Shown in pieces: positions 1-64,000 of a DNA stretch of 64,000 bases. The stretch is from an uncultured Pelagibacteraceae bacterium (lineage in GTDB: Bacteria; Pseudomonadota; Alphaproteobacteria; Pelagibacterales; Pelagibacteraceae): positions 1 through 64,000 of the forward strand of contig CACPMF010000001.1 of assembly GCA_902634935.1 (NCBI GenBank), written 5' to 3'. The notes below the pieces were generated by a model. The model was given only the letters and a program-made list of their open reading frames with translations, did not search any database and was not told the DNA's origin. A program made the position numbers and the translations under genes. The number at the start of each line of letters is the position of its first letter. The stretch's first letter is position 1.

Positions 1-383
1 TATCTAAAGAAAATTCGGCAAACATGAAGGTTGGTGATGAAATCAATTTTTTAAACAAAAAATTAATTTTTGAGGATGTAAAAGTTGAAAGTGATTCAAA
101 TTTTAAAAAATTAGTAGGTGAATTCAAACTTGATGACAATGGAAAAATTATTCATTTTAAACCAGAAATCAGAGTTTATAACCAACCCGAAACCATCACA
201 AGTGAAGCAGATATTTCATCAACACTCTTTTCAGATAATTTTTTAGTTTTCAGCCTTATTAAAAATGATGGTTTTTTTAATGTTAGATACCAACATAAAC
301 CCTTGATGATTTGGATCTGGATATCTGTACTATTGATGTCACTCGGTGGTGTACTAAGCTTCTTTAAATTATATGAAAAATAA
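1..383 (+). CDS. ccmF: Cytochrome c heme lyase CcmF, C-terminal fragment
   Basis: Partial gene whose 5' part lies outside the window; the frame is open from base 3 to the stop at 381-383, so the first internal ATG (24) is not the true start. CcmF is the inner-membrane heme lyase subunit of system I cytochrome c maturation. The visible ~126 residues are a periplasmic segment followed by a last membrane helix near the motif KPLMIWIWISVLLMSLGG, which is typical of the CcmF carboxyl end. The end overlaps the next gene by 11 bases, and ccmG and ccmH follow, which supports the call by operon context. Identification rests on this motif and on the neighbours. Confidence 0.85.
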   Translation, partial: SKENSANMKVGDEINFLNKKLIFEDVKVESDSNFKKLVGEFKLDDNGKIIHFKPEIRVYNQPETITSEADISSTLFSDNFLVFSLIKNDGFFNVRYQHKPLMIWIWISVLLMSLGGVLSFFKLYEK

Positions 384-897
384 TAAGATTTTCTACTTTG
401 TTGTAATTTTAATAGTAACAATTTTTTTTGTTTTGCTTTTAGGTTTGAAAAAAGAAAAAAATTATTCTCCACAGTCAGATTTAAAAAAATTAAATAATTC
501 AATTTCACTTAAAGAGCTTTATTCAGAAAAAAATATTTTTCTTAATGAGTTATTGTTAGAAAATGAGTTAAATTTAATTAATATTTGGGCTTCTTGGTGT
601 TCGCCATGTAAAGATGAACACCCTTACTTGATAAATCTGAATGAAAGGTTTGACATAAATTTAATAGGTATAAATTATAAAGATAACTTAAATAATTCAA
701 AAAAATTTCTATCTGATCTTGGAAATCCATACGATGAGGTTTTGGTAGATAGCGATGGAACAAAATCAATTGAGCTTGGTGCTATAGGGGTTCCTGAGAC
801 ATACTTGATAAATAATGAAAATAAAATTATCAAAAAATTTATTGGACCATTAGACCAAGATGATTATGAAAACATAATTAGTTTAATTAAAAAATGA
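373..897 (+). CDS. ccmG: Cytochrome c biogenesis thioredoxin CcmG/DsbE
   Basis: A 174-residue periplasmic thiol:disulfide oxidoreductase anchored by an N-terminal membrane helix (about residues 6-24). The thioredoxin active site WASWCSPCK is visible with cysteines at residues 76 and 79, and the cis-Pro region GVPETYLI follows in the expected place. In the family this protein reduces apocytochrome c or CcmH before heme attachment. It starts inside the ccmF end and overlaps ccmH by 4 bases (ATGA), which suggests translational coupling. Length is normal for CcmG/DsbE. Confidence 0.93.
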   Translation: MKNNKIFYFVVILIVTIFFVLLLGLKKEKNYSPQSDLKKLNNSISLKELYSEKNIFLNELLLENELNLINIWASWCSPCKDEHPYLINLNERFDINLIGINYKDNLNNSKKFLSDLGNPYDEVLVDSDGTKSIELGAIGVPETYLINNENKIIKKFIGPLDQDDYENIISLIKK

Positions 898-1259
898 AAA
901 AAATTATTTTAACGGTCTTAATATTAATAATAACTATTTTGCATTCCAATATCTCTTTTGCAGATCAAAAGAGGAATATTGATCACATAACCAAGAATTT
1001 ACGATGTTTAATTTGTCAAGGTCAATCTGTTTATGACTCTCAATCAGATTTTGCATTGAGCATGAAAAAATTAATTCGAATAAAAATCAAAGAGGGAAAT
1101 ACCGAAGAAGAGATATACAATTTTTTAAAAGAAAAATATGGTGATTGGATTATCTATGAACCAGAAGTGAATAAAAATACAATTTTTTTATGGGGATTAC
1201 CCCTTATTTTATTTATTTTTGGTGGTCTTTTAATTATTAGAAAAGTAACTATAAAGTAA
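894..1259 (+). CDS. ccmH: Cytochrome c maturation protein CcmH/CycL
   Basis: A 121-residue protein with a signal peptide (about residues 1-23), the invariant redox motif LRCLICQGQS (cysteines 38 and 41), and a C-terminal membrane helix (FLWGLPLILFIFGG). CcmH works with CcmG and CcmF to keep the apocytochrome heme-binding cysteines reduced at the periplasmic face. The length fits the short CcmH/CycL form with no fused CcmI tetratricopeptide part. It overlaps ccmG by 4 bases and closes the ccm operon in this window. Confidence 0.95.
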   Translation: MKKIILTVLILIITILHSNISFADQKRNIDHITKNLRCLICQGQSVYDSQSDFALSMKKLIRIKIKEGNTEEEIYNFLKEKYGDWIIYEPEVNKNTIFLWGLPLILFIFGGLLIIRKVTIK

Positions 1260-1270
1260 CTCTATTTATC

Positions 1271-1768
1271 ATGAGATCATTAATAAGCTTTGTTGTATTT
1301 TGTGTTTTAATATTTCCAAATTTTGGAAATGCTGAAAATTCTGGGAACAAATGGAACTTTTACACAGGTATGTTTGATTTCAGTGATGATGGAAAAAAAT
1401 CAAATCTGTTTGGAGTTCAACACATAAATGAGGATTTATATAGAGAAACTTCTTTTGGAACTCTTCAACCTGTTACTGGAGCATTCATAACTGCTGATAA
1501 CTCAAAATATATATATACAGGTTTTCAAATTCCAAAAAAAAATGGATCTTTCACGTTCACACCAAGCTTTACGCCTGGACTTTATGATGAGGGAGATGGA
1601 AAAGATTTAGGACATGTGATTGAATTTAAAACTGAAATTCAGATATCTTTTGAGATATCTAATCAAAGCGAAATCGGCTTATCTTATAATCATATTTCTA
1701 ACGCCAGCCTAGGTGATAAAAATCCGGGCGCTAATAGTTATATGTTTAATTTTATAAAAGTTTACTGA
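1271..1768 (+). CDS. PagL-like lipid A 3-O-deacylase / acyloxyacyl hydrolase
   Basis: A 165-residue predicted outer-membrane beta-barrel with an N-terminal signal peptide (about residues 1-21, ending near GNA). The C-terminal stretch has the PagL-family signature: His141-x-Ser143 in SYNHISNASLG followed by NPG. In PagL the His and Ser are catalytic and the enzyme removes the 3-O acyl chain of lipid A. It begins 11 bases after ccmH and precedes the hydroxyacid genes, so the neighbours give no functional hint. The family call rests mainly on the C-terminal motif; substrate is unproven. Confidence 0.75.
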   Translation: MRSLISFVVFCVLIFPNFGNAENSGNKWNFYTGMFDFSDDGKKSNLFGVQHINEDLYRETSFGTLQPVTGAFITADNSKYIYTGFQIPKKNGSFTFTPSFTPGLYDEGDGKDLGHVIEFKTEIQISFEISNQSEIGLSYNHISNASLGDKNPGANSYMFNFIKVY

Positions 1769-1781
1769 CAGTTTACAAAAT

Positions 1782-2933
1782 ATGAAAGTTAAAGATTGTT
1801 ACAATTTTGAGGATTTTAGAAAACTTGCAAAAAGCAAGTTACCAGCGCCAATTTTTCATTACATTGATGGAGGGGCAGATGATGAAGCAACTCTTAAAAG
1901 AAACACAAACTCTTTTAATGATTGTGACCTAGTTCCAAGTATTTTAACAAGTGTAGGAGAACCAGATCTGAAGACAGAAATTTTTGGTAGAAAAATTGAT
2001 ATGCCTATTTTTTTATCTCCAACAGCAATGCAAAGTTTATATCACCCAGATGGTGACAAAGCATCAGCCAGAGCTGCAGAAAAATTTAATACAATGTACA
2101 GCATGTCTACTATGGCTTCATTCTCAATTGAGGAGATTGCAAATCTTTCAAGTGGACCAAAATTATTTCAACTTTATATTCATAAGGATAAATCTTTTAC
2201 TGATGATCTAATTGATAGATGCAGAAGAGCAAATTTTGATGGACTATGTTTGACTGTAGATACTTTAGTTGCGGGCAATAGAGAGAGAGATCATAGAACT
2301 GGATTTACTACACCACCTAAATTTACTTTAGAAAGTTTGATGAGCTTTGCAATGAGACCTCAATGGGTTTTAAATTATTTAACAAATAAAAAGTTTGAAT
2401 TAGCAAATATCAAACACAAAACAGACAAAGGTACAAATATTGCTAAATCTGTCATTGATTATATTAATGAACAATATGATCCAAAGATGAATTGGAATGA
2501 TGCAGAGTATTGCATTAAGAAGTGGAATGGTCCATTTGCTTTAAAAGGTGTTATGTCAGTTGAAGATGCCAAAAGAGCTGTGGATATTGGATGTACTGCA
2601 ATAATGATCTCAAATCATGGTGGTAGGCAATTGGATGGATCAAGATCCCCATTTGATCAAGTCAAAGCAATTTCAGATGCTGTTGGTGACAAGCTAGAGA
2701 TAATACTAGATGGTGGGGTAAGAAGGGGAACACACGTGTTAAAAGCTCTTGCAGCAGGCGCAAAAGCATGTAGTTTTGGGAAAGCTTTCCTTTTTAGCCT
2801 TGGAGCCGGAGGTCAAGTAGGTGTTGAAAGATTGCTACATAATATGCAAGCTGAAATTAGAAGAAATATGATACTAATGGGTTGCAAAAATTTATCAGAA
2901 TTAAATCAGGACAAAATAATATATAGGAGATAG
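1782..2933 (+). CDS. lldD: FMN-dependent alpha-hydroxyacid dehydrogenase (L-lactate dehydrogenase-like)
   Basis: A 383-residue TIM-barrel flavoprotein that oxidises L-2-hydroxyacids such as lactate or glycolate to the keto acid. Family landmarks are present: the N-terminal HYIDGGADDE segment, the lysine in ALKGVMSVEDA, the catalytic His279 and Arg in SNHGGRQLD, and the FMN phosphate region DGGVRRGTHVLKALAAGA. Full length. It stands 3 bases upstream of an aminotransferase and the glcDEF genes, so it probably belongs to a hydroxyacid oxidation operon. L-lactate versus another 2-hydroxyacid cannot be settled by motif reading. Confidence 0.88.
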   Translation: MKVKDCYNFEDFRKLAKSKLPAPIFHYIDGGADDEATLKRNTNSFNDCDLVPSILTSVGEPDLKTEIFGRKIDMPIFLSPTAMQSLYHPDGDKASARAAEKFNTMYSMSTMASFSIEEIANLSSGPKLFQLYIHKDKSFTDDLIDRCRRANFDGLCLTVDTLVAGNRERDHRTGFTTPPKFTLESLMSFAMRPQWVLNYLTNKKFELANIKHKTDKGTNIAKSVIDYINEQYDPKMNWNDAEYCIKKWNGPFALKGVMSVEDAKRAVDIGCTAIMISNHGGRQLDGSRSPFDQVKAISDAVGDKLEIILDGGVRRGTHVLKALAAGAKACSFGKAFLFSLGAGGQVGVERLLHNMQAEIRRNMILMGCKNLSELNQDKIIYRR

Positions 2934-2936
2934 ATT

Positions 2937-4106
2937 ATGGAGATGAAATTAGCTGCAAGCTTAAATAGATTAGGTACAGAAACTGCTTTTAGTGTCTTAG
3001 CTGAAGCTAAAAAATTAGAGGCAAAAGGTCATCCCATGATCCATCTTGGACTTGGACAACCAGATTTTAAAACTCCAAAGCATGTTGTAGATGCTGCAAA
3101 AAAAGCATTGGACGATGGACACCATGGATATGTAATGTCAAACGGGATACCTGAGTGCAGACAAGCTGTAACTAGATGGATTAAAAAAAGATATAATGCA
3201 GATGTTGATTTTGAAAGAATATTAATTATGCCAGGGGGTAAACCTACCATGACATATGCAATCCAGTGTTTTGGAGAACCAGGTGCAGAGATAATACATC
3301 CGACACCAGCTTTTCCTATTTATGAGTCTATGATAAATTATACTGGATCTACACCAGTTCCTTATGACCTCACAGAGGATAAAGATTTGAAATTCAATGC
3401 TGATAAAATATTATCTTTGATAACGGCTAAAACAAGACTTTTGATTTTAATCAATCCAAATAACCCTACTGGAAGTTTTGTTGAAAAACCTGAAATAGAC
3501 AAACTTGCTAAGGGATTAGAAAAATTTCCACATGTAACAATTTTAAGTGATGAAATTTACAGTAGACAAATTTTTGATAATAAGGAAATGCCTACATTCT
3601 TCAATTACCCAGAATTAAGAGACAGGTTAATAGTATTAGAAGGTTGGAGTAAAGCATACTCAATGACTGGTTGGAGGTTAGGTTGGAGTTTTTGGCCTGA
3701 ACATTTAGTTGAACATGTAAATAAACTTCTAATAAATAGTGTTTCATGCGTTAATGCAGCTGCACAATTTGCTGGAATAGCAGCCTTAGATGGCCCGGAT
3801 GATTCAATACATGAAATGATGGAAAAGTTTACTGCGAGAAGAAAATTAATCCATGAAGGTCTAAACAGTTTGCCAGGTGTTGAATGCAGTCTACCAGGTG
3901 GTGCCTTTTATGCTTTCCCTAAAGTTACTGGAACTGGAATGAATGGTGCGGAGTTTTGTCAAAAAGCAATGCATGAAGCTGGAGTTGCAATAGTCCCAGG
4001 AACAGCATTTGGAAAAAGTTGCAATGAATATGTTAGATTTAGTTTTGCGGCATCTAGAGATAACATCTCTCAAGCTTTAGAAAATATCAAAAAAATGCTT
4101 GGATAA
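2937..4106 (+). CDS. PLP-dependent aminotransferase, class I/II
   Basis: A 389-residue fold-type I aminotransferase. It shows the NPNNPTGSF motif, the DEIYSRQ motif, the PLP-binding lysine at residue 239 in GWSKAYSMTGWRLGW, and the carboxylate-binding Arg in EYVRFSFA. The reaction is transfer of an amino group between an amino acid and a 2-oxo acid. Lying between a 2-hydroxyacid dehydrogenase and glycolate oxidase genes it may aminate glyoxylate or a related product, but that is inference. The ATG at 2943 is an alternative start two codons downstream. Confidence 0.85.
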   Translation: MEMKLAASLNRLGTETAFSVLAEAKKLEAKGHPMIHLGLGQPDFKTPKHVVDAAKKALDDGHHGYVMSNGIPECRQAVTRWIKKRYNADVDFERILIMPGGKPTMTYAIQCFGEPGAEIIHPTPAFPIYESMINYTGSTPVPYDLTEDKDLKFNADKILSLITAKTRLLILINPNNPTGSFVEKPEIDKLAKGLEKFPHVTILSDEIYSRQIFDNKEMPTFFNYPELRDRLIVLEGWSKAYSMTGWRLGWSFWPEHLVEHVNKLLINSVSCVNAAAQFAGIAALDGPDDSIHEMMEKFTARRKLIHEGLNSLPGVECSLPGGAFYAFPKVTGTGMNGAEFCQKAMHEAGVAIVPGTAFGKSCNEYVRFSFAASRDNISQALENIKKMLG

Positions 4107-4109
4107 TTC

Positions 4110-5606
4110 ATGACTGAATTAGCTTTACCAAAAATTGATAAAAAAACAATTTCAAGGAAAGATCAAATTGTTTCTCATCTTAAAAAATTTACTAAAGATG
4201 AAAATGTCTTAAGTGAGAATGAAGAGATCAAACCATATGAAACTGATGGTTTAGCTGCTTATAAACAAACACCACTAGCAGTTGTTTTGCCAGAAAATAC
4301 AAAAGAAGTAAGTGAAATATTAAAATTCTGTAATCAGGAAAACATAAAAGTTATTCCTAGGGGGGCAGGAACAGGTTTGTCAGGTGGTGCGCTACCCCTT
4401 CAAGATGCAATTTTGTTAGGTCTTGGAAAATTTAACAAAATTCTTGAAATAGATTTTGAAAATAAATGTGTTGTGACACAACCTGGTGTTACAAATCTTG
4501 GAATTACACATGCTGTACAACACAAAGGATATTATTATGCTCCAGATCCATCAAGTCAGCTAGCATGTTCAATTGGAGGAAATGTAGCTGAAAATTCAGG
4601 AGGTGTTCACTCATTAAAATATGGAACAACTACAAATAATATTCTTGGCGTTGAAATGGTAATGATGGATGGAACAATTACCAGAATTGGTGGTAAGACT
4701 TTAGATCAAGAGGGATATGATTTATTAGGGCTAGTATGTGGATCTGAGGGTTTACTAGGAGTGATTACAGAAGTAACAGTTAAAATTTTAAGAAAACCTC
4801 AGTCTGTGAGAGCTGCTTTAATTGGCTTTCCTACGGTCGAAGATGGGGGAAATTGTGTTTCTGATATTATATCAAGCGGAATTGTCCCTGCTGGAATGGA
4901 AATGATGGATAAAGCTTTGATTGATGCAACGGATAAATTTTCAAAAGCAGGTTATCCTAAAGACGCAGAAGTTTTAATGATCGTTGAGCTTGATGGAACT
5001 AAATCTGAAGTTGACGGTCTTTTAAATAAAGTAAGTGAGATTGCAAAAAAAAATAATTCTAACAGTATGAAACTAAGCAATAATGAAAAAGAGAGATTAG
5101 CTTTTTGGTCTGGAAGAAAAGCTGCTTTCCCAGCCTGTGGAGCAATGGCCCCGGACTATTATTGCATGGATGGCTCTATTCCAAGAGGAAAGCTGTCATT
5201 AATTTTAAAAGAAATAAATGAACTTTCAAAAAAATATAACTTAGCTGTGGCAAACGCTTTTCATGCTGGAGATGGAAACTTGCATCCCCTTATAATGTTT
5301 GATGGTAGTGATAAAGAACAGTTGAGAAAAACTGAAGAATTTGGTGCAGAGATTTTAAAAGCTTGTGTAAAACATGGTGGAGCATTAACAGGAGAACATG
5401 GTGTAGGAATTGAAAAAAGAGAATTAATGTGTGAGTCATTTAACAATGACGATATTCAACAACAATTGAATATTAAAAATTCTTTAGATGAAAAAAATCT
5501 TTTAAATCCAGGAAAGGTTTACCCGATACTAAGGAAATGTGCAGAGGAAGGAAGAGTCCATGTCCACAGAGGAGAAGAAAAATTCCCAGATCTCCCTAGA
5601 TTCTGA
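4110..5606 (+). CDS. glcD: Glycolate oxidase subunit GlcD (FAD-linked)
   Basis: A 498-residue FAD-linked oxidase with the PCMH-type FAD domain in the N-terminal half (IPRGAGTGLSGGALP; the region PDPSSQLACSIGGNVAENSG) and the C-terminal cap ending LLNPGKVYP. The HAGDGNLHPLI and TGEHGVG motifs are typical of the GlcD/D-lactate dehydrogenase group. With GlcE and GlcF it oxidises glycolate to glyoxylate and passes electrons to the membrane. The three subunits are consecutive here. Its 3' end overlaps the proposed glcE start by 47 bases. Confidence 0.92.
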   Translation: MTELALPKIDKKTISRKDQIVSHLKKFTKDENVLSENEEIKPYETDGLAAYKQTPLAVVLPENTKEVSEILKFCNQENIKVIPRGAGTGLSGGALPLQDAILLGLGKFNKILEIDFENKCVVTQPGVTNLGITHAVQHKGYYYAPDPSSQLACSIGGNVAENSGGVHSLKYGTTTNNILGVEMVMMDGTITRIGGKTLDQEGYDLLGLVCGSEGLLGVITEVTVKILRKPQSVRAALIGFPTVEDGGNCVSDIISSGIVPAGMEMMDKALIDATDKFSKAGYPKDAEVLMIVELDGTKSEVDGLLNKVSEIAKKNNSNSMKLSNNEKERLAFWSGRKAAFPACGAMAPDYYCMDGSIPRGKLSLILKEINELSKKYNLAVANAFHAGDGNLHPLIMFDGSDKEQLRKTEEFGAEILKACVKHGGALTGEHGVGIEKRELMCESFNNDDIQQQLNIKNSLDEKNLLNPGKVYPILRKCAEEGRVHVHRGEEKFPDLPRF

Positions 5607-6837
5607 AATATTAAGTCCAAGTACTGAAAATGAAGTATCAGAAATAGTAAGAGAAATTTATTCGAAACAACTACCTATAGAGATTACTGGAACAGGAACA
5701 AAAAAAAGTTTTGGTTATAACTTACAAACCGCTAAGAAACTAAGTCTTTCTAAACTTTCTGGGATTATTGATTATAAAAAAGAGGAACTCTACATCAAAG
5801 TTAAAGCAGGAACTCTCATTCAAGATATTGAAAAAATATTAGATGAAAACAATCAAGAGTTAGCATTTGAACCAATTGATTTTGGATACATGATAAATGG
5901 TCAATCGAATAAAGGGACTATTGGTGGCTATGTAGCGTGTAATTTTGCTGGATCAAGAAGATTTAAAGTTGGAAGTGTTAGAGATCATATTTTAGGTTTC
6001 AAAGGAGTAAATGGAAAAGGTGATATTATAAAGTCTGGTGGGACTGTAGTCAAAAATGTTACTGGCTATGATCTTTCAAAATTAATATCAGGTTCGTTTG
6101 GAACACTTGTTGTTTTAACTGAAATAACATTAAAAGTTTCACCAAAAAAACAATCTCAAATTACAGTTATTGTTTATTCTGATGAAATTAAAAAAATATC
6201 AAATTTATTTGATAAAATTTTAAGCTCAAGTAACGAAGTTTCAGCAGCAACATTCATACCTGAAGAACCCAGTCACAAAAACTATGAACATACAAAGAAT
6301 AAAATTTTCAAATTTAACGATCTGGATCAAGAAGGTTCTTTTTTAGCTTTCAGAATTGAAGGAGATAAAAGATCAATTGATGAGAGATTTAAGGAGCTAA
6401 AAATAGAATTAGATTTATCAAATTTCAAAAGTTCAATATTAGATGTTCACCAATCAATACCTTTCTGGAAAAAAGTCAATAATTTGGAGTTATTTAGTGG
6501 AACAAAAAATAATATTTTAAGAGCTGTTATGCCCCCTGCTAAATGTGAGGCATTTAATAAATTTCTTAATAAAAATTATAAATATTACATTGATTGGTGT
6601 GGATCATTGTTTTGGATTGAGGTTATCGACAAAGATGACGAAAAAATAAATAAAATTAAAAAATTTGTTGTTGAAAATAGTGGATATCTCACGATTATTA
6701 AAAAATCTGAAAATTTTGATTTTCAAGACACTTTGTTTACTATCGATAATACAAGATTGATGATATCAAAAAAAATAAAGGAAAGTTTTGATCCAAAAAA
6801 ATTATTTAACCCTGGAAGAATGTATAGAGAATTATAA
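5560..6837 (+). CDS. glcE: Glycolate oxidase subunit GlcE (FAD-binding)
   Basis: A ~425-residue FAD-binding PCMH-domain protein, the second glycolate oxidase subunit. The fold is seen in EITGTGTKKSFG, GTIGGYVACNFAGSRR and GGTVVKNVTGYDLSKLISGSFGTL, and the C-terminus ends FNPGRMYREL. I choose the ATG at 5560 because a GGAAGAG ribosome-binding site lies just upstream; the frame is also open from an ATG at 5539. The gene overlaps the glcD end and its own stop overlaps the glcF start codon. Somewhat longer than GlcE of enterobacteria, otherwise ordinary. Confidence 0.9.
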   Translation: MSTEEKKNSQISLDSEILSPSTENEVSEIVREIYSKQLPIEITGTGTKKSFGYNLQTAKKLSLSKLSGIIDYKKEELYIKVKAGTLIQDIEKILDENNQELAFEPIDFGYMINGQSNKGTIGGYVACNFAGSRRFKVGSVRDHILGFKGVNGKGDIIKSGGTVVKNVTGYDLSKLISGSFGTLVVLTEITLKVSPKKQSQITVIVYSDEIKKISNLFDKILSSSNEVSAATFIPEEPSHKNYEHTKNKIFKFNDLDQEGSFLAFRIEGDKRSIDERFKELKIELDLSNFKSSILDVHQSIPFWKKVNNLELFSGTKNNILRAVMPPAKCEAFNKFLNKNYKYYIDWCGSLFWIEVIDKDDEKINKIKKFVVENSGYLTIIKKSENFDFQDTLFTIDNTRLMISKKIKESFDPKKLFNPGRMYREL

Positions 6838-8129
6838 TGCAAACTAATTTTTCAGAAAATCAACTTAAAGACAAAGATAATCAGTCAACAGAAAAAATAT
6901 TTCAAAAATGTGTGCACTGTGGGATGTGCAATGCAACTTGTCCCACTTACGGAATATTAGGCGATGAACTAGATGGACCAAGAGGAAGAATTTATCTAAT
7001 TCAGGATATGTTGGAAAACGAGAGAAAACCTTCAAAAAAAGTTGTCAAGCATATAGACCGTTGTCTATCATGTTATAGCTGCATGACTACTTGCCCAGCT
7101 GGTGTAAATTACATGCATGTGATTGATCATGGTAGAAAATATATTGAAAAAAATTATGACAGACCTTTTTTTGATAAAATTTTAAGAAGTTTTTTATCGA
7201 AAGTTCTTCCAAATACTGAATATTTTAAATTAACAAGTTATTTAGTTAAGATCGGAAAGTTATTTAAATTTTTATTTCCAAAGAAAATAAAAGACATGAT
7301 GGAATTGATGCCAACTTCTTTTCCAGAAAAAACCATCAAGGTAAAAGAAATATATCCAGCAAATGGAAAAAAAATTGCAAGAGTAGCATTACTTACTGGA
7401 TGTGTGCAAAAAGAATTATCGCCACAAATAAACGAGTCCACAATAAGATTATTAAATAGACATGGCGTTGAAGTTGTTGTCCCAAAAAAAATTAGATGCT
7501 GTGGTTCATTAAATCATCATTTAGGTAAAGAAGACGATGCAAATATTGATTTTATAAATAATATTGAAACCTGGTATGAAGAACATAAAAAGGGAAATCT
7601 TGATGCAATATTATCTAATACCTCTGGATGTGGAACCACTTTAAAAGACTATGGATTTATATTTAGAAATGACAAAAAATTAAAAGCTAAAGCAAAAACA
7701 GTATCTGAGTTAAGCAAAGATGTTACTGAATATTTATCAGAAAACTTAAAACTAAATATACAAAAGAAAAATAAGAAATATAAAATTGCTTATCATTCTG
7801 CATGTTCAATGCAACATGGTCAAAAGGTTCATAATGAACCGATCAGCTTACTTCAAAAAACTAACAATGATATTATGGAAATACCCAATGGACACCTTTG
7901 TTGTGGCTCTGCTGGAACTTATAATATTCTGCAAACAGAAATCGCGAAAAATCTTTTAAAAGATAAAGTTAAGAATATAGAGAGTACAAATCCACAGATT
8001 ATATCTACTGGAAATATAGGTTGCATAACCCAAATATCTAATGGTACCAATATACCAATTTTACATACTATAGAACTGCTGGATTGGTACACTGGTGGTC
8101 CTAAACCAAAAATTTTGAATAAAATTTAA
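6837..8129 (+). CDS. glcF: Glycolate oxidase iron-sulfur subunit GlcF
   Basis: A 430-residue iron-sulfur protein with two N-terminal ferredoxin-type clusters (CVHCGMCNATCPTYG and CLSCYSCMTTCPAG) and two C-terminal cysteine-rich CCG domains (RCCGSLNHH and LCCGSAGTYN). In glycolate oxidase this subunit carries electrons from the GlcD/GlcE flavins to the respiratory chain. The start codon shares a base with the glcE stop, so the three subunits are translationally coupled. Length and all cluster ligands are as expected. Confidence 0.93.
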   Translation: MQTNFSENQLKDKDNQSTEKIFQKCVHCGMCNATCPTYGILGDELDGPRGRIYLIQDMLENERKPSKKVVKHIDRCLSCYSCMTTCPAGVNYMHVIDHGRKYIEKNYDRPFFDKILRSFLSKVLPNTEYFKLTSYLVKIGKLFKFLFPKKIKDMMELMPTSFPEKTIKVKEIYPANGKKIARVALLTGCVQKELSPQINESTIRLLNRHGVEVVVPKKIRCCGSLNHHLGKEDDANIDFINNIETWYEEHKKGNLDAILSNTSGCGTTLKDYGFIFRNDKKLKAKAKTVSELSKDVTEYLSENLKLNIQKKNKKYKIAYHSACSMQHGQKVHNEPISLLQKTNNDIMEIPNGHLCCGSAGTYNILQTEIAKNLLKDKVKNIESTNPQIISTGNIGCITQISNGTNIPILHTIELLDWYTGGPKPKILNKI

Positions 8130-8130
8130 T

Positions 8131-9084
8131 ATGAAAAAAATTCTAGTAACAAGAAAACTGCTTAGATCTTGTGAAGATAAAGCATTAAAAAGTTTTGATG
8201 CTAATTTAAACTTAAATGACGAATTATATTCTCAAAAAAAATTAATTGATATGAGCGAAGGAAAAGATGGAATATTGTCCTCTTTAACAGATAAACTTGA
8301 TTCTCAAACAATAAATAAATTACCGGAAACTATAAAAATTATTTCAAATTTTGCAGTTGGTTTTGGAAATATAGATTTGGAGGCAGCTAAGGCGAGAGGA
8401 ATAGCGGTTACAAATACACCTGACGTTTTAACAGATGCTACAGCTGAAATTGGAATCTTGCTAATACTTGGAGCATGCAGAAGGGCATCAGAGGGAATAG
8501 AATCTGCTAAAGAAAGCAACTGGAAGTGGTCTGCAGATTATTTAATTGGAAAGCAACTAACTGGTGCAAGACTTGGAGTATTAGGTATGGGAAGAATTGG
8601 TCAAAAGATTGCAAAAATAGCAAAGTCTTTAGGAATGATAATACATTATCATAATCGATCAAAATTAGCTGATGAAAAAGAACAAGGTGCCGTTTACCAT
8701 GATAATTTAAAAAGTTTGTTATCAGTATCTGATGTTTTATCTATTTGTTGCCCAGCTTCAAAAGAGACAATTGATATGATTAATAAAGAGACCATTGAGT
8801 ATTTGCCAAAAGGTGCAGTTGTTACTAACGTTGCAAGAGGTGATATTGTAGACGATGAAGCTTTAATAGATGCGCTTGAAAGAAGAAAAGTCTATGCAGT
8901 TGGTTTAGATGTTTACAAAAATGAGCCAAATTTAAATCCAGGTTATCTTAAATATAAGAGTGCTTTTATTCTTCCCCATTTAGGAAGCGCTACAAAAGAA
9001 ACAAGAACTGCAATGGCTAATCTTGCAATTGATAACATTGATGAATTTTTCAAAACAGGAGACTGTAAAAATAAAGTAAATTAG
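8131..9084 (+). CDS. D-isomer-specific 2-hydroxyacid dehydrogenase (glyoxylate/hydroxypyruvate reductase type)
   Basis: A 317-residue NAD(P)-dependent enzyme that interconverts 2-oxo acids and D-2-hydroxyacids. Visible are the Rossmann loop GVLGMGRIGQKIA, catalytic Arg in NVARGDIVDDEAL, Glu in DVYKNEP, and His in LPHLGSATKETR. Placed one base after glcF, it is likely a glyoxylate or hydroxypyruvate reductase acting on the product of glycolate oxidase. Exact substrate is an inference from context. A perfect hairpin overlaps its stop codon (see 9078-9102). Confidence 0.87.
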   Translation: MKKILVTRKLLRSCEDKALKSFDANLNLNDELYSQKKLIDMSEGKDGILSSLTDKLDSQTINKLPETIKIISNFAVGFGNIDLEAAKARGIAVTNTPDVLTDATAEIGILLILGACRRASEGIESAKESNWKWSADYLIGKQLTGARLGVLGMGRIGQKIAKIAKSLGMIIHYHNRSKLADEKEQGAVYHDNLKSLLSVSDVLSICCPASKETIDMINKETIEYLPKGAVVTNVARGDIVDDEALIDALERRKVYAVGLDVYKNEPNLNPGYLKYKSAFILPHLGSATKETRTAMANLAIDNIDEFFKTGDCKNKVN

Positions 9085-9102
9085 GACTTTTTGACCTAAT
9101 TT
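9078..9102 (+). terminator. Hairpin overlapping the stop of the hydroxyacid dehydrogenase gene
   Basis: AAATTAGG (9078-9085) pairs perfectly with CCTAATTT (9095-9102) around a nine-base loop. The TAG stop is inside the left arm. A second short stem TACAAT/ATTGTA (9103-9108/9114-9119) follows directly. The U tract is weak, so this could be a terminator, an mRNA 3'-end stabiliser or a leader structure for dctP. Confidence 0.4.
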
Positions 9103-9197
9103 TACAATCTCAAATTGTATTTAATTTTAAAATTTGATCGATTTTAGAATGACTCAAACAATTTTACATGTTTAAATCTTTATAGTTAATTAACTTT

Positions 9198-9212
9198 AAA
9201 GAGGAGAAATAA
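9198..9212 (+). promoter_or_regulatory. Strong ribosome-binding site of dctP
   Basis: AAAGAGGAGAAATAA immediately precedes the ATG at 9213. It is an unusually complete Shine-Dalgarno sequence for this window, where most genes have poor or no such motif, and fits high expression of a periplasmic binding protein. The 128-base gap before it also suggests a separate promoter, though I see no convincing -35/-10 pair. Confidence 0.6.
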
Positions 9213-10370
9213 ATGGTTAAAGAAAAAAAACCTTTGAAGGGTAAAATTCCTTCAAGACGTAAGTTCTTTAAAACGGCAGCAGCAACTGGTGCAGCAGCAA
9301 CAGCAGCAGTGGCAATGCCTAATCTTGCATTAGGAGGTGGTCATACAACTCTTAAAATGCAAGCAGCTTGGCCTAGCGGAGCAAATATCTTTTTCGAAAT
9401 GGCAGGAGACTATGCGAAAATGGTTGATCAGATGTCAGGCGGAACATTAAAAATTGACTTACAACCAGTCGGAGCTGTTGTTAAAACTTCCGAAATTGGA
9501 CAAGCTGTAAGTTCTGGAGTGCTTGATATGGGTCACTGGGTGACTGCATATTGGTATGGAAAAAACCCAGCAGCTTCATTATTTGGAACTGGACCATCAT
9601 ACGGTATGTCATCACAAGAAGTTATGGGATGGATGGAATATGGTGGAGGAAGAGCTCTATACGAAGAAACTTTAGCTAAAGTTGGTTTTGACTATGTTGG
9701 TTTCTTTCATATGCCTATGCCAGCTCAACCATTCGGATGGTTTAAAAAGAATGTAACTAAAGTATCCGACGTTAAAGGAATGAAGTATAGAACAGTTGGT
9801 CTTGCAACTAACGTTCTTACTGCAATGGGGATGGTCGTAAGACAGTTACCAGGTGGAGAAATCCAACCAGCAATGAAAACTGGTTTGATTGATGCAGCTG
9901 AGTTTAACAACCCAACTTCAGACTCTCAGTTTGGTATGCAGGATGTATCTAAGCATTATCACTTAGGTAGTTTCCACCAATCTCAGGAGATGTTTGAAAT
10001 TCCTATTAACAAAAAATCATACAACAACCTTTCGCCTGCACATCAAGCAATTTTGAAAAATGCTGCTTATGCTGCAAACACTGATAACTACTTTAAAGCT
10101 TTAGTAAGATATTCAGCTGACTTATCTAAGTTAATGAATGAGCATAAAGTAAATGTATATCAAACTTCAGATGCAATTCTTTCTGAGCAGTTAAAAGGTT
10201 GGGACAAAGTAGTCGGTGACTTTTCTGGAAAAGATCCATTCTTTAAGAAAATCATAGACTCACAAAAAGCGTATGCTAAGAGAGTAATGAAGTACTTGCT
10301 GATGAATCAGCCTAATTACAAACTTGCTTACGAAAATGAGTTTGGTCCAATAGCAAAAGTAAAAATCTAA
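9213..10370 (+). CDS. dctP: TRAP transporter solute-binding protein DctP, Tat-exported
   Basis: A 385-residue periplasmic binding protein of the tripartite ATP-independent transporter family. The N-terminus has a twin-arginine motif (SRRKFFKTAAATG) followed by an alanine-rich hydrophobic stretch ending near ALGG, so export of the folded protein by the Tat pathway is likely. The body, with a GGEIQPAMKTGLIDAAEFNNP segment, matches DctP-type receptors for organic anions; the Arg in YRTVGLATNV may bind the ligand carboxylate. It is followed by a strong hairpin and then by the membrane subunits. The adjacent glcDEF genes make a 2-hydroxy or 2-oxo acid a plausible ligand, by inference. Confidence 0.93.
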   Translation: MVKEKKPLKGKIPSRRKFFKTAAATGAAATAAVAMPNLALGGGHTTLKMQAAWPSGANIFFEMAGDYAKMVDQMSGGTLKIDLQPVGAVVKTSEIGQAVSSGVLDMGHWVTAYWYGKNPAASLFGTGPSYGMSSQEVMGWMEYGGGRALYEETLAKVGFDYVGFFHMPMPAQPFGWFKKNVTKVSDVKGMKYRTVGLATNVLTAMGMVVRQLPGGEIQPAMKTGLIDAAEFNNPTSDSQFGMQDVSKHYHLGSFHQSQEMFEIPINKKSYNNLSPAHQAILKNAAYAANTDNYFKALVRYSADLSKLMNEHKVNVYQTSDAILSEQLKGWDKVVGDFSGKDPFFKKIIDSQKAYAKRVMKYLLMNQPNYKLAYENEFGPIAKVKI

Positions 10371-10390
10371 TAATTTTTAATAAATTAGAA

Positions 10391-10420
10391 AAAAAAGGGG
10401 GGCTTTTTAGCCCCCTTTTT
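10391..10420 (+). terminator. Rho-independent terminator/attenuator between dctP and dctQ
   Basis: GGGGGCT (10398-10404) pairs with AGCCCCC (10409-10415) around a TTTT loop, with an upstream A tract and a downstream run of five T. It lies 20 bases after the dctP stop and 21 bases before dctQ. Placed inside the operon, it probably lets dctP be expressed above the membrane subunits. Confidence 0.85.
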
Positions 10421-10441
10421 GTTATTACTTAGACAGTTTTT

Positions 10442-11026
10442 ATGAGATCATTTATCAAGTTTGCAGATCAACTAAGTACATCAATGGGTAAGGCATTTTC
10501 ATGGTGTATTGTAATTTTAATGTGTGGAACTTGTTATGAGGTGGTTATGGCATATGCATTTAATGCTCCCACATTATGGAATTTTGATTTTAGTCTTCAA
10601 ATGTATGGAGCCATTTTTATGATGGCAGGTGCTTATACTTTGTCGACCGAGGCTCATGTAAGAGGTGATGTAATTTACCGATTATTCAAACCCAGAACTC
10701 AAGGTTGGATTGATCTAATTTTATATTTTATATTTTTTTTTCCAGGTGTTTTGGCTCTAGCATTTTATGGGTACGAATACGCATCCATGGCTTGGAAAAT
10801 AAAAGAAACAAGTTGGAATAGTCCAGCACAAATTCAAATTTATATGGCAAAATCTTTGATACCACTTTCTGGTTTACTATTAATTATTCAAGGAATAAGT
10901 GAGGTATTCAGATCAATCATTTGCATTCAAACTGGCCATTGGCCTGCAAGAATGGTTGTTGCTGAGGAGACAGAAAAAATTTTAATGAGAACAACTCAAG
11001 ACGAGGATCAAAAAGATGTTATTTAG
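10442..11026 (+). CDS. dctQ: TRAP transporter small membrane subunit DctQ
   Basis: A 194-residue protein with four predicted membrane helices (about residues 17-37, 48-66, 88-110 and 133-156), the size and topology of the DctQ small permease subunit. The segment after helix two, AYTLSTEAHVRGDVIYRLF, matches the family motif around H-V-R-x-D-x. It connects DctM and the periplasmic receptor in sodium- or proton-driven uptake. It overlaps dctM by 11 bases. Confidence 0.9.
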   Translation: MRSFIKFADQLSTSMGKAFSWCIVILMCGTCYEVVMAYAFNAPTLWNFDFSLQMYGAIFMMAGAYTLSTEAHVRGDVIYRLFKPRTQGWIDLILYFIFFFPGVLALAFYGYEYASMAWKIKETSWNSPAQIQIYMAKSLIPLSGLLLIIQGISEVFRSIICIQTGHWPARMVVAEETEKILMRTTQDEDQKDVI

Positions 11027-12377
11027 TTTAACAAATCCTGAAATAGCTATCTTGATGATGGGTATATTCCTATTTGCAGTGCTTTTAGGTTTTCCAATTG
11101 CATTTACCTTAATGGCAATGGGAATTGGTTTTGGTTATTTTGCATATTACGATCCGTCAAGAATGGATCATTTGTTGGATAACAGGATATTCCAATTATT
11201 TGTTCAAAACACATATTCTGTAATGGACAATACAGTGCTTACCGCCGTCCCCTTATTTTTATTTATGGGTTATCTAGTTGAAAGAGCAGGAATTGTAGCA
11301 AGATTATTTAATGCAATTAGACTTGCTTCACATGGTTTGCCAGCTTCAATGGCTGTAGCCGCTCTTGTCACTTGTGCATTATTTTCTACAGCTACAGGAA
11401 TTATCGGTGCAGTAGTTACATTAATGGGACTACTTGCATGGCCTGCAATGATAAGAGCAGGTTATGACAAAAAATTTGCATCGGGAGTTATATGTTCGGG
11501 TGGTTGTTTAGGTATTTTAATTCCTCCAAGTATTATGCTTATAGTTTATGCAGTAATTGCTCAATTATCTCCTCTTAGATTATTTGCAGCAGCAATATTT
11601 CCTGGATTAATGTTGGCAGGGCTTTATATAATTTATGCAATAACTAGGGCGTACTTTAATCCATCCATTGCACCTAAGCCTCCAAAGGAGGAAATACCAC
11701 CAAGAGCAGTGATATTAAAAGAGGTTTTAGTTTCATTTGTACCATTATTTTCTTTAATAATATTAGTTTTAGGTACTATTCTTGCAGGTCTTGCAACACC
11801 AGCTGAGGCTGCAGCGGTGGGAGCTCTTGGATCTTTAGTCCTATCTTTAATTTATAAGTCTTTAAAATGGAAAAGTTTTAAAGAGTCTGTTTTCCTTACA
11901 GCAAAAACAACTGCAATGATAATGTGGTTGTTTGTAGGATCATGGACTTTTGCAGCAGTGTTTTCTTATTTGGGTGGTCACGAAGTTTTTGAACACTTTT
12001 TTAAATCTATGAATTTAGCTCCTTGGCAGTTTTTAGTGATAACTCAAATAATTATTTTTATTCTAGGATGGCCTTTAGAATGGACAGAAATTCTAATTAT
12101 TTTTGTACCTATATTCCTTCCACTTGTAGAATTTTTTGGTGTTAATCCTTATTTCTTTGCTATGTTGATTGCATTAAACTTGCAAACATCTTTCTTAACA
12201 CCCCCCATGGCAATGTCTGCATATTATCTTAAAGGTGTACAAACAAAAAATGTAGAATTGTTGGAAATATTTAAAGGGATCATGCCATTTTTAGGAATAG
12301 TGATTTTTGCAATGGTATTGATGTACATTTTTCCAGGTATAGCCTTATGGCTTCCTGATGTACTTTTTGCTGACTAA
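11016..12377 (+). CDS. dctM: TRAP transporter large permease DctM
   Basis: A 453-residue polytopic membrane protein with about 12-13 hydrophobic helices. Family landmarks include AVPLFLFMGYLVERAGI, the glycine-rich segment around SGGCLGILIPPSIMLIVYA, and LNLQTSFLTPPMAMSAYYLKG near the C-terminus. It forms the transport channel of the TRAP system with DctQ and DctP. Translationally coupled to dctQ by an 11-base overlap. Full length. Confidence 0.94.
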   Translation: MLFSLTNPEIAILMMGIFLFAVLLGFPIAFTLMAMGIGFGYFAYYDPSRMDHLLDNRIFQLFVQNTYSVMDNTVLTAVPLFLFMGYLVERAGIVARLFNAIRLASHGLPASMAVAALVTCALFSTATGIIGAVVTLMGLLAWPAMIRAGYDKKFASGVICSGGCLGILIPPSIMLIVYAVIAQLSPLRLFAAAIFPGLMLAGLYIIYAITRAYFNPSIAPKPPKEEIPPRAVILKEVLVSFVPLFSLIILVLGTILAGLATPAEAAAVGALGSLVLSLIYKSLKWKSFKESVFLTAKTTAMIMWLFVGSWTFAAVFSYLGGHEVFEHFFKSMNLAPWQFLVITQIIIFILGWPLEWTEILIIFVPIFLPLVEFFGVNPYFFAMLIALNLQTSFLTPPMAMSAYYLKGVQTKNVELLEIFKGIMPFLGIVIFAMVLMYIFPGIALWLPDVLFAD

Positions 12378-12388
12378 AGAAGAAATTG

Positions 12389-13714
12389 ATGAATGAAATA
12401 TTTTCACAGAGTGTAGAAAACCTTGCTTTAAAAATAAAAAATTCAGAATTAACCTCAGTAGAATTATGCGAAAAATATATTGAAAGAATCGATGAATTTG
12501 AAAAAGAAGTAAAAGCTTGGGCATTTTTTGATAAAAAAATTTTATTAGAGAAAGCTAAAGAGGCAGACGACTACAGAAGATCAGGTAAACCAATTGGCTT
12601 CCTACATGGTATACCTGTAGCTGTTAAAGATATTATTGGAACAGTTGAGATGCCAACTGAATGCGGCACAAGCATAAGAAAGGGCAAATCTTACTCACAA
12701 AATGCAGAAATTATTGATTTATTGATTTCGGAAGGAGCTATTGTAATGGGCAAAACTGCAACTTCAGAATTAGCTTTTCTTGGACCTCCAAAAACTACGA
12801 ACCCACATGATTATTCTAGAACACCAGGCGGTTCTTCAAGTGGATCAGCTGCATCAGTTGCATCATATATGGCACCCCTTTCAATTGGATCTCAAACAGG
12901 CGGATCAGTAATTAGACCTGCTTCTTACTGTGGTGTAGTAGGCTATAAACCAACTTATGGCTTAATATCAAGAAATGGTGTTTTAAAAACCTCTCAAACT
13001 TTAGATCATATTGGTATGTTTGGAAGAAATGTAGAGGACGTTGCTTTATTGGCTAAAGCTTTAATTAAGAAAGACAAACAGGATCCAGCTTCAATACATT
13101 ATTCATCAGAGAATATTCTAGCAGAGACAAAAAAAGGCCCATTATTTGAACCAAAATTTATATTTTATAAAACAAATCACTGGAAGATGATAGAAAAAAA
13201 ATCCAGAGATGCTTTTGAATATTTTATTAAGTCTTTTAAAAACATTGAAGTTTTTGATACTCCGTCTTACTTCAAAGATATACATAAATATCATCAAGTA
13301 ATTCACGAAACAGACTTAGCAAACAATTTTTCAATTTATTATAAAAAGTTTAAATCTAAATTGTCTAAATATATGCAAGATGCAATTTCTAGAGGAAATA
13401 AATACTCTGCAAAAGAATATGCAGAGGCTATTGATTTTAGGAAACAAAGTTATGAATCTTATAAAGAAGTTTTTGAGGATTACCATGGAGTGCTAATGCC
13501 GTCCAGTCCAGGGGTCGCACCTAAAGGATTAAAAAGCACAGGTACTGCAGAATTTAATAAGGTTTGGTCTTATCTTGGTACCCCTTGTATTTCTCTTCCT
13601 TTACTTGAAGGTGAAAATAAATTACCATTGGGTGTTCAATTAATTGGTGATAAATATGATGATCACAGATTTTTAGGAGTTGCTAGATGGTTAGAGAAGG
13701 GATGTGAAGATTAA
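12389..13714 (+). CDS. Amidase signature family hydrolase
   Basis: A 441-residue amidase-signature enzyme. The Ser-cisSer-Lys machinery is visible: lysine in PVAVKDIIG, the glycine/serine-rich segment GGSSSGSAASVASYM, and GSQTGGSVIRPASYCGVVG. Such enzymes hydrolyse amides, including GatA, indoleacetamide and small aliphatic amides; this one is not assigned a substrate. The ATG at 12389 is preferred over the TTG at 12386, with an AAGAAGAAA upstream. It follows the TRAP genes by 11 bases, so it may act on an imported compound. Confidence 0.82.
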   Translation: MNEIFSQSVENLALKIKNSELTSVELCEKYIERIDEFEKEVKAWAFFDKKILLEKAKEADDYRRSGKPIGFLHGIPVAVKDIIGTVEMPTECGTSIRKGKSYSQNAEIIDLLISEGAIVMGKTATSELAFLGPPKTTNPHDYSRTPGGSSSGSAASVASYMAPLSIGSQTGGSVIRPASYCGVVGYKPTYGLISRNGVLKTSQTLDHIGMFGRNVEDVALLAKALIKKDKQDPASIHYSSENILAETKKGPLFEPKFIFYKTNHWKMIEKKSRDAFEYFIKSFKNIEVFDTPSYFKDIHKYHQVIHETDLANNFSIYYKKFKSKLSKYMQDAISRGNKYSAKEYAEAIDFRKQSYESYKEVFEDYHGVLMPSSPGVAPKGLKSTGTAEFNKVWSYLGTPCISLPLLEGENKLPLGVQLIGDKYDDHRFLGVARWLEKGCED

Positions 13715-13716
13715 AT

Positions 13717-13893
13717 ATGAATAAATTAACAACAGTTATTGGAATTTCGTTTGCTCTATTCTTTTTAGTTGGCCTAGCGACTACTCTCACAAGATCTATG
13801 ATGATAACTTTTTTAGACGTATTACCTGTATATATCTTTATGGGTGCAGCAATTATAATGATGATTTACGAAGCTTTTTTTGACAAGAAATAA
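13717..13893 (+). CDS. Small two-helix membrane protein, 58 residues
   Basis: A short open frame that starts two bases after the amidase stop and ends at TAA 13891-13893. The protein (begins MNKLTTVIGISFALFF, ends EAFFDKK) is almost entirely two hydrophobic helices, roughly residues 5-22 and 31-51, joined by TLTRSMMITFLDV. No family is recognised. Tight spacing to the amidase suggests it is in the same transcript. Codon use and charge at the termini look like a true gene of this genome, but its role is unknown. Confidence 0.55.
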   Translation: MNKLTTVIGISFALFFLVGLATTLTRSMMITFLDVLPVYIFMGAAIIMMIYEAFFDKK

Positions 13894-13950
13894 ATCTTTC
13901 AATCTATACATATCTTCTTAAAAATAAAAATTAAACTATAAGAAATAAAG

Positions 13951-14856
13951 ATGAACAAACAAAATCTTATTCCTTATCTATTACTTTTTATTCAACCAAT
14001 TTTTATGGCAAGCAACTTAATAGTTGCTCGTGGGGGTGTTGAGTTTATACCCCCAATTTCATTAGCATTTTGGAGGTGGTTTTTTGTTTTTTTAATTTTG
14101 TTATCCTTTACTTTTTTTTCTATTAAAAGAGAAATTAGGATCATAAAAAAAGAAATCTGGAAACTTTTATTTTTAGGCTCAATGGGCTGTGGTGTATGTG
14201 GCGCCTTCCCTTTTATAGCTGGAAAAACAACTACGATAATTAATATGGGAATTATTTATACCTCTTCTCCAATTTTTATTATTATAATTTCCTCTTTATT
14301 TTTTGGTGAAAAAATAAATAAACTTAAAATTTTTGGTTTAGTTTCCTGTTTAGTCGGAGTTCTTATTATTATAATCAAAGGTGATATTTTGCTTTTATTC
14401 AATTTAACTTTTAATCAAGGTGACTTATGGATGTTGGGGGCTGCAATTGGTTGGGCATTATATTCAATTTTCTTATTTTATTGGAAGTCTGATTTAGATG
14501 TTTTTCCAAGGTTTACTATTATCTCACTCGGTGGTATCATTAGCTTGTTACCCTTCTACTTATTAGAGGAAATATATTTTGTACAAACTCAATTTGACTT
14601 AAATTTTTATTTTTGGGTATTGTTTGCAGCAATTTCACCAGGAATTATTGCATTTGCACTTTATACTTTAACGCAACAAAAATTAGGAGCATCTGTAACT
14701 GGATTTACATTATATTTATTTACTGTTTATGGGGCATTTTATGGAATATTTTTATTCGATGAAAATTTAGAAAACTACCATTATCTAGGAACCGTCTTAG
14801 TATTTTTTGGAATATATTTAGTTAAAAGAAAAGTTGATAATGAACAAAAAGCATAA
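13951..14856 (+). CDS. EamA/DMT-family permease
   Basis: A 301-residue drug/metabolite transporter family protein with ten predicted membrane helices arranged as two EamA repeats (about residues 8-140 and 152-295). The motif FWRWFFVFLIL at the start of the first repeat and the repeat ends FGEKINKLKIFGLVSCLVG and LFDENLENYHYLGTVLVFFG are typical. These permeases export or import small metabolites; substrate cannot be inferred. The end overlaps the next gene's start region by 17 bases. Confidence 0.87.
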   Translation: MNKQNLIPYLLLFIQPIFMASNLIVARGGVEFIPPISLAFWRWFFVFLILLSFTFFSIKREIRIIKKEIWKLLFLGSMGCGVCGAFPFIAGKTTTIINMGIIYTSSPIFIIIISSLFFGEKINKLKIFGLVSCLVGVLIIIIKGDILLLFNLTFNQGDLWMLGAAIGWALYSIFLFYWKSDLDVFPRFTIISLGGIISLLPFYLLEEIYFVQTQFDLNFYFWVLFAAISPGIIAFALYTLTQQKLGASVTGFTLYLFTVYGAFYGIFLFDENLENYHYLGTVLVFFGIYLVKRKVDNEQKA

Positions 14857-15652
14857 AATGATTTTTTTTAAAATATTATTTTATATTTTCGTAATTTATT
14901 TTGGGGTCTCACTTGTAGTATATTTTTACCAAAGAAAATTACTTTATCATCCTGGCGAAAATAATTACTTAGATGAAGGACCACTTAATCATAAAATAGA
15001 AAAAGTATATATTCAGTCTCAAAATGAACTTGTAGCTTGGAGATTTGTGAAAAATAAAAACTTTAAAACTATTCTTTTTTTTCACGGAAATGCAGGAAAA
15101 ATAGATAATAGAATTTATAAACTTAATGAATTTTCTAAGTTAGATATTAATTATTTAATATTTGCTTATAGAGGTTTCAGTGGAAATAAGGGCAAACCAA
15201 CTGAGCAAGGACTTTATGAAGATGCAAGGGCTGTGAAGAAATGGCTTAATTCAAACGGTGTAGAGGACAATTCAATTATCTTATATGGAGAATCTCTTGG
15301 AACAGCAATTGCTGTAGATCTTGCAAGCTCTAATAGTTTCTCTGGTTTAATATTGGAGTCACCATTTACTTCAATGGAAATCCTAGCTAAAAAATATTAC
15401 CCATATTTACCAGCTAAATTAATTTTAAAGGACAAATATAAGTCCATTGAAAAAATATCAAAAATAAATTCGCCCATTTTAATAATGCACGGTAGAGAGG
15501 ATAAAATTGTTCCTTTTAGTATGGGTGAAGAAATGTACAAAAAATTTGATGGTGTTAAATACAATTTTTTCAGTGATAATGACGATCATATGATGAATTT
15601 TAATGAAAATTTAATAAATACAATTAAAAAATTTATTTCCAGCTTAAATTAG
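14840..15652 (+). CDS. Membrane-anchored alpha/beta hydrolase (BEM46/ABHD13-like)
   Basis: A ~270-residue serine hydrolase with an N-terminal membrane anchor (about residues 6-26). The oxyanion region FFHGNAGK, nucleophile elbow YGESLGTA, acid in HGREDKIVP and histidine in DDHMMNF give a full catalytic triad. YRGFSGNKGKPTEQGLYEDA is characteristic of the BEM46/YfhR-like group. A TTG at 14834 and ATGs at 14840 and 14858 are possible starts; I use 14840. It overlaps the permease gene. Substrate is unknown. Confidence 0.83.
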   Translation: MNKKHKMIFFKILFYIFVIYFGVSLVVYFYQRKLLYHPGENNYLDEGPLNHKIEKVYIQSQNELVAWRFVKNKNFKTILFFHGNAGKIDNRIYKLNEFSKLDINYLIFAYRGFSGNKGKPTEQGLYEDARAVKKWLNSNGVEDNSIILYGESLGTAIAVDLASSNSFSGLILESPFTSMEILAKKYYPYLPAKLILKDKYKSIEKISKINSPILIMHGREDKIVPFSMGEEMYKKFDGVKYNFFSDNDDHMMNFNENLINTIKKFISSLN

Positions 15653-15700
15653 AACACAATTTAACCAAAGCATTATCTTTTTCTTTAATTAAAAATTATA

Positions 15701-16255
15701 ATGAAAAAAATTATAATTTTTTTATTTTTTGTTTTTTTTAATAATGCTTATGCAGAAAAAATAAATAAATATTTTCATATTGGTCTAATGGAGTCTTATG
15801 ACAAAAAATTCACTCTTTATTTTAAGACTAGAGAAAAGGCTATAATTGCAAAAGGAGAGCATAGAAATTATCTCAATGATTACCCCCAAGACCTTTACAT
15901 TCATGACCATAAAACTAAGAAAGATTATCCTCTTATCTCTTATGAGTGGTTTCCAAATAGAGTAAAAAAAATTACAAACAATTTTGAATATCCAATGTTC
16001 CCTGAGGACTTTGCATATTATTTGTTAAATGATAATGATACATTGATATTAGTTAGTGCATCAAAAAATTTTTTTAAAAATCTTAAATTCAGTATTTCAA
16101 AAAAACATTCGTCTACTGCAAAATCAAACGGAAAATTAGAATTTATTGTTTCAAGTTTCGCAAAAAACTGTGGTTATAGAGATTTGAAAACAAACTTTGA
16201 ATGTAATATTTATAAGCCACTGATTTCAAAAAACTTAATTACATCTTTTGAGTAA
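15701..16255 (+). CDS. Secreted protein of unknown function
   Basis: A 184-residue protein with a clear signal peptide (MKKIIIFLFFVFFNNAYA, cleavage about residue 18). I do not recognise a family. The mature part is rich in aromatic and lysine residues, and has two cysteines close to the C-terminus (in KNCGYRDLK and FECNIYK) that could form a disulfide. It converges with ftsY and their 3' ends overlap by 17 bases. Probably periplasmic or outer-membrane associated. Confidence 0.65.
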   Translation: MKKIIIFLFFVFFNNAYAEKINKYFHIGLMESYDKKFTLYFKTREKAIIAKGEHRNYLNDYPQDLYIHDHKTKKDYPLISYEWFPNRVKKITNNFEYPMFPEDFAYYLLNDNDTLILVSASKNFFKNLKFSISKKHSSTAKSNGKLEFIVSSFAKNCGYRDLKTNFECNIYKPLISKNLITSFE

Positions 16256-17156
16256 ATACACTCGCGAATTGTTTTGCATCAAAAACTTGCAAATCATCTT
16301 CTTTTTCACCTAAACCAAGTCCAACAATTGGTATTTTATATTTTTTTGAGAGTGCAATTAGAATTCCTCCTTTTGCAGTACCATCTAATTTTGTCATTAT
16401 TAATCCAGAAACTGGAATAATTTTATTAAATTCCTCTAATTGATTAATAATATTTTGACCTGATGTTGCATCTAAAACAAGTATTACCTCATGCGGTGCA
16501 CCCTCAGAACTTTTTTTAACTACATTTCCTATTTTTTTAAATTCTTCCATAAGATTTTTTTTATTCTGCAGTCTTCCAGCAGTGTCTATCAAAACTTGAT
16601 TGATATTATTTTGCTTAGCATATTCAACAGCTTTAAATGCAACTGAGGCTGGATCAGAACCAGCGTTTGATTTTATAATCGTAGCCCCAACTCGATTTGA
16701 CCACTCCTCTAGCTGTTCAATTGCTGCAGCTCTAAAAGTATCACATGCAGAAAATATAACTTTATTGTGATTTTCAATAAAAATTTTTCCAATTTTACCA
16801 ATCGTTGTGGTTTTGCCTACACCATTAACACCTGAAATTAAAATAATATTCAAATTCTCTTTTTTTTCAAAAAAGTTTTTTTTTTCGAGTGGTTCCATAA
16901 GATTGATAATATATTCTTCAAGTATTTTATTAACCTCATTTACAGCATTATTTTTTGGATCAATTTTTTTTTGTGCTATTATTTCTTTTATTTCTGAAGA
17001 AGCATCAATTCCTACATCTGAGCTAATTAAGAATTCCTCAATTTCATCTAATGTTTTGTCGTCTATTTCTTTTTTAATTATTATTTCTCTTAGACCAGAA
17101 GCAATATTATCGGCACTTTTTTTAAATCCGATTTTAAATTTTTCAAAAATTCCCAT
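16239..17156 (-). CDS. ftsY: Signal recognition particle receptor FtsY
   Basis: A 305-residue SRP GTPase receptor that docks the Ffh-RNA-ribosome complex at the membrane. The N domain (about 1-95) is followed by the G domain with P-loop GVNGVGKTTTIGKIG, DTFRAAAIEQLEEW, DTAGRLQNK, TKLDGTAKGG and GLGEKEDDL. The acidic A domain of E. coli FtsY is missing, so it is the short form, with the first basic helix MGIFEKFKIGFKK likely to bind lipid. Its start touches the dapF stop. ffh lies on the opposite strand nearby. Confidence 0.96.
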   Translation of the reverse strand: MGIFEKFKIGFKKSADNIASGLREIIIKKEIDDKTLDEIEEFLISSDVGIDASSEIKEIIAQKKIDPKNNAVNEVNKILEEYIINLMEPLEKKNFFEKKENLNIILISGVNGVGKTTTIGKIGKIFIENHNKVIFSACDTFRAAAIEQLEEWSNRVGATIIKSNAGSDPASVAFKAVEYAKQNNINQVLIDTAGRLQNKKNLMEEFKKIGNVVKKSSEGAPHEVILVLDATSGQNIINQLEEFNKIIPVSGLIMTKLDGTAKGGILIALSKKYKIPIVGLGLGEKEDDLQVFDAKQFASVFTQKM

Positions 17157-17980
17157 TAAAGTTTAATTGTTATTTTTTGTATCTCCGAAATAGGACCTTT
17201 CATATGTATAAACTTATCTTGATCAATTTTTATTTGTAATCTTCCCAGTTTAAATTCTATTTCAGTGACTGTATTTTCCAATTCATCAATGTTAGCAGCA
17301 ACAGCTGTTGCACATGCAGCTGTACCACAAGCTTTTGTTAGTCCAGCACCCCTCTCCCAAACCTTTATTTTTATATGTTGGTTACTTATTTTCTGAGCCA
17401 ATGTAACATTGCATTTTTCTGGAAATATTTCATCATTCTCTATTTGTGAACCAATTTTTTTTAAGTCAAATAACTCAACATCATTTACAAAAAAAATTAC
17501 ATGGGGATTACCAACATTAATACCTACGCCTCCAGTAATTTTATTATTGTCAACATCTGAAATGGTTAATTCTAAATTTCTTGTATTCAATTCTCTATCA
17601 ATCGGGATATCCTTCCAATTCAGTTTTGGCTTTCCTATTATTGTTTCAACCTGTTTACTATCTAAAATTTTAGAATTAAGTATTTGATTATCAACATTTA
17701 AACTTATGTTTTTATTTTTCACCTCTTCTGAAATCAAATATGCAACACATCTTGTTCCATTACCACATGCTCCTGATGTACTCCCATCTGAATTATAAAA
17801 TTGCATTGAAGCATTTGATATAGTGCTATTTTGTATAAAAATTAATTGATCACATCCTAAAAAATTACGATCACAAATTTTTATAATTTGATCCTTAGTA
17901 AGACTTACTGATCTTTTTCTTTGATCAATAATGACAAAATCATTACCCAAACTGTCCATTCTAAAAGCATCAAATTCCAT
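17156..17980 (-). CDS. dapF: Diaminopimelate epimerase DapF
   Basis: A 274-residue PLP-independent epimerase converting LL- to meso-diaminopimelate for lysine and peptidoglycan. Both catalytic cysteine motifs are present: ACGNGTRC (Cys72) and KACGTAACA in the C-terminal half. The N-terminus FDAFRMDSLGNDFVIID matches the family. It is the first gene of a leftward dapF-ftsY pair, with a 1-base overlap. Upstream lies the GC-rich structured element that more probably belongs to ffh. Confidence 0.96.
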   Translation of the reverse strand: MEFDAFRMDSLGNDFVIIDQRKRSVSLTKDQIIKICDRNFLGCDQLIFIQNSTISNASMQFYNSDGSTSGACGNGTRCVAYLISEEVKNKNISLNVDNQILNSKILDSKQVETIIGKPKLNWKDIPIDRELNTRNLELTISDVDNNKITGGVGINVGNPHVIFFVNDVELFDLKKIGSQIENDEIFPEKCNVTLAQKISNQHIKIKVWERGAGLTKACGTAACATAVAANIDELENTVTEIEFKLGRLQIKIDQDKFIHMKGPISEIQKITIKL

Positions 17981-18041
17981 AGATTAAATACTTAACTTAT
18001 TTATTGACTTTTTGAACCTCTATTATAGTTTACCGAAGTTT

Positions 18042-18131
18042 CCGCAAAATACAGCAATTTGCGGTGTCTTTGGTAACAAAGAGATCGACACCAGTCAGCG
18101 AGGGTTCGCCCACTGGTGCGATACCTGCTGT
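18042..18131 (+). ncRNA. GC-rich structured RNA element upstream of ffh
   Basis: A GC-rich island in AT-rich DNA with several nested stems: CCGCAAA/TTTGCGG (18042-18048/18058-18064), GGTGTC/GACACC (18063-18068/18087-18092) capped by TTTG-GTAA-CAAA, CACCAGT/ACTGGTG (18089-18095/18112-18118) with GGG-TTCG-CCC inside, and a long-range ACAGCA/TGCTGT (18051-18056/18126-18131). Some stems exclude one another, as in a switch. The last strand ends eight bases before the ffh ATG, which has no Shine-Dalgarno motif. I recall a structured-RNA candidate named for ffh from P. ubique comparative work, but cannot verify that this is it. It lacks the GGAAG-type SRP core, so it is not obviously 4.5S RNA. Confidence 0.65.
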
Positions 18132-18139
18132 GTGAAATT

Positions 18140-19498
18140 ATGTTTGAAAATTTAACAAATAAATTTGAGGAAATTTTTTCCTCTTTAAAAAAAGCACCTT
18201 CTCTTGATGAAAAACAAGTAGATGAAGGATTGCGTGCTATTCGTCTCGCTTTATTAGAGGCTGATGTATCTCTAGATGTTGTAAAAGAATTCATAAACAG
18301 AGTTAAACCAAAAGCTCTAGGTAAGGAAATAGTAAGATCAACATCACCTGGGCAAATGGTTGTTAAAATTGTTTACGATGAACTTGTATCATTTTTAGGT
18401 GATAAAAATTCAGATATTCTACTTAATGCTGTTCCACCTGTTTCTATTATGTTAGTGGGATTACAAGGATCAGGAAAAACTACCACCACTGCAAAGCTAG
18501 CTAAATTTCTAGAAAAAAATAATAAAAAAAAAGTAATGATGGTTAGTCTTGATGTGTACCGGCCAGCTGCACAAGAACAATTAAAATTACTTGGTGAACA
18601 AAATAACATAATTACTTTACCTGTTATTGAAGGTCAATTACCTGCAGACATTTGCAGACGAGCTTTAAGTGCAGCAAACTTGAATGGCTCCGAGGTAATC
18701 ATTTTTGACACAGCAGGAAGAACTCAAATAGATCTCCAAATGATGAGTGAAATTAATCAAATAGAGGGAATTATAAATCCTTCAGAAACTATATTAGTTG
18801 CAGATTCTTTAACAGGTCAAGTTGCTGCAAATGTGGCTAAAGAATTTAAAAATACTGTAAATTTAACAGGTATAGTTCTTACCAGATCAGATGGTGACGG
18901 AAGAGGTGGTGCAGCATTAAGTATGAAGTATGTTGCAGATGTTCCTATAAAATTTTTGGGAATTGGAGAGAAAATAGATAATTTTGAAATTTTTTATCCT
19001 GACAGAATAGCAAATAGAATTTTAGGAATGGGAGATATCGTTTCTCTTGTTGAAAAAGCTGCTGAAGATATAGATCAAGAGAATTTAAAAAAAACTGAAG
19101 AAAAATTAAAAAAAGGTCAATTTTCCTTAGAAGACTATTTATCACAATTACGACAAATGAAGAAAATGGGTGGGATCGAGGGTATTATGTCTTTTCTGCC
19201 AGGTGTTTCAAAAATTAAATCTCAAATGGATGAAGCAGGTGTTGACGAAAAAATAATTACCCAAAATGAAGCTGTAATTTTATCTATGACTAAAAAAGAA
19301 AGAGAAAATCCAAAGATAATTGATGGATCTAGAAAGAAAAGAATTGCTAATGGCTCTGGTACTGACATTGCCACTATCAATAAATTGTTAAAACAATTTA
19401 AAATGATGTCTGAGATGATGAAAAAGATGTCTAAAGGAAATATGAAAGGAATGGCGGACAAAGGAATACCACCAGAACTTTTTAATCAACTTAAATAA
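18140..19498 (+). CDS. ffh: Signal recognition particle protein Ffh
   Basis: A ~452-residue SRP54 GTPase that binds signal peptides and 4.5S RNA. N domain first, then G domain with [45 protein letters not shown] and [10 protein letters not shown], then the methionine-rich M domain ([16 protein letters not shown] and [18 protein letters not shown]). I take the ATG at 18140 ([11 protein letters not shown]) instead of a GTG at 18116, because the latter adds eight residues that fall in the structured leader. Followed closely by the ribosomal protein operon. Confidence 0.97.
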
Positions 19499-19512
19499 AA
19501 AAAGGAGAAAAA

Positions 19513-19983
19513 ATGTTAAAAATGAGATTATCAATGGGTGGTACGAAAAAAAGACCTGTTTATAAAATTGTTGTTGCTGACAGCAGATTTCCAAGAGATG
19601 GAAGATTTATTGAAAAGCTAGGTTTCTTTAATCCGTTACTTCCAAAGGAAAAAAAAGAAAGAGTAGGACTAGACCAAGAGAGAATTAAATATTGGTTAAG
19701 TCAAGGAGCGCAACCAACAACTAGAGTTGCCAGAATTCTTGGTGAGAACCAGATAATCGAAATGCCAGCTAACGGAAATAACCCTATTAAAGCAGTTCCT
19801 AAAAAAGAAAGAAGCAAAAAAGATGGTGAAGGAGCGGAAGCAAAAAGTGAGACGAAATCAGATAATAATGCAGAAGCACCTAAAAAAGATGCTACAAGCG
19901 AAACACCAAAAAATGAAGATACCAAAGAAGCTCCTAAGGCTGAAGCTGCTCCAGAAGCTCCAAAGGGAGAAGAAAAAAAATAA
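19513..19983 (+). CDS. rpsP: 30S ribosomal protein S16 with long C-terminal extension
   Basis: The first ~80 residues are a standard bS16 ([20 protein letters not shown], then [31 protein letters not shown]). Residues ~95-156 are a low-complexity tail rich in Lys, Glu, Ala and Pro, making the protein 156 residues where about 80-90 is usual. The tail resembles the one on L19 in the same operon. A Shine-Dalgarno AAGGAG sits before the ATG at 19513; a second ATG three codons on is possible. trmD starts directly after its stop, without an intervening rimM. Confidence 0.95.
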
Positions 19984-20679
19984 ATGTTTAAGTCTCGAGT
20001 ATTTACTTTGTATCCAGACTATTTTCCAGGCTACCTAGAAAAAGGTTTATTTGGCAAAGCTATGAAGGAAAAAATTTGGAGTTTAGAAATTGTGGATATT
20101 AGAAATTATGCTGAGGATAAGCACAAGACGGTTGATGATACACCGTATGGCGGTGGTGATGGTATGATAATGAAAGCAGATGTATTAGCAAGATCATTGG
20201 ATAAAAATTTATCACAGGATGAAAAAATAATTTACCTAAGCCCAAAAGGAAAAATTTTTGATCATAGTTGTGCAAAAAGATTTTCAGAATTTGGATCAAT
20301 TAATTTTATATGTGGTCATTTTGAGGGTATTGATCAAAGGATAATTGATAGCAGAAACATAGAGGAAATAAGTATTGGAGACTTTGTTTTGTCCGGAGGT
20401 GAGACAGCTGTATTTGTAGTTCTTGATGCGATTTTAAGATTTGTTCCTGGTGTTTTAGGCAATGTGAACTCATCTAAAAATGAAAGTTTAGAAAATGGTC
20501 TTTTGGAATATCCTCAATATACTAAACCTCAAATTTTCGAGCAAAAAGGTGTGCCAGAAGTGTTATTATCAGGAGATCATGCCAAAATTAAAGACTGGCG
20601 TTTATCACAATCTGAGGCTATAACACGCGACCGAAGACCAGATTTGTGGGAAAAATATAAGAAAACTAAAAAAAACTAA
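19984..20679 (+). CDS. trmD: tRNA (guanine37-N1)-methyltransferase TrmD
   Basis: A 231-residue SPOUT methyltransferase that makes m1G37 and prevents frameshifting. Motifs: [12 protein letters not shown] at the N-terminus, [54 protein letters not shown] (the trefoil-knot AdoMet site) and C-terminal [15 protein letters not shown]. The ATG follows the rpsP stop codon without any gap and rplS starts one base after its stop. Normal length. Confidence 0.97.
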
Positions 20680-20680
20680 A

Positions 20681-21280
20681 ATGAAAAATATTGAAGAAAT
20701 CAATCAATCCATTGTAAAAAAAATTGTTTCTGAGAGAAAACATCCTGATTTTTTTCCAGGAGATATAGTGAAGGTTGGGGTAAGAATTACTGAAGGTAAA
20801 AGAGACAGAATTCAGTATTTTGAAGGAGTGTGTATTTCAAAAAAAAATAGAGATATAAACTCATCTTTTACTGTTAGAAAAATTTCATTTGGTGAAGGTG
20901 TTGAGAGAACATTTGCATTGTACAGTCCAATTGTTGATACAATTAAAGTTGTAAGATCTGGAAAGGTAAGAAGAGCAAAACTTTATTATCTAAGGGATAG
21001 AACTGGTAAATCAGCAAGAATAGCTGAAAAGATTAAAAAGAAAATTGGAATTGATATAGAAACAAAAATTCAACAAGTAAGTGAAGAAAATGTTTTGCCA
21101 GCAACAGATGAGAATTCAAAAGAAGTTCCAAAATCTGATGCAAGCTCTGATGAAGCTAAAAAAGAGGCAGTAGCAGAAGCCCCAAAAGAAGAAGTTAAAA
21201 AAGAGGCAGTAGCAGAAGCTCCAAAAGAAGAAATTAAAAAAGAGGAGCAAAAACAAGAAAGTCCCGCAGAGAAAAAATAA
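20681..21280 (+). CDS. rplS: 50S ribosomal protein L19 with repeated C-terminal extension
   Basis: Residues ~1-120 form bL19 ([62 protein letters not shown]). Beyond that is an 80-residue Lys/Glu/Ala/Pro tail, bringing the total to 199 where 115-130 is usual. The tail contains two near-identical 13-residue units, [13 protein letters not shown] and [13 protein letters not shown]. Last gene of the rpsP-trmD-rplS operon; leuC follows after 11 bases. Confidence 0.95.
21158..21235 (+). repeat. 39-bp tandem repeat inside rplS
   Basis: Two adjacent 39-base units (21158-21196 and 21197-21235) differ at two positions. Each encodes [12 protein letters not shown] plus V or I in the L19 tail. In frame, so copy-number change would only alter tail length. 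Confidence 0.85.
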
Positions 21281-21291
21281 TATTTTTCTAA

Positions 21292-22695
21292 ATGTCACAA
21301 ACTATTTACGATAAAATTTGGGAAGAGCATCTTGTTCATGAACAAGATGATGGTACATCTCTACTATTTGTCGACAGACATCTAATTCATGAGGTAACCA
21401 GTCCCCAAGCATTTGAGGGTCTTAGAAACACAAACAGGAAAGTAAGGCAACCTAGATTAACACTTGCGGTTGCAGATCATAATGTTCCAACTACAGATAG
21501 ATCTAAAGGAATTGCAGACGAGGATTCGAGAATTCAGGTAGAAACTCTTGAGAAAAATTGTAAGGAATTTGGTATCCAATTATTTGGAATGGATGATAAG
21601 AGACAAGGCATTGTTCATATAATTGGTCCTGAACAAGGTTTTACCCAACCAGGAAACATAATTGTCTGTGGTGATAGTCATACTGCTACACATGGTGCAT
21701 TTGGTGCTTTAGCATTTGGAATAGGTACTTCTGAAGTTGAACATGTACTGGCAACACAAACCTTAGTTCAAAAAAAATCTAAAAATTTTAGAATAAATGT
21801 AAATGGTAGTCTACCTTTAGGTGTAACATCAAAAGACGTAATTCTTCAAATAATTGGTAAAATTGGTACCGCAGGTGGAACAGGGTATGTAATTGAGTAC
21901 GCAGGAAATTTAATTTCAAGTTTAAGTGTCGAGCAAAGAATGACAATTTGCAATATGACCATAGAGGGAGGGGCAAGGGCTGGCCTTATCGAACCTGACA
22001 CAAAAATTTTTAATTATCTGAAGGGGAAACCAATGTCACCGAAAGGTGAAAGTTGGGACAAAGCTATTGAGTATTGGAGTAAATTGAAAACTGATAAGAA
22101 TGCTTACTTTGATAAAGAGATAACATTGGATGGCGCTGAAATAAAACCAATGGTTACATGGGGTACATCACCTCAAGACGTTGTTGAAATAGATGGCAAA
22201 GTTCCTAATCCTGATAATGAAAATGATGAGGATAGAAAAAACTCAATTACAAGATCTTTAAATTATATGGGTTTAAAACCTAATACTAACATTAAAGATA
22301 TTAAAATTGATAAAGTATTTATAGGCAGCTGTACAAATGGAAGAATAGAAGACCTCAGAGATGCTGCTAAAATTTTAAAAGATAAAAAAATTGCATCACA
22401 CGTTAATGCCATAATTGTGCCTGGCTCTGGATTAGTAAAAGAACAAGCAGAGCAAGAAGGTTTAGATAAAATTTTCAAGCAATCTGGTTTTGAGTGGAGA
22501 GAGCCGGGTTGTTCCATGTGCCTTGCAATGAATGCTGATAAACTTAAGCCTGAAGAAAGATGTGCCTCGACCTCAAATAGAAATTTTGAGGGAAGACAAG
22601 GAAGAGGTGGAAGAACTCATTTAGTTAGCCCAGGTATGGCAGCAGCTGCTGCAATATCTGGAAATTTGGATGATGTAAGAAAGTACAAAAATTAA
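21292..22695 (+). CDS. leuC: 3-isopropylmalate dehydratase large subunit LeuC
   Basis: A 467-residue aconitase-family enzyme that isomerises 2- to 3-isopropylmalate in leucine synthesis. Cluster-binding cysteines are in [11 protein letters not shown] and [14 protein letters not shown], with the motifs [22 protein letters not shown] and C-terminal [20 protein letters not shown]. Length matches the bacterial LeuC. The stop codon overlaps the leuD start by one base, so the two dehydratase subunits are coupled. Confidence 0.97.
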
Positions 22696-23300
22696 TGAAA
22701 AAATTTGACACTTTAGAGAGTATACCCGCATATCTTCCAATAATTAATATTGATACTGATATGATAATCCCAAAACAGTTTTTAAAAACAATTAAAAGGA
22801 CTGGTTTAGGAAAAAACCTTTTCTTTGAAATGAGATATGACGAAACTGGTAAAGAAATTGAAAATTTTATACTTAACAATGAACCTTACACAAATTCAAA
22901 AATTTTAATAGCTGGTAAAAATTTTGGCTGTGGTTCATCAAGAGAACATGCGCCATGGGCTTTATTAGATTTTGGTATTACCTGTGTAATTAGCTCAAGT
23001 TATGCTGATATATTTTATAATAATTGTTTCAAAAATGGAATTTTACCAATCACCATTAGCGAGGAACAAATAAAACAAATATCAGAATATTCAAATAGAA
23101 AGGAAAAAATTTTGATTGATCTTAAAAATCAAAAAATAGTTTTTGGTAACAATGAAATAAAATTTGAGTTAGATGAATTCAAAAAAAAATGTTTAATTGA
23201 GGGTTTAGATGACATTGCTTTATCTTTAGAGAAATCGGACAAAATTGACTCCTTTGAAAAAAAATTAAAGTCTTCAAAACCTTGGATTTTCAATGATTAA
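22695..23300 (+). CDS. leuD: 3-isopropylmalate dehydratase small subunit LeuD
   Basis: A 201-residue swivel-domain subunit of isopropylmalate isomerase. The signatures [15 protein letters not shown] and [14 protein letters not shown] are present, followed by [17 protein letters not shown]. It pairs with LeuC to form the active site. Starts on the last base of leuC and overlaps leuB by 8 bases. Ordinary length. Confidence 0.97.
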
Positions 23301-24402
23301 AATTAAAAAAAGAAAATTTCTGTTACTTCCAGGTGATGGTATTGGTCCTGAAGTAATTACTGAAGTTAAGAAAATTATAAATTGGTTTAATACAAATAAA
23401 TCTTTAGACTTTGAAATTGATGAAGATTTAGCTGGCGGGGCATCATATGATAAGTATGGTACTCCAATTACAGATGAAGTTTTTTATAAAGCGTTAGAGT
23501 GTGAGGCAGTTATTTTAGGAGCTGTAGGTGGTCCTAAATGGGATAATCTAGAATTTTCAAAAAAACCTGAAAGAGCTTTACTAAAATTAAGAAAGGAACT
23601 TAAACTTTTTGCAAATTTAAGACCTGCAATTTGCTTTAAGCAGTTAGTTGATGCTTCTACTTTAAAGCCAGAAATAGTTTCTGGTCTAGACATCATGATT
23701 GTAAGAGAGCTGACCGGTGGAATTTACTTTGGAGAACCTCGAGGTATTAAACCAATAGATAATGGAGAGAGAAAAGGAATAAATACTCATACATATACAA
23801 CGAGTGAAATAGAAAGAGTTGCAAAAGTAGCTTTTGATCTTGCTAGAAAACGAAAGAACAAAGTAACATCATGTGAAAAATCAAATGTTATGGAGGCAGG
23901 ATTGCTTTGGAAAGAAGATGTTCAAGCTTTACATGATAGAGAATATAAAGATGTAGAATTAAGTCATATGTTAGCTGATAACTGTGCTATGCAATTACTT
24001 AGAAATCCTAAACAATTTGATGTTATTGTAACAGATAATTTATTTGGTGATATGCTTTCAGATGAAGCTTCGATGTTAACAGGATCTCTTGGATTATTAC
24101 CTTCAGCATCACTCGGTGCAAAAAATAAAGATGGTGAAATGAGAGCAATGTATGAACCTATTCATGGTTCAGCTCCAGATATCGCTGGTAAAGGTCTTGC
24201 AAATCCTATTGCTACTATATTAAGTTTTGCAATGGCATTAAGATATTCTCTTGATTTAGATAAAGAAGCTGATTTGTTAGAAAAATCAGTTCAGGACGTT
24301 TTAGACAAGGGTTTAAGAACAAAAGATATTATGTCTCAAGGCACTAAGGAAGTATCCACCTCACAAATGGGTGATGCAATCATTGCCTGTTTGCAAAATT
24401 AA
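23293..24402 (+). CDS. leuB: 3-isopropylmalate dehydrogenase LeuB
   Basis: A 369-residue NAD-dependent decarboxylating dehydrogenase giving 2-oxoisocaproate precursor in leucine synthesis. Seen: [11 protein letters not shown] at the N-terminus, [13 protein letters not shown], the lysine in [41 protein letters not shown], and [20 protein letters not shown]. The overlap with leuD and gene order leuC-leuD-leuB indicate one operon. leuA is not in the window. Confidence 0.97.
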
Positions 24403-24431
24403 ATATTTTAATTTAATTTGATAAAATAATT

Positions 24432-26189
24432 ATGACAATTTATTCAGCTCCCATAGATGATATGATGTTTCTTTTTGAACATCTAAAAGACAATAAAGAA
24501 TATAACGAAATAGAAAAAAATAAAGAAGTTACATCAGATCTTGTAAAAAACATATTAGAAGAGGCTGCAAAAATAAATCAGGATTTAATTCTACCATTAG
24601 CAAAAGTAGGTGATGAAAAACCATGTATTTATGAAAATGGAGTTGTTAGAACGCCTCCAGGTTATAAAGAAGTATATTCAAAATTTATAGAAGACGGATG
24701 GGTATCTCTATCTTGTGATCCTGAGTATGGCGGACAAGGAATGCCAAAAACTGTCAGTGCATTTTTCGATGAAATGTTATCTTCGTCTAGCTTGTCATTT
24801 AAACTTTACAGTGAATTAAGTATTGGAGCTTATAATTGTCTTAAAACTCATGGAACAGAAGAAATTAAAAATAAATATCTTCCTAAAATAGTAGAGGGAA
24901 AGTGGAGTGGCACAATGTGTTTGACAGAACCTCAGTGTGGTACAGATCTAGGACTGATAAAAACAAAGGCTGTAAAAAATGGAAACGGCTATAAGATAAG
25001 TGGGCAAAAAATTTTTATAACCTCAGGTGATCACGATCTAACAGAAAACATAATTCATTTAGTTTTAGCAAGAACCGTAGATGCACCAAAAGGCACAAGA
25101 GGTATAAGTTTATTTCTAGTTCCTAAGTATGAAATAAATGAAGATGGTTCAGTAGGTTCGAGAAACGGAGTTAATACAGTGTCTATTGAGTCTAAAATGG
25201 GAATTAAAGGTTCAGCTACTTGTGTACTAAGTTTTGATGAAGCGAAAGGTTATATGATTGGTCCTGAAAATAAAGGCCTAAATTCAATGTTTACTATGAT
25301 GAATTTAGAGAGAATCATTGTTGGAATTCAAGGTTTAGGAATTTCAGAAACAGCTTATCAAACTGCCTTAAGTTATGCAAAAGAGAGAAAACAAGGTAAG
25401 TCAAATGAAAATAAAAATGGGGATACAGACTTAATAATTCAGCACGCTGATATTAGAAGAAGTTTGATGAATATGAAATCGATTATCGAGGGAGAAAGAG
25501 CCTTATCATTTTGGATGGCACAACAAATTGATGTGAGTTTAAATCATAACGACCAGAATGTTAAAAAAAAAGCGGGTGAAATGGTTTCATTAATGACTCC
25601 TGTTATTAAGTCTTTTTTTACCGACATGGCGATGGATATTACAAATGAGGCTATTCAAATATTTGGTGGATACGGATATACCAAAGATCAAGGTATAGAA
25701 CAATTATTCAGAGATAATAGAATTACCCCTATCTACGAAGGTACAAATTCCGTTCAAGCCATAGATTTTGTATTTAGAAAAGTAAGCCAAAAAAATATAT
25801 TCAGTAATTTTTTATCTTTAGTTGATGAAGAAATTAAGATTTGTAAATCAATTGATAAAATTAAAGATAAAACATTAATTTTAGAAAAATTAAAAAATGT
25901 CCTAATAGACTTTACCAATTGGATGGATCCAGAAGGCAATACAGAAAAAGATGATATTAGTGCATCATGCAATGACTATTTGAAATACTTTGGTTATACA
26001 TCTTTAGCGTTTGTTTGGTTAAAAGTTTTGAGAAAAAGTTATGAAAATCATTCAACTAATAAAGAATTTTATGATGATAAAATAAATACTGGTAATTATT
26101 ATTTTGATAAAATTTTACCTAGGGTTGATAGTCACTACAAATCAGCAATTTCTGGTAGCAAATACACAATGAGTGCTAAGTTTAACTAA
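24432..26189 (+). CDS. dmdC: Methylthiopropanoyl-CoA dehydrogenase DmdC (acyl-CoA dehydrogenase)
   Basis: A 585-residue acyl-CoA dehydrogenase of the long DmdC type, with an extra C-terminal region beyond the ~380-residue core. The core motifs are CLTEPQCGTDLG, ITSGDHDL, GYGYTKDQGIEQLFRD and catalytic Glu in TPIYEGTNSVQ. In the demethylation pathway it oxidises methylmercaptopropionyl-CoA to methylthioacryloyl-CoA. The assignment relies on adjacency to dmdB and dmdA plus length. The dmdB GTG follows the stop directly. Confidence 0.88.
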   Translation: MTIYSAPIDDMMFLFEHLKDNKEYNEIEKNKEVTSDLVKNILEEAAKINQDLILPLAKVGDEKPCIYENGVVRTPPGYKEVYSKFIEDGWVSLSCDPEYGGQGMPKTVSAFFDEMLSSSSLSFKLYSELSIGAYNCLKTHGTEEIKNKYLPKIVEGKWSGTMCLTEPQCGTDLGLIKTKAVKNGNGYKISGQKIFITSGDHDLTENIIHLVLARTVDAPKGTRGISLFLVPKYEINEDGSVGSRNGVNTVSIESKMGIKGSATCVLSFDEAKGYMIGPENKGLNSMFTMMNLERIIVGIQGLGISETAYQTALSYAKERKQGKSNENKNGDTDLIIQHADIRRSLMNMKSIIEGERALSFWMAQQIDVSLNHNDQNVKKKAGEMVSLMTPVIKSFFTDMAMDITNEAIQIFGGYGYTKDQGIEQLFRDNRITPIYEGTNSVQAIDFVFRKVSQKNIFSNFLSLVDEEIKICKSIDKIKDKTLILEKLKNVLIDFTNWMDPEGNTEKDDISASCNDYLKYFGYTSLAFVWLKVLRKSYENHSTNKEFYDDKINTGNYYFDKILPRVDSHYKSAISGSKYTMSAKFN

Positions 26190-27812
26190 GTGAATAAATA
26201 CAACCAAAATCTTGATAAAAACGACGCAAATTTTGTTCCATTAACACCATTAAGTTTTTTAGAAAGAGCAAAGGATATTTATCCTGGTTATGTTGGGATA
26301 GTTTATGAAGACAGATCATACACTTGGTCTGAGATATATAAAAGATGTATAAAATTTGCGAGCGCGCTAGAAAAAATTGGAATTGGCGAAGGAGACACTG
26401 TCTCAGTAATGGCTTGTAACACACCTGAAATTTTTGAGGCTCACTACTCAGTTCCGATGACTGGTGGAATATTAAATACAATAAATATTCGCTTAGATGC
26501 AAAAACAGTCTCGTATATTTTGGATCATAGCGAAGCAAAAGTATTAATTGTAGACAGGCAGTTTCATGCTGTTGTGAATAAAGCTTTAGAAACTGTTAAG
26601 AATAAACCTCTCATAATTGATATCCAAGATAATTTTGCTGATCAATCACTACTAAAAAAAATTGGAGAAAAAGAATATGAAGAATTTTTGAACACTGGTG
26701 ATGAAAACTTTCAATGGAAAAGACCTAAAGATGAGTGGCAGGCAATTTCATTGAGTTACACTTCTGGTACTACTGGAAATCCTAAAGGTGTTGTATATCA
26801 TCATAGAGGCTCATATCTAATGTCTACTGGAAGTGCAGTTGCGTGGAATATGCCTGCTAGACTCAATTTTTTAACGGTTGTCCCAATGTTTCATTGTAAT
26901 GGTTGGTGCTATCCGTGGACAATACCTATGTTAAATGGAAAAACAGTTTGTCTTAGAAACATTGACATAAAAAAAATTTTTGAATTGATCGAAGAGCATA
27001 AGATAACCCATTTTGGTGGTGCCCCAATTGTGTTGAATATGATTACCGGAGCATCTGAGAAAGATCAAAAAAAGTTAGGTCATAAAGTATATGTCCTTAC
27101 AGCAGGAGCACCTCCTCCAAGTATTATATTTAAAAAAATGCAAGCACTTGGCTTTGAAGTAATGCATGTATATGGACTTACTGAAACATATGGACATATT
27201 TTACAGTGTGCTTGGAATGACCAATGGGATGATTTAGATGAAGATAAACAAAATGAAATTAAAGCACGTCAAGGTGTTAGATATCCTAACACAGAAGATG
27301 TCATGGTTATGGATCCAGAAACTTTAAAACCTGTTCCAAAGGACGGAAAAACTATGGGAGAAATAATGATTAAAGGAAATGTTGTCATGAAAGGATATTT
27401 TAAAGATAAAGAGGCAACAGATAAAGCTATGGCAGGAGGTTGGTTTCACTCGGGTGACCTAGCAGTAGCACATCCAGACGGTTATATTAAAATTCAAGAT
27501 AGATCAAAAGATATAATTATTTCTGGGGGTGAAAATATATCTTCAATTGAAATTGAAAATACTTTAGCTAAGCATCCAGCAGTTTCAATAGCGGCAGTTG
27601 TTGCAAAGCCTGACGAAAAATGGGGTGAAGTTCCATGCGCATTTATTGAAAAAGTTCAAGATAAAGAAACAAGTGAGAAGGAGCTAATTGAATTTTGTAA
27701 AGAAACCCTTGCAGGATTTAAGGTACCAAAAAAAATTAAATTTTGTGAACTGCCAAAAACTTCAACTGGAAAAATTCAAAAATTTGAACTTAGAAAAAAA
27801 GCTAAAGAATAA
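26190..27812 (+). CDS. dmdB: Methylmercaptopropionate-CoA ligase DmdB (acyl-CoA synthetase)
   Basis: A 540-residue AMP-forming acyl-CoA synthetase. The ATP/AMP motifs are SYTSGTTGNPKGVVYHHRG, MHVYGLTETYGH, GWFHSGDLAV and the C-terminal lysine motif KTSTGKIQKFEL. It activates methylmercaptopropionate, the product of DmdA, with CoA. The GTG at 26190 abuts the dmdC stop, so the two are coupled. Other medium-chain substrates are possible for this family; the neighbours decide the call. Confidence 0.9.
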   Translation: MNKYNQNLDKNDANFVPLTPLSFLERAKDIYPGYVGIVYEDRSYTWSEIYKRCIKFASALEKIGIGEGDTVSVMACNTPEIFEAHYSVPMTGGILNTINIRLDAKTVSYILDHSEAKVLIVDRQFHAVVNKALETVKNKPLIIDIQDNFADQSLLKKIGEKEYEEFLNTGDENFQWKRPKDEWQAISLSYTSGTTGNPKGVVYHHRGSYLMSTGSAVAWNMPARLNFLTVVPMFHCNGWCYPWTIPMLNGKTVCLRNIDIKKIFELIEEHKITHFGGAPIVLNMITGASEKDQKKLGHKVYVLTAGAPPPSIIFKKMQALGFEVMHVYGLTETYGHILQCAWNDQWDDLDEDKQNEIKARQGVRYPNTEDVMVMDPETLKPVPKDGKTMGEIMIKGNVVMKGYFKDKEATDKAMAGGWFHSGDLAVAHPDGYIKIQDRSKDIIISGGENISSIEIENTLAKHPAVSIAAVVAKPDEKWGEVPCAFIEKVQDKETSEKELIEFCKETLAGFKVPKKIKFCELPKTSTGKIQKFELRKKAKE

Positions 27813-27833
27813 TGTTTGAAAAATCTTTTAAAA

Positions 27834-27852
27834 TAAGAGAAAAGATCTCTTA
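27834..27852 (+). promoter_or_regulatory. Short hairpin in the dmdB-dmdA gap
   Basis: TAAGAGA (27834-27840) pairs with TCTCTTA (27846-27852) around AAAGA, ending ten bases before the dmdA ATG. The following AATTTT is a weak T tract. It may attenuate, protect a processed 5' end of dmdA mRNA, or shape initiation. Confidence 0.4.
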
Positions 27853-27862
27853 ATTTTAAAAA

Positions 27863-28972
27863 ATGAAAACATTCTCTATAGCTAAATCAAGAAGATTAAG
27901 AAGCACTCCTTACACCTCTAGAATAGAAGAACAAGGAGTTACAGCATATACAACATATAATCATATGTTGCTACCAGCCGCATTCGGATCACTTGAAGAC
28001 TCCTATCACCATTTGAAAAAGTCAGTTCAAGTTTGGGACGTAGCAGGGGAAAGACAAGTTGAGATAAATGGAAAAGACTCGGCAAAGCTTGTCCAGCTTA
28101 TGACATGCAGAGATCTATCAAAATCTAAAAATGGCAGATGTTACTATTGCCCAATTATAGATGACAAAGGTGGAATAATAAACGATCCAGTAGTTTTGAG
28201 ACTAAGTTCAGATAGATGGTGGCTATCTATAGCAGATTCTGACGTTTTGCTTTTTGCAAAAGGACTGGCTATCGGTAACAATTTTTCTGTAAATATTTTT
28301 GAACCAGATGTGAATATAATAGCTGTTCAAGGACCAAAATCTTTTAAATTAATGGAAAAAATATTTGGTGAAAAAATTACTCAACTAAAGTTTTTTGGAT
28401 TTGATTACTACGACTTTAAAGGAACAAAACATTTAATTGCTCGATCAGGTTGGTCTAAGCAAGGTGGATACGAAATATATGTTGAACATACTAAATCTGG
28501 ATTAGATTTATATGATACTTTGTTTGAGAAAGGTAAAGACCTTGATGTAAAACCTGGCTGTCCAAATTTAATAGAAAGAATTGAGAGTGCACTTTTATCA
28601 TATGGAAATGATATTGATATAAATGACAATCCTTTGGAGTGTGGTTTTGATAAATTTGTTAATGTGGATAGTGATATTAATTTTTTGGGGAAAGATGAAT
28701 TGATAAAAATTAAGTCTGAGGGTGTAAGTAAAAAGCTAATGGGAGTAAAATTAGATTTGAAAAAAATAAATATTACAGAGTCGATTGATATAATGGACGA
28801 AAATAGTAATCCGATTGGTGAATTAAGATCTGGATGTTATTCACCATATTTTGATCAAGTTATTGGAATAGCTATGCTAAATAGGCCAAATTGGAATGCT
28901 AATCAGGCAATAAAAATAAAAATTAACGATCAAGCTTTTGATGGAAAAGTTTGTGATTTACCTTTTATTTAG
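27863..28972 (+). CDS. dmdA: Dimethylsulfoniopropionate demethylase DmdA
   Basis: A 369-residue GcvT-fold enzyme that transfers a methyl group from DMSP to tetrahydrofolate, giving methylmercaptopropionate. The sequence closely follows my memory of the P. ubique DmdA: start [73 protein letters not shown] and end KVCDLPFI. Length is the same. It is the last gene of dmdC-dmdB-dmdA. The adjacency separates it from plain glycine-cleavage T proteins. The methylated folate feeds one-carbon metabolism, and methylmercaptopropionate goes to DmdB. Confidence 0.95.
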
Positions 28973-28996
28973 TATAAAACTATTCAAAAAATTACC

Positions 28997-29992
28997 ATGG
29001 ATATTGCAATTGTAGGGGCAACAGGAAACGTAGGTCGTAAAACTTTAGAAGTTTTACAACAAAAGAATTTAAATATTGATAATCTCTATTTGGTTGCATC
29101 ACCAAACAGTGCTGGAAATCAATTAGAATTCAATGGAAAAAAGTATTCAATAGAAAATCTAGAAACTTATGATTTTTCTAAAGCAAAAATAACTTTCTTT
29201 GCAGCAGGTGGAAAAATTTCTGAACAGTATGCAGAAAAGGCTGCAAAACACACTACAGTAATTGACAATTCTAGTTATTTTAGAATGGATCCTGAGGTTC
29301 CGTTAATAGTTCCCCAAGTAAATGCTAAAGATATTCAGAAAATGAAAAAAAATATTATTGCTAATCCAAATTGTTCCACAGCACAATTAGTTTTAGTACT
29401 AAAGCCTTTGCATGATTTATTTAAAATTAAAAGAGTTATAGTATCAACTTACCAATCAGTTTCTGGAGGAGGGAAAGCTCCAATGGATGAATTAATTCAA
29501 CAAACTAAAATGTATTTAGAAAGTAAAGAAATTAAATCAAAAAATTTTACAAAACAAATCGCATTTAACATAATTCCACACATTGATGAATTTTTGGATG
29601 ATGGTTACACAAAAGAGGAATTAAAAATGACTAATGAGACAAAAAAAATTTTGGATACAAGAATTGAACTGACAGCAACATGTGTAAGAATACCAGTCTT
29701 AGTATCTCATTCAGAATCCGTAAATATTGAATTTGAAAAAGAATTTTCTTTAGATAAAATCAAACAAGTTTTAAATGATTCTCCCGGTTGTTCTGTCATT
29801 GATAAAAAAGAAAATGGTGGATATGCAACACCAATTGAGGCTACAGGAAAAAATGAGACTTTTATTTCGAGGATAAGAGAAGATAAAACAAAAAAAAATT
29901 CTTTAAATCTTTGGATTGTTTCAGATAATCTTCTTCGTGGGGCCGCATTAAATTCTGTCGAAATTGCAGAAGCTATTATAAATAATAATTAA
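28997..29992 (+). CDS. asd: Aspartate-semialdehyde dehydrogenase
   Basis: A 331-residue NADP-dependent enzyme that reduces aspartyl phosphate to the semialdehyde for lysine, methionine and threonine synthesis. The N-terminal loop GATGNVGRKTLEVL, catalytic Cys126 in NPNCSTAQLVLVLKPL, SVSGGGKAPMDEL and the HSESVNIEFE active-site His region are present. Length is typical of the gram-negative class 2 type. sdhC starts one base after its stop. Confidence 0.95.
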   Translation: MDIAIVGATGNVGRKTLEVLQQKNLNIDNLYLVASPNSAGNQLEFNGKKYSIENLETYDFSKAKITFFAAGGKISEQYAEKAAKHTTVIDNSSYFRMDPEVPLIVPQVNAKDIQKMKKNIIANPNCSTAQLVLVLKPLHDLFKIKRVIVSTYQSVSGGGKAPMDELIQQTKMYLESKEIKSKNFTKQIAFNIIPHIDEFLDDGYTKEELKMTNETKKILDTRIELTATCVRIPVLVSHSESVNIEFEKEFSLDKIKQVLNDSPGCSVIDKKENGGYATPIEATGKNETFISRIREDKTKKNSLNLWIVSDNLLRGAALNSVEIAEAIINNN

Positions 29993-29993
29993 A

Positions 29994-30374
29994 ATGCAAA
30001 ATAATCCTTTATCACCTCATATACAAATTTATAAATGGCACATTTCATCATTAGTATCAATTACAACAAGAATTACGGGAATAATAAATACAATTGTTAT
30101 TTCACTTTTATGTTTATGGATCTCTTCTTTGTTGCTAGGCGAAGAAACTTATAAGTCGGTAAATTACTTTTTAAGCTCTTTTATTGGAAAATTTTTTGTT
30201 ATAGGCATTATTTGGTCTTTTAGCTTCCAAATGTTAAGTGAGATAAGGCACATTATAATGGATTTAGGTTACGGATTTGATTTAAAAATAACAAAAATTA
30301 CTGGTTCTATTGTAATCATTGGATCATTTATACTAACAATTTTAATTTATTTAATTGGGAGAAATTTAATCTAA
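29994..30374 (+). CDS. sdhC: Succinate dehydrogenase cytochrome b556 subunit SdhC
   Basis: A 126-residue membrane subunit with three helices. The N-terminal LSPHIQIYKWHISSLVSITTRITG and the heme-binding His region RHIIMDLGYGFD are typical of SdhC. It anchors SdhAB in the membrane and binds heme b and quinone. The stop overlaps the sdhD ATG by one base. First gene of sdhCDAB. Confidence 0.94.
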   Translation: MQNNPLSPHIQIYKWHISSLVSITTRITGIINTIVISLLCLWISSLLLGEETYKSVNYFLSSFIGKFFVIGIIWSFSFQMLSEIRHIIMDLGYGFDLKITKITGSIVIIGSFILTILIYLIGRNLI

Positions 30375-30700
30375 TGAAATCTGTTACTAAAAAATGGGTC
30401 TTTTTAAAATTAAGCTCGCTGATTTTAATACCATTGATGTTTTGGTTCATTTTAAATTTTGTATCCATTTATGATAATGATTATCAATCCGTAATCAGTT
30501 TCTTGAATTCTCAACCATCAAAATTTTTAGTTAGTATTTTTTTAATATTTGCCTATTTTTTTTCTGCTCTAAGTATTAGTGAGGTATTTGAAGATTATAT
30601 ACGTGATGAAAATATCAAAAATGCCGCAAACAAAGCTTTAAATTTATTTGCTATAGTATTTCCAATATTTACAATTATCATATTATTTAATTTAAACTAA
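30374..30700 (+). CDS. sdhD: Succinate dehydrogenase membrane anchor SdhD
   Basis: A 108-residue protein with three predicted membrane helices (about residues 13-30, 48-66 and 85-105), the size and position of SdhD. Sequence conservation in this subunit is low, and the recognition relies on operon order between sdhC and sdhA. I do not see an obvious histidine heme ligand in the second helix, but the region carries DEN and DYIRDE loops. It overlaps both neighbours by one base. Confidence 0.88.
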
Positions 30701-32475
30701 TGACTGCATATAAAATTATAGATCACGAATATGATGTAGTTGTTCTTGGAGCTGGCGGTTCAGGTCTAAGAGCGGCTGTAGGCTTAAGTGAAGCTGGTCT
30801 TAAAACAGCATGTATCTCGAAAGTATTTCCAACTAGAAGTCATACTTCTGCCGCTCAAGGTGGTATTTCAGCTGCACTTGGAAATATGGGAGAGGATGAC
30901 TGGCGTTGGCATATGTATGATACTGTCAAAGGTGCGGATTGGCTAGGTGATCAAGACAGTATCGAGTATCTATGCAAAGAGGCTCCAAAGGCAGTAATTG
31001 AATTAGAAAAGTATGGCGTCCCATTTAGTAGAACAGAAGATGGAAAAATTTATCAAAGACCATTTGGAGGAATGACTAAAAATTATGGTAACGGAATAGT
31101 TCAAAGGACCTGTGCAGCGGCAGATAGAACAGGTCATGCAATTTTACATACTCTTTATGGGCAAGCACTTAAACATAACACAGAATTTTTTATTGAATAT
31201 TTTGCATTAGACTTATTAATGAAAGATGGTCAGTGCAAAGGACTAATTGCATGGAATTTAAATGATGGAACTATACATAGATTTAGATCGCATATAACTA
31301 TAATTGCCACTGGAGGTTACGGCAAAGTATACTATTCAGCTACTTCTGCTCATACTTGCACAGGAGATGGAAACGCCATGGTATTAAGAGCTGGATTGCC
31401 ATTACAAGATATGGAATTTGTTCAGTTTCATCCGACTGGTATTTACGGTCATGGCACTTTGATTTCCGAGGGTGTAAGAGGTGAAGGTGGATACCTTGTT
31501 AATTCCAAAGGTGAAAGATTTATGGAGAGATATGCTCCTAATGCGAAAGACTTAGCATCTAGAGATGTAGTAAGCAGGTCAATGTCAATTGAAATTAACG
31601 AAGGAAGAGGAGTCGGCAATGACAAAGATCACGTTCATTTATATTTAAATCATCTAGATAAAGATGTTATCGAAAATAGGTTGCCTGGAATTACAGAAGC
31701 AGCAAGATTATTTGCAAACGTTGATGTAACCAAAGATCCTATTCCTGTTGTACCAACGGTTCATTATAACATGGGTGGAATACCCACAAATTATAAAGCT
31801 GAAGTTTTAACAGTTAATGGTTCAGAAAAAACTGTGCCTGGACTAATGGCTATAGGTGAAGCTGCATGTGTATCAGTACACGGCGCAAATAGATTAGGCT
31901 CTAACTCTTTAATTGATCTCGTTGTTTTTGGAAGATCAGCAGCAAAAAGAGCAGCCGAAATTGTTAAGCCTGGCACTCCTCATGAAGAAATTAGTGAGAC
32001 TGAAACTGAAAAATGTTTATCGCGGTTTGATAAATTAAGAAATGCAGATGGTGAAAATTCTACAGCAGAATTAAGACTTTCAATGCAAAAAACAATGCAA
32101 TCAAAATGTGCAGTTTTTAGAACTGAAAAAAATCTTAAAGAGGGAGTAGATGAAATTAGAAAAACCTATGATGGAATGGACTCTATTTCAGTAAAAGATA
32201 GATCACTAGTATTTAATACAGACTTAGTCGAAACACTTGAATTTGATAACCTAATTCGTCAGGCGATAACAACTGTAGATTCGGCTTTTCACAGAAAAGA
32301 AAGCAGAGGGGCACATGCAAGAGAAGATTATCCAAAAAGGGATGATCAAAAATTTATGAAACACAGCCTCGCTTGGTGCGATGGTAAAAATACTAAAATT
32401 GAATACAGAGATGTTCATAAATCAACTTTAACAAATGAAGTCCAATATTTTCCACCTCAAGAAAGAGTTTATTGA
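30700..32475 (+). CDS. sdhA: Succinate dehydrogenase flavoprotein SdhA
   Basis: A 591-residue flavoprotein that oxidises succinate to fumarate. The FAD-binding loop [17 protein letters not shown] and the covalently flavinylated His in [16 protein letters not shown] are present, with [39 protein letters not shown] and [18 protein letters not shown] further on. Full length, ending SLAWCDGKN-containing C-terminus. Its TGA stop shares a base with the sdhB ATG. Confidence 0.97.
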
Positions 32476-33248
32476 TGGTTCAAATAAATTTACCTGAGAA
32501 TTCAAAAATTCAAAAAGGTAAATATTTTAAAGACAAAACTAACTCAAAAAATATTAGAAAAGTTAACATTTATAGGTGGGATCCCTCTTCAGGCGATAAA
32601 CCAAGAATAGATACCTACGAAGTAGACATGGACAATTGTCCATCTAAAGTTTTAGATATTTTAAATAAAATAAAAAACGAGATTGACCCAACAATAACTT
32701 ACAGAAGATCATGTGCTCATGGAGTGTGTGGTTCATGTGCAATGAACATGGGAGGTAAAAATGGTCTCGCATGCACTACCCCGCATGCTGAAATAAAAGG
32801 AGATATTAACATATATCCTTTACCCCATTTAAAAGTAAAAAAAGATTTAATAGGTGATCTTGATGGTCTTTATAAACAATACAAATCTATAGAACCTTGG
32901 TTGAAAAATAAATCTACATCTGAAAGTAAAGAAATACATCAATCCCAAAAAGATAGATCAAAATTAGATGGAGCTTACGAGTGCATTATGTGTGCTTGCT
33001 GTTCAACATCTTGCCCAAGTTACTGGTGGAATGGAGATAAATATCTTGGACCAGCAGTATTATTGCAAGCTTATAGGTGGATAGTTGATAGTAGAGATGA
33101 AGAAAGAAAAAAAAGATTAGAAAAAGTTGCTGATGAATTAAAACTTTATAGATGTCATACTATTATGAACTGTACAAATGCTTGTCCTAAAGGATTAAAT
33201 CCAGCAAAAGCTATTGCTGAGATAAAAAAAATGCTTGCAACGACTTAA
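32475..33248 (+). CDS. sdhB: Succinate dehydrogenase iron-sulfur protein SdhB
   Basis: A ~257-residue protein with three iron-sulfur clusters: the 2Fe-2S ligands in [12 protein letters not shown] and the later LAC, the 4Fe-4S ligands in [17 protein letters not shown], and the 3Fe-4S ligands in [20 protein letters not shown]. It passes electrons from SdhA flavin to quinone. I start at the ATG 32475, which overlaps the sdhA stop (TGATG), not at the TTG one codon earlier. Confidence 0.97.
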
Positions 33249-33272
33249 TTACTTAATTAAACAATTTTATCA

Positions 33273-34766
33273 ATGAATTTAATCGAACACTATATTGGTG
33301 GAAAAATAGTAACTGGATCATCAAGTAGAAAAGGTAAAGTATTTAATCCTGCAACTGGCACCCAAGAATCTGAAGTTTTGTTAGCATCTAAATCAGATTT
33401 AGATTTAGCTGTGCAAAAAGCAAAACAATCATTTGAAAGTTGGTCTAATACACCTCCTCTTCAAAGGGCGAGAATTATTTTTAAATATAAAGAATTAATT
33501 GAAAAAAAATCTGATCTCTTAACTAAACTTATAGTTTCTGAACATGGAAAAGTTTATGAGGATGCCAAGGGATCACTAACTAGAGGTTTAGAAGTTATTG
33601 AATTTGCTTGTGGGATTCCTCAGATGTTAAAAGGTGAATTTACAGAAAATGTTGGAACTAACATTGACAGTTGGTCTATAAGACAACCTTTAGGAGTTTG
33701 CGCAGGTATTACTCCTTTTAATTTCCCCGCTATGGTTCCAATGTGGATGTTCCCAATGGCAATTGCGTGTGGAAATACTTTTATTTTAAAACCATCCGAA
33801 AAAGACCCATCTTGCTCACTCAAGCTTGCTGAACTATTTTCAGAAGCTGGTCTACCAGATGGAGTTTTAAACGTTGTCAATGGAGATAAAGAAGTTGTAG
33901 ACGCAATATTAGAAAATAAAGATATAGCAGCAGTTAGTTTTGTAGGCTCAACACCTATAGCAAAATATATTTATGAAACAGCTGCAAAGAACGAAAAACG
34001 TGTTCAAGCTTTAGGCGGTGCTAAAAATCATTGTGTAGTAATGCCAGATTGTGACCTAGATCAAGCGGTAAATGGTTTAATGGGAGCAGCCTATGGTTCT
34101 GCTGGAGAAAGATGTATGGCACAATCAGTTGCTGTTGCAGTTGGAAATGTTGGAGATAAATTAGTTGAACAATTAGCAAAAAAAGTTGAGGCATTAAAAG
34201 TGGGACCAGGAATGGATAAATCTTCAGAAATGGGTCCATTAGTAACCAAAGAACATCTCGAGAAAGTTAAAGGATATGTTGATTTGGGAGTACAAGAAGG
34301 TGCAAAATTAGTTGTTGATGGCAGGGATATAAAATTACAAGGATATGAGGAAGGTTATTACATTGGTGGCTGTCTGTTTGATAATGTAAAAAAGGAAATG
34401 AGAATTTACAAAGAAGAAATTTTTGGACCTGTATTGTCAGTAGTAAGAGCAAAAGATTTTGAAGAGGCTATAAATCTAATAAATGATCATGAGTTTGGAA
34501 ACGGGACCAGTGTTTATACAAGAGATGGAGACACAGGTAGGACTTTTGCAAATAAAATTAAAGTTGGAATGGTGGGAATTAATATTCCAATACCAGTTCC
34601 AGTAGCTTTTCACAGTTTTGGAGGGTGGAAACGTTCATTATTTGGAGATCAGCATATGCATGGTCCAGAGGGTGTTAGATTTTATACAAAATTAAAAACA
34701 ATAACATCTAGATGGCCTTCAGGAATAAGAATGAATCCTGAATTTGTTATGCCAACAATGAAATAA
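33273..34766 (+). CDS. mmsA: Methylmalonate-semialdehyde dehydrogenase (CoA-acylating)
   Basis: A 497-residue aldehyde dehydrogenase. The MmsA subfamily features are [44 protein letters not shown] and the catalytic Cys in [11 protein letters not shown]. The enzyme converts methylmalonate semialdehyde or malonate semialdehyde to propionyl- or acetyl-CoA in valine and pyrimidine catabolism. It sits between sdhB and mdh, with mdh starting one base after its stop. Confidence 0.9.
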
Positions 34767-34767
34767 T

Positions 34768-35730
34768 ATGACCAAAATATCATTAATAGGAGCAGGACAA
34801 ATTGGTGGAACTTTAGCTCATTTAATTGGTCTCAAAGAATTAGCCAATGAGGTTGTACTATTTGATGTGGCTAGTGGAATTGCAAAAGGAAAAGCACTTG
34901 ATATCGCACAATCTTCATCAGTAGATGGATTTAATGTGAAATTTTCAGGAACAGATAATTATGAAGATATTAAAGATTCAGATGTAATTATTATTACTGC
35001 AGGCGTTCCTCGAAAACCAGGGATGAGTAGAGATGATCTTCTAGGAATTAATCTAAAAATAATAAAACAAGTTGCAGAAGGAATTAAAAAATATTCACCT
35101 AATGCTTTTGTAATATGTATTACTAATCCTTTGGATGTAATGGTTATGGCATTTCAAAAATACTCGGGATTACCAACAAACAAAGTTGTTGGTATGGCTG
35201 GTATTTTGGATAGTTCAAGATTTAAATTATTTTTGTCTTTAGAACTGAATGTTCCAGTTAAAGAAATTCATGCAATGGTAATGGGAGGTCACGGAGATAC
35301 GATGGTCCCTTTACCAAGATTTACAAAAATCTCAGGAAAACCGCTAAATGAATTAGTTAAACAGGGAAAATTATCAGAGGAGAGACTAGAAAGTATTAAT
35401 CAAAGGACTAGAGACGGTGGAGCTGAAATTGTAAAGTACCTAGAAAAGGGTTCTGCCTTTTATGCACCAGCTGCTTCTGGTGTTGAGATGGCAAAAGCCT
35501 ACATGAATAATGAGAATAAAGTTTTACCATGTGCTGCATATCTAAATGGAGAATATGGAGTGAACGGTATCTATGCAGGTGTACCAGTTGTAATTAATAA
35601 TAAAGGAATAGACAAAATTGAAGTTATTGAGTTAGATCAAAAAGAAAAAGAACAATTTGATCACTCAATTGAGGCTGTAAAAAAACTATGGGATGCTGCA
35701 TCTGCAATTGATCCAGATTTAAAGAATTAG
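34768..35730 (+). CDS. mdh: Malate dehydrogenase
   Basis: A 320-residue LDH-like NAD-dependent malate dehydrogenase. The Rossmann motif is [12 protein letters not shown], the substrate loop has [14 protein letters not shown], the relay Asp is in GILDSSRF, and the catalytic His is in [13 protein letters not shown]. It completes succinate to oxaloacetate with sdh (fumarase is not in the window). Followed after 3 bases by the sucC-dnaK hybrid, a normal alphaproteobacterial mdh-sucC order on this side. Confidence 0.96.
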
Positions 35731-35733
35731 GTC

Positions 35734-38085
35734 ATGAATATACATGAGCATCAGGCTAAAGAAGTTCTAAAGAAATACGGCGCAAATGTCCCAAACGGTT
35801 ATTTTGCTCTCAACGTCAAAGATATAGTTGAAAAGGCAAAAAATTTAAATACTGAAAAATATGTTTTAAAAGCTCAAATCCATGCCGGGGGAAGAGGAAA
35901 AGGTGGTGGTGTAAAAATTATAGATAATTTACAAGATTTAGAAAAAGAAGCATCAAAACTTTTAGGGAAAAATCTAGTCACTCATCAAACTGGACCTAGT
36001 GGAAGAGAAGTAAAGAGGTTATATGTTGAAGAGTCTTCTAATATTGAAAGAGAATTTTATTTATCATGTTTAGTTGATAGAGCAAGCTCAAAGATAGCAT
36101 TTATATCTAGTGATCAAGGGGGAATGGATATAGAAAAAGTTGCTTTAGAAACACCCGAAAAAATTATTACTACTAAAATTGATTTAGGAACAACAAACTC
36201 TTGTGTAGCCGTAATGGAAGGCACACAGGCAAAAGTTTTAGAAAATGCTGAGGGCGCGAGAACTACACCATCTGTTGTTGCGTTTACTGATGGAGACGAA
36301 AAATTAGTTGGACAGCCAGCAAAAAGACAAGCGGTAACAAATCCTGAAAATACTATATTTGCTGTTAAAAGATTAATTGGTAGAAATTTTGAAGACCCAA
36401 CTGTTAAAAAAGATGTTGAGACAGCTCCATTTAAAATAGTTAATTCAGACAAAGGTGATGCTTGGATAGAAGCAAAAGGCACGAAGTATTCACCATCTCA
36501 AATATCGGCATTCACACTTCAAAAAATGAAGGAGACAGCAGAAAAATATTTAGGACAAGAGGTAAAACAAGCAGTTATAACTGTTCCAGCATATTTTAAC
36601 GATGCACAAAGACAAGCCACAAAAGATGCAGGAAAAATAGCTGGACTTGAAGTCTTAAGAATTATTAATGAACCAACTGCAGCATCACTTGCGTATGGAT
36701 TAGATAAAAAAACAAATAAAAAAATTGCAGTCTACGATTTAGGTGGTGGAACTTTTGACGTTTCAATTCTTGAATTAGGTGATGGCGTCTTTGAAGTAAA
36801 ATCTACTAATGGAGACACATTCTTAGGTGGTGAAGATTTTGATAATACGATTGTTGAGTATCTTCTTTCAGAATTTAAAAAAGAAAATGGTATTGATTTA
36901 AAATCAGATAAGCTTGCACTGCAAAGACTCAAAGAAGCTGCAGAAAAAGCAAAAATTGAATTATCATCTGCTGCGCAAACTGAAATAAATTTACCTTTTA
37001 TAACAGCTGACAAAACAGGTCCAAAACATATAAATTTAAAAATGACTAGAGCAAAATTAGAGGCTCTTGTTGAAGATTTGATTTCTAGAACAATACCGCC
37101 TTGTCAGACTGCATTAAAAGACGCTGGTCTTTCAGCTAATGAAATAGATGAGATTGTTTTAGTTGGTGGTATGACACGAATGCCTAAAGTAGTTGAGGAA
37201 GTAAAAAACTTTTTCGGTAAAGATCCAAATAAATCTGTAAACCCAGACGAAGTTGTTGCAATGGGTGCTGCTATTCAAGCAGGTGTATTACAAGGAGATG
37301 TTAAAGATGTATTATTGTTAGATGTAACACCATTATCACTTGGAATTGAAACATTAGGTGGAGTATCAACAAAATTAATTGAAAAGAATACGACTATTCC
37401 TACAAAGAAAAGCCAAGTTTTTTCGACTGCAGAGGATAATCAGCCAGCAGTTTCTATAAGAGTATTGCAAGGTGAAAGAGAGATGGCAACGGATAATAAA
37501 GTTCTAGGGAACTTTGAGCTTGTTGGAATTGCTCCAGCTCCACGAGGAGTTCCTCAAATTGAAGTTACATTCGATATTGATGCTAATGGTATAGTTAACG
37601 TTTCAGCTAAGGATAAAGGAACTGGTAAAGAGCAAAAAATTCAGATTCAAGCTTCTGGTGGTTTGAGTGAAGAAGAAATTAGCCAAATGGTAAAAGATGC
37701 AGAAAGTAATAAGGAAGCTGATAAGAAAAAAAGAGATGCAGTTGATGCAAGAAACCAAGCTGATACTTTATTACATTCAACTGAAAAAAATTTAAAAGAG
37801 CATGGAAGTAAAGTTTCTGATGTTGATAAAAAAGCTATAGAAGATGCATCTTCAAATCTAAGGAATGCACTTAAAGGAACTGATTTAGAAGAAATAAAAA
37901 AGAAAACTCAAGACCTAGTTCAAGCATCCATGAAACTTGGTGAGGCAATTTACAAATCACAGCAAGGTGCTAAGCCAGGTGATGCTCCAAAAGATGACAC
38001 TAAAGGAGAAGATAAAAAAGACGACAATGTTGTTGATGCTGACTTTGAAGAAGTAAAAGACGAAAATAAAGAAAAAAGCGCCTAG
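35734..38085 (+). CDS. In-frame SucC(N-terminal)-DnaK hybrid
   Basis: A 783-residue frame made of two unrelated proteins. Residues 1-149 are the start of succinyl-CoA synthetase beta subunit ([32 protein letters not shown], the ATP-grasp part, ending [21 protein letters not shown]). Residues ~150-783 are a nearly complete Hsp70 Dna[49 protein letters not shown], the linker [15 protein letters not shown], the peptide-binding domain and the acidic tail [14 protein letters not shown]. The ~235 C-terminal residues of SucC with the phosphate/CoA parts are missing, as are the first ~7 of DnaK. The join falls near 36172-36186. DnaJ follows normally. Deletion or assembly chimera cannot be told apart here. 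Confidence 0.9.
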
Positions 38086-38113
38086 ACTAACAACTATTTG
38101 TCTATAATTAGTT

Positions 38114-39241
38114 ATGGCAAAAAGAGATTATTATGACGTCTTGGGTGTTAACAAAGGTGCTTCAGCAGATCAAATTAAATCAGCCTACAGAAAATTAGCA
38201 GTAAAATTTCATCCAGACAAAAATAAAGGCGACAAAGCAGCTGAGGAAAAATTTAAAGAGGCTTCAGAGGCTTACCATGTTTTATCGAATTCAGAGAGAA
38301 AACAAAACTATGATAATTTTGGACACGCTGCTTTTGAAAATGGTGGCGGAGGAAGAAGTGGTTTTGGAAACTTTGACTTTTCGGGCTCTTTTTCAGACAT
38401 CTTTGAGGACTTTTTTGGTGAAGGTTTTGGAGGAAGTGGAAGAAGATCACGAAGATCTAATAATAGAGGTTCAGACTTAAGATATGATTTATCCATAACT
38501 TTAGAAGAGGCCTTTTCAGGAAAAAAACAAGACATTAAGTTTTCAACAACAGAAAAATGTGGCACATGTATTGGGTCAGGTTCTAAACCAGGTCATAATG
38601 CTGGTGCGTGCAATATGTGTGGAGGTCATGGTCAAGTAAGATCTAGTCAGGGTTTTTTTACTGTTCAACAAACTTGCCCACAGTGTTCTGGTTCTGGTGA
38701 GATGATTACTCATCCATGTGGAAGTTGCGGTGGACACGGAAAAAAACAAACATCAAAAAGGCTATCGGTTACAATTCCAAAAGGTGTCGATGATGGAACA
38801 AGAATTAGATTATCTGGCAAAGGTGAAGCAGGGTCAAGAGGAGGAAGTAATGGAGACTTATATTTATTTATAAATGTTCATTCTCATGAATTATTTAAAC
38901 GCTCAGATGAAAACTTATTTTTTGAGTGTCCAATTTCTATTGCTGATGCAGCTTTAGGAACTTCAATCGAAATACCAACTATTGATGGAGGTAAAGCAAA
39001 AATTAAAATTCCAGCTGGAACACAGAGTGGTAAACAATTCAGATTAAGGTCAAAAGGTATGCCTTACATGAGAGGTGGGGATTATGGTGATCTTTATGTA
39101 CAAGTAAATACTGAAGTACCTGTTTCATTAAACAAGGAGCAAAAAGAACTACTGGAAAAGTTTAGAGAAATTGAAAACGAGAAATCAAACCCAAGCATTA
39201 AAAAATTCTTTCAAAAGGCTAAAAGTTTCTGGCAAAACTAA
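38114..39241 (+). CDS. dnaJ: Chaperone protein DnaJ
   Basis: A 375-residue Hsp40 co-chaperone that stimulates DnaK ATPase. The J domain has HPD in KFHPDKNKGD, then a glycine/phenylalanine region, then four zinc-binding repeats (CGTCIGSG, CNMCGGHG, CPQCSGSG, CGSCGGHG), then the C-terminal substrate domains (LSVTIPKGVDDGTRIRLSGKG). All parts are complete. It lies 28 bases downstream of the dnaK portion, the conserved dnaK-dnaJ order. Confidence 0.97.
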   Translation: MAKRDYYDVLGVNKGASADQIKSAYRKLAVKFHPDKNKGDKAAEEKFKEASEAYHVLSNSERKQNYDNFGHAAFENGGGGRSGFGNFDFSGSFSDIFEDFFGEGFGGSGRRSRRSNNRGSDLRYDLSITLEEAFSGKKQDIKFSTTEKCGTCIGSGSKPGHNAGACNMCGGHGQVRSSQGFFTVQQTCPQCSGSGEMITHPCGSCGGHGKKQTSKRLSVTIPKGVDDGTRIRLSGKGEAGSRGGSNGDLYLFINVHSHELFKRSDENLFFECPISIADAALGTSIEIPTIDGGKAKIKIPAGTQSGKQFRLRSKGMPYMRGGDYGDLYVQVNTEVPVSLNKEQKELLEKFREIENEKSNPSIKKFFQKAKSFWQN

Positions 39242-39278
39242 AGCTTAATGCTAATCTAAGTTATCTATAAATTTTTAA

Positions 39279-40055
39279 ATGAAAAAAATAAATTTAGTAA
39301 TAACTGGGTGTATGGGGAGAATGGGTCAACAGCTGATAAAATCCATAAAAGCAGACAGAGCCGCAAAACTTGTTGGTTTAACTGAAAATATATTAATAAA
39401 AAAAAAGATAGGTGGAATAAGACCGCAATTCAATAATGATAATGTTTTTAAAAAAACTGATGTAATTATAGATTTTACAATACCCAAATGCACCTTTGAA
39501 GTTCTGAAAATAGCTTCAAAATTAAGGAAAAGAGTTGTTATTGGAACTACTGGTTTTACTAAAACCGAAGAGAATAAGATTAAAAAAATTTCGAAAAAAA
39601 TCCCTATTTTAAAGGCTGGTAATATGAGTCTTGGAATAAATCTTTTAATGTATTTAACTGAAATAGCATCAAAAGCACTAGGGGATAAATATTTAAGTAA
39701 GGTTTTTGAGGTTCATCACAAACATAAAAAAGACTTTCCATCAGGAACTGCTTTGATGCTGGGAAAAGGTATAGCTGTTGGTAAAAATAAAGATTTTTAT
39801 AATTTACTAGGAAAAAAATTCCTAAATAAGAAAGTATTTCCATACAGTAAAAAGATAAATTTTAATTCAATTAGGAGAGGTGAAATTATTGGAGAACATG
39901 AAGTTAAATTTTCCAGTGGTAAAGAGATAATTACACTCAACCATGAAGCTTTTGATAGAGCTCTTTATTCAGAGGGAGCAATTACAGCTGCAAAGTGGCT
40001 TAAATCAAAAAAACCAGGACTTTATTCAATGAGAGATGTATTAAATTTTGAATAA
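39279..40055 (+). CDS. dapB: 4-hydroxy-tetrahydrodipicolinate reductase DapB
   Basis: A 258-residue NAD(P)H-dependent reductase in diaminopimelate/lysine synthesis. The dinucleotide loop is GCMGRMGQQLIKSI, the central GTTGFTKTE and AGNMSLGINLLM are present, and the catalytic motif is EVHHKHKKDFPSGTALMLGKG. C-terminal motif AITAAKWL also fits. The stop overlaps the nth ATG by one base. Ordinary length. Confidence 0.95.
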   Translation: MKKINLVITGCMGRMGQQLIKSIKADRAAKLVGLTENILIKKKIGGIRPQFNNDNVFKKTDVIIDFTIPKCTFEVLKIASKLRKRVVIGTTGFTKTEENKIKKISKKIPILKAGNMSLGINLLMYLTEIASKALGDKYLSKVFEVHHKHKKDFPSGTALMLGKGIAVGKNKDFYNLLGKKFLNKKVFPYSKKINFNSIRRGEIIGEHEVKFSSGKEIITLNHEAFDRALYSEGAITAAKWLKSKKPGLYSMRDVLNFE

Positions 40056-40708
40056 TGAATGAAGTCCAAAGGGCTAGAATAGTTCTAAAAAAACTTAATA
40101 AATTTTATCCTAAAACTCCAATTCCATTAAAACATAAAAATATTTTTACTTTACTTATTTCAGTACTTTTATCTGCACAATGTACTGATAAAAATGTAAA
40201 CAATGTTACTAAAGATATCTATCCAAAATATTATAAACCAGAACATTTTGTTAAACTTGGTAGAAAAAAAATAGAAAAACTAATAAAGAAAATTGGAATT
40301 TTTAGAATTAAAGCAAAAAGTATTTATATTTTATCAAAAATGTTAGTAGAAAATTACAAAGGAAAAGTACCAAAATCTTTCGAAGATCTAGAAAAACTAC
40401 CTGGTGTTGGACATAAAACTGCAAGTGTAGTCATGTCACAAGGATTTGGTTTTCCTGCTTTTCCAATAGATACCCATATCCATAGATTGGCTCAAAGATG
40501 GGGGCTTACTAACGGTAAAAACGTTGTGCAAACTGAAAAGGACCTGAAAAGGTTATTTCCTAAAAAATATTGGAACAAATTACATCTTCAAATAATTTAT
40601 TATGGTCGTGAATATTGTAAAGCAAGAGAATGTTACGGAATTTCTTGTAAAATTTGCACTACTTGTTATCCTAACAGAAAAAAACCTCTAAAAACAAAGA
40701 AAGCATAA
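40055..40708 (+). CDS. nth: Endonuclease III (Nth)
   Basis: A 217-residue base-excision DNA glycosylase/AP lyase for oxidised pyrimidines. The helix-hairpin-helix LPGVGHKTASVVMSQGFGFP carries the catalytic Lys, and the catalytic Asp is in FPIDTHIHRLAQRWGL. The C-terminal cysteine cluster (CKARECYGISCKICTTCYP) has five cysteines but not the classic C-x6-C-x2-C-x5-C spacing, so the iron-sulfur ligands may be arranged differently. Otherwise full length. Overlaps dapB by one base. Confidence 0.93.
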   Translation: MNEVQRARIVLKKLNKFYPKTPIPLKHKNIFTLLISVLLSAQCTDKNVNNVTKDIYPKYYKPEHFVKLGRKKIEKLIKKIGIFRIKAKSIYILSKMLVENYKGKVPKSFEDLEKLPGVGHKTASVVMSQGFGFPAFPIDTHIHRLAQRWGLTNGKNVVQTEKDLKRLFPKKYWNKLHLQIIYYGREYCKARECYGISCKICTTCYPNRKKPLKTKKA

Positions 40709-40709
40709 A

Positions 40710-41639
40710 ATGAAAATATTGGGAATTGGTAATGCAATTGTAGACGTTATTTGCAAAGTAGATGAGGACTTTATTTCAAAAAATAGTTTAACAAAAAGTA
40801 CAATGAAATTAATATTTGATCATAACGAGTTTCAAGGTTTGTTACAAAATCTTAAAATAGAAAAAACAGTTTCAGGTGGTTCTGTTGCAAATTCTATAGT
40901 TGGTTTATCACAACTTGGAAATGAAGTTGGGTTTATTGGAAAAGTAAGTGATGATGAATTAGGTGGAAAATACGAAGAAGGTTTAAAAAAAGAAAATATC
41001 AATTATTTTTATAAAAAGAAAAAAGAAGAACTGCCCACTGGCACTTGTTTAATTTTAGTAACACCAGATAGTGAAAGGACAATGTGTACATTTTTAGGTA
41101 CAGCAGGGAAAATCAATGAAAATGATGTGAGTTCAGATGCAATTAAAAAAAGTGAAATTATTCTTCTTGAGGGTTATCTTTGGGATGAGGGAGATCCAAA
41201 AAAAGCATTTGAAAAAGCTATACAGAATGCAAACAAAGTAGCGATGTCCTTATCCGATCAGTTTTGTGTGGATAGACACAAACCACACTTTTTAGAATTA
41301 GTTAAAAACAAACTGGATATAACATTTGCCAATGAGCAAGAAATAATGTCACTTATCGATACAAAAAGTTTTGATGAAGTAATTTCATTCTCCAAATCTC
41401 TAAAAAAAATAATAGTGGTCACTAGAGGAGAAAAAGGTGCTATTGCAATAAACGGGAATGAAGTTGTTGAATGTGGTGCAAAAGAGGGATTAAAGATAGT
41501 TGATTTAACAGGCGCTGGAGATCTTTTCGCTGGAGGTTTTTTACACGGACATATGAATAATATGTCACTAAAAGATAGTTTGGAAAAAGGTACTGAAATG
41601 TCCTCTAAAGTTATTCAACAAATCGGAGCAAGGTTATAA
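40710..41639 (+). CDS. PfkB-family sugar/nucleoside kinase (adenosine kinase-like)
   Basis: A 309-residue ribokinase-fold kinase. The N-terminal GNAIVDVICKVDEDF, the two-glycine motif TVSGGSVANSIVGLSQLG and the C-terminal anion-hole motif DLTGAGDLFAGGFLHG with the catalytic Asp are clear. The N-terminal segment resembles the adenosine kinase-like group in alphaproteobacteria, but the substrate is uncertain. One base after nth; its stop is two bases from the end of the convergent arfA-like gene. Confidence 0.85.
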   Translation: MKILGIGNAIVDVICKVDEDFISKNSLTKSTMKLIFDHNEFQGLLQNLKIEKTVSGGSVANSIVGLSQLGNEVGFIGKVSDDELGGKYEEGLKKENINYFYKKKKEELPTGTCLILVTPDSERTMCTFLGTAGKINENDVSSDAIKKSEIILLEGYLWDEGDPKKAFEKAIQNANKVAMSLSDQFCVDRHKPHFLELVKNKLDITFANEQEIMSLIDTKSFDEVISFSKSLKKIIVVTRGEKGAIAINGNEVVECGAKEGLKIVDLTGAGDLFAGGFLHGHMNNMSLKDSLEKGTEMSSKVIQQIGARL

Positions 41640-41641
41640 AT

Positions 41642-41749
41642 CTAGTTTTTTTTTCTTTTAAAACTACCTTTACCTTTTTTTGGTTTAACGACTTTAGGTT
41701 TATACTTTCGAGAAAAAAGGTCTTTTATTAAATTATTTTTTTTCTTCAT
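41642..41749 (-). CDS. ArfA-like ribosome rescue factor candidate, 35 residues
   Basis: A 35-residue very basic protein read from ATG (41749-41747) to TAG (41644-41642). Its C-terminal half, VVKPKKGKGSFKRKK, resembles the ArfA core of E. coli (RVEKNKKGKGSYMRKGK), and the part before it, DLFSRKYKP, resembles the DPLFRQ segment. ArfA recruits release factor 2 to stalled ribosomes lacking a stop codon. The start overlaps the upstream winged-helix gene by 17 bases, so it is probably co-transcribed. Too short for firm assignment by sight; a ribosomal or nucleic-acid binding peptide is the alternative. Confidence 0.6.
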   Translation of the reverse strand: MKKKNNLIKDLFSRKYKPKVVKPKKGKGSFKRKKN

Positions 41750-42308
41750 TTAAGAAATAACCTTGTTTATCACTTAAAATAAATTTATTATCAGAAAAAT
41801 TATCAACTATTTTTTTTCTAAGACGATAAATATGTGTTTCAACTGTATGAGTTTCAAGTTCAGAATTGTATCCCCAAACCTTTTCTTGAAGTTGATTAAT
41901 TTTTACAGGACCTTCTGAATTTTTCAAAAAAACTAATATGGAGCTCTCTTTTTCTGTAAGCTCAAGCTGTTTTATGTCTTGTTTTAATATTCTTGAGTTA
42001 AGATCTAAATTATACTTTCCTAAACTTATTTTAGATTGTTCAGTAAATTTTGATTTTAAAAAATTAATATTTAAAATCTGATTTAATTCATTAATTCTTA
42101 AAGGAAATGTATTAATTATAATCTGGTTACTTAAATTTAATATTTTTTTTTTGCTTATTATTAAATAATTTTTTGAATTTTTACTTTCTAGACATTCAAG
42201 ATCCTTTTCTTTATCAAAGAATTCTAATTTAAATTCAAATTTTTCACTAATTTCATCAAGGATTTTGAATAATTTTTTATTTTGAAAAATTATCAATTTT
42301 TTGCTCAT
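41733..42308 (-). CDS. Winged-helix regulator with receiver-like N-terminus lacking the phospho-Asp
   Basis: A ~191-residue OmpR/PhoB-type DNA-binding protein. The C-terminal domain (LTEKESSILVFLKN, INQLQEKVWGYNSE, THTVETHIYRLRKKI, LSDKQGYFL) is a clear Trans_reg_C winged helix. The first ~85 residues look like a shrunken receiver domain, but the strand where the phosphorylated Asp should stand reads NYLIISKKK. It may therefore work without phosphorylation. I start at MSKKLIIFQ (42308); the frame stays open 11 residues further. It diverges from the L,D-transpeptidase gene by 16 bases. Confidence 0.75.
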   Translation of the reverse strand: MSKKLIIFQNKKLFKILDEISEKFEFKLEFFDKEKDLECLESKNSKNYLIISKKKILNLSNQIIINTFPLRINELNQILNINFLKSKFTEQSKISLGKYNLDLNSRILKQDIKQLELTEKESSILVFLKNSEGPVKINQLQEKVWGYNSELETHTVETHIYRLRKKIVDNFSDNKFILSDKQGYFLNEEKK

Positions 42309-42324
42309 AGTATATATTGTATTT

Positions 42325-42819
42325 ATGACGATTATTATCAAAGATAAACATACTCTTTTATTTAAAGAATTTCAATTTAAGTGCTGTGTTGGTAAAAATG
42401 ATTTTTCAAAAAAAAAAATCGAGGGAGATAAAAAAACTCCAATTGGAATATTTGATCTTGGAGATCTTTACTATAGAGCTGACAGATTTAAAAAGCCATT
42501 TACAAATTTGAAATGTTTCAGGATTAATAAAAATATGGGTTGGTGTAATGATATTAACAATAGAAAATATAACAAATTAATTAAAATAAAAAAAAAAATA
42601 GGTCATGAGAAATTATTTCGAAATGATTACAAATATGATTTACTCATACCAATTAAATATAATCACAAGAAAGTTTTACCCAACCGAGGAAGTGCTATCT
42701 TTATTCATTTAACTAAAACATATAAACCTACAGTAGGATGTATTGCTTTATTAAAAAAAGATTTTTTAATTTTAATAAAGCTTATTAATAAAAATACCAA
42801 AATAAGAATATTAAAATAA
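42325..42819 (+). CDS. L,D-transpeptidase catalytic domain protein (YkuD family)
   Basis: A ~164-residue protein with the YkuD core: GDKKTPIGIFDLGDLYYR and the catalytic region AIFIHLTKTYKPTVGCIAL with the His and Cys. Such enzymes make 3-3 peptidoglycan cross-links or attach lipoproteins. No signal peptide is seen, which is unusual for a periplasmic enzyme. Start at ATG 42325 (MTIIIKDKHT); a longer version from 42301 would overlap the divergent regulator start. Converges with the TPR-sulfotransferase gene. Confidence 0.78.
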   Translation: MTIIIKDKHTLLFKEFQFKCCVGKNDFSKKKIEGDKKTPIGIFDLGDLYYRADRFKKPFTNLKCFRINKNMGWCNDINNRKYNKLIKIKKKIGHEKLFRNDYKYDLLIPIKYNHKKVLPNRGSAIFIHLTKTYKPTVGCIALLKKDFLILIKLINKNTKIRILK

Positions 42820-42822
42820 TAT

Positions 42823-44538
42823 CTATTTATAATTAAATTCTTTGACCCATTTGTCTAATGAGTTTTTAGAGTTTACAAACTCTTTTTCATAATTTTTCCA
42901 TCTATATTTAGAGTCTGAATATATTGGTTGGTTTACCTGGTTGTAGCTAGGAGTATTAATTATACCTCTTTTCTCAGCGGTTTTATAAAATTCTTTAACG
43001 TTCTCAGACCATTGAACATTTAAGAAGTTCAAAAGAGCTTTGATTGTAACTTCAAAATTTGAAATTACATCTTCATATCTAACTATGTGATAATCCACTT
43101 TAAAAACCTTAATATATTTTTTCCACAGTGACATTGTAAGATCATAAAGTTTTGACGCATCGTCTAAATTTAAAAAACTGGCCATTGCGTGGTTTAACAT
43201 AAAATTTTGCATGAAACAGCTCAAGACACAATCATAGGGGTGTCTTAAAGCTAATATAAATTTAGCATTCGGAAAGAAACGTAAAATTTCACCAACGTGC
43301 ACAATATTTAGAGGCATCTTATCTATTGTGATTTTTTTATCATTATTTTTCTTATAACTTTTAATTTGATTAAAATAATAATTTCTCATTTCTGTTATCA
43401 GATCAGGATTAATGTTTTCCAAATCTTCCAAAGTAAAACTTTTTTTAATATAAAGATGATCTATAAATTTATTTATTATTGGTTTTTCCTCCAAAACCTC
43501 GATTGATGGGTGACTTCTTAAAATTGTATCTAACAAAGTTGTTCCAGATCTTGGAAAACCTATCAAAAAAAGAGGATCTTTCTTGTCATCTACTACTTCA
43601 GGTAAATGCCAATCAGATATTTTTGGGTCACTGAAAAAATCTAATCTGACTTTTGTAGTTTTTATATATATTTTTTTATCAACCGTTGGGTCTTTGTATT
43701 GATCCATTATGTTATTTAACATTTGAAATAATTTAAATGCATTTTCATAGTCTCCTACTTTGTCATAACTCTTAGCTAAAACTTCGTAACTAGCCTGCTT
43801 TTGAATTATCTGTTCAGGTAAATATTCTGTCTCTTCTAATAATCTCACTACTTCTTTATAATTTTTATTTTTAAAAAGGAGCTTTGCCTTAAAAGATTTA
43901 ATTACTTGATCGTTTTTAAAAATTGTTTCTGCAATATTAATCAAATTACTAAGTTTATTGTTTTGATTTGATTTATCATATAAATCCATAATATTATTAT
44001 AAGAGGGCAAATGGTTTGGGTCGATTTCTATTGCTTTTATAAAAAATTTTTCTGAATTTTTATGGTCGCCTAATCTTTTAAGAAGGTTTGCTAAATTATA
44101 ATTAGCTAAGAGATTTTCTGGATTAATTTCAATCGCCTTCAAATAATTTTCTTTAGCCTCAGCAACTTTTTTAATACTGACATAAGCCATACCAAGATTA
44201 GTATAAGCAATTACGTAATCTTTATCTAAACTTATTGCCTTTTGAAAATATTTTATAGATTTCTCAATCTCGTTTAAATTTAAATACACCAATCCTAAAT
44301 TGTTGTTTAATTCAGGCAAATTAGGTTTTATAGAAATTGCAGTTTCCAGATAATCTTTAGCATCATGAAAGTTATTATTCTGAGCTTTGATTGAAGCCAA
44401 ATAATAATTTGCATCAAAATTGGAAGGAAATTTTTTGAGAATTTTTTTATATAATTTTTCAGCTTTATCAAAATTTTTATTTTTGAAAAATTTATTAGCA
44501 AAATTTAAACTTTCCTTTAAATCATTGCTCATACTCAT
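42823..44538 (-). CDS. Tetratricopeptide-repeat sulfotransferase
   Basis: A 571-residue two-part protein. Residues ~5-290 are TPR repeats (for example NYYLASIKAQNNNFHDAKDYL and AYTNLGMAYVSIKKVAEAK). Residues ~325-571 are a sulfotransferase with the PAPS phosphate-binding loop LIGFPRSGTTLLDTILRSHP and later LALRHPYDCVLSC and VRYEDVI. It would transfer sulfate from PAPS to a saccharide or protein tyrosine, with the repeats holding the acceptor. Acceptor unknown. Spacing of 3 bases to yggS suggests co-transcription. Confidence 0.85.
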   Translation of the reverse strand: MSMSNDLKESLNFANKFFKNKNFDKAEKLYKKILKKFPSNFDANYYLASIKAQNNNFHDAKDYLETAISIKPNLPELNNNLGLVYLNLNEIEKSIKYFQKAISLDKDYVIAYTNLGMAYVSIKKVAEAKENYLKAIEINPENLLANYNLANLLKRLGDHKNSEKFFIKAIEIDPNHLPSYNNIMDLYDKSNQNNKLSNLINIAETIFKNDQVIKSFKAKLLFKNKNYKEVVRLLEETEYLPEQIIQKQASYEVLAKSYDKVGDYENAFKLFQMLNNIMDQYKDPTVDKKIYIKTTKVRLDFFSDPKISDWHLPEVVDDKKDPLFLIGFPRSGTTLLDTILRSHPSIEVLEEKPIINKFIDHLYIKKSFTLEDLENINPDLITEMRNYYFNQIKSYKKNNDKKITIDKMPLNIVHVGEILRFFPNAKFILALRHPYDCVLSCFMQNFMLNHAMASFLNLDDASKLYDLTMSLWKKYIKVFKVDYHIVRYEDVISNFEVTIKALLNFLNVQWSENVKEFYKTAEKRGIINTPSYNQVNQPIYSDSKYRWKNYEKEFVNSKNSLDKWVKEFNYK

Positions 44539-44541
44539 GAT

Positions 44542-45210
44542 TTAAGCTTTCTTAGTTCTTTCGCCGAATATTTTAGAGCCCACTCTTATATAAGTAGCAT
44601 TGCACTCTATTGCAGAAATATAATCAGCCGACATGCCCATACTTAGTTCATTCAAGCCTAAATCCTTGTTTAAATAATTCATCCTCATAAAGTATTTTTC
44701 TGGATCTGTTGAAATGGGTGGTAAACACATGGTTCCAATTACATTTAAATCTTTATCTAAGCAATATTTGTAAAATGACTTTAAATTGTGGGGATCGACC
44801 CCACTTTTTTGAACTTCATTTCCAATATTTACTTGAATAAACAATTTGGGTTTTTTCTCTATTTTTTTTTGTTCCTCGGAAATTTTATTAGCAAGTTTTT
44901 CACTATCTAGTGAATGAATGTAATCAAAAATTTTTAAAGCTAATTTGGTTTTATTGGATTGTAATTTTCCAACTAAATGAAGTGATAAATTATTTTTTTT
45001 TATCTTAATATTGGTCCACTTTTCAATAGCCTCTTGAACTTTATTTTCTCCAAAATCTTTGTGACCGTGCTCTATTAAAGGAATTATATGACTTATTTCA
45101 AATGTTTTTGAAACAGCGATAATTTTGATATTATTTTTGTTATTTGTTTTTTCTTGATTTAACTTTATTAAACTTTGAATGTTGTTAAGATTTGTAACTG
45201 ATTGATGCAT
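44542..45210 (-). CDS. yggS: YggS-type pyridoxal phosphate homeostasis protein
   Basis: A 222-residue PLP-binding TIM-barrel protein (PROSC/YggS family). The PLP lysine is K35 in IIAVSKTF; FGENKVQEA, HLVGKLQSNK, FIQVNIGNEVQKSGV and MGMSADYISAIECNATYIRVGSKIFGER follow. It controls vitamin B6 and amino acid balance and has no known enzyme activity. Its ATG (45210-45208) overlaps the start of the opposite-strand ThiE-like gene. Length is normal. Confidence 0.94.
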   Translation of the reverse strand: MHQSVTNLNNIQSLIKLNQEKTNNKNNIKIIAVSKTFEISHIIPLIEHGHKDFGENKVQEAIEKWTNIKIKKNNLSLHLVGKLQSNKTKLALKIFDYIHSLDSEKLANKISEEQKKIEKKPKLFIQVNIGNEVQKSGVDPHNLKSFYKYCLDKDLNVIGTMCLPPISTDPEKYFMRMNYLNKDLGLNELSMGMSADYISAIECNATYIRVGSKIFGERTKKA

Positions 45211-45729
45211 AGTTTACCAAAAAAATACTACTTTATTAAAAACTTTAATACTACAGAACTCAAAAAATTAAACTCAAATACAGCTATAATATTAAGAAAC
45301 TATGAAAAAAACCCTAAAATTGAGGAACTATTAGAGATTAAAAAGTTCTGCAAAAAGAGAAATATAAAGATTTATTTGTCAAATCACTTTAAGCTTGCTT
45401 TAAGACTTGGCTTTGATGGCGCTTATATTCCCTCATTTAACAAAAATCTAAGACATTTAAATTTTAAATTTAAAAAAAAATTTAAAATACTTGGATCAGC
45501 TCATAACATAAAAGAAATAAGATGTAAGGAATATCAAAATGTTGACCTTATATTTATATCCTCAATTTTTAAAAAAAATAAAAATTATCTAGGACTTTAT
45601 AAATTTATGAATTTGAAAAAACTAACCAACAAAAATGTGATTGCACTTGGTGGTGTTAGCAGGAAAAATATTAAAATTATATTCTTAACAAATTGCTTTG
45701 GTTTTGCGGGTATTAGTTATTTTGAGTGA
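45205..45729 (+). CDS. ThiE-like thiamine phosphate synthase family protein
   Basis: A ~174-residue TIM-barrel protein resembling the thiamine monophosphate synthase/TenI family: KFCKKRNIKIYLSNHFKLALRLGFDGAYIP, LGSAHNIKEIRC, and VIALGGVSRKNIKIIFLTNCFGFAGISYF. It is shorter than ThiE (about 205) and several phosphate- and pyrophosphate-binding residues cannot be confirmed, so it may have another role. The ATG at 45205 is two bases from the yggS start on the other strand. A terminator lies after it, shared with the convergent porin. Confidence 0.72.
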   Translation: MHSLPKKYYFIKNFNTTELKKLNSNTAIILRNYEKNPKIEELLEIKKFCKKRNIKIYLSNHFKLALRLGFDGAYIPSFNKNLRHLNFKFKKKFKILGSAHNIKEIRCKEYQNVDLIFISSIFKKNKNYLGLYKFMNLKKLTNKNVIALGGVSRKNIKIIFLTNCFGFAGISYFE

Positions 45730-45732
45730 TTT

Positions 45733-45762
45733 AAAAAAAAAGGCCCCTTTGCAGGGGCCTTT
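45733..45762 (-). terminator. Strong terminator between the ThiE-like gene and the porin
   Basis: AAAGGCCCC (45739-45747) pairs with GGGGCCTTT (45754-45762) around TTTGCA. On the minus strand a run of T follows (complement of A at 45733-45741), so it terminates the porin transcript best. The plus-strand T tract is weaker (TTTAATTTAATT), so it may also work for the ThiE-like gene. Confidence 0.88.
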
Positions 45763-45782
45763 AATTTAATTAAATCAAATAA

Positions 45783-46730
45783 TTAGAATGCGAAAGTTAA
45801 GTTAACTTCTGTTACATCTCTATCATCTGTTGCTGTACCAGCTACGTTTGCAATATCGTGACGTGACGCTGATATTGACATTGAACCGTTTGTCCAAGAA
45901 ACACCAATAGCATCTGCTTCTTGTTTTGATTTACTTGCACCAGACTCAAATTCAACCTCTGAAGAACCGTATGAAATTGAAATGTCTTCGCTAACTGCAT
46001 AAGAAACACCCCAAGCTTCAAACTCTGTATCTGAATTAGCTGTTTGGCTATCAGTTTCGTTTGATTGAATACCAAATGAGAATGCATCCATTGTATATGT
46101 TGCATAGAAAACAGTGTTTTCTACAGCAGCATCTTTAGTAGCGTTGTTATCTTCTTGTGCAGCACCAATGTTTAAACCATCAATACCAGTAAACGCAATA
46201 CCATAACCTGTTGTACTGTCATGTGTTGTTTCAGCTGGTTTGTAGTTTAACATTACTGTTACACCATCAACCATTGAACTATTAGTATAGATAAATGAAT
46301 CGTCACCAGTTTGTTGGTTGATCGGTCCAGTTTCTCCACCGCCACCTTTGATGTCCCAAGACTCTTCGTTAGCAGCTGGAGTTTTATCATCCCAAGATCC
46401 TACTGCACCATTTCCAGATACACCATTACCTGCGAATCTAATTTTACCCATATCTCCCATATCAACATCGAAGTGAGAGTTACCGTTAGTCATTGCTCTA
46501 CCAAGAACGTTGTTATAATAGCTAACTGTAAAACCGTTATCTAATTCAGCAGAACCTGTGAAAGAGATAGTAGTTTTTTGAGTTAATTTAGAACCACCGT
46601 TGTCGGTACCAGAATTTCCTACATAAGTAATACCAGCTGTACCAGTAACATCTAAAGCACCAGCAAAAGCTGATGATGATACAAGAGCAGTACCTAATGC
46701 AGTCAATCCTACTTTTTTAAGATTGTTCAT
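45783..46730 (-). CDS. Outer membrane porin (gram-negative type)
   Basis: A 315-residue beta-barrel protein with a signal peptide (MNNLKKVGLTALGTALVSSSAFA, cleavage about residue 23). The mature protein is rich in glycine, aspartate, asparagine and threonine, with alternating strands such as GITYVGNSG and KTTISFTGSAELDNG, and ends with phenylalanine in TEVNLTFAF, the outer-membrane targeting signature. It is likely a highly expressed general porin with a strong Shine-Dalgarno (AAGGAGT) and its own terminator. No exact family subclass assigned. Confidence 0.88.
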   Translation of the reverse strand: MNNLKKVGLTALGTALVSSSAFAGALDVTGTAGITYVGNSGTDNGGSKLTQKTTISFTGSAELDNGFTVSYYNNVLGRAMTNGNSHFDVDMGDMGKIRFAGNGVSGNGAVGSWDDKTPAANEESWDIKGGGGETGPINQQTGDDSFIYTNSSMVDGVTVMLNYKPAETTHDSTTGYGIAFTGIDGLNIGAAQEDNNATKDAAVENTVFYATYTMDAFSFGIQSNETDSQTANSDTEFEAWGVSYAVSEDISISYGSSEVEFESGASKSKQEADAIGVSWTNGSMSISASRHDIANVAGTATDDRDVTEVNLTFAF

Positions 46731-46737
46731 ATTAATT

Positions 46738-46769
46738 ACTCCTTTATTAATTGTTAATATTAATATTAA
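46738..46769 (-). promoter_or_regulatory. Porin ribosome-binding site and 16-bp AT palindrome in the leader
   Basis: On the minus strand AAGGAGT (46738-46744) lies 7 bases upstream of the porin start. Just beyond it TTAATATTAATATTAA (46754-46769) is a perfect 16-bp palindrome. It could be an operator or a weak mRNA stem; the AT content makes chance occurrence possible. Confidence 0.45.
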
Positions 46770-46881
46770 ACAAAAGCCTTTTATCAGCTATAATGTCTTA
46801 AGATCTTGAATTTTTATTGATTTATGCGTTATTTTGATAACTGTTGCATTTTTGCATCATTTTAGGATTTCTCAGTAAAAA

Positions 46882-46926
46882 TTGACTATTTATGATTAAT
46901 AATAAATAAAACATAAACTTAAAAAA
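46882..46926 (+). promoter_or_regulatory. Possible promoter of the DUF3576 gene
   Basis: TTGACT at 46882-46887 is followed by AT-rich sequence containing TAAATA at 46903-46908, a weak -35/-10 pair with short spacing. The region 46731-46926 separates divergent genes, so promoters for both must be here or just inside the genes. A direct repeat TTGCAT-TT-TTGCAT lies upstream. Confidence 0.3.
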
Positions 46927-47475
46927 ATGAACAAAAATCTCAAAAAAATTCTTATTTTAAGCTCATTATTCGCGTTTCTAAATGCGTGTGGAACGGGTGT
47001 AGACGCAAGGCAATATCCTCCAGATGCAGCATCAAGGGTAAAAAAAAATATCGAGGAAGGACGTGGATTTAGGATTTTTGATGATGATAAAAAAGGCGGT
47101 TCTGGAAATTTCGATTTTGCAAGTTCAAACAGTCTTTGGAGAGCTTCTTTAGACACCATTGATTTTATGCCATTAGCATCCGCAAATTATAGTGGTGGAA
47201 TAATAATAACAGACTGGTACTCTAGTAACACAAATTCCTCAGAAGCAATTAAAATATCAATAAGATTTCTTACTAATGAAATAGTATCTAATGCACTAGA
47301 TATAAAAGTATTTTACAAGAAATGTGGGTCTGGTGAAAATTGCAAAATAATTGAAAAATCAGAGAATATAAAAAAAGAATTAGCTAAAAAAATATTAACT
47401 AAAGCTGCTGTATACGAAAAAGAGACTAAGGTTAAAAATTTTAAGCCTTATAAAGGTAAAGCAACTACCAACTAA
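46927..47475 (+). CDS. DUF3576 family lipoprotein
   Basis: A 182-residue protein with a lipoprotein signal peptide (lipobox FLNAC, cysteine about residue 20). After a basic/aspartate-rich stretch the segment SNSLWRASLDTIDFMPLASANYSGGIIITDWYS is the DUF3576 core known from alphaproteobacteria. Function is unknown; in this group the gene is usually next to leuS and lptE, as here, so an outer-membrane role with LptE is an inference. Confidence 0.87.
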   Translation: MNKNLKKILILSSLFAFLNACGTGVDARQYPPDAASRVKKNIEEGRGFRIFDDDKKGGSGNFDFASSNSLWRASLDTIDFMPLASANYSGGIIITDWYSSNTNSSEAIKISIRFLTNEIVSNALDIKVFYKKCGSGENCKIIEKSENIKKELAKKILTKAAVYEKETKVKNFKPYKGKATTN

Positions 47476-47490
47476 ATAATAAAATTATTA

Positions 47491-50034
47491 GTGGAACAAA
47501 ATAATCGATATAATTTTAAGATTGTAGAAAATAAGTGGCAAAGTTTTTGGGAGATAAATAAATCTTTCAAGACCTTACTAGATAAAAAAAAAAAAAAATT
47601 TTACTGTCTTGAAATGTTTCCTTACCCATCTGGCAAAATTCACATGGGTCATGTAAGGAATTATACAATTGGAGATGTTCTATCACGATATAAAGCTCTA
47701 CAAGGATATAACGTTCTTCATCCCATGGGATGGGATTCATTTGGTTTACCGGCAGAAAATGCTGCTAAAGAAAATAATTTAGACCCAAAAGATTGGACTG
47801 AAAAAAATATATCAATCATGAAATCACAGTTAAAAAGGTTAGGTCTCTCAATAGATTGGGATAGAGAAATTTCAACATGCAGTGAAGATTATTACAAACA
47901 CCAGCAAATGTTTTTTTTAGAGATGTACGAAAAAGGTTTAGTATACAGAAAAGAAAATTTTGTAAATTGGGACCCTGTGGATGAAACTGTTTTAGCAAAT
48001 GAACAAGTTATTGATGGTAAAGGCTGGAGATCGGGAGCTATTGTACAAAGAAAAAAACTAAATCAATGGTTTTTTAATATTTCAAAATTTTCTGAAGATT
48101 TATTAGCTGATCTTGATGAACTTAAAAATTGGCCTAACAAAGTAAAAGTTATGCAGCAAAATTGGATTGGAAAATCATTTGGCTGTGAACTGAATTTTAA
48201 AATAGAAGGTGATTTACCAATTAAAAATATAAAGTGTTTTACAACAAGGCCTGATACATTATTTGGATTTTCTTTTTTGGCTATTTCACCAGATCATCCG
48301 ATATCTAAACATTACGAAAATGATCCTGAATTTATAAAGTTTAAAGAAGAATGTTCTAAGACTGGTACTACAGAAGAGTCTTTAGCCTTAGCTGAAAAGA
48401 TAGGTTTTAAAACCAATTTAAAGGCAATAAATCCTTTTAAAGAGAATGAAAAGGTCCCAGTTTACTTCGCTAATTTTGTGCTAATGGACTATGGCTTCGG
48501 TGCAGTTTTTGGTTGTCCTGGACATGACCAAAGAGATTTTGATTTTGCTAAGAAATATAATCTTTCAATTAAAACAGTAGTTAAACCAAAAAATGCGGAA
48601 AATTTTGAGGTAATGACTGAGGCATTTTCTGGAGAAGGTATCATTATTAATTCAGAATTTTTGGATGGTTTGGAAGCACCAGGAGAATCAGTATTAAAAG
48701 CTATAGAAATTTTACAAAATAGAAAGCTCGGAAATCAAAAAATTAATTTTAGATTAAAAGATTGGGGTGTATCAAGACAAAGATACTGGGGATGCCCAAT
48801 ACCAATTGCTTACGATGAGAATGGAAAAATTAAAACTATTCCAAAAGATAATCTGCCTGTAAGACTTCCAGAAAACATAAATCTCAACTGCAAAGGAAAT
48901 CCTCTAGATAACGATAAAAATTGGAAGACAGTTACTATAGATGGAAAGAAATATTTTAGAGAAACAGATACTTTAGATACTTTTGTAGACTCTTCATGGT
49001 ATTTTTTGAGGTTTTGCTCACCAAAAAATAGTGAATACGGTTTCGATTTTGATGAAATTAATTATTGGATGCCAGTTGATCAATATATTGGTGGTATCGA
49101 GCATGCAATACTACATTTGTTATATTCAAGATTTTTTATGAGATCTATAGCTTACAATAACGATAAGTTTAAATTTAAAGAGCCTTTTGAAGGTCTTTTT
49201 ACGCAGGGAATGGTTTGTCACGAGACATACAAAGATGAAAATAACAATTGGTTAAGTCCAGAGGAAGTAGACACTAAAGAAGGAAATTATTTTACTAAAA
49301 AAAACCCGATATCAAAAGTCATAGTTGGTCCATCTGAATCAATGTCGAAATCAAAAAAAAATGTAATTGATCCTGAAAGTATAATTAATAATTACGGTGC
49401 TGATGCTGTAAGATTTTTTATTCTTTCAGATAGTCCACCAGCGAAAGATGTACAATGGTCTGAACAAGGAATGGTATCAGCATATAAGTTTGTACAGAAA
49501 TTTTGGGGTTTACATCTGAAAATTAAAAAAAAAATAAATCTTAAAAATAAAGACCAGGATGATGAAATTTTAAAAAAGTTCACAAACCAATTAATTCACA
49601 AAATTACTCAAAATTTAAATAATTTTAGTTACAACGTTATTATTGCTAATATGCATGAGACTTATAACTTCCTAATCAAATACCTTGATAAAAAATTAAA
49701 CTCAGAAATTCTTAATGAGTGCTACGAGAAAATTTTAATTACATTTTCTCCAATTTTACCTCATATAATAAATGAATGTCAGGAAGAGATGGGTTATAAA
49801 AATTCAAGTTTTTGGCCTGCAGTTAAAAAAGAATACTTAGAAAACAATAAAATTGATTACGTAGTTCAAATTAATGGAAAAAAGAGATCGGTAATTAATG
49901 CTGACAAAGATCTTGGGCAAGAAATACTATTTGAGCTTGTTAAAAAAGATAAACTGTTAGATAAATATTTAAAAAATTTATCTGTAAAAAAAATTATTTT
50001 TGTAAAGAATAGATTAATGAACATACTGGTATGA
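47491..50034 (+). CDS. leuS: Leucyl-tRNA synthetase
   Basis: An 847-residue class I aminoacyl-tRNA synthetase. HIGH motif as HMGH in [20 protein letters not shown], a CP1 editing domain ([29 protein letters not shown]), KMSKS as MSKSKKN in [17 protein letters not shown], and the C-terminal domain ending [13 protein letters not shown]. Start is GTG at 47491. Near the start a run of about 15 A residues encodes consecutive lysines, a possible slippage site. Overlaps lptE by 4 bases. Confidence 0.97.
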
Positions 50035-50513
50035 AAAAAAAAAAAATTATTTTATCTCTTTTTTTCCTTTTATTTTTTTTAAATGGATGTGGATATAAAC
50101 CAATACTTAAAGGAATAGATTATGACTTTACAATTAAAGTTGGAAGCAATACTGGAAATAAAAAAATTAATTCACAAATTGAAAATAAAATTAGGATAGT
50201 AGATGGAGCAAAAAGAACTTTTAACCTTGATTTTAGTTCGAAAGAAACAAAAAATATACTTTCCAGAGACTCAAAAGGAGATCCGAATATTTTAGAGTTA
50301 GTAATTAATATAAATTATAAATTAAGTGAGAATGGAAAAATATTAGTTCACAGAAGTTATACTCAAAGATCAACATATAATAATATAACAGATAAATTTG
50401 AATTGAGTAAATCAGAGGAGATTTTAAGAAATAATCTAGTTGAAAATTTAGTGTCTGACATTATTAATTCTGCATCAAATTTAATACTAAACCCAATGAT
50501 TAATGATAATTAA
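50031..50513 (+). CDS. lptE: LPS assembly lipoprotein LptE
   Basis: A 160-residue lipoprotein with lipobox FLNGC (cysteine about residue 20) and the N-terminal GCGYKPIL typical of LptE. Mature sequence includes [28 protein letters not shown]. LptE plugs the LptD barrel and guides lipopolysaccharide to the outer leaflet. Position between leuS and holA is conserved in proteobacteria. The coding sequence starts with ATG followed by 13 A residues. Overlaps holA by 11 bases. Confidence 0.88.
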
Positions 50514-51477
50514 ATCTTTTGAAGTTAACAAAGCTAAATTTTTAAACTTTAGATCAATTCTTTTATATGGCCTTAATAAAGGTTTTAAAGAGGAGGTAAT
50601 AAAAACCAATATTTCATTACGTTTTTCAGGAGAAATATTGCGTTATGAGGAATCAGAGGTACTAGAAAACAGAGACACCATTCTTGAAGGTTTTATAAAT
50701 GGATCATTATTTGGTGAGATGAAGATGATGATTATTTCAAGATCTACTAACAAGATACTTAATTTTATAGAAGAATTTTTAGAGAGAAATATATCAAACG
50801 TACAAATAATATTAAACTCTGAAAACTTAGATAAAAAATCAAAGCTGAGAGCTTTATTTGAAAAAGATAAAAAATTAGCATGCATACCATTTTATGAAGA
50901 CAACAATCAAAGTCTAAATATTTTTGCAATTAAATTTATAAAAGAAAAAAATATAAAAATTTCACAAGAAACTACAAATTTAATTGTAGAAAGAGCACGA
51001 GGAGATAGAGGTAATTTAAATAATGAACTTCAAAAGTTAGAAGCTCTATCTTTAACAAGAAAAAAAATCACACAGGAAGATGTTTTTAATTTAACCAATC
51101 TTGCAGAAGATTATGGAATATTTGAACTCGTAGATAATTATTTAGCAAAAAATAAGGTAAAGGTTTCAAAAATTCTAAATGAAAATAATTTTGTAAATGA
51201 TGATAGCATTTTAATACTTAGAACCTTGCTAAATAGGTCAAAAAGGCTTTTAAAATTAAAGAATATTCAAAAAGAAAAAAATAACATTGATGAAGTAGTT
51301 TCATCATATAAACCTCTAATATTTTGGAAAGAGAAAGATTTGGTAAAACAACAAATTAAAAATTGGTCTGAAAATGAGATTAAAGAAAAAATTTACCAAA
51401 TATCTAATTTGGAAATTTTGATCAAAAGAAATACGTCTTCTATAAATCTTGTATCAGACCTAATTAGCAATTATTAG
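50503..51477 (+). CDS. holA: DNA polymerase III delta subunit HolA
   Basis: A 324-residue clamp-loader subunit that opens the beta clamp. Its sequence begins with LLYGLNKGFKEEV (the family's phosphate-loop-like LLxGxxxxL region), with LIVERARGDRGNLNNELQKLEAL and a C-terminal all-helical collar. Divergent from E. coli HolA, so the call leans on gene order leuS-lptE-holA and on length. Ends tail-to-tail with parB with a 4-base overlap. Confidence 0.9.
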   Translation: MIIKSFEVNKAKFLNFRSILLYGLNKGFKEEVIKTNISLRFSGEILRYEESEVLENRDTILEGFINGSLFGEMKMMIISRSTNKILNFIEEFLERNISNVQIILNSENLDKKSKLRALFEKDKKLACIPFYEDNNQSLNIFAIKFIKEKNIKISQETTNLIVERARGDRGNLNNELQKLEALSLTRKKITQEDVFNLTNLAEDYGIFELVDNYLAKNKVKVSKILNENNFVNDDSILILRTLLNRSKRLLKLKNIQKEKNNIDEVVSSYKPLIFWKEKDLVKQQIKNWSENEIKEKIYQISNLEILIKRNTSSINLVSDLISNY

Positions 51478-52322
51478 TAGTTTTCCTTGATTATCTTGAT
51501 TAATCGATCAAGTTGATCAACACCTTTATACTCAAAAATTAATGTACCAGTATTATTTTTTTTATTATTCAAAAATACTCTCATACCAATTTTAGAACTT
51601 AGTTGATTTTCAATATCTGTTGAATTTGGATCTTTTGATTTTTTGGAATTTTTATTGCTCTTTACCAATCTCGCAAGAGCTTCTGCTTGTCTTACTGATA
51701 ATTTTTTTCTTATTATTTTCTCAGCTAATAACTCAGAGTTATCTAAGCCAACTAAAATCTTGGCATGACCAGGAGATATTTTGTCATTGATAATGTGCTC
51801 AATCACCTTAGCTGGAAGATTCAATAATCTTATGCAATTAGATATATGGGCTCTACTCTTCCCAATAAATTTCGCAACTTTGTCTTGATCATAATTAAAT
51901 TCATTAATTAATTTTTGATATCCTTCGGCTTCTTCGATGGGGTTAAGATCTTTTCTTTGAACATTTTCAACTATTGCAAATTCAAGAGATTTAAGATTAT
52001 CCACATTGAGAATTACTGCTGGAACTTCGTGTAAGCCAGCATTTTGGGCTGCTTGCCATCTTCTTTCTCCTGCAATCAATTCATATTTGTCATTGCTTTC
52101 TTCTGATACTCTTACAATTATTGGCTGAATAATTCCTCTTTCACGAATTGATGCCGTGAGTTCTTCTAAGCTATTTTTGTCAAAGTTTTTTCTTGGTTGA
52201 TATTTGTTTGGAATAATAGAACTAATCGAGATTTTATTGTTTGAAATCTTTACATCGCTATCTCCAATCAATGATGATAAGCCTCTTCCTAATCCTTTTT
52301 TATTTTTAAACGGATTTATCAT
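51474..52322 (-). CDS. parB: Chromosome partitioning protein ParB
   Basis: A 282-residue centromere-binding protein. The N-terminal domain has IIPNKYQPRKNFD, RGIIQPIIVR and the CTP-binding GERRW motif (LIAGERRWQAAQNAG); the central helix-turn-helix follows ENVQRKDLNPIEEAEGYQKL and includes FIGKSRAHISNCIRLLNLP. The C-terminal dimerisation region is present. It binds parS; candidate sites lie 1.4-1.7 kb away. Overlaps parA by 4 bases. Confidence 0.97.
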   Translation of the reverse strand: MINPFKNKKGLGRGLSSLIGDSDVKISNNKISISSIIPNKYQPRKNFDKNSLEELTASIRERGIIQPIIVRVSEESNDKYELIAGERRWQAAQNAGLHEVPAVILNVDNLKSLEFAIVENVQRKDLNPIEEAEGYQKLINEFNYDQDKVAKFIGKSRAHISNCIRLLNLPAKVIEHIINDKISPGHAKILVGLDNSELLAEKIIRKKLSVRQAEALARLVKSNKNSKKSKDPNSTDIENQLSSKIGMRVFLNNKKNNTGTLIFEYKGVDQLDRLIKIIKENY

Positions 52323-53119
52323 GCAGCTGTCTCAATTTCTTTTTCTTGTTCTAAAAATTCTTCAGTGAAACTGAAATACGCTTTACTACCTGGACAAAGC
52401 TTATCGTAGATTAACACTGGAACTCCATGAGAGGGCGCCTCTGACAACCTTACATTTCTCGGCACTGCTGTGTTGTAAACTTTTTCTTTAAAAAAATTTC
52501 TAGCTTCCGTCTCAACCTGACTGGACAACTTATTTCTCTTATCATACATCGTAAGAAGGATACCTCTTATCTCAAGGATAGGATTTAAATTCGATTTAAT
52601 CCTCTCAATAGTTTTCATTAATTGAGTAAGGCCCTCTAAGGCGAAAAACTCTGTTTGAAGTGGCACTACCAAAGCATCAGAGGCTACTAATGCCATAATT
52701 GTGAGAAGACTAAGAGATGGGGGGCAGTCAATTAGTATATAATGATATGATGCTCTAGAATCATTTAAAATAGACGCTAATTCATCTTTTAATTTAAATG
52801 CTCTTCGGCTGTCACCAGCAGTTTCAACCTCAAGTCCTGATAAATCTACGTTGGAAGTAATAATATCTAAGTTTTCAAATTGAGTTTTTTGTATCACATC
52901 AGATATTTTTTTGTTTCCATTTAAAACACTATAAATTGTATTATCAGATGGACCTGAGTTGGATAATCCAAGACCTGTTGTTGCATTTCCTTGTGGGTCA
53001 AGGTCGATTACAAGAATTCTTTTTTCTTTAAGTGACAAACCAGCGGCCAAATTAATTATTGTTGTTGTTTTCCCTACTCCACCTTTCTGATTTATAACTG
53101 AAATAATTTTTCTATTCAT
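52319..53119 (-). CDS. parA: Chromosome partitioning ATPase ParA
   Basis: A 266-residue deviant Walker-type ATPase. The P-loop with the signature lysine, KGGVGKTTT, is at residues 12-19; ILVIDLDPQGNATTGLGL and LIDCPPSLSLLTIMALVASDALVVPLQTEFFALEGL follow. It moves ParB-parS complexes apart after origin replication. Located between rsmG and parB, with 4-base overlaps on both sides, as in other alphaproteobacteria. Confidence 0.97.
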   Translation of the reverse strand: MNRKIISVINQKGGVGKTTTIINLAAGLSLKEKRILVIDLDPQGNATTGLGLSNSGPSDNTIYSVLNGNKKISDVIQKTQFENLDIITSNVDLSGLEVETAGDSRRAFKLKDELASILNDSRASYHYILIDCPPSLSLLTIMALVASDALVVPLQTEFFALEGLTQLMKTIERIKSNLNPILEIRGILLTMYDKRNKLSSQVETEARNFFKEKVYNTAVPRNVRLSEAPSHGVPVLIYDKLCPGSKAYFSFTEEFLEQEKEIETAA

Positions 53120-53754
53120 ATTTTTTTAAGATTTGATATTTTCACAATGATAGATTCATCGTTGGTTAAACTTTTCCTCTCTTCATAATCAAATTTCCAA
53201 TTTTTCATTGCTTCTTTTAAAATCTTCTTTCCGCTTTTTCCTAAAAATAAAATTATGTATTTAAAATTTTTGAAATTTGTTTTAGCAATTTGAAAAATTA
53301 CTGGCAAAGGTTTAAAGGCACGCGAAATTATGACGTCTGTAATTAAATTTTTTTCATTAAAAATATTTTTTTGATAAATTTCCGCATCAAGTTTAAATTT
53401 TTTAGTCATATCTCTTAAAAAATTACTTTTATGATAGCTTTTTTCATAAAAAATCACTTTAAATGTAGGCTTTTTCGAACTCATAATAATACCCAGAACA
53501 ATTCCTGGTAAACCTGCCCCCGACCCTAAGTCGGTACAGGTTTTAATGTCTTTTTTATTAATAAAATCAATAGTTTGTAAGCTATCACCAATATGTCTTG
53601 ATTTTATTGAGCTTTCTGTGCTTTTGCTAATTAAGTTTATTTCCTTATTTTTCAAAATTATGTCTTTTGAATATTCATTTAACTTTTCGAGTGTTTCACA
53701 TGAAACATCTAGATTAAACTTTGGGACTGTTTTTAAAAAATACGAATCAATCAA
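53116..53754 (-). CDS. rsmG: 16S rRNA (guanine527-N7)-methyltransferase RsmG
   Basis: A 212-residue SAM-dependent methyltransferase (GidB). The SAM loop [15 protein letters not shown] is clear, as are [10 protein letters not shown] upstream and [14 protein letters not shown] downstream. It methylates G527 of 16S rRNA. A near-consensus parS palindrome lies within its 5' part (53692-53707). Overlaps mnmG by 4 bases and parA by 4 bases. Confidence 0.95.
53692..53707. promoter_or_regulatory. parS-like ParB binding site 1
   Basis: TGTTTCACATGAAACA differs from the bacterial parS consensus TGTTTCACGTGAAACA at one central base. It lies inside rsmG, less than 0.6 kb from the start of parA. Known parS sites cluster near parAB and the origin, and this matches. 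Confidence 0.85.
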
Positions 53755-55622
53755 GCTATATGCTTAATAGACTTTCTTTTAAGATGAGACAATAAAATAT
53801 ATACAGCTGCAGGCGTTATCCCATCTATCCTAAGGGCTTGACCCATTGTTTTAGGCTTTATTTTCTTTAATTTTGATTTAACCTCATTTGATAGTCCTGA
53901 GAAACTGTCATAATTAATATTGTCTGGGATTATAAAATTTTCATCTCTTTTAAAAGCTAAAATATCAGCTTTTTGCTTCTTCAAATAACCTTTATAATGA
54001 GAGTTTATTTCTAATTGTTCGTCTATTTCACGTGAAATACACGGTATTTCTGGCCATATTTCCCTTATTTTACTCATATTAACGGATTTTTGACCTAATA
54101 TTTGGAACGCAGTTCTACTAACCCCGTCCTTTGCAATATTTATACCATAATTTTCAACTTTAGATGGGGTAATATGTAATTTTGACATCTGATTTTCAAT
54201 TTTTGTTAATTGAGAATGTTTTTCTCTAAATATTTGAGCTCTGGCTTTATGAACAACTCCCAAATTAATTCCTTTTTGAGTTAATCTGACATCTGCGTTA
54301 TCTGACCTAAGTGATAATCTATACTCAGCTCTTGAGGTAAACATTCTATATGGTTCTGCTACACCCTTTGTGACCAAATCATCTATCATTACTCCAATGT
54401 ATGCATCTGATCTATCAAGTATAAAAGGTTCCTCACCTTTAATAGATAGAGCAGAATTTATTCCAGCGATTAAGCCTTGAGCAGCAGCCTCTTCATATCC
54501 GGTTGTCCCATTTATTTGACCAGCAAGATAGAGATTTTTAATTTTTTTAGTCTCTAAAGTTAAGAATAGCTCTCTTGGATCAATATAATCGTATTCAATA
54601 GCATACCCAGGCCTTAATATTTTTACATTATGTAAACCATTGATTTTACTACATATTTCTTGCTGTATCTCAGATGGTAATGAAGTTGAAATGCCATTTG
54701 GATATATAGTATTATCATTTAGGCCTTCTGGCTCTAAAAAAATTTGGTGTCGCTTCTTATCAGCGAATTTTTTTATTTTATCTTCTATAGATGGACAATA
54801 TCTTGGACCTACTCCTTGGATGCTACCAGAATACATTGCGCTTCGTTTAATATTTTTGGAAATGATTTTATGAACTTCCTCATTGGTATAAGTCATTCTG
54901 CAAGAGATTTGTTTATTTAAATTTTTTTTGGTTAAGAAAGAAAAAAAATATGGATCTTCGTCTGCATGTTGTGCTTCTAAATTTTCAAAATTGATTGTTC
55001 GTGCATCTAATCTTGGTGGAGTCCCAGTTTTTAATCTACCAACCTTAAAATTAAACTTTTCTAGCTGTTCACTTAAACCTGTTGATGGTTTTTCATCATA
55101 TCTACCTGCAGGGGTTTTTTTCTCCCCAATATGTATAAGACCATTCAAAAATGTGCCAGTTGTTAGAATTATCTTAGATGATCTGATATCTTTACCAGAT
55201 TGAGTATTAAAGCCAATTATAGCATTATTTTCGAAAATAAACTTAATTACAGGATCAGAATAAATGCTTAAATTACAGTAGTTTACAAGTTTTTCTTTCA
55301 TATATTTTTTATATAATGATCTATCACTTTGGGTTCTAGGTCCTCTAACAGCAGGGCCTCTACTTCTATTTAAGAGCCTAAATTGTATTCCTGACTTGTC
55401 CGCAACTTCTCCCATAACACCGTCTAATGCATCTATTTCTCTGACCAAATGACCTTTACCAAGTCCACCAATTGCAGGATTGCAGGACATTTCTCCTATA
55501 GTTTCAAATTTATGTGTGAATAAGGCAGTGTTAACTCCCAATCTTGCAGATGCTGCTGCTGCCTCACAACCAGCATGCCCACCCCCAATAACTACTACAT
55601 CAAACGATAACTCATTTTTCAT
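53751..55622 (-). CDS. mnmG: tRNA uridine 5-carboxymethylaminomethyl modification enzyme MnmG
   Basis: A 623-residue FAD protein (GidA). The FAD loop is [21 protein letters not shown]; also seen are [13 protein letters not shown]-like [66 protein letters not shown] and the C-terminal helical domain. With MnmE it makes cmnm5U34 in tRNA wobble positions. A second parS-like palindrome lies within its 3' half at 54024. Overlaps rsmG by 4 bases. Confidence 0.97.
54024..54039. promoter_or_regulatory. parS-like ParB binding site 2
   Basis: TATTTCACGTGAAATA is a perfect 16-bp palindrome that matches parS at 14 of 16 bases; the two changes are symmetric (positions 2 and 15). It lies 332 bases from site 1, inside mnmG. 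Symmetric deviation suggests it is under binding constraint. Confidence 0.7.
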
Positions 55623-55698
55623 GCCATTAATTTATTATCGTTATTAGATTTTACAAGATACTTGTTATTAGACTTTCTGCGGTTTTCTTAATTGATAA

Positions 55699-57030
55699 TT
55701 ATTTACCTATACAGAAATCGTTAAAGATGGATCCGAGTATTTCTTCAACATCTACTTTTCCAACTATTAATCCTAAATGTCTAACTGCTAGTCTTAAGTC
55801 TTCTGCAGCTTTATCAAATTCCTCTTCTGAGTTTTTATCTTGAAAAGTTTTTAAATGATAAATGCATTTCTCAATATTGTCTCTATGCCTGCTTCTTGTA
55901 ATTATAATATCGTTTGATGAAATAAATTTATTTTCTAATTTTTTTTTTATTTCATTAATAAGTAAATCTATATTTGTATTTTCTTTAACTGATATAGATA
56001 TTGGATTTAATTTTCTAATTTCTTCATTTAGTTTGCCATCGATATTATCCAATTTATTAACAACAATAATATTCTTATCCTGGCTCAATGCACTTAAAAA
56101 GCTTTGAAAATCAACACTTTTTGGCTCTAAGACTATAATATTTAAATCTGCTTCATTCGCATTTTTAAGACTTAACTTTATTCCTTTTCTTTCTATTTCA
56201 TCTTTAGAATCTCTAATGCCTGCTGTGTCAGATAATATGACTGGATATCCATCTAAATTTAAATGTGTTTCTATAACATCTCTTGTTGTCCCAGCTATTT
56301 CAGACACAATTGCTACTTCACGGTTTGCTAAATGATTAAGGAGAGAAGATTTGCCTACATTTGTAGGTCCAATTATGGATATTTTAAATCCTTCTCTTAT
56401 TCTTTCTCCAACTCTTTGATCATCCAATAACTTCTCTAGATCGGCCAAAGCTTTAGCTGTATCTGCTTTTATTCCATCTAAGATTTCAATTGGTAGATCT
56501 TCATCTGGAAAGTCGATTTTAGCTTCAATCTTAGATAAAACTTTAATAAGAATTTGCCTAAGAGTTTCAAATATTTTTGAACTTTTACCTTCCATAATTC
56601 TTATAGCCTGCTGCCTTTGAATCTCTGTTTCAGATGAAATTAAATCCGATATACCTTCAGCTTTCATCAAATCTATCTTTCCATTCTGAAATGCAATTTT
56701 TGTAAATTCTCCTGGCTCTGCTAACCTACAATCATCAAACTTTGAAATTGAAGCTTGTATAGCATCTATAACTGCTCTACTGCCATGAACGTGAAATTCA
56801 GCCATATCTTCACCAGTATAACTATTTGGTCCAGGAAACCATAATACTATACCCTCGTCTATCAATTCATTTGTGTCGTAATTAAAAAGTTTTTTTAATG
56901 TGGCTACTCTTGGATTTGGTAGATTTGTTTGAGATAATTTTTTAATAATGTCTCTAGTATTTTTTCCAGATACTCTAATAACTGCTAAACCAGATATTCC
57001 AGGTCCTGATGATAAAGCATAAATATTCAT
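55699..57030 (-). CDS. mnmE: tRNA modification GTPase MnmE
   Basis: A 443-residue GTPase with an N-terminal folate-binding domain (MNIYALSSGPGISGLAVIRVSG), helical domain and inserted G domain (IIGPTNVGKSSLLNHLANRE, GTTRDVIE, DTAGIR, NKLD) and the C-terminal CIGK whose cysteine is needed for tRNA modification. It partners MnmG. The 76-base gap to mnmG holds no clear terminator. Full length. Confidence 0.97.
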   Translation of the reverse strand: MNIYALSSGPGISGLAVIRVSGKNTRDIIKKLSQTNLPNPRVATLKKLFNYDTNELIDEGIVLWFPGPNSYTGEDMAEFHVHGSRAVIDAIQASISKFDDCRLAEPGEFTKIAFQNGKIDLMKAEGISDLISSETEIQRQQAIRIMEGKSSKIFETLRQILIKVLSKIEAKIDFPDEDLPIEILDGIKADTAKALADLEKLLDDQRVGERIREGFKISIIGPTNVGKSSLLNHLANREVAIVSEIAGTTRDVIETHLNLDGYPVILSDTAGIRDSKDEIERKGIKLSLKNANEADLNIIVLEPKSVDFQSFLSALSQDKNIIVVNKLDNIDGKLNEEIRKLNPISISVKENTNIDLLINEIKKKLENKFISSNDIIITRSRHRDNIEKCIYHLKTFQDKNSEEEFDKAAEDLRLAVRHLGLIVGKVDVEEILGSIFNDFCIGK

Positions 57031-57072
57031 TTAAATTCATTTATATATAAAAATTTGTTTTATTATATAATT

Positions 57073-58755
57073 TTATCTTTTGTAAACTTCTAAAAGAGAT
57101 CTACCAAAATTACTTGCAAATTTTTTTGAGTCAAACAATGGTGTATTTAAAATTCTATCAAATATGTCTTTTCTTAAAATTGAAAGTTGATTAATGTTAT
57201 TTGAAAGTTCTAATGCTTTTTCTATATATTCTTCCGAATTTTTTAAAATTAATTGATCGAGGTTAGCATTTTTAAGAATGCTTGAGCCGCATCTTGAATT
57301 GAAATTATATCCTAGAACAGTCAATACTGGTATTCCACACCATAAAGCTTCGAATGATGTTGTAACTCCATTGTAAGGGAATGTATCTAATGCAATATCA
57401 ATTTTTTTATATAAATTTAAATGCTCCTTTAAACTAGGGTAGTCTGCCCTATTATAGAATTCAATTAAATCGTAAACTTTATTTTTTTTGAAGATCTCTA
57501 TAATTCTTTTAGGAAAACAATTATTTGATGATTTAAGAATTAATTTTGCATTCTGAGTTTTTTTTAGGATCTCAGACCATGCATATGCAGTTTCATCAGA
57601 AATTTTGAGAAAATTATTGAATGAACCATAAGTAATATAATTATTTTTTTTTGCAGGCGTTTCACTAAATTCTCTTTTAAAATCGAACCCTGAATGAGCA
57701 TTCCATATGTTATTTAATTTGATAATTTTTTCTGAGTAAAATCTTTCTTCATCTTTTATAAGATGATCATCAGCAATTAAGTAATCTATATTTTTAAATC
57801 CGATAGTATTACAATAAGCAAGCCACGTTATTTGCAAAGGAGACACTCTAGATTTAAATATTTCGATTCTTTTGCTAGATGTTAGGCCACCTATGTCTAT
57901 TAATATTTCTATTCTCTCTTTCTGGATTTGTTCGATAACTTCTTGATTATTTAAATTAGAAATATTGGACCATTTTTCTGAACTATCTTTGATTTCTTGA
58001 GATGACTCATCAAATTGTTCAGAAAACGAAAAGATATAAGTTTCAAATTTACTTCTATCTAAATATTTGAGTAATTTTTTGACAAAAAATGTAACAGAGT
58101 GATATCTACTAAAGTCTCTCGATACTAAGCCAATTCTAATTTTGTCATTTTTTTTGAAATTTATTTCAGACAAATGTTTTGCATTATTTAAAACAAAATG
58201 TTTTTCAAGTTTTTTTGAATATTCATAAAAATTTTCTTGTTTCCAGTTTGAGGTGTAATTATTTATAAATGCATATCTTGCAATTATTGATTTATTTTTT
58301 GGATTTATATGGACTATTTTTTCCATATTTTTTTTTATTTTTGGAACATCAACAAAATATTTATATAATTCTATTCCATTAACTAATAATTTTTCATTAT
58401 TATTAAAATTTTCAATTGCTTCTCTGTAATATGTCTGAGCTTTAAGAATATTCTTAGATAATTCTTTTATCAAATTTACGTTAGCTGTGCTAATCGAAAT
58501 CATATTACATAAAGAATCCAAACCATGTATAGTTTTTTTTTCTTTTAGATATGCATCTTCAAAATCTAACATGGAAGATAAAATATCTTTTTTTTCTTTA
58601 TTTATTTTTAGAATTTTACATAACCCTAACAAATTTGATAAGCCCGCTGGTCTTTCTGTTGTATTTGTTTTTGCGTTTGCAACTTTTAAGGCAGCTTCGT
58701 ACTCTTTTTTAGTGAAGAGTAACTTTATTTCTTCGATTATAGATCTGCTTATCAT
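57073..58755 (-). CDS. SPINDLY/OGT-like glycosyltransferase family 41 protein
   Basis: A 560-residue protein. The C-terminal ~360 residues carry the glycosyltransferase 41 core: RIGLVSRDFSRYHSVTFFV, LIDIGGLTSSKRIEIF, SPLQITWLAYCNTIGFKNID, TYGSFNNFLKISD and ALDTFPYNGVTTSFEALWCGIPVLTVLG. The first ~190 residues are helical with weak tetratricopeptide character. In related proteins the enzyme moves GlcNAc or fucose to Ser/Thr; here donor and acceptor are unknown. It interrupts the conserved mnmE-rho order of the origin block. Confidence 0.85.
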   Translation of the reverse strand: MISRSIIEEIKLLFTKKEYEAALKVANAKTNTTERPAGLSNLLGLCKILKINKEKKDILSSMLDFEDAYLKEKKTIHGLDSLCNMISISTANVNLIKELSKNILKAQTYYREAIENFNNNEKLLVNGIELYKYFVDVPKIKKNMEKIVHINPKNKSIIARYAFINNYTSNWKQENFYEYSKKLEKHFVLNNAKHLSEINFKKNDKIRIGLVSRDFSRYHSVTFFVKKLLKYLDRSKFETYIFSFSEQFDESSQEIKDSSEKWSNISNLNNQEVIEQIQKERIEILIDIGGLTSSKRIEIFKSRVSPLQITWLAYCNTIGFKNIDYLIADDHLIKDEERFYSEKIIKLNNIWNAHSGFDFKREFSETPAKKNNYITYGSFNNFLKISDETAYAWSEILKKTQNAKLILKSSNNCFPKRIIEIFKKNKVYDLIEFYNRADYPSLKEHLNLYKKIDIALDTFPYNGVTTSFEALWCGIPVLTVLGYNFNSRCGSSILKNANLDQLILKNSEEYIEKALELSNNINQLSILRKDIFDRILNTPLFDSKKFASNFGRSLLEVYKR

Positions 58756-58798
58756 TTAAGATAATTTAAACCTATTTATCAAAAATCAATATATATAA

Positions 58799-60070
58799 TT
58801 AAGAAGGTTTATTCATAGAATTAAAAAATTCAGCGTTATTTTTAGTATCTTTTAATTTTGAATTTATGAATTCTATCGCATCCATTGAACCCATTGGAGC
58901 TATTATTCTTCTTAACACATTCATTTTTTGCAAGTCGCTTTTGTCAAACAACAGCTCTTCTCTTCTAGTTCCTGATTTTGTTATATCTATTGCTGGGAAT
59001 ATTCTCTTCTCAGAGATTTTTCTATCTAATATTGTTTCACTATTTCCAGTGCCTTTAAATTCCTCAAATATGACTTCATCCATTCTGCTACCTGTATCAA
59101 TTAATGCGGTAGCAATAATTGTTAGTGATCCACCTTCTTCTATATTCCTTGCGGCACCAAAAAATCTTTTTGGCCTTTGAAGTGCATTGGCATCTACACC
59201 TCCAGTCAAAACTTTTCCTGAACTTGGAACCACAGCGTTATACGCCCGCCCGAGTCTCGTTATTGAATCCAATAAAATTACAACGTCTTTTTTATGTTCA
59301 GTTAATCTTTTTGCTTTTTCTATTACCATTTCGGCTACTGCAACGTGTCTTTGGGCAGGCTCGTCAAATGTTGAGCTAATTACTTCTCCCTTAACTGTAC
59401 GTTGCATATCTGTTACCTCTTCGGGTCTTTCATCTATTAATAAAACCATTAAATAACACTCTGGATGATTAGCTGTTATTGAGTTTGCTATGCTTTGCAA
59501 AATCATTGTTTTACCAGCTTTTGGTGGTGATATAATTAATGATCTTTGGCCTTTTCCTATTGGACTAACAAGATCTATTAATCTAGGAGTTAGATCAGGT
59601 TTTTTTTCGATTTTTATATTTTCAACTTCCATCCTAAACTGCTTGTTAGGGTAGAGAGGTGTTAAATTGTCGAAAGCTATTTTATGCTTAAACTTATCAG
59701 GTTCCTCGAAATTTATTTTAGAAACTTGCAGTAAAGCAAAATATCTTTCACCTTCTTTTGGAGATCTTATTGGACCTTCTACAGTATCTCCTGTTCTTAA
59801 ACCAAACCTTCTAATTTGGCTTGGACTTACATATATATCATCTGCACCTGGTAGATAATTAGACTCCATTGCTCTTAGAAAACCAAAACCATCTTGTAAA
59901 AGTTGCAAAACCCCACCGCCAGTAATTTCCTCACCTTTTTCCGCCAATTTTTTTAATATGGCAAAGTAAATCTCTTGCCTTCTTAGAGTGCTTGCATTTT
60001 CAATGCCAAGCTTTTCGGCTTCAGTAATTAATTTCTCTGAGCTTTTTTCTTTCAGTTCTTGTATGTTCAT
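58799..60070 (-). CDS. rho: Transcription termination factor Rho
   Basis: A 423-residue RNA-dependent helicase. The RNA-binding domain has [35 protein letters not shown]; the ATPase has the P-loop [98 protein letters not shown] and EFKGTGNSE. No Lys/Asp-rich insertion between the domains. It sits upstream of mnmE and downstream of hemJ in the origin block. Confidence 0.98.
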
Positions 60071-60132
60071 AGTTATGGGGGGGTTATTTGTTAGATCTAA
60101 CGAATATATATATTAAGTCTCAAATTTCAAGG

Positions 60133-60567
60133 CTAGATGGGTTTAAAAATTACAATAAATACTATTAAAATTAACAGTATTGTTGGAATTTCGTTAATTA
60201 TTCTAAAAAATTTAGAGGATTTTGTGTTTGAACCATCTCTAAGGGAAGTCAGACATTTTCCCAAATACTCATGATAGACAGTCAAAATTATTACAAAAAA
60301 AATTTTTATTTGAAGCCAAAGTTGTGAGAAAGTCTCAAAACCAATTTGATAAATTAAGAGTATGCCAAAGAGCCAGGATATAAGCATTGCTGGCCTCATA
60401 ATATAATAATAAAGCTTTCTCTCCATAATCTCGAAGATTTGTGTGGTTTCTTTTTTTTGATAATTTTCAACGTGGTAAACAAAAATTCTTGGCAAATACA
60501 ATAATCCAGCCATCCAAGATATAACTGCTATTAAATGTAATGACTTAAATAACAAATAATAGTTCAT
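60133..60567 (-). CDS. hemJ: Protoporphyrinogen oxidase HemJ
   Basis: A 144-residue integral membrane protein with four helices. The N-terminal KSLHLIAVISWMAGLLYLPRIFVYHVE has the conserved heme-ligand His and family motif; MRPAMLISWLFGILLIY and the final NEIPTILLILIVFIVIFKP also fit. It oxidises protoporphyrinogen IX to protoporphyrin IX in bacteria lacking HemG and HemY. The neighbours hemH and hemE support this. Last gene of the hem operon. Confidence 0.93.
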   Translation of the reverse strand: MNYYLLFKSLHLIAVISWMAGLLYLPRIFVYHVENYQKKETTQIFEIMERKLYYYIMRPAMLISWLFGILLIYQIGFETFSQLWLQIKIFFVIILTVYHEYLGKCLTSLRDGSNTKSSKFFRIINEIPTILLILIVFIVIFKPI

Positions 60568-60571
60568 AAAT

Positions 60572-61561
60572 TTATAAATTTTTATTTATAAGATATTCTA
60601 GAAGCTTAATATGATCTTCATTATCATTCAAACACGGTATCATATCAAAGTTTTTTCCTCCAGATTTTAGAAAGCTCTCCTTACCTTGAATTGCGATTTC
60701 TTCTAAGGTCTCAACACAATCTGATGCAAAACCAGGACAAATTACCAGGATATTATTTATATTATTGCTCGGTAATTCTTCTAATGTTTTATCAGTGTAA
60801 GGTTTTAACCATTGCTCAGGACCAAACCTTGATTGGAAAGTTGTTCTTATCTTAACATCTTTGAACTTTTCTGAGATTAGTCTTGTGGTTTTATGGCAGT
60901 AGCAATGATAAGGATCGCCTTTATCAAAATATTTTTGTGGAATACCATGGTAAGAAGCAATGATAAGGTCTGGTTTCCAATTAATTTCAGAAATCTTTTT
61001 ATTTAATGAATTAACAAGTGCATCAATATAAAGTACCTCTGACTCATAATGTGGAACAATCTTTAAACTTGGTTGCCATCTCATATTCATAAGAGATCTG
61101 TATACTTCATCACATACTGTTGCTGTTGTTGCTGCAGCATATTGCGGGTACAGAGGAATAATTAAAAGATGCTCACAACCAGCTTTGTGTAGTTCATTTA
61201 TTTTGCTTTTTATACTTGGGTTTCCGTATCTCATTGCATAATCGATTATAACGTTTTCATTTCTAATCAATTTGTCAATTTTTTCGGCCTGTAATTTTGT
61301 GTAGTATCTTAGAGGTGACATGTTTTCTTTTTCCATCCAAATTTCTTTATATGCTTTTGCAGTTTTAGATGGTCTAAATGTTAAAATGAAAACATTCAGG
61401 ATGAATTTCCACAATATAGGATTAACTTCTATAACTCTTCTATCAGATAGAAATTCTTTTAGATACTTTCTTATATCAAGCCAACTCGTGGATTCCGGAG
61501 TTCCAAGATTGATCAATAAAACTCCAGTTTTACCAAAATTAATTTTTGGGTGATCTTGCAT
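60572..61561 (-). CDS. hemH: Ferrochelatase
   Basis: A 329-residue enzyme that inserts iron into protoporphyrin IX. VLLINLGTPES at the N-terminus, the catalytic His in IASYHGIPQKYFDKGDPYHCYCHKTT, and LVICPGFASDCVETLEEI with Glu residues towards the C-terminus are diagnostic. Its ATG overlaps the hemE stop by one base. The cysteine-bearing loops could bind a cluster, but that is not clear. Confidence 0.96.
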   Translation of the reverse strand: MQDHPKINFGKTGVLLINLGTPESTSWLDIRKYLKEFLSDRRVIEVNPILWKFILNVFILTFRPSKTAKAYKEIWMEKENMSPLRYYTKLQAEKIDKLIRNENVIIDYAMRYGNPSIKSKINELHKAGCEHLLIIPLYPQYAAATTATVCDEVYRSLMNMRWQPSLKIVPHYESEVLYIDALVNSLNKKISEINWKPDLIIASYHGIPQKYFDKGDPYHCYCHKTTRLISEKFKDVKIRTTFQSRFGPEQWLKPYTDKTLEELPSNNINNILVICPGFASDCVETLEEIAIQGKESFLKSGGKNFDMIPCLNDNEDHIKLLEYLINKNL

Positions 61562-62562
61562 TAATTAAATGATCTCACAATTTTTACTAATTTTTCAACC
61601 ATTTCAATTTTTGTTTGAGGTTGAATTCCATGTCCTAAATTAAATATATAGGGATGATCTTTAAATATACTTAAATATTTTTTAGTCTCTTTTTCTAAGG
61701 TATCTTCATCTTGTAACAGAATTTTTGGATCAAGACCCCCTTGAATCGGAATATCTATATTTTTGACAATATCCTTTGGATTTATCTCATAATCAATATT
61801 TATTGCACTTGGCTTAACAATATCACAAAAGTTCTTGTAATCTTTTATACCTCTAGGAAAACATATAACTGGCACACCAAGACTTTTGGTATATTCTACA
61901 AGACTTAAGGTTGGTATGTAAATATATTCGGGTATATTGTTTTCAAGCAGTCCAGCCCAACTGTCAAATATTTGTATAATCGTGGCGCCTGCCTCAACTT
62001 GATTTTTAATATGAATTTTGAGGAACTTATCAATAATAGATAATAATCGATTAATTAAAAATTCGTCTTTAAAAAAATCTTCTTTAAGTTTTTTTTTAGG
62101 GGAGATTTTGTTGATCATGTATACTAAGATTGTCCATGGAGCACCAACAAACCCTATTAAGTCTTTTTCATCTTTGTTAATCTTATTTGATGTTATATTG
62201 ATAGCTCTATAAACAGAATTTAATCTAAAAGAAAAATCTACCTCATCAATATTTTTTAAGTCATCTAGATTTAAACTACCTAACCTTGGGCCAAAATTTT
62301 TCTCAAACTCAACTTTCTGGTTTAGACCATATGGTAACATTAAAATATCTGAGAAAATAATTGCAGCATCAAAATTAAATCTTTCTATAGGTTGTAAGGT
62401 AATTTCAGACGCTAAATTTTCACTAAGACACAATTTTATAAAATCTTGATTTTTACTCCTTATTTCACGAAATTCAGGTAAATATCTTCCAGCTTGCCTC
62501 ATTAACCATATAGGATTAAGATTACTCTTTTTCTCAACAATACATTTTTGAATTGGAGTCAT
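61561..62562 (-). CDS. hemE: Uroporphyrinogen decarboxylase
   Basis: A 333-residue enzyme of heme synthesis that decarboxylates uroporphyrinogen III to coproporphyrinogen III. The N-terminal motif WLMRQAGRYLPEFR and substrate motif IFSDILMLPYGLN, with GFVGAPWTILVYMI and VNLGHG-like FNLGHGIQPQTK, are clear. It is the first gene of the leftward hemE-hemH-hemJ group and faces the AT-rich gap. hemE next to the origin is a known alphaproteobacterial arrangement (Caulobacter, Rickettsia). Confidence 0.97.
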   Translation of the reverse strand: MTPIQKCIVEKKSNLNPIWLMRQAGRYLPEFREIRSKNQDFIKLCLSENLASEITLQPIERFNFDAAIIFSDILMLPYGLNQKVEFEKNFGPRLGSLNLDDLKNIDEVDFSFRLNSVYRAINITSNKINKDEKDLIGFVGAPWTILVYMINKISPKKKLKEDFFKDEFLINRLLSIIDKFLKIHIKNQVEAGATIIQIFDSWAGLLENNIPEYIYIPTLSLVEYTKSLGVPVICFPRGIKDYKNFCDIVKPSAINIDYEINPKDIVKNIDIPIQGGLDPKILLQDEDTLEKETKKYLSIFKDHPYIFNLGHGIQPQTKIEMVEKLVKIVRSFN

Positions 62563-62848
62563 TTATAAATAGATTAATTAATATTTATTGTATTAGTATT
62601 ATGATATGTGAATTACGTAAATTATCTAATTTACACACTTTATATACAATTTATTAACATTTAATCGTAAATTAAACGTCTATTTATCAAAGTAAGTTAA
62701 TATTTTTTATCAATTAAAGAATTCTGGTTTTTAATTAATTAACATGTAAAAAAATGTTTAATATCAGTAATTATTTATAATAATAATTACATATATTTAC
62801 TAATCACTAATTACTAAGTTTTAGTGATATTTTATTGACATTTTATAC
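62563..62848. other. Candidate chromosomal replication origin (oriC) between hemE and ppsR
   Basis: A 286-base gap of extreme AT content, the largest gene-free stretch here, with divergent flanking genes. In Caulobacter and Rickettsia the origin lies between hemE and the RP001 homologue (DUF299), exactly these neighbours. Inside: a perfect 8-bp inverted repeat GTAAATTA-TC-TAATTTAC (62617-62634), two DnaA-box-like words, TGTGAATTA (62607-62615, 8 of 9 against the reverse complement of TTATNCACA) and ATTTACACA (62629-62637, 7 of 9), and the inverted repeat ATCACTAA/TTAGTGAT (62803-62810/62821-62828). No perfect DnaA box was found. Strand bias of genes (leftward to the left, rightward to the right) agrees. 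Confidence 0.65.
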
Positions 62849-63667
62849 ATGAAAAGTGAACACCAAATTTATCTTATTTCGGATTCTACTGGAGAAACTC
62901 TAGATAGAATCTTTTTAGCACTTAAAGCACAGTTTATAAACTTTGAATACGAACTTAATAATTTTTCTTTCACTAGAACAGAAAATCAAATTCAGCAGAT
63001 TTTAGAAAAAGCAAAAAAAAGAGAGAACCCAATTATACTTTATACAATCGTTAATAGTAAGCTTGCTAAGTACCTAGCGGATCAAGCTCAATCGAAACAA
63101 ATTCCCTGTTTTGGTGTTTTAGGTGATTTAATACTAAGCTTTTCTAAAATATTAAATCAAAGAGCATCACATGAACCAAGCGGTCAACACGCGCTCAACG
63201 AGGAATATTATCAAAGAATAGAAGCTATCCAATTTACAATGAACCATGATGATGGAAATCAAACTGATGATTTAGAGAAATCTGATATTATTTTGTTAGG
63301 GGTCAGCAGAACAAGCAAAACCCCAACCTCGATTTATTTAGCAAATAAAGGTTACAAAACTTCAAATATTCCATTAGTTAATGAAAAATCAATACCTAAA
63401 AGAATAACAAGTAAAAATTTTAAACCTTGTATTGTTGGTTTAACAACTGAAGCTGAAAGATTATTTGATATAAGAAAGAATAGATTGAATAGCCTGAAGG
63501 AAAATGAAAGCACGGAGTACACAAATTTAGAAAAAATTAAAGAAGAGGTTGAAAACTCAAAAAAAATTTTTAGAAAAAACCAATGGCCAACAATAGATGT
63601 TACAAGAAAATCTGTTGAGGAAACCGCTGCTTCAATCATAAAAATTTATGAGATAAAAAATAAGTAA
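62849..63667 (+). CDS. ppsR: PEP synthase/PPDK regulatory kinase-pyrophosphorylase (DUF299, RP001 homologue)
   Basis: A 272-residue bifunctional serine/threonine kinase and phosphorylase of the DUF299 family. The N-terminus IYLISDSTGETLDRIFLALKAQF and the P-loop-like GVSRTSKTPTSIYLANKGYKTSN with GLTTEAERLFDIRKNRL are typical. It inactivates or activates pyruvate phosphate dikinase or PEP synthase. The neighbour of oriC in alphaproteobacteria. Last base of its stop is the first base of maf. Confidence 0.93.
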   Translation: MKSEHQIYLISDSTGETLDRIFLALKAQFINFEYELNNFSFTRTENQIQQILEKAKKRENPIILYTIVNSKLAKYLADQAQSKQIPCFGVLGDLILSFSKILNQRASHEPSGQHALNEEYYQRIEAIQFTMNHDDGNQTDDLEKSDIILLGVSRTSKTPTSIYLANKGYKTSNIPLVNEKSIPKRITSKNFKPCIVGLTTEAERLFDIRKNRLNSLKENESTEYTNLEKIKEEVENSKKIFRKNQWPTIDVTRKSVEETAASIIKIYEIKNK

Positions 63668-64000
63668 TGAAAATTATATTAGCTTCAAAGAGCAAGGTCA
63701 GGAAAGATATATTAATCGAACACAATATAGATTGCGAAGTTATTCAATCAAACGTTGATGAAGATCCAATTAAAGATAGTTTAATTGCGGAAGGAGCAAC
63801 ACCTGAAATTATTTCTAAAAATCTAGCTGAGTTAAAAGCAAATAAAGTTAGTTCTAATCTATATGACAAATTAGTATTAGGAGCTGATAGCGTAATAGAT
63901 TTAAATGGTGAATTAATTTCAAAACCCTCATCAAGAGAGCAGGCGATGAATATATTAAGAAAATTGAATGGTAAGTCACATTATCTAATAAGTTCAGTTT
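63667..64000 (+). CDS. maf: Maf-family nucleotide pyrophosphatase, N-terminal part
   Basis: Open frame from ATG 63667 to the window end (111 codons so far). The first residues MKIILASKSKVRKDIL match the Maf start (LAS-S--R-), with VLGADSVIDLNGELISKPSSREQAMNILRKLNGKSH carrying the GADS and KP motifs. Maf proteins hydrolyse non-canonical nucleoside triphosphates and affect septation. Its stop lies beyond the window. Overlap TAATG with ppsR suggests coupling. Confidence 0.92.
   Translation, partial: MKIILASKSKVRKDILIEHNIDCEVIQSNVDEDPIKDSLIAEGATPEIISKNLAELKANKVSSNLYDKLVLGADSVIDLNGELISKPSSREQAMNILRKLNGKSHYLISSV

Follow-up and report, generated by a model that had tools for sequence, protein, structure and literature searches.

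The window analyzed here, a 64-kb stretch of DNA from a SAR11 (Pelagibacteraceae) genome, carries a GC-rich island in AT-rich DNA between the divergently transcribed genes dapF and ffh. In this window, ffh is the first gene of an operon that continues with rpsP, trmD, and rplS (Table 1). Most of the Alphaproteobacteria surveyed have rimM between rpsP and trmD, but it is missing from that place here. On the other side of the island, ftsY and dapF (16239 to 17980) are encoded on the reverse strand, and the genes for the SRP receptor and the SRP protein flank the leader described below. The proteins encoded by rpsP and rplS in the window (19513 to 21280) have long low-complexity C-terminal tails rich in K, E, and A. 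The S16 protein of the order without detectable SRP genes that is considered below is also tailed, with APAAEVAPAP repeats (L288).

Table 1. Genes and leader features between dapF and rplS in the window.
Feature	Position	Strand	Remarks
dapF	17156-17980	-	divergent from ffh
Promoter TTGACT / 16-nt spacer / TAGTTT	18004-18009 / 18026-18031	+	conserved TTGAC position
P1 hairpin CCGCAAA/TTTGCGG	18042-18064	+	putative 5' end; last three pairs compete with the P2 base
P2 hairpin CGGUgUCUUUG/CAAAGAgAUCG	18062-18072/18077-18087	+	RNAalifold consensus; double-sided changes
P3 hairpin, RF01793 core	18089-18118	+	7-bp stem 18089-18095/18112-18118
P3 inner part		+	C-C mismatch 18096/18111; A-C pair 18097/18110; GCG/CGC 18098-18100/18107-18109; loop 18101-18106
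Conserved single-stranded tail	18119-18131	+	here CGATACCTGCTGT; class consensus T-rich, then [TC]T(T)GG
ffh	18140-19498	+	ATG at 18140; first operon gene here; TIGR00959 (NCBIfam), 572 bits
rpsP (S16)	19513-19983	+	TIGR00002; immediately downstream of the element in the SRP-less order
trmD	19984-20679	+	TIGR00088
rplS (L19)	20681-21280	+	TIGR01024

The island contains the stems CCGCAAA/TTTGCGG, TCTTTG/CAAAGA, CACCAGT/ACTGGTG, and GCGA/TCGC between positions 18042 and 18131. A sequence-only reading of this DNA had described at least four perfect or near-perfect stems in about 90 locally GC-rich bases. Both observations hold, since all of the named stems are present and the GC content is 0.50 to 0.52, compared with a window mean of 0.31. 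The region from 18025 to 18140 folds with a z score of -5.1, and none of 200 shuffled sequences was equally stable. The 92-nt element ranks within the 3 most stable of 4262 same-sized segments taken from both strands of the 64 kb.

The sole Rfam match in the window, found with cmscan, is to RF01793 ("ffh") at 18074 to 18126 (57 bits, E of 3.5e-8, against a gathering score of 35). The match lies upstream of ffh in a member of the Alphaproteobacteria (ATG at 18140, TIGR00959), it carries the two internal-loop cytosines (C18096 and C18111), and its stem covaries. The segment from 18089 to 18118 is thus a full member of RF01793 in a SAR11 genome, which bears out the suggestion in the sequence-only reading that this might be the ffh-associated RNA of P. 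ubique. The exact pattern of the element occurs in at least 80 contigs of the genome collection, and all of the matches listed are from Pelagibacteraceae or Pelagibacterales. Meyer et al. described the motif in 2009 as a single bulged hairpin before ffh, of unknown function, unlike the Ffh-binding part of 4.5S RNA and absent from Rhodospirillales and Caulobacterales (PMC2704228). A literature search found no study of the function of the RF01793 motif.

The RF01793 core is the third of three hairpins, P1 to P3, in a leader of about 100 nt behind a conserved promoter. Its anatomy was studied in 119 loci, taken from SAR11 relatives and from across the class. The two cytosines that make up the published P3 "bulge" face each other and are invariant in 61 of 61 unique hairpins. 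The position next to them, 18097/18110 in the window, is A-C in 41 of these hairpins, G-U in 5, C-G in 4, U-A in 3, A-A in 5, U-C in 2, and G-C in 1. In a family survey of 57 loci, two of which (L297 and L337) seem to have been picked incorrectly by the automatic procedure, the C-C mismatch is kept in 56 and the position beside it is C-G in 32, A-C in 16, U-A in 3, and G-U in 2. Because the opposed cytosines are invariant and the adjoining position varies, P3 comprises about 12 pairs and a single fixed C-C mismatch beside a covarying pair. An analysis of covariance, which had been proposed as a check on the stems, did find compensatory changes. Both-sided changes occur at 11 of the 12 pairs of P3, with a covariation score of 0.487 in the class-wide alignment versus 0.157 in shuffles, and at 5 of the 11 pairs of P2; many of the sequences are related, and these counts are of nonindependent events.

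The G-U pair in the CGGU/AUCG base of P2 is invariant in SAR11 (45/45). The P2 region has a mean z score of -3.6 in SAR11 and -2.1 in other families, and the regions before the leader and after P3 fold no better than shuffles. P1 is paired in 93% of cells of the alignment of 45 SAR11 sequences and has a single pair with a double change. Downstream of P3, the tail motif [TC]T(T)GG sits about 9 to 12 nt after the hairpin. A downward extension of P3 by AUCG/CGAU was considered and rejected; it is present in the window and lost in many relatives.

The promoter lies at a nearly constant distance from these hairpins. TTGAC is found 70 to 100 nt before P3 in 115 of the 119 loci, where 0.027 would be expected per 30 nt, and a TA-rich -10 element mostly follows it at 16 to 18 nt. 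In the family survey, TTGAC lies 68 to 105 nt before P3 in 52 of the 57 loci, and in most families the interval is 72 to 97 nt. A simple sigma-70 consensus scan of the window did not call the promoter at 18004 to 18031. Transcription probably starts near 18038, given TTGACT at 18004 and TAGTTT at 18026. Together, the promoter, P2, and P3 make up a single unit. No intrinsic terminator was found on the plus strand of the window, and T residues after P3 are modestly enriched in other families (3.7 of 9 versus 2.2 expected).

The distribution of the element was surveyed with R1, a covariance model of P3 and its flanks, at a cutoff of E ≤ 0.001. Of 387 alphaproteobacterial genomes, 247 were positive with R1, whereas the Rfam model found the element in 112 of the same number; the refined structure yields a much more sensitive search model. 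The training set of R1 consisted of Rfam hits, and independent evidence therefore comes from the newly found families alone. Nearly every R1-positive genome has one copy. The operon-order survey covered element-bearing loci. Outside the SRP-less order, 56 family-level groups contributed one locus each, and one of them a further locus; ffh followed by rpsP lies downstream of the element in all 57. In nearly all of these loci, rimM, trmD, and rplS are also downstream, as far as the stretch reaches. For 20 family-level groups, the sampled genome is negative with the Rfam model, and yet the element heads ffh and then rpsP. In G298 (L328 and L361), no rplS was detected in the roughly 7.8 kb that follow trmD; the L19 gene is apparently split from the operon, and the element and rpsP stay together. 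No similar element was found at the ffh-trmD locus of Escherichia coli.

One whole alphaproteobacterial order gave no match to Ffh or FtsY in any of the 10 genomes searched and no match to 4.5S RNA in the 5 members tested. The genomes are drafts of 1.0 to 1.4 Mb from three genera (G099, G205, G286, G354, G416, and G447-G451). Ffh and FtsY were sought with PF00448, which detects both proteins; it matched 14 of 14 controls and two or more proteins in each of 7 comparison genomes, AT-rich SAR11 included. RF00169, the model for 4.5S RNA, gave one match in each of the same 7 comparison genomes. The SRP is regarded as universal, and no account of an alphaproteobacterial order without it was found in a literature search.

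One family of this order has five genomes (93 to 97% complete) in which the element stands directly before rpsP without ffh, and a search with the Ffh protein of the window gave no match in those five genomes. Across the order, the promoter, P2, and P3 are kept directly before rpsP in 8 of the 10 genomes; no element was found in the other 2 drafts. All eight elements are followed by an rpsP start that reads MAVKIR or MSVKIR, and S16, RimM, TrmD, and L19 were confirmed by Pfam. The gene dapF is still divergent upstream of the leader (L289), and therefore it is the stretch between the leader and rpsP that has no ffh. The C-C mismatch is kept in eight of eight elements. In P3, GCG/CGC has become ACG/CGT, a compensated change, and the P2 base reads CGGU/AUCG, CAGU/AUUG, or CAAU/AUUG in different members. 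These pairs would not persist if the promoter alone were needed, and the leader structure itself is under selection in the SRP-less order. This order is a single lineage known from draft genomes and thus amounts to one natural experiment.

We propose, with a probability of about 0.5, that the element forms a structured 5' leader on the alphaproteobacterial ffh-rpsP-rimM-trmD-rplS transcript and mediates control of the autogenous type, with S16 as the favored effector. The target is most likely the ribosomal operon rather than ffh alone, because the unit stays before rpsP where ffh and ftsY were not found. A protein would recognize P2 and P3 and lower the output of the operon when in excess, and the constant parts presented to it would be the C-C mismatch, the GCG/CGC stem, and the UUGG tail. 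The likeliest effector would be a protein encoded by the operon itself. S16 would be preferred over L19, since one family showed no rplS close to the operon, whereas rpsP never leaves it. The constant neighbor of the element is indeed rpsP; rplS is less constant, and the SAR11 cluster analyzed here is without rimM. Because its spacing from the promoter hardly varies and its spacing from the start codon does, the element would act during or soon after synthesis of the leader, through RNA stability, pausing, or attenuation, and not by masking the start codon.

An autogenous leader heads an operon with r-protein genes, as this element does (rpsP and rplS), and the L19 leader of Firmicutes is an example of this kind. 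Resemblance to an rRNA site is common in such leaders but not universal. When R1 was compared with E. coli 16S and 23S rRNAs, the best score was 8.3 bits, without the hairpin, so that mimicry of an S16 or L19 site is not apparent. Alternatively, the element may act on ffh in most species and have a different role in the SRP-less order.

Other explanations of the leader have to be weighed against this reading. The sequence-only reading proposed that two mutually exclusive folds toggle ffh translation and stand in for a Shine-Dalgarno motif, which now seems extremely unlikely. The two alternative pairings it named, GGTGTC/GACACC and ACAGCA/TGCTGT, can both form in the window, but neither is conserved: the former has no double-sided change and one pair broken in 15 of 45 sequences, and the latter is paired in 55.6% of cells, below the value for shuffles. 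In addition, the sequence and shape of P1 differ between families. A different competition, of P1 with the base of P2 for CGG, is suggested by one coordinated change from G-C-G to A-U-A in three sequences; the window favors the P2 form by 3.2 kcal/mol. This evidence is too thin to support a switch. As had been noted, ffh in the window lacks a Shine-Dalgarno motif (the stretch before the ATG at 18140 is TGCTGTGTGAAATTATG). Replacement of that motif by the element is unsupported, because sister SAR11 lineages and the SRP-less order have the element together with GGAG or AAGGA sites (AAGGAG before ffh in SAR11 family f2 and AAGGA before rpsP in the SRP-less order) and because P3 lies anywhere from 6 to 292 nt before the start codon across families (median, 50). 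Regulation of ffh translation by Ffh or SRP RNA bound to the leader, as considered by Meyer et al. and in the sequence-only reading, is very unlikely. The element precedes ffh nearly everywhere, its sequence has GUCAG in common with helix 8 of 4.5S RNA, and leaders pair with their own 4.5S RNA 1.3 kcal/mol better than with swapped ones (permutation P of 0.04, with relatedness uncontrolled). However, the distance to the ffh start is not conserved, and the position beside the C-C mismatch, so often C-G in the family survey (32/57), is unlike the invariant symmetric loop of 4.5S RNA. The dedication to Ffh assumed earlier is also at odds with the order in which no Ffh, FtsY, or 4.5S RNA was found, where the element was not lost together with the SRP (8 of 10 genomes keep it). 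Because it is kept there before rpsP with compensatory changes, SRP sensing cannot, on this comparative evidence, be its general function. Mimicry of or pairing with 4.5S RNA was likewise rejected as a candidate: GUCAG alone is shared, the duplex test is weak and confounded, and the idea is moot in an order without a 4.5S match.

The remaining alternatives leave ffh translation aside. The leader may be the source of a stable trans-acting small RNA, with ffh and rpsP merely downstream. Such a role is unlikely, although the motif was detected in metatranscriptomic small-RNA data (Meyer et al., PMC2704228) and, by RNA-seq, among the expressed sRNAs of Bartonella bacilliformis (PMC7717549), and although its own promoter, its variable spacing to the open reading frame, and the extra T residues after P3 would suit a small RNA. 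The element is never away from the operon head in the 57 loci and the SRP-less order, and T-runs are weak or absent in SAR11, which leaves no clear terminator there. It is also improbable that the leader is a ligand-free 5' stabilizer, or a pausing or antitermination structure, that acts on RNA polymerase or RNases and both increases and adjusts the operon mRNA. The fixed promoter distance, the stacked hairpins at the presumed 5' end, and the conserved T-rich/UUGG tail are consistent with such a structure, but a mere stabilizer need not keep an invariant C-C mismatch (61/61; 56/57) or an almost fixed GCG/CGC stem over such distances.

Control of the autogenous type would give this RNA a new context. 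An orphan since its description in 2009, the motif was assumed to be SRP related; an SRP-less lineage that keeps the RNA before rpsP separates the two. The finding directs attention to the only r-protein operon that, according to a 2024 review, has no known control (PMC10931766). If the proposed reading is correct, Alphaproteobacteria would couple the production of Ffh to ribosomal protein synthesis via one leader RNA. A more specific version, which we regard as tentative, is that the "ffh" motif is misnamed and is a trmD-operon leader bound by S16 (or L19) through the C-C-mismatch hairpin, placing Ffh under ribosome-assembly control, and that targeting capacity would thereby follow ribosome number.

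The element can be compared with three known systems. With 4.5S RNA (Bacteria_small_SRP, RF00169), it has in common the sequence GUCAG in one strand of an internal loop. In contrast to the element, 4.5S RNA is encoded by a separate gene in 40 of 42 relatives, and neither an RF00169 match nor its helix 8 signature was found in the window, in agreement with the earlier observation that the element has no SRP RNA signature. In the draft genome of the window itself (79% complete), 4.5S RNA was not found, and the divergent copy of its close relatives is near the score limit. In SAR11 genus g1 (L095-L099), the genus of the window, 4.5S RNA is strongly divergent, with scores of 33.9 to 36.6 bits in several members, below the Rfam cutoff, and an apical loop of AUCUUAACGGAAGCAG in place of GGAA; it is therefore easily missed by annotation.

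With RF01793 as published (PMC2704228), the element has in common its place before ffh and the two invariant cytosines, and the window element is full length at 57 bits. The published motif is one bulged hairpin of the ffh gene. The single C-C mismatch, the covarying pair, and the covarying P2 that precedes P3 go beyond that description, as do the fixed promoter distance, the roughly 2-fold reach relative to the Rfam model, and the association with the operon rather than with the SRP. Leaders of the autogenous r-protein type, for example the rpsB leader described by Meyer et al., differ from the element, whose binding protein is hypothetical, which showed no look-alike in E. coli rRNA, and which mostly has ffh as its first gene. 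The element shares with them a structured 5' leader before an r-protein operon, its occurrence once per genome, and covarying stems with fixed unpaired residues.
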